From NCBI GenBank assembly GCA_947177735.1, contig CAMWVP010000019.1:1-32273 (forward strand): DNA of 32,273 nucleotides, given 5' to 3'. This DNA is from an uncultured Clostridia bacterium. Lineage in GTDB: Bacteria > Bacillota > Clostridia > Oscillospirales > Ruminococcaceae. Shown piece by piece: positions 1-32,273 of this stretch. Within the stretch, counting starts at the first letter, position 1. Each line of letters opens with the position of its first letter. Both the position numbers and the translations under genes were made by a program. The notes beneath the pieces were generated by a model, which saw nothing but the letters and a program-made list of their open reading frames with translations, ran no database searches and was not told the DNA's origin.

Positions 1-128
1 TGGTTTTGCAAAATGCCTTGGCGGGTTTTTTTTGCGTACCCCAAATGGGGGTAATTTTTACCCCGTTGGGAACTATCCCCAAGTTTTATTATACATTATT
101 TAGAAAATAAAATCAAGGAGTTTTTTGA

Positions 129-1127
129 ATGAGCGGTATAGAGTTTTTAGGAACAGGCAGTTACGTTCCCGAATTTGTTGCGGATAACGACAAGTTTGCG
201 GAGATCGTCGACACATCGGACGAGTGGATATTCCAGAGAACGGGTATCAAACAGCGGCATATAGCTACGGATAAGCCGAATTACTATATGGGCGCGCAGG
301 CGGCGAAAAGGGCGCTGGAGAACGCAAAGGTGAGCGCGGAGGACGTTGATCTGATAATCGTGTCCACGTGTACTCCCGATTTCTTCTATCCGGCGATGTC
401 CTGCCTGATACAGAAGCTTATCGGGGCGAAGAACGCGGCTTGCTTCGACGTGAACAGCGCGTGCACGGGATTTATCTCCTGCCTTGATATCGCGCAGAAG
501 TATCTCGCGACCGACACCTATAAAAATGTACTTATCGTGTCCGCCGAGAAGCTCTCTCAGCAGGTCGACTATACCGACCGCGCGAGCTGCATACTTTTCG
601 GCGACGCGGCGGGCGCCGTGCTGCTGACTAAGAGCGGTAAGAGGTTCAATTCGTTCCTCGGCGCGGAGGGCGATGAATTTGAGGCGCTGTACTGCAAGAT
701 CAACTATCAGACCAACTGTCCGTGGTATGGCGACATCAACGAATATTATGAGAACCGCTTCGACACCCATGCAAAGCAGAATTTCCTTATGCAGGACGGC
801 AAGGCGGTGTACAAGTTCGCGGTAAACGCGATGGCGGACGCAGTGAGGAATGTTGCGGCGCAGGGCGGCTTCTCGGTCGACGAGCTCGATCTCGTGATAC
901 CGCACCAGGCTAATCTGCGCATAATCGAAAAGGCCACGGAGCTGTTGGGTATCCCGTCCGATAAGGTGTACACGAATATCGAGCATATGGGCAACGTTTC
1001 AAGCGCGTGCATTCCCGTTGCGCTCAACGAGCTGTTCGGAGCGGGTAAGATACGCGAGGGTATGAAAATATGCTTCGTGGGCTTCGGCGCGGGGCTGACT
1101 TACGGTGCGGCGATAATGGAAGTATAA
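129..1127 (+). CDS. fabH: 3-oxoacyl-ACP synthase III (KAS III)
   Basis: 332 aa ORF with FabH motifs (GTGSYVPE, DTSDEWI.QRTGI, CFDVNSACTGF, IPHQANLRI, GNVSSACIPVAL, GFGAGLTYGA); RBS aaggag upstream. Confidence 0.96.
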   Translation: MSGIEFLGTGSYVPEFVADNDKFAEIVDTSDEWIFQRTGIKQRHIATDKPNYYMGAQAAKRALENAKVSAEDVDLIIVSTCTPDFFYPAMSCLIQKLIGAKNAACFDVNSACTGFISCLDIAQKYLATDTYKNVLIVSAEKLSQQVDYTDRASCILFGDAAGAVLLTKSGKRFNSFLGAEGDEFEALYCKINYQTNCPWYGDINEYYENRFDTHAKQNFLMQDGKAVYKFAVNAMADAVRNVAAQGGFSVDELDLVIPHQANLRIIEKATELLGIPSDKVYTNIEHMGNVSSACIPVALNELFGAGKIREGMKICFVGFGAGLTYGAAIMEV

Positions 1128-1158
1128 TTTAAACGACTAATGATTTATAGGAGGAAGT

Positions 1159-1896
1159 ATGGGAAAAACAGCATTGATCACGGGATCGGCTCGGGGTATC
1201 GGAGCGGCTATCGCGCTTCGTCTGGCTAAGGACGGATTCGATATCGCGCTCAACGACGTGAGCGAAAGGAGCTTCGAGGATAACGATATCATGGAGAGGA
1301 TATCGGCGCTCGGCGTGAAGTGCGAAAAGTTCATCGCGGACGTTTCGGACTACAAGCAGTGCGAGGAGATGGTAAAGGCCGTCAAGGAGACGTTCGGAAC
1401 GATCGACGCGCTCGTAAACAACGCCGGCATTACGCGCGACGGTTTGCTGCTGCGTATGGCGGAAGAGAACTACGACGACGTTATCCGCATAAATCAGAAG
1501 TCGGTGTTCAATATGACCAAGCTCGTCGGCGCGGTAATGCTGCGGCAGAAGAGCGGCAAGGTCGTAAATCTCGCCTCGGTGGCGGGGCTGTACGGCAACC
1601 CCGGACAGATGAACTATTCCGCGTCAAAGGGCGCGGTCATCGCGATGACAAAGACCGCCGCAAAGGAGCTCGGCTCGCGCGGGATCAACGTCAACGCCGT
1701 TGCTCCGGGCTTCATCAAGACTCCTATGACGGACAAGCTCACGGACGAGCAGCGCAACGCAATGCTGGCGCAGATCGCGATGAAGCGCTACGGTGAGCCC
1801 GAGGAGGTCGCGAGCGTCGTTGCGTTCCTGTGCAGCGCGGACGCGGCTTATGTAACGGGTCAGACTATCGAGATAAGCGGCGGACTGAGTATGTAA
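1159..1896 (+). CDS. fabG: 3-oxoacyl-ACP reductase (SDR family)
   Basis: TGSARGIGAAIA cofactor motif, NNAGITRDGLLLRM, YSASKGAVIAMTK, C-terminal YVTGQTIEISGGLSM; RBS aggagg. Confidence 0.96.
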   Translation: MGKTALITGSARGIGAAIALRLAKDGFDIALNDVSERSFEDNDIMERISALGVKCEKFIADVSDYKQCEEMVKAVKETFGTIDALVNNAGITRDGLLLRMAEENYDDVIRINQKSVFNMTKLVGAVMLRQKSGKVVNLASVAGLYGNPGQMNYSASKGAVIAMTKTAAKELGSRGINVNAVAPGFIKTPMTDKLTDEQRNAMLAQIAMKRYGEPEEVASVVAFLCSADAAYVTGQTIEISGGLSM

Positions 1897-1947
1897 TATT
1901 AAACCGGCAGTACCGCAAGGGATCGCCGGTCACGGAGGATATAAATA

Positions 1948-3192
1948 ATGAGTAATGAAAGACGAGTGGTAATTACGGGGCTGGGATGTCTCACGCCCTG
2001 CGGAAATTCCCCCGAGGAGCTCTGGGAGAGTCTGCTTGCGGGTCGTCACGGTTTCGAGCTGGGCAACTGGTTCCCCGAGGAGCCCGAAAGCAAGGGGATC
2101 GTCGCAAAGGTAAAAAATTTCGATCCGACTACGATCTTTGATAAAAAAGAAGTTCGCAGAAACGACGTTATCGTTCAGTACGCGGTGTACTGCGCGGATC
2201 AGGCGTTAAAGGACGCGGGCACCGATCTGAAAGACCTCGATCCCTACCGCGTCGGCTGCGTTATCGGAAGCGGTATCGGAGGCTTGTGCACGACCGAGGA
2301 GGAGCTTAACAATTATCGCGACAAGGGCAACAAGCGCGTTTCCGTTTTCACGATAACCAAGATGATCGGCAATATGGCGGCGGGCGAGGTCGCTATCAGA
2401 ACCGGCTTCAAGGGCAGCAACTTCTGCGTTACCACGGCTTGCGCTACCGGTACTCAGTCGATAGGCGAGGCGTTCCGCGCGATAAAGCACGGCTATCTTG
2501 ACGCGGCGCTCGCGGGCGGTACGGAACATTCGGATATCGGATTCTGCTACGCGGCGTTCAATAATATGAAGGCTATCACGCGCTCGACGGACGTTGACAG
2601 AGCGTCAATACCGTTTGACGCAGAGCGGAGCGGTTTCGTTCTCGGCGACGGCTGCGGGATAGTGGTGCTTGAAGAATACGAGCACGCAAAAGCGCGCGGC
2701 GCGAAAATATACGCGGAGATATGCGGCTACGGTTCGACTTGCGACGCGTATCACGAGACCAGTCCCGACCCCGAGGGAAAGGGCGGCGCAAAGGCAATGG
2801 AGCTGGCTGTACGAGAGGCGGGACTGCGACCCGAGGATATCGTTTATATCAACGCTCACGGAACGTCCACGCATATGAACGACGCGACCGAGACGATGGC
2901 GATCAAGACCGTATTCGGCGAGCACGCGAAGAAGATCGCGGTGAATTCCACCAAGTCGATGACGGGTCACCTGCTGGGTGCAGCGGGCGGCGTGGAGGCT
3001 GTCGTTACGTCGCTGTCGATAAAGAACGGCAAGATACACAGAACTCTTGGCTACAAGACACCCGATCCCGAATGCGACCTAGATTACGTGACCGAGGGGA
3101 ACCGCGATATGAATGTCACCGCGGCGCTGTCCAACTCGCTCGGATTCGGCGGACACAACGGCTGCCTTTGCTTTAAGGCTGTGAACGACTAA
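1948..3192 (+). CDS. fabF: 3-oxoacyl-ACP synthase II (KAS II)
   Basis: [32 protein letters not shown] active-site Cys, [34 protein letters not shown]. Confidence 0.96.
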
Positions 3193-3202
3193 GGAGACCG
3201 AT

Positions 3203-3700
3203 ATGAACTTAAAAGACAAGGAAACCCATCAGATAGATTACACGGTCGAGTGCGTTGAGGCGCTCGCGAGGATAGTCAAGGAGAACGACCTCGGGCGTAT
3301 CAAGGTCAGCACCGAGGACTTGGATATAGTCATTGAGGGCAAGCGCTGTCCTCCGCCCCCTATGGGCGGTATGCCCGCTGCTATGCCGCTCGGGGCTGTG
3401 GCTCCCGTGGCTGCGCCCGCGCAGCAGAGCGCTCCGGCGGCGGCTGCCGAGAAGAGCGCTGAGACGGGTAACATCATCACATCTCCGATAATCGGCACGT
3501 TCTACTCGTCGCCCGCGCCCGAAAAGCCCGCGTTCGTCAAGCTCGGCGACAGCGTGAACGTCGGCGACGTGGTGTGCATAATCGAGAGCATGAAGCTGAT
3601 GAACGAGATAAACAGCGAGTTCTCGGGCAAGGTCGCGGAGATCTACGTCAACAACGGCGACCCCGTGGAGTATGGTCAGAAGATAATGAGAATTGAGTGA
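3203..3700 (+). CDS. accB: acetyl-CoA carboxylase biotin carboxyl carrier protein
   Basis: Pro/Ala-rich linker followed by biotinyl domain with [12 protein letters not shown] motif. Confidence 0.95.
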
Positions 3701-3708
3701 GGTCGGAT

Positions 3709-4149
3709 ATGGTTTTAAATCAGGAGCAGATAAAGGAGATAATCCCGCACAGAGACCCGTTTTTGCTTATCGACGAGGTGACGGAGCTGGAGCCGGGCGT
3801 ATCGGTGACGGCGAAGAAGTATCTCCGTGAGGACGAGTACTGGTTCAAGGGGCATTTCCCCGGTCAGCCCGTGACCCCGGGAGTGCTGATGATAGAGATG
3901 CTCGCGCAGGCGGGCGCGGTGTGCGCGCTGGCGCTGCCCGAAAACAAGGGCAAGATCGCGTTTTTCGCGGGTATCGACAAGGCGCGTTTCAGAGGTCAGG
4001 TGCTCCCCGGAGACACCCTCGAGCTGAACGTCGTGATGACCGATAAGAAAGGACCCATCGGCTTCGGCAAGGCAGTGGCTAAGGTGAACGGGAAGAAGGT
4101 CGTTACCGCCGAGATATCCTTCGCGGTCGCAGACCCCAAGGCAGAATAA
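3709..4149 (+). CDS. fabZ: 3-hydroxyacyl-ACP dehydratase
   Basis: IIPHRDPFLLIDEV, GHFPGQPVTPGVLMIEMLAQAGA; ATG at 3709 preferred over GTG at 3697 given by the ORF track. Confidence 0.95.
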   Translation: MVLNQEQIKEIIPHRDPFLLIDEVTELEPGVSVTAKKYLREDEYWFKGHFPGQPVTPGVLMIEMLAQAGAVCALALPENKGKIAFFAGIDKARFRGQVLPGDTLELNVVMTDKKGPIGFGKAVAKVNGKKVVTAEISFAVADPKAE

Positions 4150-4167
4150 TTTTTTGGAGACTTGAAA

Positions 4168-5517
4168 ATGTTCAACAAGATACTTATCGCCAATCGCGGC
4201 GAGATCGCGATACGCATAATGCGCGCCTGCCGCGAGCTTGGAATAAAGACCGTTGCGGTGTATTCCACGGCGGACAGATCGGCGCTCCACGCGCAGATCG
4301 CGGACGAGGCGGTGTGCATAGGTCCCGCGCCCTCGAAGGACAGCTATCTCAACACTAAGGCGATAATCGCCGCCTGCGAGACGACGGGCGCGAACGCTAT
4401 CCACCCGGGCTTCGGCTTCCTGTCCGAGAACGCGAATTTTGCGCGGCTGTGCGATACCTGCGGCATTACGTTCATAGGTCCGACGCCCGAGTGCATGGAC
4501 GAGATGGGCGACAAGGCGAACGCGCGAAAGACGATGATAGAGGCGGGCGTTCCCGTTATCCCAGGTTCGGACGGGATCGTGCCCGATATCGATGAGGCTA
4601 AGCGCATATGCCGCGAAATAGGCTATCCCGTTATGGTCAAGGCGACCGCGGGCGGCGGCGGACGCGGTATCCGGCTCGTCGAGGACGAGCAGCAGCTTGA
4701 AAAGCAGTTCTCCGAGGCGCAGGCGGAGGCTCTGGCGTGCTTCTGCAACGGCGACTTGTATATCGAGAAGTTCGTCGTGAACCCGCGTCATATCGAGATA
4801 CAGCTTCTCGCGGACAATTTCGGGAACGTGGTACATCTCGGTGAGCGCGATTGCTCGCTTCAGCGCCGCAATCAGAAGGTGCTCGAGGAGAGCCCGAGCC
4901 CGATCATGACCGACGACCTCCGCGCGAGAATGGGCGCCGCGGCGGTCAGCGCGGCAAAGGCTTGCGGTTACCGCAACGCGGGGACTATCGAGTTCCTGGT
5001 GGATAAGGACAAGAATTTCTATTTTATGGAAATGAACACGCGCATACAGGTCGAGCACCCCGTCACGGAGTTTGTTACGGGAATCGACCTCGTAAAGGCG
5101 CAGATACGCGTTGCGGAAGGCGAAAAGCTCTGGTTCTCTCAGGACGACGTTAAAGTGACGGGTCACGCGATCGAGTGCCGCATAAACGCCGAGGATCCGC
5201 GCCACAACTTCCGTCCCTGCCCGGGTAAGATACGCTCGATACACGTGCCGGGCGGCTTCAATGTGCGCATCGACAGCGCGGTGTACGCGGGGTACGAAAT
5301 ACCGCCGTTCTACGACAGTATGATAGCTAAGCTGCTCGTAAAGGGCACCGACCGCGACGAGGCTATAAAGAAGATGAGAGTGGCGCTCGCGGAGTTCATA
5401 ATCGACGGCGTGGAGACGAATATCGACTTCCAGCTCAGACTGCTCAAAAACGAGAATTTCGAGCGCGGCGAGTTCGACAACGGTTTCCTGAACCGCACTA
5501 ACATAATGGAGGACTAA
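4168..5517 (+). CDS. accC: acetyl-CoA carboxylase biotin carboxylase subunit
   Basis: [64 protein letters not shown] at 4168 preferred. Confidence 0.96.
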
Positions 5518-5520
5518 CGG

Positions 5521-6405
5521 ATGGCTTCTATCGAGGATTTGTTTAAGGTCGTAAAGTCGCGGTTTACGGACGACAGCCATTCCGCGCCCGTCGAAAAGGA
5601 CGTGTCGATACCTCAGGACCTGCTGTTCAAGTGCCCGAGGTGCGGCGGCGTGGTGTATAACGAGGAGTTCGTCCGCGCGATGAAGGTCTGCCCGAAATGC
5701 AACTACCACGCGCGGCTGACATGGCAGGAGAGACTGGAGCTGACCGCGGACACGGGCAGCTTTAAGGAATTGGACGCGGATATGCGATCGCTGAACCCTA
5801 TCGGCTTCCCGCGCTATGAGGAAAAGGTCGCGAAGATGCAGGAGGCGTGCGATACGCGCGAGGCTATCGTCACGGGCGAGTGCACTATCCGCGGTTACCG
5901 CTGTGTTATCGGCATAATGGACAGCCACTTTATGATGGCGAGCATGGGCAGCGTGGTCGGCGAGAAGATCACCCGTGCGTTCGAGTACGCGTCGGAAAAG
6001 GGCTTGCCCGTAGTGATGTTCACGAGCAGCGGCGGCGCACGAATGCAGGAGGGTATCATCTCGCTTATGCAGATGGCTAAGACCAGCGGCGCGGTGAAGC
6101 TGCACAGCGACAACGGCGGACTGTATATCGCGGTAATGACCGACCCGACGACGGGCGGCGTTACGGCGTCGTTCGCGAGCCTCGGCGACATTATCATCGC
6201 CGAGCCGAAGGTACTTATCGGGTTTGCGGGGCGGCGCGTTATCCAGGACACGATCCGTCAGCGGCTCCCCGACGACTTCCAGAGCGCGGAGTTCCAGTTG
6301 GACTGCGGGTTCGTGGATATGATCGTCGAGCGCGGTATGATGCGCAAGCGGCTGTCGAATATCCTCAAGCTGCACGGCTTCCCGAAAGAGACGACGGCGA
6401 GATAG
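5521..6405 (+). CDS. accD: acetyl-CoA carboxylase carboxyltransferase subunit beta
   Basis: Zinc ribbon CPRCGG...CPKCNYH; SGGARMQEGIISLMQMAKTS; GFAGRRVIQDT. Confidence 0.96.
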   Translation: MASIEDLFKVVKSRFTDDSHSAPVEKDVSIPQDLLFKCPRCGGVVYNEEFVRAMKVCPKCNYHARLTWQERLELTADTGSFKELDADMRSLNPIGFPRYEEKVAKMQEACDTREAIVTGECTIRGYRCVIGIMDSHFMMASMGSVVGEKITRAFEYASEKGLPVVMFTSSGGARMQEGIISLMQMAKTSGAVKLHSDNGGLYIAVMTDPTTGGVTASFASLGDIIIAEPKVLIGFAGRRVIQDTIRQRLPDDFQSAEFQLDCGFVDMIVERGMMRKRLSNILKLHGFPKETTAR

Positions 6406-6415
6406 GAGGACGGAT

Positions 6416-7219
6416 ATGAGTAATTTAACTGCCTGGGAACGAATGGAAATAGTTCACAATAAAAACCGTCCGACGGTCAACGATTATATTCCCGCGATGT
6501 TCACGCGTTTTATGGAGTTCCACGGCGACAGGTATTTCGGCGACGACGCGGCGATTATCGGCGGTATCGGCTACCTAAGCGAAACGCCCGTTACGGTCAT
6601 TGCGCAGGTCAAGGGGCGCAATCTCGACGAGAACAAGAAGAGCAACTTCTCGATGCCGCACCCCGAGGGCTACCGCAAGGCACTGCGGTTGGCAAAGCAG
6701 GCTGAGAAGTTCCGCCGTCCCGTGATATGTCTGGTCGATACTCCCGGCGCGTACTGCGGCATAGAAGCCGAGAAGCGCGGTCAGGGAGAGGCGATAGCGC
6801 GCAATCTGTACGAGTTTATGACGCTGAAAACGCCGATCATCTCGATAGTGCTCGGCGAGGGCGGCAGCGGCGGCGCGCTGGCGTTGGCGGTCTGCGACGA
6901 GCTGGCGATGCTCGAGAACGCGTTGTACAGTGTTATCTCCCCGAGGGGCGCGGCCTCGATCGTGTGGAAGGATTCGTCCAAGGAAAAGGACGCGTGTGAA
7001 ATCTTGAAAATTACCGCGGAGGACTTGACAAGCTTCGGCGTTTGTGATAAAATCATAAAAGAGCCCGAGGGCGGCGCACATAACGCTCCCGAGCAGACCG
7101 CCGACAGCATTTACGAGTATCTTGTCGACGCGGTCTCACGTTATAAATCTGTGGAGCTTGACAAGCTTTTGAGCGACCGATACGCGAAATTTAGAAAAAT
7201 TGGTATGTTTACCGAATAA
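6416..7219 (+). CDS. accA: acetyl-CoA carboxylase carboxyltransferase subunit alpha
   Basis: LVDTPGAYCGIEAEKRGQGEAIARNL, GEGGSGGALALAVCDELAMLENALYSVISPRGAASI. Confidence 0.96.
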   Translation: MSNLTAWERMEIVHNKNRPTVNDYIPAMFTRFMEFHGDRYFGDDAAIIGGIGYLSETPVTVIAQVKGRNLDENKKSNFSMPHPEGYRKALRLAKQAEKFRRPVICLVDTPGAYCGIEAEKRGQGEAIARNLYEFMTLKTPIISIVLGEGGSGGALALAVCDELAMLENALYSVISPRGAASIVWKDSSKEKDACEILKITAEDLTSFGVCDKIIKEPEGGAHNAPEQTADSIYEYLVDAVSRYKSVELDKLLSDRYAKFRKIGMFTE

Positions 7220-7258
7220 TTTTGGTTATTTTTACCTATTTTTTTTGCGCGTTTGGTA

Positions 7259-7287
7259 TTGATTATTTTTTCCATATGATTTATAAT
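7259..7287 (+). promoter_or_regulatory. sigma-A-type promoter upstream of acpP
   Basis: TTGATT (7259-7264), 17-nt spacer, TATAAT (7282-7287), 55 nt upstream of the acpP start codon. Confidence 0.7.
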
Positions 7288-7341
7288 AGTACTTGACGAA
7301 GCTACGGTTTTATGTGGCAGAAATAATTGGAGGTTTTTAGG

Positions 7342-7575
7342 ATGGATATTTTGGAAAAGGTTAAGGATTTGATCGCCGATCAGCTCGATGTTGCGGACAA
7401 GGACAGCATTACGGAGGGTTCTTCGATTACCGACGATCTCGGTGCGGATTCTCTGGACGTAGTTGATCTGGTTATGGCTCTTGAGGATGAGTTCGGTATC
7501 GAGATACCCGAGGACGAGGTAGAGAACATCAAGACCGTGGGCGATATCATCAAGTATATTGAGGATAAGCAGTAA
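7342..7575 (+). CDS. acpP: acyl carrier protein
   Basis: Phosphopantetheine motif [31 protein letters not shown] ggaggt; ATG at 7342. Confidence 0.96.
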
Positions 7576-7612
7576 GCTACGCCGCGTGGCGCATATTTAA
7601 TTGAAAGTATCG

Positions 7613-7646
7613 TGGTGTCGGGCGCGCAGCCCGGCACCATTTTTTT
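7613..7646 (+). terminator. Rho-independent terminator after acpP
   Basis: TGGTGTCGGGC gcgca GCCCGGCACCA stem followed by T7. Confidence 0.85.
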
Positions 7647-7814
7647 ATGTTTAACGGCGTATCGAACACCTGCGCTGAAAGCTGCCGTAAATTAAGTAAT
7701 ATTTCCCGCAATATTACCTGTTTTTTAAGTAATACACAGGTTTAAAATGCATAAGCTGTTGAAAACTCTTGTACTATTTGACCAAAAGTTTTTTGGATTT
7801 TTTTTAAAAATGTA

Positions 7815-7843
7815 TTGTAATTTAGAAAAAAGTGTGCTATAAT
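7815..7843 (+). promoter_or_regulatory. sigma-A-type promoter upstream of GGDEF/EAL gene
   Basis: TTGTAA, 17-nt spacer, TATAAT (7838-7843). Confidence 0.6.
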
Positions 7844-7909
7844 ATTAAAAGATAAAAAGATTGTTATGTTAGAGTGGGGAAAAGCGGAAAGAGAGGTGCC
7901 GTCTTTAGT

Positions 7910-9283
7910 ATGGAGACTGCCATTATAGTCATAAGTCTGTTGTCGGTATTGCTTGTCGGCGCACTCGCTTTTGCTGTTCGCACTATTTTGAAAATGAAAA
8001 AGGAACGTCTGCGCGACCTGGAGCACGATGAGATGACCGGGCTGCTCAACCGCGACGGCTTTATGCTGGCGGGTCGTTCGGCGCTTATGGGCGGAAGACG
8101 TGATATGTCGCTGATCATTTTTGATGTCGACAGGCTTGGGCTCATCAATACGCTGTTCGGTGCCGAGCGCGGAGATGATGTTATCCGCATTTTCGCAAGG
8201 GCTGTCGATACGGTGAAGTCCGACGGCGATATAACGGGCAGGGTGAATACGGACGATTTCGCGCTGCTGACGGGAATGGACGCAAGGACAGCCGTGGAAC
8301 GCTTTGAGAGTGCTCTCCGCGGAATGATAGACGACAGAGAGCTTTCGGAGCAGGTCAACTACTTCGCCGGTATCTGCCGCTACGACGGACACGACGATAT
8401 CTACACGCTGTACAATAAGGCGAATCTGTGCCTGTTGATGCGGCGCGACAACTTACGCGTATCGGAATTCACGCCCGATATGGAGAGCCGTATGGTCGAA
8501 AACGAGCTGCTGCGCTCGGAGATGCTCGACGCGCTCAGGCTCGGGCAGTTCGAGCTGTACTATCAGCCCAAGGTCTCGTTCAAGACGGGCGATATTCTGG
8601 GTGTGGAGGCGCTTATCCGCTGGCATCATCCCGTGAAAGGCTTTATCCCGCCGTGCGATTTTATACCGCTCGCGGAACAGTTCGGTATCATAACGCAGAT
8701 AGACGAATGGGGACTCATCACCGCTTGCTTACAGTGCAAGCAGTGGCAGGTGCAGGGACTGCCGCCCGTCAAGGTCTCGGTCAATATGTCACAGGCGCAG
8801 TTCGCGAGAACGGACGTGTACGCGTCGGTCGTTAAGGCGCTGGAGATGACGGGTCTGGAGCCGAAGTATCTCGAGATAGAGGTCACGGAGACGATGGCGA
8901 TGACCGACGTCGACCGCACGGTCGAGGTGCTCGGGAAGATACACTCGCTCGGAGTTTCCATTTCGATGGACGATTTCGGCACGGGCTACTCGTCGCTCGC
9001 GTCGCTTAAGACGATACCGTTCGACGTGCTCAAGATCGACCGCAGTCTGGTGTGCGACCTTAGCGAGAACGACACCTCGCGCAGGATCACGGGCGCTATC
9101 GTCGCGATGGGCAAAGCGCTGCGGATGGATGTGCTCGCGGAGGGCGTTGAGACGCGCGAGCAGAGCCGTCTCCTCGGCGAGATAGGCTGCGACCTCGCGC
9201 AAGGCTACCTGTTCAGCAAGCCGATGCCGGCTTCGGAGATCGAGACGATGCTTATCTTGCCGCTTAATGCGAAATTAGTATGA
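7910..9283 (+). CDS. membrane-anchored GGDEF (degenerate)/EAL cyclic-di-GMP phosphodiesterase-like protein
   Basis: N-terminal TM helix; GGDEF-like region with VNTDDFALL in place of GGDEF; EAL motif GVEALIRWHHP, DDFGTGYSSLASLKTIPFDVLKIDRS, LAEGVETREQ. Confidence 0.9.
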   Translation: METAIIVISLLSVLLVGALAFAVRTILKMKKERLRDLEHDEMTGLLNRDGFMLAGRSALMGGRRDMSLIIFDVDRLGLINTLFGAERGDDVIRIFARAVDTVKSDGDITGRVNTDDFALLTGMDARTAVERFESALRGMIDDRELSEQVNYFAGICRYDGHDDIYTLYNKANLCLLMRRDNLRVSEFTPDMESRMVENELLRSEMLDALRLGQFELYYQPKVSFKTGDILGVEALIRWHHPVKGFIPPCDFIPLAEQFGIITQIDEWGLITACLQCKQWQVQGLPPVKVSVNMSQAQFARTDVYASVVKALEMTGLEPKYLEIEVTETMAMTDVDRTVEVLGKIHSLGVSISMDDFGTGYSSLASLKTIPFDVLKIDRSLVCDLSENDTSRRITGAIVAMGKALRMDVLAEGVETREQSRLLGEIGCDLAQGYLFSKPMPASEIETMLILPLNAKLV

Positions 9284-9284
9284 T

Positions 9285-9312
9285 AAAAAAGGGACGGTAA
9301 CGCCCCTTTTTT
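9285..9312 (+). terminator. Rho-independent terminator
   Basis: aaaaaagggacg gtaa cgcccctttttt. Confidence 0.8.
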
Positions 9313-9408
9313 CTTTATTTATGAGCTTTTTTACAGTATCCTTAAAATTTTGTACACAATGCCTGTAAATCTTTTTGAAATTTCGTTAAAGATGACAAGT
9401 TTTTTTTC

Positions 9409-9437
9409 TTGACATTTGGCATAGTATGCACTATAAT
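9409..9437 (+). promoter_or_regulatory. full-consensus sigma-A promoter
   Basis: TTGACA (9409-9414), 17-nt spacer, TATAAT (9432-9437). Confidence 0.8.
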
Positions 9438-9503
9438 TATAGTTAAGGGTGCGATTTGTATATGGCGAATTAAAATTCAACCCTAATGAAAGGAAAATTT
9501 ATT

Positions 9504-10109
9504 ATGAAAAAAGGAAGAAAAATGTTATGTATGATTATGGCGACGGTGACTGCGTTGTCTATGTCCGTTTCCGCGAGTGCGGAGAGCGTTGCGGACGACA
9601 GTGTTTTGACGGCTGAACCAGGAGTGACTGCCGAACCGGATGACGATGGGTATGTGCTTGTTTCCGAGGAAAGTTATACCGATGAAAACGGGGTGTTCAT
9701 TACTCATAGAAGCTATATAAAAAACACAGGGATTAGCACCTGTGATACATATTCCAGCGGCGAAGCAGATATTAGGGAAGAGGCTGATTATACTGTTAAC
9801 GGTACATATTGGGCGACTATATGGGTGAAAGGACATTTTAAATGGGATTCTAAGGCTGATACTTCAACTGTGACCCTTTTGGATCACGGATGTAAGACAA
9901 CTAATAGTACGAATATTTCGCTTGTACAAAATTCTTATCCTGTAACTAAGAATAATCAGGGAGGAGCTTGGGGTGGAAAAAAGTATTCTTATATTGAGAA
10001 GAAGATTAAGATGAAGACCAGTACTCCGATTGGGATTTCAAACGGCGAGTATGATTTTCGTTTATATGTTGATGTGAATGTGAATGGCGAGAAAAAAGTT
10101 AAAACATGA
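9504..10109 (+). CDS. secreted protein of unknown function
   Basis: Signal peptide MKKGRKMLCMIMATVTALSMSVSASAES; RBS gaaagga; no recognised domain. Confidence 0.8.
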   Translation: MKKGRKMLCMIMATVTALSMSVSASAESVADDSVLTAEPGVTAEPDDDGYVLVSEESYTDENGVFITHRSYIKNTGISTCDTYSSGEADIREEADYTVNGTYWATIWVKGHFKWDSKADTSTVTLLDHGCKTTNSTNISLVQNSYPVTKNNQGGAWGGKKYSYIEKKIKMKTSTPIGISNGEYDFRLYVDVNVNGEKKVKT

Positions 10110-10137
10110 TTTACGGTTAATGTGAGGAGGTCTGCTT

Positions 10138-10611
10138 ATGTTTACGGAAAAAGTTAAAAACGCGGCGGAGAAGGTCATGCCCGTCGAAAAAAGATTTATT
10201 GAGAAGCTCGAGAGCTTTTTTGCCGAAAAGCCGCGCAGACTTATTGTCAGCGGCGTTGCGGCAGTGCTGCTTTTATTTCTGCTGTTTGTAATAACGGAAC
10301 GGGTTGATTTCTTCAGCGTTCCGAACGCGGTTCTGGGTCTGGCAGAGCTTATGGCGGTAGGTGCTTTCTTTGCCAATATAAATGAGTTTTCGCTAAAGAA
10401 ATTCGCTGCTGCCGTTTCCGTGGCTGCGGTAATACTGTATCTTGCGCTGATGACATACGGTGTGCTTGTCGGTGTGAATCTGAGCCAAATTGATTCCGCA
10501 ATCGCTATGTGGACTGGACACGTTATTCTGGCAATACCCGTTTGCGCGACCGCAATAACTCTGACCGTGCTTTTTGTATATTTCACGGTGTGCAGGAAAA
10601 AACGTTCCTAA
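10138..10611 (+). CDS. small membrane protein, unknown function
   Basis: 157 aa, about four hydrophobic segments, basic C-terminus CRKKRS; RBS gtgaggagg. Confidence 0.8.
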   Translation: MFTEKVKNAAEKVMPVEKRFIEKLESFFAEKPRRLIVSGVAAVLLLFLLFVITERVDFFSVPNAVLGLAELMAVGAFFANINEFSLKKFAAAVSVAAVILYLALMTYGVLVGVNLSQIDSAIAMWTGHVILAIPVCATAITLTVLFVYFTVCRKKRS

Positions 10612-10652
10612 TAGACTGCTGATGTAACCGTAACATAAGAAAGGGGTCTAAT

Positions 10653-11135
10653 ATGACAAACAACTATGAAGAACTCGGAAAATACAGTTTTGGCGCTCTT
10701 TTCAATGCCGCCGCACGAAAGCTGTTTGAAAAGAAGGCAGTGCGTTTGACGTTATGTGTTGCCGCAGCGATTGCTTCGATCATGGGAATGTCTACGGTTT
10801 ATCGATATTGCTACCCTACAATATGGTGGTTGTACGACTTGTTATGTCTGCCTGCTTTTACCGTGTGGACTGCGTCATCCGCGGGCTTTATTGCGAATAT
10901 CTGCGGCTATGGCATACGGAGTTACTTATGGATCACGGTCGGCTTGGGCGTGTTGTCGTGGCTGTGGAAAACCGCATATGATGTGCTCGGACATGCATGG
11001 TATCCCGATATGTGGACAGATTTCCGGAGCAGCATCGGCATTGAGCTTCTGCAAACCCTGCCGATGATGTTGGCGGCGGTGGGTATCATCCTGCTTATCG
11101 GAAAGGTTCTCACGCGCAGAAAAAAGAAAGCATAA
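10653..11135 (+). CDS. small membrane protein, unknown function
   Basis: 160 aa, about four hydrophobic segments, N-terminus MTNNYEELG, C-terminus LTRRKKKA; RBS aagaaagggg. Confidence 0.8.
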   Translation: MTNNYEELGKYSFGALFNAAARKLFEKKAVRLTLCVAAAIASIMGMSTVYRYCYPTIWWLYDLLCLPAFTVWTASSAGFIANICGYGIRSYLWITVGLGVLSWLWKTAYDVLGHAWYPDMWTDFRSSIGIELLQTLPMMLAAVGIILLIGKVLTRRKKKA

Positions 11136-11199
11136 TAAGACCGCGGCGTCGAGCTAATGACTCGGTTCGGTTAGTGGAGTATTGTTTTTGGAGGTGTAC

Positions 11200-11673
11200 A
11201 TGACAGACAATTACAAAGAATACGACGTACCGGAGATGGCGGCGGCTTTGCTGAACCGGGCGTTTGAAAAAAAGAAAACAAGAGTTACCGCTGCTTTGAT
11301 CATGCTGCTTGTGTCGATCTTTTGCATAAGAGAGCTGCACTCAGGCTGGTATATCATGGAAAATACGGGTTTCTCGTACGTATTGAGCATAATGCTTTTT
11401 GCGGCGGCTATCTTGAGCGGCGCAATACTGTTGTCGAGCTTGGGCGTCTTTAAGAAATGGAAATTCAACACGGGCGCGTTGGTATCGGCGCTATTGCTGT
11501 GGGGAGCGATGGCATTTCTGGGGGTGTTTACGACTTTGTATGCAGGCTCTGCTAATGAGGTCTGGATCGTCGTTGACAGATTGCTTTGGTATACCGCGCC
11601 AATGCTTGCCATATCCTTGGGGATCGTGATATTAACGGGAATGAGTTTCACGCGAGGAAAAAAGAAATCGTAA
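11200..11673 (+). CDS. small membrane protein, paralog of preceding gene
   Basis: N-terminus MTDNYKEYD, FEKKKTRVTAAL, C-terminus FTRGKKKS; RBS ggaggt; ATG at 11200 preferred. Confidence 0.8.
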   Translation: MTDNYKEYDVPEMAAALLNRAFEKKKTRVTAALIMLLVSIFCIRELHSGWYIMENTGFSYVLSIMLFAAAILSGAILLSSLGVFKKWKFNTGALVSALLLWGAMAFLGVFTTLYAGSANEVWIVVDRLLWYTAPMLAISLGIVILTGMSFTRGKKKS

Positions 11674-11682
11674 TAATATCGT

Positions 11683-11713
11683 GGCGCTGGGCGAAAGGCT
11701 CGGCGCCGTTTTT
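11683..11713 (+). terminator. Rho-independent terminator
   Basis: GGCGCTGGGC gaaag GCTCGGCGCC stem (with G-U pairs) followed by gTTTTT. Confidence 0.75.
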
Positions 11714-11769
11714 GTCGGAAACGGCGGTATGCTTTTTGAAAATATTTCTATATAATTTGTAAAAAATAC

Positions 11770-11798
11770 TTGAAAAATTTCCCCAAATATTGTACAAT
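11770..11798 (+). promoter_or_regulatory. sigma-A-type promoter upstream of pgk
   Basis: TTGAAA, 17-nt spacer, TACAAT (11793-11798). Confidence 0.65.
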
Positions 11799-11871
11799 AT
11801 ATAGTAGATAGTCAAAGTTTTGTCATTTGGCAGATTTTGACAAATTTCACTTACGAAAGGAAATAATTATT

Positions 11872-13092
11872 ATGGCTAAGCTCAACAAGAAGAATGTAGA
11901 GGATCTGAACGTCAAGGGGAAGTTCGTGCTGGTGCGCGTTGACTTCAACGTTCCGCTCAAGGACGGCAAGATCACCAACGACAACCGTATCACCGCGGCT
12001 CTGCCCACGATCAACAAGCTGACGGATAACGGCGCTAAGGTTGTTCTGTGCTCGCACCTCGGCAAGCCGAAGAACGGTCCCGAGGCTAAGTTCTCGCTGA
12101 AGCCCGCTGCCGACAGACTGGCGGAGCTGGTTAAGGGTAAGGTAACGTTCGCTCCCGACGATACAGTTGTAGGCGAAAACGCTAAGAAGGCGGTTGCGGC
12201 TATGGGCGAGGGCGATATCGTAGTCCTCGAGAACACACGTTTCCGCGGCGCGGACGAGACCAAGAACGGCGAGGGCTTCTCGAAGGAGCTTGCCGATCTC
12301 GTAAACGGCGAGATATTCGTTATGGACGCTTTCGGTTCTTCCCACAGAGCTCACGCTTCCACTGTAGGCGTTACCAAGTTCGTCAAGGAGACCGCTGTCG
12401 GCTATCTGATGAACAAGGAGATCGAGTTCCTCGGCAATGCCGTTGAGAGCCCCGAGAGACCGTTCGTTGCCGTACTCGGCGGCGCTAAGGTAGCGGATAA
12501 GCTGAACGTTATCTCCAACCTGCTCGAAAAGTGCGACACGCTCATCATCGGCGGCGGTATGGCTTACACCTTCCTCAAGGCACAGGGCATGGAAGTCGGC
12601 AAATCGTTGGTTGACGATGAGAAGATCGACTACTGCAAGGACATGATCGCTAAGGCTGAAAAGAACGGCAAGAAGCTGCTGCTCCCGATCGACACCACTA
12701 TCGCTGCGGGTTTCCCCGACCCGATCGACGCTCCCATTGAAGTATCTACGGTTGATTCCGATAAGATCCCCGCGGATATGGAGGGTCTGGATATCGGCCC
12801 CAAGACAATGGAGCTGTTCGCGAACGAGGTCAAGTCCGCTAAGACCGTTGTATGGAACGGCCCGATGGGCGTATTCGAGAATCCCATACTCGCTAAGGGC
12901 ACTATCGCGGTGGCTAAGGGCATGGCAGAGGCGAACGCTACGACTATCATCGGCGGCGGCGACTCGGCTGCGGCTGTTGTACAGCTCGGCTTCTCCGATA
13001 AGATGAGCCACATCTCCACCGGCGGCGGCGCGTCTCTGGAATACCTCGAGGGTAAGGGACTTCCCGGTATCGACGCTATTCAGGACAAGTAA
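11872..13092 (+). CDS. pgk: phosphoglycerate kinase
   Basis: [69 protein letters not shown]. Confidence 0.97.
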
Positions 13093-13129
13093 TCGCATTA
13101 TACCGCGCAAAACGCTGTTGACATTTTCG

Positions 13130-13166
13130 GTATGCCGCAGGCTTGCCACGGCAAGCGGCGGTATAC
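13130..13166 (+). terminator. strong hairpin between pgk and acyltransferase (terminator/attenuator or processing site)
   Basis: GTATGCCGC..GCTTGCC ac GGCAAGC..GGCGGTATAC; only a short T-rich tail. Confidence 0.45.
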
Positions 13167-13188
13167 TTTTGTTAAAAGGGAGACTCTG

Positions 13189-14289
13189 TTGACCGGACGA
13201 AAGTATTTTATCGATAACCTAAGGATTCTGTCAATTCTGATGCTGTTTCCGTTTCACGCGGCAATGTGCTTTCTGTCGGGCGGCTATTACGGCTATTATG
13301 TTTACGGCGGGGAGATGCCCGCGCTGCAATATATCGATCTTGCGGTGTATCCGTGGTGGATGTCCTTGATGTTCGCGCTTGCGGGAGCGTCGGCTTATTT
13401 CGCGCTCAAAAAACGGACGGCTGCCGAATACGCAAAGGAGCGCGTTCTGAGACTGCTTATTCCGTTCGTGAGCGGGCTGCTGCTTTGGATACCGATACAG
13501 AGCTTTACAGCTGACGTTTTTTACAACGGTTATCAAGGCGGATTTTTAAGGCACTATTCGGTTTTCTTCACAAAATGGACAGACCTTACGGGATATGACG
13601 GCGGGTTTACGCCCGGGCATTTATGGTTTATATTGTTCCTGTTTGTGTTTTCGTTGGTGTTCTTACCTTTGAACGCTTGGTATGCCAAACGTGATAAGAA
13701 GCCCGAGCTGTCGAAAATTCCCGTTGCGGTGATGATCGCGGGCGGATTTGTGCTGTTGAGCGCGTGCGGACTTGTCGCGAATGTCGGCGGAAAAGGCGTG
13801 CTTGAATTTGCGGTATGCTTTCTGTTGGGTTTCTTTTTGTTTACCGATGACGACGTGATAGAAAAGCTGAAACGTAACTGGATATTGCTTTGCGGCTTGT
13901 GGCTCGTGATGATGATCTTCCGCTGTGTTATGCGGAATGTTGGTATCGAAAGCGAAGCCTTTTGGTACCTTGATTTCAGAGCCTTGGAGTGGACGGGCGT
14001 TCTGGGAGCGGCAGCGGTCGGAGCTAAGTTTTTGGATTTCAAAAACGGGTTTACGGATTATTTTTCTCCTGCCTGTTTTCCGATTTACTGGCTTCACCAA
14101 ACCGTACTTGCGGCGGCAGCGTTCTTTATCGTAAAGATCGACTGCGCGGGCTTTATACGCTTCCTCTTGATAATATTCGTCAGCTTTGCCGTTACCTTAG
14201 GACTTTATGAGGTCTGCAAAAGGGCGGCTCCGCTTCGGTTTATTACGGGAATAAAAAAACGGAAAAGCTCGGAGGTGATATCACCGTAA
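13189..14289 (+). CDS. acyltransferase 3 family membrane protein
   Basis: YFIDNLRILSILMLFPFHAAMCF N-terminal motif and about 10 hydrophobic segments; TTG start at 13189 with RBS aaaaggga preferred over ATG 13132, which lies inside the hairpin. Confidence 0.8.
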   Translation: MTGRKYFIDNLRILSILMLFPFHAAMCFLSGGYYGYYVYGGEMPALQYIDLAVYPWWMSLMFALAGASAYFALKKRTAAEYAKERVLRLLIPFVSGLLLWIPIQSFTADVFYNGYQGGFLRHYSVFFTKWTDLTGYDGGFTPGHLWFILFLFVFSLVFLPLNAWYAKRDKKPELSKIPVAVMIAGGFVLLSACGLVANVGGKGVLEFAVCFLLGFFLFTDDDVIEKLKRNWILLCGLWLVMMIFRCVMRNVGIESEAFWYLDFRALEWTGVLGAAAVGAKFLDFKNGFTDYFSPACFPIYWLHQTVLAAAAFFIVKIDCAGFIRFLLIIFVSFAVTLGLYEVCKRAAPLRFITGIKKRKSSEVISP

Positions 14290-14323
14290 AAAACGAGACG
14301 TCCTTTATCGAAAGGAGAATCCA

Positions 14324-15511
14324 ATGACTTTAAACAATGAAAAAATCGAGTTGATAACCGACTGCACCATAGATCGCAAAGATGGCAACATAGAATTTGC
14401 GGAGATGAAGAACTCCAGATTCTGCGCCGTTGTTTCGGAATGTGATTTTAGCGGTTCGGAATTTCATCGTACTAATCTTTCGGGAGATTATTTTGAAAGC
14501 TCCGACATGAGCGGAGCCTACTTTGAAGAGGTCAACCTGTCGGGTGCGGGATTCGAGCGCTCAAATATAAGCGGCGCAGCGTTTACCGACGTAAATCTTC
14601 GCGGCGCGGCATTTGAGGGCTGCGACCTTTCGGGCGTTGAGATCACCGACTGCAAGCTCGACGGAATGACGGTCAACGGCTACGATAGTTCGGAGCTTAT
14701 CGAATTTTACAAAAACAACCATAAGGATAATGGGAATATGAAGAAGAATGCAAGAAAAGCAATTATCGCGGGCAACTGGAAAATGAACAAGACCCGCCCC
14801 GAGGCTAAGGCTCTGCTTGAGGAGCTCAAGCCCCTTGTAGCGGACGTTAAGAGCGTTGAGATCGTGGCGTGCGTACCGTTTACGAACCTCGAGACCGCGC
14901 TCAGCGTTACCGCCGGCACGAACATCAAGATCGGCGCGGAGAATTGCCACTTCGAGAAGAGCGGCGCGTTCACGGGTGAGATATCCGCGGATATGCTCGC
15001 GGAGATGGGCGTTGAGTATGTCGTTCTCGGTCACTCCGAGCGTCGTCAGTACTTCAACGAGACCGACGAGACCGTCAACAAGCGCACCAAGGCGGCGCTG
15101 GCTGCGGGCTTGAAGCCGATCGTATGCGTTGGCGAGCTGCTCTGGGAGCGCGAGTGCAACATCACCGAGGAGGTCATCGCTCGCCAGATCAAGCTTGATT
15201 TCTTCGCAATCTCCGCGGATGACGTAAAGAAGTGCGTTATCGCGTATGAGCCGGTTTGGGCTATCGGCACGGGCAAGACCGCGACCGCTGAGCAGGCGGA
15301 GGAGGTCTGCGCATTTATCCGCGCTCAGCTCGCAAAGCTGTACAGCGAGGACGTTGCCGAGGCTGTAACTATTCAGTACGGCGGCTCTATGAACGCGAAG
15401 AACGCCGAGGAGCTCGTCTCCAAGACCAACGTTGACGGCGGTCTTATCGGCGGCGCTTCCCTTAAAGCTGAGGACTTCACCGTAATTATTAAGGCTGCGG
15501 AGAACGGCTGA
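14324..15511 (+). CDS. tpiA: pentapeptide-repeat domain fused in frame to triosephosphate isomerase
   Basis: Residues 1-138 carry repeats (CDFSG SEFHR TNLSG DYFES SDMSG AYFEE VNLSG AGFER SNISG AAFTD VNLRG AAFEG CDLSG); residues 139-395 are a complete TIM with GNWKMN, GHSERR, YEPVWAIGTG, QYGGSM, GGLIGGASL. TIM-only start would be ATG 14738. Confidence 0.9.
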   Translation: MTLNNEKIELITDCTIDRKDGNIEFAEMKNSRFCAVVSECDFSGSEFHRTNLSGDYFESSDMSGAYFEEVNLSGAGFERSNISGAAFTDVNLRGAAFEGCDLSGVEITDCKLDGMTVNGYDSSELIEFYKNNHKDNGNMKKNARKAIIAGNWKMNKTRPEAKALLEELKPLVADVKSVEIVACVPFTNLETALSVTAGTNIKIGAENCHFEKSGAFTGEISADMLAEMGVEYVVLGHSERRQYFNETDETVNKRTKAALAAGLKPIVCVGELLWERECNITEEVIARQIKLDFFAISADDVKKCVIAYEPVWAIGTGKTATAEQAEEVCAFIRAQLAKLYSEDVAEAVTIQYGGSMNAKNAEELVSKTNVDGGLIGGASLKAEDFTVIIKAAENG

Positions 15512-15981
15512 TGAAGAAACGCGCGTTATTTCTGAACTTATCGCTGATATTCGGCGTTGCGTATCACGCACTGTTTATCGCGGGGTATCTGCTGCAAAAG
15601 CCGCTGTTCGGCTGGCAATATCCTCCCGAAACGTTAGAGCAGCTTGAAACAGTATATTGTGTGCCTGTAATAGTTGTTACGGCGGTTTGCGGCATTGGCT
15701 TTGCAGTGTTCGCGCTGTTGATGAGGAAAAACACGTCGCGAGGTTTGTTTGTCGGTGCGGTAGTTTTTTCCGGCGGAGCGTTCGTTGTCGAAAGGATAGC
15801 GAACAACATTGCGGCGAACAACATTATTTTATTAAATAAGTTAAAAGCTGAAAATGGTGAACTTGGAGTAATAGCATATGGTTTGAATAGTACTGCGGTT
15901 GCGGCGCTTGATATGTTTTTGCTCCCGTTGTTTGCGGCGGCAATAGTGCTGATGTGCTGCGCGGCTTGTGTAAAAGAATAA
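15511..15981 (+). CDS. small membrane protein, unknown function
   Basis: 156 aa, about four hydrophobic segments; start codon overlaps the tpiA stop (TGATG). Confidence 0.75.
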   Translation: MKKRALFLNLSLIFGVAYHALFIAGYLLQKPLFGWQYPPETLEQLETVYCVPVIVVTAVCGIGFAVFALLMRKNTSRGLFVGAVVFSGGAFVVERIANNIAANNIILLNKLKAENGELGVIAYGLNSTAVAALDMFLLPLFAAAIVLMCCAACVKE

Positions 15982-15999
15982 TTTTTAGGAGATGATAAT

Positions 16000-17574
16000 A
16001 TGGCTGTTAAACCTGTTTTATTAGTAGTAATGGACGGCGTCGGCTACTCCAAGACCGGACTTGGCGACGCTGTTACCGAGGCGAAAACGCCCACTTTGGA
16101 CTGGCTCCTCGCGAACTGCCCGAACACGCGCCTTAAAGCGCACGGCGACGCGGTAGGTCTGCCCAGCGACGACGATATGGGCAATTCCGAGGTCGGACAC
16201 AACGCGCTCGGCTGCGGACAGATATACTCGCAGGGCGCTAAGCTCGTAAACGAGAACATCGAGAGCGGCAAGATGTACGATTCGTCTGCGTGGAAAGAGA
16301 TCGTTGAGAATGTTAAGGCAAAGGACAGCACGCTGCACTTTATCGGCTTGCTTTCCGACGGCAACGTTCACTCGAATATATCCCACCTGTTCAATATGCT
16401 CAAAAGGGCTAAGGCGGACGGCGTTAAAAAGGCGCGCGTTCACGTTCTGTTGGACGGGCGCGACGTTCCGTCCGATTCCGCGCTGACTTATATTCAGCAG
16501 CTTGAGGACGTCCTGAGCGAGTTGAACGACGGCTCGTTTGACGGCAAGATCGCGAGCGGCGGCGGACGTATGACTATCACAATGGATCGTTACCAAGCCG
16601 ATTGGGCAATGGTAGAGCGTGGCTGGAATATCCACGTTAAGGGCGAGGGCAGAACGTTCGCATCCGCGACCGAGGCTGTTCAGACGTACCGTACCGAGCT
16701 CGGCAAGGCAGACGACCAGAATCTCCCCGGCTTTGTTATCGCGGAGAACGGAGTTCCCGTAGGCAAGATCGTTGACGGCGACAGCGTTATCCTGTACAAC
16801 TTCCGCGGCGACCGCGCTATCGAGCTGTCTATGGCGTTCGATATGGACGAGTTCAACCATTTTAACCGCGGCAAGAAGCCTGACGTTTGCTACGCGGGTA
16901 TGCTGCAATATGACGGCGATCTCAAGCTTCCCGCACGCTTCCTCGTTAATCCTCCTGAAATTCACGACACGCTCTCCGAGGTGCTTGTGGCGGCGGGTCT
17001 GAACCAGTACGCGGTATCGGAAACTCAGAAGTACGGTCACGTTACCTATTTCTGGAACGGCAACCGCAGCGGCAAGTTCTCCGAGGAGCTGGAGACGTTC
17101 AAGGAGATCCCCTCCGACAAGGTAAGCTTTGACGAGCGCCCGTGGATGAAGTCCGCGGATATCGTCGACGACCTTATCGAAGCGATCAAGTCTAAGAAGT
17201 ACGACTTCCTGCGCTGCAACTTCCCGAACGGCGATATGGTCGGACATACCGGTTCTATGGAGGCTACGATAATCGGCGTTGAGTCTGTCGATATCGGTCT
17301 CGCGAGACTGAAGAAGGTATGCGACGAGTACGGCGTTACAATGCTCGTTACCGCAGACCACGGCAACGCGGACGAGATGCTCGAGAAGAATAAGAAGGGC
17401 GAAGTGCAGGTACGCACAGCGCACTCGTTGAACCCCGTTCCGTTCATCATCTACGACAAGGACGTGAAGTACACCATCAAGGACGGCGAATACGGTCTGT
17501 CCAACGTCGCGCCCACCGTTGTGAAGATGTTCGGTCTGACCGCTCCCGACTGCTGGCAGCCGTCGATGATCTGA
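16000..17574 (+). CDS. gpmI: 2,3-bisphosphoglycerate-independent phosphoglycerate mutase
   Basis: VMDGVGYS, DDMGNSEVGHNALGCGQIYSQGAKLV, LLDGRDVPSDSA, MTITMDRY, NFPNGDMVGHTGS, TADHGNADEM. Confidence 0.96.
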   Translation: MAVKPVLLVVMDGVGYSKTGLGDAVTEAKTPTLDWLLANCPNTRLKAHGDAVGLPSDDDMGNSEVGHNALGCGQIYSQGAKLVNENIESGKMYDSSAWKEIVENVKAKDSTLHFIGLLSDGNVHSNISHLFNMLKRAKADGVKKARVHVLLDGRDVPSDSALTYIQQLEDVLSELNDGSFDGKIASGGGRMTITMDRYQADWAMVERGWNIHVKGEGRTFASATEAVQTYRTELGKADDQNLPGFVIAENGVPVGKIVDGDSVILYNFRGDRAIELSMAFDMDEFNHFNRGKKPDVCYAGMLQYDGDLKLPARFLVNPPEIHDTLSEVLVAAGLNQYAVSETQKYGHVTYFWNGNRSGKFSEELETFKEIPSDKVSFDERPWMKSADIVDDLIEAIKSKKYDFLRCNFPNGDMVGHTGSMEATIIGVESVDIGLARLKKVCDEYGVTMLVTADHGNADEMLEKNKKGEVQVRTAHSLNPVPFIIYDKDVKYTIKDGEYGLSNVAPTVVKMFGLTAPDCWQPSMI

Positions 17575-17619
17575 CGGTAAAACGGCAGTGTCAGGTTTTT
17601 AGGGAATGTGAGAAATAGA

Positions 17620-17673
17620 AGTATTGTGGTGTCGAGCGAAAGGGCTAGACACCACAATTTCTTATGGAACGGC
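17620..17673 (+). repeat. hairpin repeat element, isolated copy (unit 0)
   Basis: agtATTGTGGTGTCGAGC gaaagg GCTAGACACCACAATttcttatggaacg: 14 of 15 positions pair; flanks match the three-copy array at 19153-19416. Confidence 0.85.
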
Positions 17674-17740
17674 AAAAAAAATCCCGGACGCGCAATATCG
17701 GCGTATAAAAAGGCTACTGTATAAGTGAGGGGGTGAAGGT

Positions 17741-18301
17741 ATGACGGACGAAGAGATAATACGCCTGTTCGGGGAGCGTTCGGAGCGCGCGATCGCAGAG
17801 GCGCAGAGGCGCTACGGCGGCTTGTGCAGGCGCGTCGCGGTGAATGTTCTCGGCAGCGCCGAGGACGCTGAGGAGTGCCTTAACGACGCGCTGTATGCGG
17901 TCTGGAACGCGATACCTCCCGAGTGTCCGCAGTCGCTGTGCGCGTTCATAGCGCGGATAACGCGCAATCACGCGCTGACAAGGCTCAAGGCTCGGCGCAG
18001 GCAAAAGCGCGGAGGCGGTGAGCCCGAGGTGCTGTTGTCGGAGCTGGGAGAGTGTGTGCCGACGGAGGATTTCGCGGACAAGCTCATTGACGGGCAGCAC
18101 CTGGGCGAACTGATAAGCGGCTTCCTGAACGCGCAGAGCGAGGTAAACGCGGCAGTGTTTACGGAGAGATATTTTCATTGCAGACCCATCGCCGAGATCG
18201 CGCGGGAGAGCGGCTTCTCACAGAGCAAAGTCACGTCGATACTGCACAGAATGAGGGAAAAGCTCCGTCGGGAGCTTGCTGAGAAGGGGGAGTTCATATG
18301 A
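17741..18301 (+). CDS. ECF-type RNA polymerase sigma factor
   Basis: Sigma-70 region 2 (VLGSAEDAEECLNDALYAVWNAIPP) and region 4 helix-turn-helix (IAEIARESGFSQSKVTSILHRMREKLRREL). Confidence 0.9.
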   Translation: MTDEEIIRLFGERSERAIAEAQRRYGGLCRRVAVNVLGSAEDAEECLNDALYAVWNAIPPECPQSLCAFIARITRNHALTRLKARRRQKRGGGEPEVLLSELGECVPTEDFADKLIDGQHLGELISGFLNAQSEVNAAVFTERYFHCRPIAEIARESGFSQSKVTSILHRMREKLRRELAEKGEFI

Positions 18302-19119
18302 CGGCGGAGAGCATTTTCGAGGGCGTTTCGTACATCGACGACGCCTTGATAGAGCGCTCGGGTGGCGTACTGAAACGGCGGCGCTTTGCCGCGGCAGTGA
18401 GAACGGTCGCAGGCGTTGCAGCGGCGCTGGTGCTGGCATTCGGAGGGTTGTTGGCGTACCGCGCGGTAATATTGTCCAAGACGGGCACTGACAGTCCCGT
18501 GTCTCCGATAATAACGGCGCAGCTTGACGGTGCGGATTATGAGTTCGTGAAAAAGGGAAGCGAGTTCCTGAAAGAGCACGGACTGTCCGTGCCTACCGAG
18601 GAGCTCAAAAGCGCGTATATCGGCGGCTGTTATGTTGAGTTTTACGGCTATCATGATATGCCCGACGGTGAGTTTGAGTTCTATGAGCTGAACGGCTGTC
18701 CGAACCGTGACATCATCATCGGCGATCGCGGCGGCAGGCGGTCGTACTGGGCAATGATGTGCATTGACTTACCGGGCGGAACCGTGAGCGAGCGGCTGGC
18801 GCATAAGGGCTATTATTCGGCTGAGGATGTTCATTCGCTGCGTGTTTACGGCAAAAAGGTGCGCGGCAGGGAAAAGACCAATGAGATATGGAACGCGCTC
18901 CAGAACGGCACGGAGATAGACGGCAATCGTTACGACGCTCTTATCAAAGGCGACGGCTACGACGAAGCGAACGCGCAGGAGGTCTATACGCGTCACGCCG
19001 ACAGCGCGGTGGAGATAGTGTTCAACTACGGCGAGCTGAACTGCCTGCGCCTGACCTACTATACGGATATCGGGTGCTTTAGCGGCATCGGGTATATTCT
19101 CGGCGAAGTGACATTCTGA
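18298..19119 (+). CDS. single-pass membrane protein, candidate anti-sigma factor
   Basis: ATGA overlap with the sigma gene; cytosolic N-terminus then TM (AAVRTVAGVAAALVLAFGGLLAYRAVI). Confidence 0.65.
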   Translation: MTAESIFEGVSYIDDALIERSGGVLKRRRFAAAVRTVAGVAAALVLAFGGLLAYRAVILSKTGTDSPVSPIITAQLDGADYEFVKKGSEFLKEHGLSVPTEELKSAYIGGCYVEFYGYHDMPDGEFEFYELNGCPNRDIIIGDRGGRRSYWAMMCIDLPGGTVSERLAHKGYYSAEDVHSLRVYGKKVRGREKTNEIWNALQNGTEIDGNRYDALIKGDGYDEANAQEVYTRHADSAVEIVFNYGELNCLRLTYYTDIGCFSGIGYILGEVTF

Positions 19120-19152
19120 ATTTATCGCGGCATTAGGGAGCGGGCGGTAAAG

Positions 19153-19416
19153 AGTATTGTGATACCGAGCGAAAACGCTTGACACCGCAATTTCCTATGA
19201 AACGGCTCGATAAAGGCGGCACGCCTTAAGGCGCGTGTGATATAGAAGTATTTAGGTGTCGAGCAGAAACGTTTGACACCTAAATTTTCTGTGAAACGAA
19301 ACAAAAAAGGCATTGCCTTTAGGGCGCGTGCGATATAGAAGTATTGCGTGGTCGAGCGAAAACGTTCAACCACGCAATTTTCTGTGAAACGTAATGAAAA
19401 AGGCGTCACGCCTTGT
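19153..19416 (+). repeat. three tandem copies of a ~93-nt two-hairpin repeat
   Basis: agtatt anchors at 19153, 19247 and 19340 (spacing 94 and 93 nt); each copy has a long hairpin with gAGCgAAAaCG-like loop, conserved aattttctgtgaaacg tail, then a short AAGGC-GCCTT hairpin. Confidence 0.9.
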
Positions 19417-19440
19417 GCCGCGATTTTTTTGGGAAAGGTA

Positions 19441-19469
19441 TTCCAATTTCAAGGGAGTTGTGGTATAAT
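19441..19469 (+). promoter_or_regulatory. promoter upstream of phosphatase operon
   Basis: TTCCAA (weak -35), 17-nt spacer, TATAAT (19464-19469). Confidence 0.45.
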
Positions 19470-19530
19470 TAAGTGAGGCGGGGAGCGTCGCAGCACGAGC
19501 TTCCCGTTAAGACCCGAAAGGAGCCTTTCA

Positions 19531-19995
19531 ATGAAAATTCTCTTCGTCTGCCACGGCAACATCTGCCGCAGCCCGATGGCGGAATATATAATGCGCGATA
19601 TGTGCCGAAAGCGCGGCATAACGGACGTCGAGACCGCCTCGGCGGCGACCTCGACAGAGGAGCTAGGAAACCCCGTCCACCGCGGCACGGCAGGTGTTCT
19701 GCGGCGGCTCGGCATCGACTTCTCAGCGAAACGCGCCCGTCAGATCACGCTCGCCGACTATGCCGAATATGACCTGCTCATTGGAATGGATTCGGCGAAT
19801 ATACGCAATATGACGCGATATTGGGGCGACAAGGAGCACAAGATACACAAGCTGCTCGACTTCACCGAGGGAAAGGGCGAGGATGTCGCCGACCCGTGGT
19901 ATACGGGCAATTTCGAGCAGACCTATCTCGACGTGAAAGCGGGCTGCGAGGGGCTCATCGAGGCGGTACTGCGGGGTGACTTCGGTGATAATTAA
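19531..19995 (+). CDS. low molecular weight protein-tyrosine-phosphatase family protein
   Basis: ILFVCHGNICRSPMAEYI (C-x5-R-S P-loop), C-terminal DVADPWYTGNFEQTY (catalytic Asp). Confidence 0.92.
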   Translation: MKILFVCHGNICRSPMAEYIMRDMCRKRGITDVETASAATSTEELGNPVHRGTAGVLRRLGIDFSAKRARQITLADYAEYDLLIGMDSANIRNMTRYWGDKEHKIHKLLDFTEGKGEDVADPWYTGNFEQTYLDVKAGCEGLIEAVLRGDFGDN

Positions 19996-20227
19996 GGACG
20001 AGGAGATACTGTCGGCGAGCCGCATAACGCTCGAGGAGTGCGGTAATTGTTTTGAGATCACCTGCGGCGTTTACGGAGCGTTTGTGCATACGTCGTTCGC
20101 GTCGGACGGGGAAGAGGCACTAGCGAAGTACGACGAGATGAAAAGCGAGCTGACGGCGTTTCTCGAAAGTGATACTACTCCCGATGAGGAACTTGACTTT
20201 TACAGCCGCTTTGCCGAAAAATATTAG
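19985..20227 (+). CDS. small hypothetical protein
   Basis: About 80 aa ORF overlapping the phosphatase 3' end, GTG start (19976 or 19985), no gap to ecfT. Confidence 0.6.
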   Translation: MIIKDEEILSASRITLEECGNCFEITCGVYGAFVHTSFASDGEEALAKYDEMKSELTAFLESDTTPDEELDFYSRFAEKY

Positions 20228-20237
20228 AGGTGTTTCT

Positions 20238-21071
20238 ATGAGAGCCTTTGAAAAAATGCACCCCATGCCGTGCTTTCTGTACTTTCTGACGATTATAGGG
20301 GTCACGATATTCAGCCGCGACCCCGTTATACTCGCCGAGTCGCTTATCGGCGCGGTCACGGCGGCGGTGCTGTCGGAGAGGGCGGGAGCGCTGCCGTTTC
20401 TCGGAGTGACCGCGGCGGTCGTCACGTTCACAAATCCGCTCTTTTCGCACAATGGCGTGACGGTTCTGTTTTTTGTCGGCGATCTCGCAGTGACGCTTGA
20501 GGCGCTCGTGTACGGGCTGGCGTTCGCGGTTATGCTCTGCGCGGCTGTGATGTGGGGCGCGGTCTCGACGCGCTTTCTGACGAGCGACAAGTACGTCTGG
20601 TTATTCGGCAGGGTATTGCCGTCCGCGGGTCTGGTGCTGAGCTGCGCTATGCGCTTTGTGCCGCTGTTTGTCGTCAGGACACGCGGTTTTATCGGGTCGC
20701 GCGGCGCAAAGTCGGTAAGGAAGATACTGGGCGCGTTTTCGGCGTCGCTGAGCTATTCCGCGGAGGAGGCGATGACGACCGCGGACGCGATGAAGTCGCG
20801 CGGCTACGGCACCGCGCGGCGCACGTTCTACTCGAGCTATCGGCTGACGGGCAGAGACGTGAGAGCGCTCACCGCGGTACTGGTGTGCGGTCTCGGTTGC
20901 GTTTCGGCGGCAGCCTGCGGCGCGGGGCAATTTTATTATTACCCGGCGATATCCGCGCCGAAATTCGCCGCTGCCGATGTCGCGCTGTACGTCTGCTTCG
21001 GCATATTATGCGCATTGCCAAGCGCGCTTATCATTGCCGAGGAAATAAAACGCAACGAGGTGATCAAATGA
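20238..21071 (+). CDS. ecfT: energy-coupling factor transporter transmembrane protein (EcfT/CbiQ family)
   Basis: Multiple TM segments and EcfT coupling-helix-like motif [16 protein letters not shown]. Confidence 0.85.
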
Positions 21072-21694
21072 ACAGACCCGACCCCCGCGCGGTGTTCCCG
21101 AACGAGAATATCGGGAGCCTGTGCTACATCAAAAACGTGATAACGCGCCCGAATATCATAGTCGGCGAGTACACCTACTACGACGATATAGACGGCGCGG
21201 AGAGCTTTGAAAGGCACGTTACGCACCACTACGACTTCATCGGAGACAAGCTCATCATCGGGAAATTCTGCGCGATCGCGCGCGGTATCGAGTTCATAAT
21301 GAACGGCGCGAACCACCGTATGAACAGCGTCACGACCTACCCGTTCAACATAATGGGCGGCAGCTGGGGGAGCTTTCCGTTCGGCGAAACGCCATATAAG
21401 GGCGATACCGTCGTCGGAAACGACGTGTGGATAGGGCAGAACGTCACCGTGCTGCCGGGCGTGCATATCGGCGACGGAGCGGTGATCGGTGCGAACTCTG
21501 TTGTAGGCAGCGACATACCGCCGTATTGTATCGCGGTCGGGGATCCCTGCCGCGTGATAAGAAAGCGCTTTGACGAGGAGCTTATCGCGTACCTGCTCGA
21601 ACTGAAATGGTGGGATAAGCCCATCGAGTGGATAGAGCAGAATATGGAGGCGCTGACGAGCGGCGACCTGTCGTTGATCAGAAATGCAAAGTAA
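21068..21694 (+). CDS. Vat-family (streptogramin A/xenobiotic-type) hexapeptide acetyltransferase
   Basis: [92 protein letters not shown] overlap with ecfT. Confidence 0.88.
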
Positions 21695-21706
21695 TTGGAG
21701 GAGCAA

Positions 21707-23317
21707 ATGCGTATCTGCGTCGAAAATCTGAGTTTTCGCTACCCGAACGCGGTCGGCACAGCGCTGAGCGGCGTTACGTTCACGCTGGAGGAGGGCAGCT
21801 TCACGACCCTCTGCGGCACGTCGGGGTGCGGAAAAAGCACGCTGCTGCGTATGCTGAAGCCCTGTCTCAGACCGCACGGGGAGCTGTCGGGAGAGATCGC
21901 GCCCGCGCTCTCGGACAAGGATGCCGCGCGGGATATCGGCTTCGTTATGCAGGATCCCGAGGCGCAGATATGCACCGACAGGGTGTGGCACGAGCTGGCG
22001 TTCTCGCTCGAGAGCGTGGGTGAGGAGCCCGATAAAATGCGCCGCCGCGTCGCCGAGTGCGCGGAGTATTTCGGACTGGAGAGCGTGTTCGAGCGCGAAA
22101 CGGCTGCGCTCTCGGGAGGCGAAAAGCAGCTGCTGGCGCTCGCGTCCGCGGCGGCTCTGAGACCGCGCCTGCTGCTGTTGGACGAGCCGACCTCTCAGCT
22201 CGACCCCGTCTCTGCGCGCGGCTTTTTCGACATTGTAACGCGCCTGAATCGGGAGCTGGGCGTGACCGTGCTCGTCGCGGAGCACCGTCTTGAGGAGCTA
22301 CTGCCTGTTTCCGATCACGTTCTCGTTATGGACGGGGGGCGGCTTATCGCCGACTGCAAGCCGCGTGAGCTGCTTGGGGCGCTCCCCGTCGGGCACCCTA
22401 TGCGCGGCGCGCTGCCCGCGGCGATGAGGATATTCGCGTGCTCCGAAGAGCAGGGTGAACCTCTGCAAGACGGGTCTCTACGAGGCGAACCTCCGCGGGG
22501 CGAGCCTCTGCAAGGCGTTTCTCTGCGAGGTGAACCTCCACGAGGCGAACCTCCGCGGGACGTGCCTCCGTTGTCCGTCCGCGAGGGCAGGCAGTGCGCG
22601 GCTGTAATCGACTATCTCCGCGCTCACAAACCGCCCGCTCGACCGTCTCGCGACATATCATCCAAGCCCGTCCTGACGGTGAAGGAGCTTTGCGTAAGCT
22701 ACGGCAGGCGGCTCCCGGACGCGCTGAAGTCGGTGTCGCTCTCGGTTAGAGGCGGCGAGCTGTACGCGCTGCTCGGCGGCAACGGCAGCGGAAAATCCAC
22801 GCTGCTAAAGGCGGTATTCGGCATTGTAAAGCCACTCGGCGGCAGGATAACGCGCTGCGGAAAAATCGCGTATCTGCCGCAGAATCCGTGTGAGATACTC
22901 GGCGCGGACACGGTGAGGGAGGAAGTGCCCGATGAGAAAATGCTGGAAAAATTCGGACTGACAGAGCTTTCCGAGCGCGACCCGTTAGACCTCTCGGGAG
23001 GAGAACGGCAGCGTTTAGCACTCGCGAAGCTGCTCCTCAGCGAGCCCGAGCTGCTGCTTCTGGACGAGCCGACAAAGGGTATGGACGCGCTTGCGAAAGC
23101 CGAATTTGCGGAGCTGCTGCGCGGGCTGACGGGAACCGCGGTGCTGCTTGTTACGCACGACGCGGAATTTGCCGCGAAATGCGCCGACATATGCGGGCTG
23201 CTGTTCAACGGCGAGGTGGTCTCCGAGGGCGAGCCCGCCGCGTTCTTCGGCGACAACTACTTCTACACGACGCCGCTTTGCCGTCTCGCAAAGGGCATAA
23301 CGGAGGGATATGTATGA
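21707..23317 (+). CDS. ecfA: ECF transporter ATPase, two fused ABC domains
   Basis: Two Walker A (GTSGCGKSTL; GGNGSGKSTL), two signatures (LSGGEKQLLAL; LSGGERQRLAL), two Walker B (LLLLDEPTSQLD; LLLLDEPTKGMD); RBS ggagga; ATG at 21707. Confidence 0.92.
   Translation: MRICVENLSFRYPNAVGTALSGVTFTLEEGSFTTLCGTSGCGKSTLLRMLKPCLRPHGELSGEIAPALSDKDAARDIGFVMQDPEAQICTDRVWHELAFSLESVGEEPDKMRRRVAECAEYFGLESVFERETAALSGGEKQLLALASAAALRPRLLLLDEPTSQLDPVSARGFFDIVTRLNRELGVTVLVAEHRLEELLPVSDHVLVMDGGRLIADCKPRELLGALPVGHPMRGALPAAMRIFACSEEQGEPLQDGSLRGEPPRGEPLQGVSLRGEPPRGEPPRDVPPLSVREGRQCAAVIDYLRAHKPPARPSRDISSKPVLTVKELCVSYGRRLPDALKSVSLSVRGGELYALLGGNGSGKSTLLKAVFGIVKPLGGRITRCGKIAYLPQNPCEILGADTVREEVPDEKMLEKFGLTELSERDPLDLSGGERQRLALAKLLLSEPELLLLDEPTKGMDALAKAEFAELLRGLTGTAVLLVTHDAEFAAKCADICGLLFNGEVVSEGEPAAFFGDNYFYTTPLCRLAKGITEGYV
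22451..22570 (+). repeat. eight tandem 15-nt units in the EcfA interdomain linker
   Basis: In-frame units CAGGGTGAACCTCTG / CAAGACGGGTCTCTA / CGAGGCGAACCTCCG / CGGGGCGAGCCTCTG / CAAGGCGTTTCTCTG / CGAGGTGAACCTCCA / CGAGGCGAACCTCCG / CGGGACGTGCCTCCG. Confidence 0.9.
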
Positions 23318-23664
23318 ATTATCTTGAACAACTCAAGCGTCAGCTCGCCCTCGACTTCAACTGCGAGCCCGGCGACTTTGACCGCGATGAGAATGTCCTC
23401 ACGGTCTCCGCGTTGAATGAGGGGCGGAGAATGTACTCGAACGAGAAATACTTCCTTAGTATGGCGACACTCGGCAGGAACGCGGTCATATCCGCGGACG
23501 GGCGCCTGCACCCGTTTTTGCGCGGCTATATGGCGGACAGGCTCGGACATTGGCTGTTCGAGGAGGAGAAGCTGGTCGTGCTGAACGCAGAGCTGAACAA
23601 GTACGGCTACAGGCTCTGCCGAGCGCATCATATGTTCCTGCCGAAGTTCGACGTGCAGCCGTGA
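23314..23664 (+). CDS. N-terminal part of a split GNAT-family protein
   Basis: 116 aa, ATGA overlap with ecfA; ends at TGA and is in frame with the downstream GNAT ORF. Confidence 0.7.
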   Translation: MNYLEQLKRQLALDFNCEPGDFDRDENVLTVSALNEGRRMYSNEKYFLSMATLGRNAVISADGRLHPFLRGYMADRLGHWLFEEEKLVVLNAELNKYGYRLCRAHHMFLPKFDVQP

Positions 23665-23676
23665 GGTGAACTGCCC

Positions 23677-24186
23677 GTGAAGTGGTTCGAGGGTCGGGAA
23701 CAGCTTGAGCAGTTCTATGACGGGCGTTTCCCGAACGCGCTCTGCGGGAAGTTTCTCGAGGAGCGTCCCGACAAGCTCGCCGTCTGCGCGTATGACGGCG
23801 AGGAGATAATGGGTATGGCGGGCTGTTCGGCGGATTCGGCGCACTTCTGGCAGATAGGCGTGGATGTGTTCCCGAAATACCGCGGCAGGGGAGTGGGCAC
23901 GTACCTTGCGCTGCTGATGAAAAACGAGATAATACGTCGTAATGAAATGCCCGTCTACGGCACGGCAGCCGCGAATATACACTCTAAGAATATCGCGCTC
24001 AACTGCGGGTTCAGACCCGTTTGGGTAGAAATGGAAGCGGAGAAAATACCAAAGGAGGCGAACGCTGTGGACGATAAAGAGAAGCTCCTCCCCGAGCCAA
24101 AGCCCGGTGATACAACTTGGGTGGACGATATGAAACAGGAGCTCGAGGACTACATCGAGGAGCAGGGGATCTACATCAGGCAATGA
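23677..24186 (+). CDS. GNAT-family N-acetyltransferase (C-terminal catalytic part)
   Basis: IGVDVFPKYRGRGVGTYLALLMKNEI acetyl-CoA-binding motif, NIHSKNIALNCGFRPVWVE; GTG start with GAGGTGA upstream. Confidence 0.85.
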   Translation: MKWFEGREQLEQFYDGRFPNALCGKFLEERPDKLAVCAYDGEEIMGMAGCSADSAHFWQIGVDVFPKYRGRGVGTYLALLMKNEIIRRNEMPVYGTAAANIHSKNIALNCGFRPVWVEMEAEKIPKEANAVDDKEKLLPEPKPGDTTWVDDMKQELEDYIEEQGIYIRQ

Positions 24187-24210
24187 TCCGGCTTGATGAC
24201 GTAACAAAAC

Positions 24211-24248
24211 GCGGTATCGGGGTTATCCCGACACCGCGTTATTTTATC
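24211..24248. terminator. bidirectional terminator between convergent operons
   Basis: aaACGCGGTaTCGGG gttat CCCGAcACCGCGTTattttat between convergent ORFs. Confidence 0.8.
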
Positions 24249-25716
24249 TTACCATCGTGCCCGTGTAGTAGAATTCCAATATCTGGGTGTAGTTGTAACC
24301 GCGGTAGGTCGCGAGGGCATTTGCGCCGTTCTGGCTCATTCCGACGCCGTGACCGTAGCCGTAGGTGGTTATCATGAACTCGTCCGTTGAGCTGTCGTAG
24401 CTGATGTCAAACGCGCTGGAGCGGATATCAAAGCTCATTATCCTCTCACGGAACACGCGCCCCGTGATCGAGACGGTATCTCCGTAGCTGTCTATGTACG
24501 TATGATAGCCGCCGATGCTCATCCTGCCGACGTACTTGCCTTCGGTGCGGTTGTCCACCGCGAACCACGTTGACGGGTCGCCGCTGAGCGAGATGCCCGT
24601 GGTGCTGTAAACGCGCGACTTGAGATCATCCGCCCTGAAGGTCTTTGTCTTACCGTAGTTGGGATCGTACTGCGCGTCAAGCTCGCAGTAAACGCTTTGC
24701 AGATAGGGCAGATCGGTACCCCAGACGTTCGCGCTCGAGGCGGTGCAGCCCGCCGAGGACGCGGAGTAGGTCGCCTGGATGATCTCGCCGTTGTAGTAGA
24801 TAGCCTCGCCTATAACCGAGGACACGAGCACCTTTATCGAATCGCTCGCGTTGGAGATCAGTGCGCTTGGCGAGCTTCCGCGTTGATTGAAGTACTTTAT
24901 GTAGGTGTACGCCGCTACAGCCTGCGCCTTTATCGCCTCGGGTGCGAACGAGCCGCCGACCTCGTGTGCGACAATGCCCGAAACTATGTCGATAGCCTTT
25001 CCGGAAACCACATCGCCGTTCACGTTCACGGTAAGTATCTCGTTAGCCGCCGTGGTGTTGGTAACGATCTCGCTCGGTTGAACGGGTATCTCGGTACTGC
25101 TGCTTGAAACGGGAGGCTCCGAAGTCTCGGAGGTATCCGATGTCGTCGGTTCGCTCGTTGTCGGTGTCGAGGTATCGGTGCTGCTTGCGGGCTCGGAGGT
25201 CACGGGCGGTTCCTCGGGAGCAGATGAGGAGCTTGAAGAACTCTGTGGCGGCTCGCTCTGCTCGGGAGCGCTTTGTTCGGGCACGCTCGTTCCCGGACCG
25301 TCCGGCACGAAAATAGGCTCGTTTGGTCGTTCGGGAACAGTTTCGGGCGGCGTTATGAGAATAACGTCGTTTGACGACGAGGAAGACGAAGTGCTCGAGC
25401 TTTCTGTACCGGGGAGCGCCTCGGTGAGCCTGCCCGGAACGAAATCCGCGCTCACGGGCTTCATCGGCGGCTGCCCGAATGTCAGCGTCTCGATCTTCTC
25501 CGCGGGTACTGTCTTATCGGGTGTAACGGGATCGGCGAGGTTGTTGTCGGGGAGCAGGAAGTCCTGCGTACCCTGACCGGTAGCCTCGATCTTGTCGACA
25601 ATATCGTCGACCGTCGGCAATCCGTCTCCGACAGCGCCCATAACTCCGCATGTGAGCACATAGACGTTGCAGATCAGGAGCGCCGCGATTATTTTGATCA
25701 ATGAAAGATTTTTCAT
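24244..25716 (-). CDS. SpoIID/LytB-domain secreted protein with long Ser/Thr/Pro linker
   Basis: IVAHEVGGSFAPEAIKAQAVAAYTYIKYF and YGYGHGVGMSQNGANALA SpoIID motifs; N-terminal hydrophobic segment; ATG at 25716 preferred. Confidence 0.9.
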   Translation of the reverse strand: MKNLSLIKIIAALLICNVYVLTCGVMGAVGDGLPTVDDIVDKIEATGQGTQDFLLPDNNLADPVTPDKTVPAEKIETLTFGQPPMKPVSADFVPGRLTEALPGTESSSTSSSSSSNDVILITPPETVPERPNEPIFVPDGPGTSVPEQSAPEQSEPPQSSSSSSSAPEEPPVTSEPASSTDTSTPTTSEPTTSDTSETSEPPVSSSSTEIPVQPSEIVTNTTAANEILTVNVNGDVVSGKAIDIVSGIVAHEVGGSFAPEAIKAQAVAAYTYIKYFNQRGSSPSALISNASDSIKVLVSSVIGEAIYYNGEIIQATYSASSAGCTASSANVWGTDLPYLQSVYCELDAQYDPNYGKTKTFRADDLKSRVYSTTGISLSGDPSTWFAVDNRTEGKYVGRMSIGGYHTYIDSYGDTVSITGRVFRERIMSFDIRSSAFDISYDSSTDEFMITTYGYGHGVGMSQNGANALATYRGYNYTQILEFYYTGTMVR

Positions 25717-25726
25717 ATTTTTCCCC

Positions 25727-26836
25727 TTATTCGTAGTCCTCGGGGTCGTCCTCAAGACCGTTTTCCCGAATGTACTCTTCCATTCCCTCAACAAGGGAGA
25801 CATCCCATGTTCTGCCCTTCCAGAGCTGACCGTATATCTCGTAGTATACGTCAAAGTACTTTACGCTGTCTTTTCTGATTATGCGCGAGGAGTCGACCTC
25901 TGGGTTCTCGTCGGGGCGCACCTTCCGAGCCACTACCACAAGCCGCAGATCCATAGAAGTGTCCTTGTCGCAGGTGGACAGTGTAAGGAATTCGTCGCCG
26001 TATTTAACGTCAACGCCCATGTCGTAATAGCTCCTGTCCTCACACTCCAGCACGAAATCAAAGAATTCCGTCTGGTTGGTGAAGTAGGTCTTTCCCGTGT
26101 AGTCGAAAACCTCGCCGTGCTCCGGCAGAATATTTGTTATGAACACGGAGATTATCTTGTACTTGTTGTTTCGGTACAGCGTGTTGAAGTCGATAATGGG
26201 GGAGTTACGCATAAACTCCTCGTTCCACTTGTAGTTCATCAGCGCCGAGAATTGGTACTTATACCGCATATTATGACCGTAGATAACGGTGTTGTGCGGC
26301 ATCTCGTCGGGTCCGATCTTCCCCCTGTAGTCTGCGAACAGCGTGCCCTCGAACGCGTATTCCTTCTGGAAGTTCGTGTGCAGGTAGTCGTTGTTGTTTT
26401 CGGTCTGCATAACGGGGTAGTCGATGTTAGTTCCGGGAACGTTCAGCCAGCCGATAAAGTCGTTGTTCTCGTGATAGAGAGAGGCGTATTCCTCGTTGAT
26501 AGTGCCCTGCGGCAGCTGCTGGATCTGCTCCTTGGTGGGGGTCTTGTTTTTCAGATCGACGATAAACGCGTCGGTCGCTCCGAGCGGCTCGCCGTTGCTG
26601 CCTGTGCTGACGTTCGAGTCGAGCCTCGCGTACCGCAGATAGTACGCCGCTATCAGCACAACGGCAACGATAAGCACAAGAAGCGCCAAAAGAAAAACAG
26701 TCTTTCTGATGATCTCGCCGCCGCTGTCGCCCTTGCAGGGGATAAGCGCCGAGACTATGCTCTGCTTTTTATGTCTTCTTTTTTTGCCGCCGTTCTTGTT
26801 CCCACGCGGGGCAAGTCCCATATCCATTTCTGCCAT
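25727..26836 (-). CDS. class B-type sortase (paralog 1)
   Basis: TM anchor; IDYPVMQTENNNDYL, NTVIYGHNM, LTLSTCD, RLVVVARKVR. Confidence 0.9.
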   Translation of the reverse strand: MAEMDMGLAPRGNKNGGKKRRHKKQSIVSALIPCKGDSGGEIIRKTVFLLALLVLIVAVVLIAAYYLRYARLDSNVSTGSNGEPLGATDAFIVDLKNKTPTKEQIQQLPQGTINEEYASLYHENNDFIGWLNVPGTNIDYPVMQTENNNDYLHTNFQKEYAFEGTLFADYRGKIGPDEMPHNTVIYGHNMRYKYQFSALMNYKWNEEFMRNSPIIDFNTLYRNNKYKIISVFITNILPEHGEVFDYTGKTYFTNQTEFFDFVLECEDRSYYDMGVDVKYGDEFLTLSTCDKDTSMDLRLVVVARKVRPDENPEVDSSRIIRKDSVKYFDVYYEIYGQLWKGRTWDVSLVEGMEEYIRENGLEDDPEDYE

Positions 26837-26925
26837 TATTGATGTTCCTTTCAGAATGCGCTTTGTGGTATGATATGAACTTGTACACACGACAGTATGC
26901 CGTGTGTACAGTTCTTGTTATTTGT

Positions 26926-28083
26926 TTAGCCTGCGAAATCCTTGATGATCTCCTTCGGCCACTTTCTGCCGCCCCAGCTTCCGCCTGCGTAGTTGTTGTA
27001 GTAAGCGTCGAAGAACAGGGGATCGGGGTTAGCGTATGCCTTGCTTACGTCAACGGAGGGATCCTCGCCGTCGCGAACCTCGCGCGCGAAGATTACCCAG
27101 CGCAGATGAGCCTCGGGGCTTGCCGAGATGGAAGGAGTACCGTAGCCCCACATACAGGTGGACAGCGTAAGCAGCCTGTCGCCGTACTGGATGTCGACGT
27201 CGGGATTGAGGAACGTAGAGCGGTCGAGAATGTTCGCCACATAGTTGTCGAAGTCGGACTTGCTGCCGAACTTGCGGACGGTGTGATACGCGAATACGGG
27301 ACCGTCCTCCTCTTCAACGTTCGTGAGGATACCGCCGAAGATCTTGTAAGTGGAGTTCTTGTAGATGGTGTTGTAAGTAACGGTCGGGTTGTCCTTGTAG
27401 AAGCTGATGTTTTCGGGGTCGCCCGTCGTGAGGGAGTAGTTGAAGTAGTTGGGCAGTCCGCCGAAGTATTCGGCGCCCGCGTCGTTATGACCGTAAATAA
27501 CGGTGTTTGCGGGAAGTCCGCCCGGGGTTACCTTGTCGTGATAGTCAACATACAGCGTACCGGTCTTGCTGGGGTTGTTGTAGAAGTCATGAGTGAGGTA
27601 ATACTCGTTGTCATCCGCCTGCATAACGGGCAGATTCAGCCAGCTTCCGATACTGATCCAGCCTACGATATCGGGATTGATATCCAGAAGCTCCTCAAAG
27701 TTGCTCTGAATTACTGCGGGAACGCTCGGATCCTCAGCGTAGGGGTCGCTTGTGCTGCTCGAGGAGTTGGTGCTCGAAGAGTTATTGGACGTCGTGCTGC
27801 TCGAAGAGTCGTTGCTCGAAGAATTATTGGACGAGGTGCTGTTCGAGTCGGTCGACGACGAGCCCCCCTGGCTGTAAATATCCGCCAGACCGCTGTTCTG
27901 CTGTTTGTCCTTCGCCGAGTTTACGCCGTTGATGACGAGTATCGTCACGGTAACGACAAGCACTACCGCCGCCGCGATAAAGATGAGCTTGCGTATCTTC
28001 TCCGCGGGCTTATCGCCCTCCCAGGGGATAAGATATTTCACAACGCGCATCAGCGCATTGTCCTTTTCTTCCTTGTGTGCCAT
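26926..28083 (-). CDS. class B-type sortase (paralog 2) with Ser/Asn-rich linker
   Basis: NLPVMQADDNEYYLTHDF, NTVIYGHNDAG, LLTLSTCMWGYGTP, RWVIFAREVRDGEDPSVD. Confidence 0.9.
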   Translation of the reverse strand: MAHKEEKDNALMRVVKYLIPWEGDKPAEKIRKLIFIAAAVVLVVTVTILVINGVNSAKDKQQNSGLADIYSQGGSSSTDSNSTSSNNSSSNDSSSSTTSNNSSSTNSSSSTSDPYAEDPSVPAVIQSNFEELLDINPDIVGWISIGSWLNLPVMQADDNEYYLTHDFYNNPSKTGTLYVDYHDKVTPGGLPANTVIYGHNDAGAEYFGGLPNYFNYSLTTGDPENISFYKDNPTVTYNTIYKNSTYKIFGGILTNVEEEDGPVFAYHTVRKFGSKSDFDNYVANILDRSTFLNPDVDIQYGDRLLTLSTCMWGYGTPSISASPEAHLRWVIFAREVRDGEDPSVDVSKAYANPDPLFFDAYYNNYAGGSWGGRKWPKEIIKDFAG

Positions 28084-28188
28084 TGTTGTTTCCTCCTAAT
28101 AAATAATAATAATTATGAAATTTTGTGTATAGCAGATCAATCTTACTTGTTTGATCTGCATTTACATTTTGTCAAGTTGATAGAGATG

Positions 28189-29412
28189 TCAGCCGGCGAA
28201 ATCCTTGATGATCTCCCTCGGCCACTTTCTGCCGCCCCAGCTTCCGCCTGCGTAGTTGTTGTAGTAAGCGTCGTAGAACAGAGGATCGGGGTTGGCGTAT
28301 GCCTTGCTTACGTCGACGTAGGGATCCTCGCCGTCGCGAACCTCACGCGCGAACACTACCCAGCGCAGGTGCGCGTCATAGCTTGTCGCAAGTGACGGCG
28401 TGCCGTAGCCCCACATACAGGTAGACATGGTAAGGAGCTTGTCGCCGTACTGGATATCGACGTCGGGATTGATGAAGGTGGAGCGGTCGAGAATGTTCGC
28501 CACATAGTTGTCGAAGTCGGCTTTGCTGCCGAAATTGCGGTAGGTGTGGTACGCGAACACGGGACCGTCGGATTCGTCAACGTTTACGAGTGCGCCGCCG
28601 AAAATCTTGTACTTGGAGTTCTTGTAGATGGTGTTGTATGTAACAACGGGGTTGTTCTTATAGAAGCTGATGTTGTTCGGATCGCCCGTTGTGACCGAGT
28701 AATTGAAGTAGTTCGGCAGACCGCCGAAGAAAACCGCGCCCGCGTCGTTGTGCCCGTAAATAATGGTGTTTGTGGGACCGTCCGCCGTTACCTTGACGTT
28801 ACAGTTGACATAAAGCGAACCCATTCTGAAGTAATTCCTGTAAAAGTCATGAGTGAGATAATACTCATTATCGTTCGCCTGCAAAACGGGTTGATCAAGC
28901 CAGTTTCCGATAGAGATCCACCCCACGATATCGGGATTGATCGCCCAGAGGTCTCTGAAGCTGCTTTGAATACCTTCGGGAGGCGGGGTAGATAAAGGCG
29001 AGGTGGGTGATTCGGCGTAGTATTCCGCCGAGGGTGTTTCAACGTAACCGTTGTCTGCCGGGGGCGTTTCAACGTAGCTGCTGCTTGAACTGCTCGAAGA
29101 ACTGCTTGACGAGCTGCTTGTTGAACTGCTGGATGAGCTGCTCGACGAACTGGTCGATGAAGTGCTTGTCGAGCTGCTTGTTGAACTGCTCGAGGATGAG
29201 CTTGAGGTATCGGAAGTGCTTGATGAAGACTCGGACGACGAGCTGTCCGTGTTCGACGAGTTGGCGTTCTCGTAGATATTTGCCAGACTGCTGTTCTGTT
29301 TTCTGCTTTCAGCCGAATTGATGCTGTTGGCGATAACGACCGAAACGGGAACGCCAAGCACTATTGCGGCACCGATAATAAATAAAACGAGGTGTCGTTT
29401 TACAAAATCCAT
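28189..29412 (-). CDS. class B-type sortase (paralog 3) with extended poly-Ser linker
   Basis: DQPVLQANDNEYYLTHDF, NTIIYGHNDAG, LLTMSTCMWGYGTP, RWVVFAREVRDGEDPYVD; ATG at 29412 preferred. Confidence 0.9.
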   Translation of the reverse strand: MDFVKRHLVLFIIGAAIVLGVPVSVVIANSINSAESRKQNSSLANIYENANSSNTDSSSSESSSSTSDTSSSSSSSSTSSSTSTSSTSSSSSSSSSSTSSSSSSSSSSSSSSYVETPPADNGYVETPSAEYYAESPTSPLSTPPPEGIQSSFRDLWAINPDIVGWISIGNWLDQPVLQANDNEYYLTHDFYRNYFRMGSLYVNCNVKVTADGPTNTIIYGHNDAGAVFFGGLPNYFNYSVTTGDPNNISFYKNNPVVTYNTIYKNSKYKIFGGALVNVDESDGPVFAYHTYRNFGSKADFDNYVANILDRSTFINPDVDIQYGDKLLTMSTCMWGYGTPSLATSYDAHLRWVVFAREVRDGEDPYVDVSKAYANPDPLFYDAYYNNYAGGSWGGRKWPREIIKDFAG

Positions 29413-29577
29413 GTGTTGCCTCCTGATTATGTCTTTTTTGGGGAATCGCCGAATTTGCATTTGTTCCGCAAATCAAGAAAAGCGGTAAACAGTCAATTCC
29501 AAGACGAATATGAGAGATCAATAAAACCGGATTTTAAGTAAGATATACAGTATTTCAGACGTTTACCGTAACTGCCC

Positions 29578-30783
29578 TTAGTAGCTCAGCAGCTTGGAGC
29601 GATCCCAAACGGAACCCTCCCAATAGTAATTGCCGCCGGAGCTGTTGAGGACTTCGTAATAGTAGTCAAAGAGCCTTGCCTTATAGTTTCTCGTAGCGAC
29701 GGAGGTGTCTACCGAGGAGTCCTCGCCGTCGCGCACCTTTCTCGCGAACAGCACCCAGCGTGTGTCTATCTGACGTCCGAGAGGCCAGTAGCAGGTCGAG
29801 AGCGTGAGCAGGTCGTCGCCGTAGGTGAGATCGACGTCGGTGAAGAACCAGCTTCTGTCCATGATCTCGATGATGTAGTTGTTGAAGTCGTCCGCGTTGT
29901 CGAAGCGGGTCTTGGTGATGTAGTCGAAAACCTCTCCGTACTGCGGCTCGGTGTTCGCCATAATACCCGCGAATATCTTGTAGACCGCGTTTCCGCCGGT
30001 GGGAGTCTCGAGCTGGACTGTCGGGTGGGACTTATAGAACGCCAGCGGCTCGGCATACTCGTCGTCGGGAACGTAGTGCATTACATACGCGAAGAAATCG
30101 CCGCTAGACATATTGTGCCCGAAGAGAATTTTGTTTTTGTCGTTGGGATCGTTCCAGTCGTTGCGGTAGGTCGAGAACACCGTGCCCGAGATGGATTCGT
30201 TGCCGAAGAAGTCGTGATTCAGATAGTAATCGTTGTTTGTTGTCTGTACAACGACGTTGTTCAGCATAGTGCCCGTGATCTTGACCCATGCTTTGGTATC
30301 GGGGTTTGTTTTAAGAAGGTAATCGAAGTCCGCCTCGATAGGAAGATCGACAACGGGCGTAAGGTCTACGTCATCACCGTGAACGCGGCTGCCCGCCGTC
30401 GTCGCGATATCGATCGTGGGGTTTGCGATGTACCCGGGCTGCTGATAGCTGCTTGACATACTCGGCATCGGAGTGCCCGCGTTATCGGCGATGTTGCTGT
30501 TGGTATCGCCACCCTGCTTTATGCCGGTGAGCTGCCAGATGAGGAATGCAAACGTGCCGATGAGTATCGCGAAAGCGACAAGCAGCAGTGCCTTGCGTCC
30601 CTTTTCTGCCGCGGAATCGCGAGCCTGAGGGAACACCGCCACCGCCATTCTCACGAACGGATTTTTTGATTTGCGTTTTTTTGAGCCGCCCGAGGGACGT
30701 TTTTTTGGCGCGTTCCTCACATCTACGTCGAATTTATCCAGCGCGTAATCTCTGTCGTTTCTGTTTCTGTTTGAGTTAGCCAT
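29578..30783 (-). CDS. class B-type sortase (paralog 4)
   Basis: NVVVQTTNNDYYLNHDF, ILFGHNMSSGDFF, LLTLSTCYWPLG, RWVLFARKVRDGEDSSVD. Confidence 0.9.
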   Translation of the reverse strand: MANSNRNRNDRDYALDKFDVDVRNAPKKRPSGGSKKRKSKNPFVRMAVAVFPQARDSAAEKGRKALLLVAFAILIGTFAFLIWQLTGIKQGGDTNSNIADNAGTPMPSMSSSYQQPGYIANPTIDIATTAGSRVHGDDVDLTPVVDLPIEADFDYLLKTNPDTKAWVKITGTMLNNVVVQTTNNDYYLNHDFFGNESISGTVFSTYRNDWNDPNDKNKILFGHNMSSGDFFAYVMHYVPDDEYAEPLAFYKSHPTVQLETPTGGNAVYKIFAGIMANTEPQYGEVFDYITKTRFDNADDFNNYIIEIMDRSWFFTDVDLTYGDDLLTLSTCYWPLGRQIDTRWVLFARKVRDGEDSSVDTSVATRNYKARLFDYYYEVLNSSGGNYYWEGSVWDRSKLLSY

Positions 30784-30799
30784 TTTCTTTCCCTTTCAG

Positions 30800-31300
30800 T
30801 TATTTTCTGTCAATTTTTTCAAGCAGCATCTCAAGCGCCTTTTCTGCGGCTGCCGCTCTTATGTAGTCTCTGCCCTTGTTGTCAAACAAGAATCTTCCGG
30901 AGGTGCATGAGTCCTTGTCGGCGACGCATATATACACCGTTCCGACGGGGTCTTCCTCCGTGCCTCCGTCGGGACCCGCAATGCCGCTTGTCGCTGCCGC
31001 GATATCCGCGCCGGAGAGCATTATGGCTCCCCTTGCCATTTCCTCCGCACAGGCGGTGCTGTACTCCGAGAACCTGTCTAAGGTCTCCTTGCTCACGCCG
31101 AGAACGTCATGCTTTATCCTGTTGGAATAGCTGCATATCCCCAGCTCGATGACCGCCGAGCTGCCCGGGATCGCCGTTATCGCCGCCGAGATCATTCCTC
31201 CCGTGCAGCTCTCCGCGGTCGAGACCTTCAAGCCCGATTCGGCGCACCGTTCCACCAACTGCCGTGCGAGAACGTTTATTCTTCCGTACATCTCCTCCAT
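30800..31300 (-). CDS. pncC: CinA C-terminal-type nicotinamide-nucleotide amidase
   Basis: STAESCTGGMISAAITAIPGSSAV, YSNRIKHDVLGV, ATSGIAGPDGGTEEDPVGTVYI. Confidence 0.93.
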   Translation of the reverse strand: MEEMYGRINVLARQLVERCAESGLKVSTAESCTGGMISAAITAIPGSSAVIELGICSYSNRIKHDVLGVSKETLDRFSEYSTACAEEMARGAIMLSGADIAAATSGIAGPDGGTEEDPVGTVYICVADKDSCTSGRFLFDNKGRDYIRAAAAEKALEMLLEKIDRK

Positions 31301-32273
31301 CAGTCTAAGAAAACAGTCTCCTCCCCGTACTTGAACCGCTTGACCTCGATATTCGCCACAGCCTCGTCGATCATCCTGTCAAAGTCGAAGCTTTGCTCCG
31401 CCGCCAGCACCTCGTCGAACTTCGGTTTGGTGCGCGGGTGCTTGGGCGAAAATACCGTGCAGCAGTCCTCATAGGGCATTATCGAGGTCTCGTATGTGCC
31501 TATCTTCCGTGAGATATCCGTGATCTCGATCTTGTCCATTCCTATTACCGGACGAAAGACGGGGAGCTCCGCCGCCGCGTTCGTGCAGTACAGAGCCGGC
31601 AGGGTCTGACTTGCGACCTGTGCCAGGCTTTCGCCGGTGATTATCGCGCCGTAGCCGTCTCTCGCGCATATCCTGTTGGCGATCTTTACCATCAGCCTGC
31701 GCATCAGCACCGTGAAATACTGCTCGGGGCAGTGATCCCGCAGCGCCTCCTGGATCTCGGTAAACGGCACGCAATAAAAGATAATGTCCCCGCAGAATTC
31801 TGTCATCTCCTCGCAGAGCTTTTCGACCTTGAGCCGCGCTCTTTCGGAGGTGTACGGCGGACTTACATAGTGGATACAGTCCACGACCAGACCGCGCTTC
31901 GCCATCATATAGCCCGCGACGGGGGAGTCTATCCCTCCCGAGAGCATCAGAAGCGCCTTTCCGCTGCTGCCGACGGGCATACCGCCCGCGCCGGTTATCC
32001 GCTTAGCGGAGAGGTAAGCGCCGTTGTCGCGTATCTCCAGCCGCACGGTGACCTCGGGCTCGTGAACGTCCACTCCCAGATGAGGGAACGTGTCCAGAAC
32101 CGCGTCTCCGAGCTGCTGCTGTATCTCGGGCGACCTCATCGGGAACGTCTTATCCGAGCGCTTAGCCTCTACTTTAAAGGTTTTCGCGCCCCCGAGAGCG
32201 TCCTCCAGATATTCGCCGCGGTGCTGCACAACGACCGAAAAGTCCTTCGGGAACACCGCGCAGCGTTGAATAG
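31300..32273 (-). CDS. thiI: tRNA 4-thiouridine synthase, 5' part beyond window edge
   Basis: LMLSGGIDSPVAGYMMAKRG PP-loop, ALYCTNAAAELPVFRPVIGMDKIEI, CCTVFSPKHPRTKP; ORF remains open to the right edge; TGA overlaps the pncC ATG. Confidence 0.93.
   Translation of the reverse strand, partial: IQRCAVFPKDFSVVVQHRGEYLEDALGGAKTFKVEAKRSDKTFPMRSPEIQQQLGDAVLDTFPHLGVDVHEPEVTVRLEIRDNGAYLSAKRITGAGGMPVGSSGKALLMLSGGIDSPVAGYMMAKRGLVVDCIHYVSPPYTSERARLKVEKLCEEMTEFCGDIIFYCVPFTEIQEALRDHCPEQYFTVLMRRLMVKIANRICARDGYGAIITGESLAQVASQTLPALYCTNAAAELPVFRPVIGMDKIEITDISRKIGTYETSIMPYEDCCTVFSPKHPRTKPKFDEVLAAEQSFDFDRMIDEAVANIEVKRFKYGEETVFLD

Follow-up and report, generated by a model that had tools for sequence, protein, structure and literature searches.

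Short palindromic elements located inside intrinsic-terminator hairpins of an uncultured Clostridia bacterium and its relatives

The repeat array and its neighbours

The window, that is, the whole 32,273-nucleotide stretch of DNA analysed in this study, belongs to a genome of 3.36 Mb (G000) and carries three head-to-tail repeat units on the forward strand, from 19133 to about 19413. The starts of successive units lie 94 and 93 nt apart. Unit 1 (19133–19225), unit 2 (19226–19318) and unit 3 (19319–19413) were matched by the covariance model described below with 78, 87 and 92 bits, respectively. Flanks and loops are fixed in these units, as in a fourth copy described below; the stems vary yet remain paired. 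Each unit contains a long hairpin, located at 19156–19191 in unit 1, at 19250–19285 (15 pairs) in unit 2 and at 19343–19378 in unit 3, and ends with a small hairpin: AAGGCGGCACGCCTT at 19213–19227, AAAGGCATTGCCTTT at 19306–19320 and AAGGCGTCACGCCTT at 19400–19414. The latter two also read as intrinsic-terminator-like on the minus strand. A preliminary description of the locus had reported three tandem copies at this spacing, which the repeat analysis confirmed, and the stems it quoted for units 2 and 3, as well as the small hairpin following each unit, were located at the positions given above. It had also called unit 1 more decayed, and the long hairpin of this unit is indeed imperfect. The array was correctly recognised as tandem, but the proposed bounds of 19153–19416 miss its beginning at 19133. 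A fourth, single copy (unit 0, forward strand, 17599–17684, hairpin at 17623–17658) was found outside the array, directly 3' of gpmI (iPGM).

Although the hairpins themselves had been noticed earlier, the key feature of the array, its position inside another hairpin, had not. The upstream gene ends with the stop codon TGA at 19117–19119, and 4 nt further on its intrinsic terminator has its 5' arm, ATCGCGGCA (19124–19132). On the other side, the array is bracketed by TGCCGCGATTTTTTT (19416–19430), which comprises the 3' arm TGCCGCGAT (19416–19424) and the T run. Both arms were identified as an inverted pair and by the arm test described below, and in the predicted RNA fold of the whole locus 19124–19132 pairs with 19416–19424 around the array. 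Unit 0 has no convincing flanking arms, its pairing score of 16.5 being near the background. An open frame of 95 amino acids runs through the array on the minus strand (19122–19409); it has no Pfam match and was judged to be a by-product of the repeats rather than a gene. The Rfam search of the window gave no family at the gathering threshold.

Two further features of the window were observed. A single open frame at 14324–15511 (forward strand) encodes a triosephosphate isomerase (Pfam TIM at residues 147–391) with an N-terminal pentapeptide-repeat region (repeats at about 38–115). Alternatively, TIM alone could be translated from an internal ATG at 14738, which has AAGGA in front of it. At 25727–30783 (minus strand), four sortase-domain proteins are encoded in succession, two above and two slightly below the Pfam cut-off, some of them with long Ser/Thr-rich linkers, and a SpoIID-domain protein adjoins them.

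Anatomy of the element and covariation of its stems

The element is a dispersed, non-coding palindrome of about 75–93 nt (93–94 nt for the units in the window). From the 5' side, a copy consists of TTARGGMRCGTGCGRTATAGAAG, a long hairpin of 36 nt whose stem varies and whose apex, TCGAGCGAAAACGYTYGA, is fixed, then TTTTCTATGAAACG and a stretch rich in A, which a small GGCnnnGCC hairpin often follows. Any terminal inverted repeats are imperfect only; the element begins with TTARGG on the left and finishes A-rich or with GCCTT on the right, and, examined for a target-site duplication, its left end reads TTA and its right end TT plus a variable base. The motif AAAGGCNNNGCCTT of the small hairpin is confined, in G000, to element sites, and for this genome the small hairpin was rejected as an independent repeat. 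Six G000 copies (C10:41097, C50:13161, C54:6292, C101:4201, C105:11525 and C165:6131) lack the 3' part, i.e. the small hairpin and the 3' terminator arm; some of these end near ACGCCTT, as if a deletion had occurred between ACG repeats, and they may be either decay products or alternative ends.

The preliminary description held that the structure of the hairpins, not their sequence, is maintained. We examined this in an alignment of 30 copies, using shuffled and slid partners as controls. The proposed pairs were standard pairs in 87.6% of cells, compared with 83.7% after shuffling and 32–49% after sliding. Two-sided changes were counted in 25 cells, against 8.4 expected from the shuffles (0 of 500 reached 25) and 2–4 with slid partners, so that covariation stands as a description. 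The signal sits in the inner helix (95% paired, two-sided change in 7 of 14 pairs); the outer ATAGAA/TTCTAT helix is paired in 86% of cells and is mostly invariant, and the outermost CGT/ACG helix, scored as written, pairs in 56%. The changes often come in blocks of 2–4 stem pairs, e.g. GGTGTC/GACACC, GTGGTC/GACCAC, GCAGTC/GGCTGC and AAGGGTC/GACCCTT. Since both selection on structure and quasi-palindrome correction by template switching predict such blocks, covariation alone is no proof of RNA function, and the blocks could have arisen without selection on an RNA.

These data bear on the idea that the element is a structured 3' UTR RNA (a source of sRNA, an mRNA stabiliser or a bidirectional terminator) kept by selection, with copies made by duplication and compensatory changes reflecting RNA function. 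The excess of inner-stem covariation over the shuffles would fit such a role, as would the terminator-like reading of the small hairpin on the minus strand and the placement at gene 3' ends with an orientation bias, both quantified below. On the other hand, the blockwise stem differences can also be produced by quasi-palindrome correction, Rfam offers no match, most congeners lack the element, and orthologous genes manage without it. We regard an RNA under selection as improbable, and no evidence for a functional ncRNA, one of the options raised initially, was obtained. Covarying tandem hairpins at gene 3' ends in such genomes can mimic a new ncRNA or, via open frames, small proteins.

Distribution and position inside terminator hairpins

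BLAST located the element at 37 places in G000. The covariance model, built from the 30 copies and searched in G000 and 36 congeners, gave 59 matches in G000; recurrence on this scale greatly exceeds what chance would give. A further 30 matches were found in G027 and 20 in G029; a few other congeners had at most 7 and most of the 36 had none. Beyond the genus, the model gave three marginal matches in two genomes. The core pattern was present in only four MAGs (Oscillospiraceae/Ruminococcaceae) of a collection of 85,462 species and gave no match in the IMG/VR viral contigs. Some loci, the array in the window among them, are tandem sites with two or three units. Few sites appear common to different species, the clearest candidate being G000:C32:15574 and G029:C75:8153, which are homologous on both flanks and each hold a decayed copy, with the orientations called opposite; possibly, the two represent one ancestral copy.

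Terminator halves were observed around many copies: AAAGCGCCCG and CGGGCGCTTTTT at C24, GGGCGGCGTCA and TGATGCCGCCC at C145, and AAAACTCCCCCG and CGGGGGAGTTTTTT at G027:C35. In predicted folds the terminator arms close around the element. An initial arm test based on duplex energy was blurred because the small hairpin is shared, and was replaced by a score of local pairing in which the 22 nt preceding a site are compared with the 60 nt that follow it, with permuted 3' flanks as the control. The mean flank complementarity was 20.1 compared with 16.35 for the permuted flanks (z=10.3, 96 sites, 0 of 20,000 permutations). Per genome, the excess was z=5.1 in G000 and z=6.6 in G027, the latter contrast being weakened by the resemblance of many G027 terminators to one another; in G029 no excess was seen (z=0.3). 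A strict class, defined by a score of at least 25 and an arm no more than 3 nt from the element, comprised 23 of the 96 sites, while the permuted sets had a mean of 5.5 and a maximum of 14 (5000 permutations). Of all the sites, only roughly one quarter to one third possess clear arms, and several G000 copies have no 3' arm.

The neighbouring genes show where the elements reside. Among the 85 sites at which both neighbours were called, 46 lie between convergent genes (39 of 190 in the background, p=5e-8) and only 2 between divergent ones (27 of 190, p=0.002); '++' sites outnumber '--' sites by 26 to 11 (p=0.02). The element is also found within a hairpin of its own kind: at G027:C19:3005 one copy lies within the loop of another. 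At G027:C170 and G029:C55 the loop of the big hairpin contains a small hairpin.

At orthologous sites of sister species, the same or an equivalent terminator is found without the element, in two clear cases and one weaker one. Downstream of the HPF gene, G029 has the element-free terminator TTCCCCCGTTCCGTTTTGGAATGGGGGATTTTT, i.e. TTCCCCCGTTCC-GTTTT-GGAATGGGGGATTTTT, and G019 an element-free terminator near-identical to it, whereas in G000 the element separates TTCCCCCGTTCC from GGAATTGGGG (3' side also given as GGAATTGGGGAT). At the metallo-hydrolase gene that precedes a sigma factor gene, AAAAGCACGGGAAAATATCCCGTGTTTTTT in G029 corresponds to AAAGCACG, the element and CCGTGCTTTTTT in G000, and the sequence downstream matches between the two genomes. 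In the weaker case, the Rex gene, G000 has the element between AAAAATCCCC and GGGGATTTTTT, and relatives have terminators of unrelated sequence in the same place, which would be consistent with insertion into a terminator. The sister species, at 80–94% protein identity, are too distant for exact junctions or a target duplication to be read. The array in the window has no orthologous empty site, the upstream gene having one partial homologue in the genus. In G020, the loop of the terminator 3' of the HPF gene (L140) contains GGCGGCTGCCTT, which resembles the small hairpin without the big one.

Mobilisation and comparison with known systems

The dispersed copies, their patchy occurrence among species, the element-free orthologous sites and the nested copy bear out the earlier suggestion of a REP/MITE-like DNA hairpin. 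These are real, dispersed and probably mobile palindromic elements with an unusual target, and it appears fairly likely that the family is a non-autonomous REP/MITE-like element whose insertion into terminator hairpins resembles that of IS1272/TnSha1 (IS1182 family). The element would move into the apical part of an intrinsic-terminator hairpin at a gene end; with both outer arms and the T run kept, the terminator could still fold as a branched hairpin holding the element in its loop, and at some sites tandem units, two or three, arise. Residence in a terminator loop may do the host little harm. Intrinsic terminators would be safe landing sites for small mobile DNA, as they are frequent, lie outside genes and are defined by shape, not by sequence.

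We looked for an enzyme that could move the element; because IS present in several copies readily drop out when MAGs are assembled, the absences reported here, of an enzyme or of a parent element, are not decisive. A Y1 transposase (RAYT, PF01797/Y1_Tnp) is absent from G000, G027, G029 and G017, and is present in eight other congeners, the majority of which carry few copies of the element or none. That the element is an ordinary REP mobilised by a RAYT would agree with short palindromes dispersed at gene ends and with the report of some REPs inside palindromes (PMC3733652). Against this, the carriers named above have no Y1_Tnp, and the foot of the stem bears no GTAG/CGTC tag in the 30-copy alignment. 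This origin is disfavoured and in our opinion very improbable, its only rescue being the loss of RAYT to assembly gaps in several carriers. Other candidates were rejected: reverse transcriptases and group II introns do not correlate with copy number (G029, with 20 copies, has none), and IS110/IS1111 (Transposase_20) is absent from G027, G029 and G017 and is represented in G000 by a 39-position fragment with a stop. Scans for DDE transposase frames of the Y-R-E-K type covered 1.53 Mb (57%) of G017 as well as the 20 smallest contigs of G000 and gave none. The earlier proposal of mobilisation by a transposase thus has no positive support: the high-copy genomes have no Y1, IS110 is absent from them or degenerate, and the searches yielded no enzyme.

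Could the copies have spread with no dedicated enzyme? A replication fork stalled at a terminator hairpin might switch to another hairpin, copy it and return, which would both spread copies and rewrite stems. Such template switching would explain why insertions lie at hairpin apices, in one case in another element's loop, and would account for the blockwise stem changes, for the lack of a clear target duplication and for the failure of the searches for Y1, reverse transcriptase, IS110 and, in part, Y-R-E-K enzymes to yield a candidate. However, the consistent left and right ends look like defined ends, and of the hairpins only this single family reached tens of copies; we consider this process quite improbable. 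It is conceivable, though somewhat doubtful, that the element is a mobile hairpin with ends recognised through their structure, able to target any terminator-type hairpin at its loop, copies of the element included, with an undescribed enzyme or replication process as the mover and the host terminator still foldable. Within the favoured reading, insertion of a REP/MITE-like element into terminators, the most likely enzyme is an IS1182-type DDE transposase that targets hairpins and would act in trans, although the partial search did not reveal it; we give most weight to it because IS1272/TnSha1 behaves likewise (PMC4923244).

In staphylococci, IS1272/TnSha1 targets hairpins, mostly intrinsic terminators, in both orientations and with no sequence preference, removing the apical part of the stem-loop bluntly without target duplication (PMC4923244). 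Our element shares the insertion within terminator hairpins, as seen from the arm test and the orthologous sites, but IS1272/TnSha1 encodes a transposase and measures kilobases, whereas the element is shorter than 100 nt, non-coding, itself a hairpin and present in tens of copies. As in MITEs, it is short (<~300 bp), non-coding, multi-copy and dispersed; an autonomous parent sharing its ends was seen neither among the 5'-end matches in G000, where a longer parent was rejected (17 of 17 were the short element), nor in 1.53 Mb of G017. Integron attC sites are likewise tandem imperfect hairpins with variable sequence and conserved structure, but at the element neither attC core motifs nor cassette genes are evident.

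By size and position, REPs are the nearest class. Those of the GTAG/CGTC families occur as dispersed, short palindromes, chiefly where the neighbouring genes are convergent or unidirectional and sometimes grouped, and a few families are located inside palindromes (PMC3733652). The present unit is longer than a REP, combines a long and a small hairpin without the tag, has main carriers without RAYT and is sited in gene-specific terminators. Group IIC introns, ribozyme retroelements with a reverse transcriptase, also use terminator hairpins as targets and insert after the hairpin (PMC3898094); by contrast, the element lies inside the hairpin and has no intron structure (no Rfam match). The open-licence literature gave no description of an element family under 100 nt resident in terminator loops. 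With terminators that are occupied in some cases and empty in others, the family is a natural resource from which one could learn how much a terminator loop tolerates before function is lost and which enzyme reads the shape of a hairpin. SPRITE, RUP and BOX of Streptococcus pneumoniae are non-coding structured repeats that insert into one another, and SPRITE is enriched at gene 3' ends and terminator-like, with no empty site known (PMC3049150). The element described here, by contrast, sits within a terminator that is distinct from it and specific to the gene, and its empty sites were observed.
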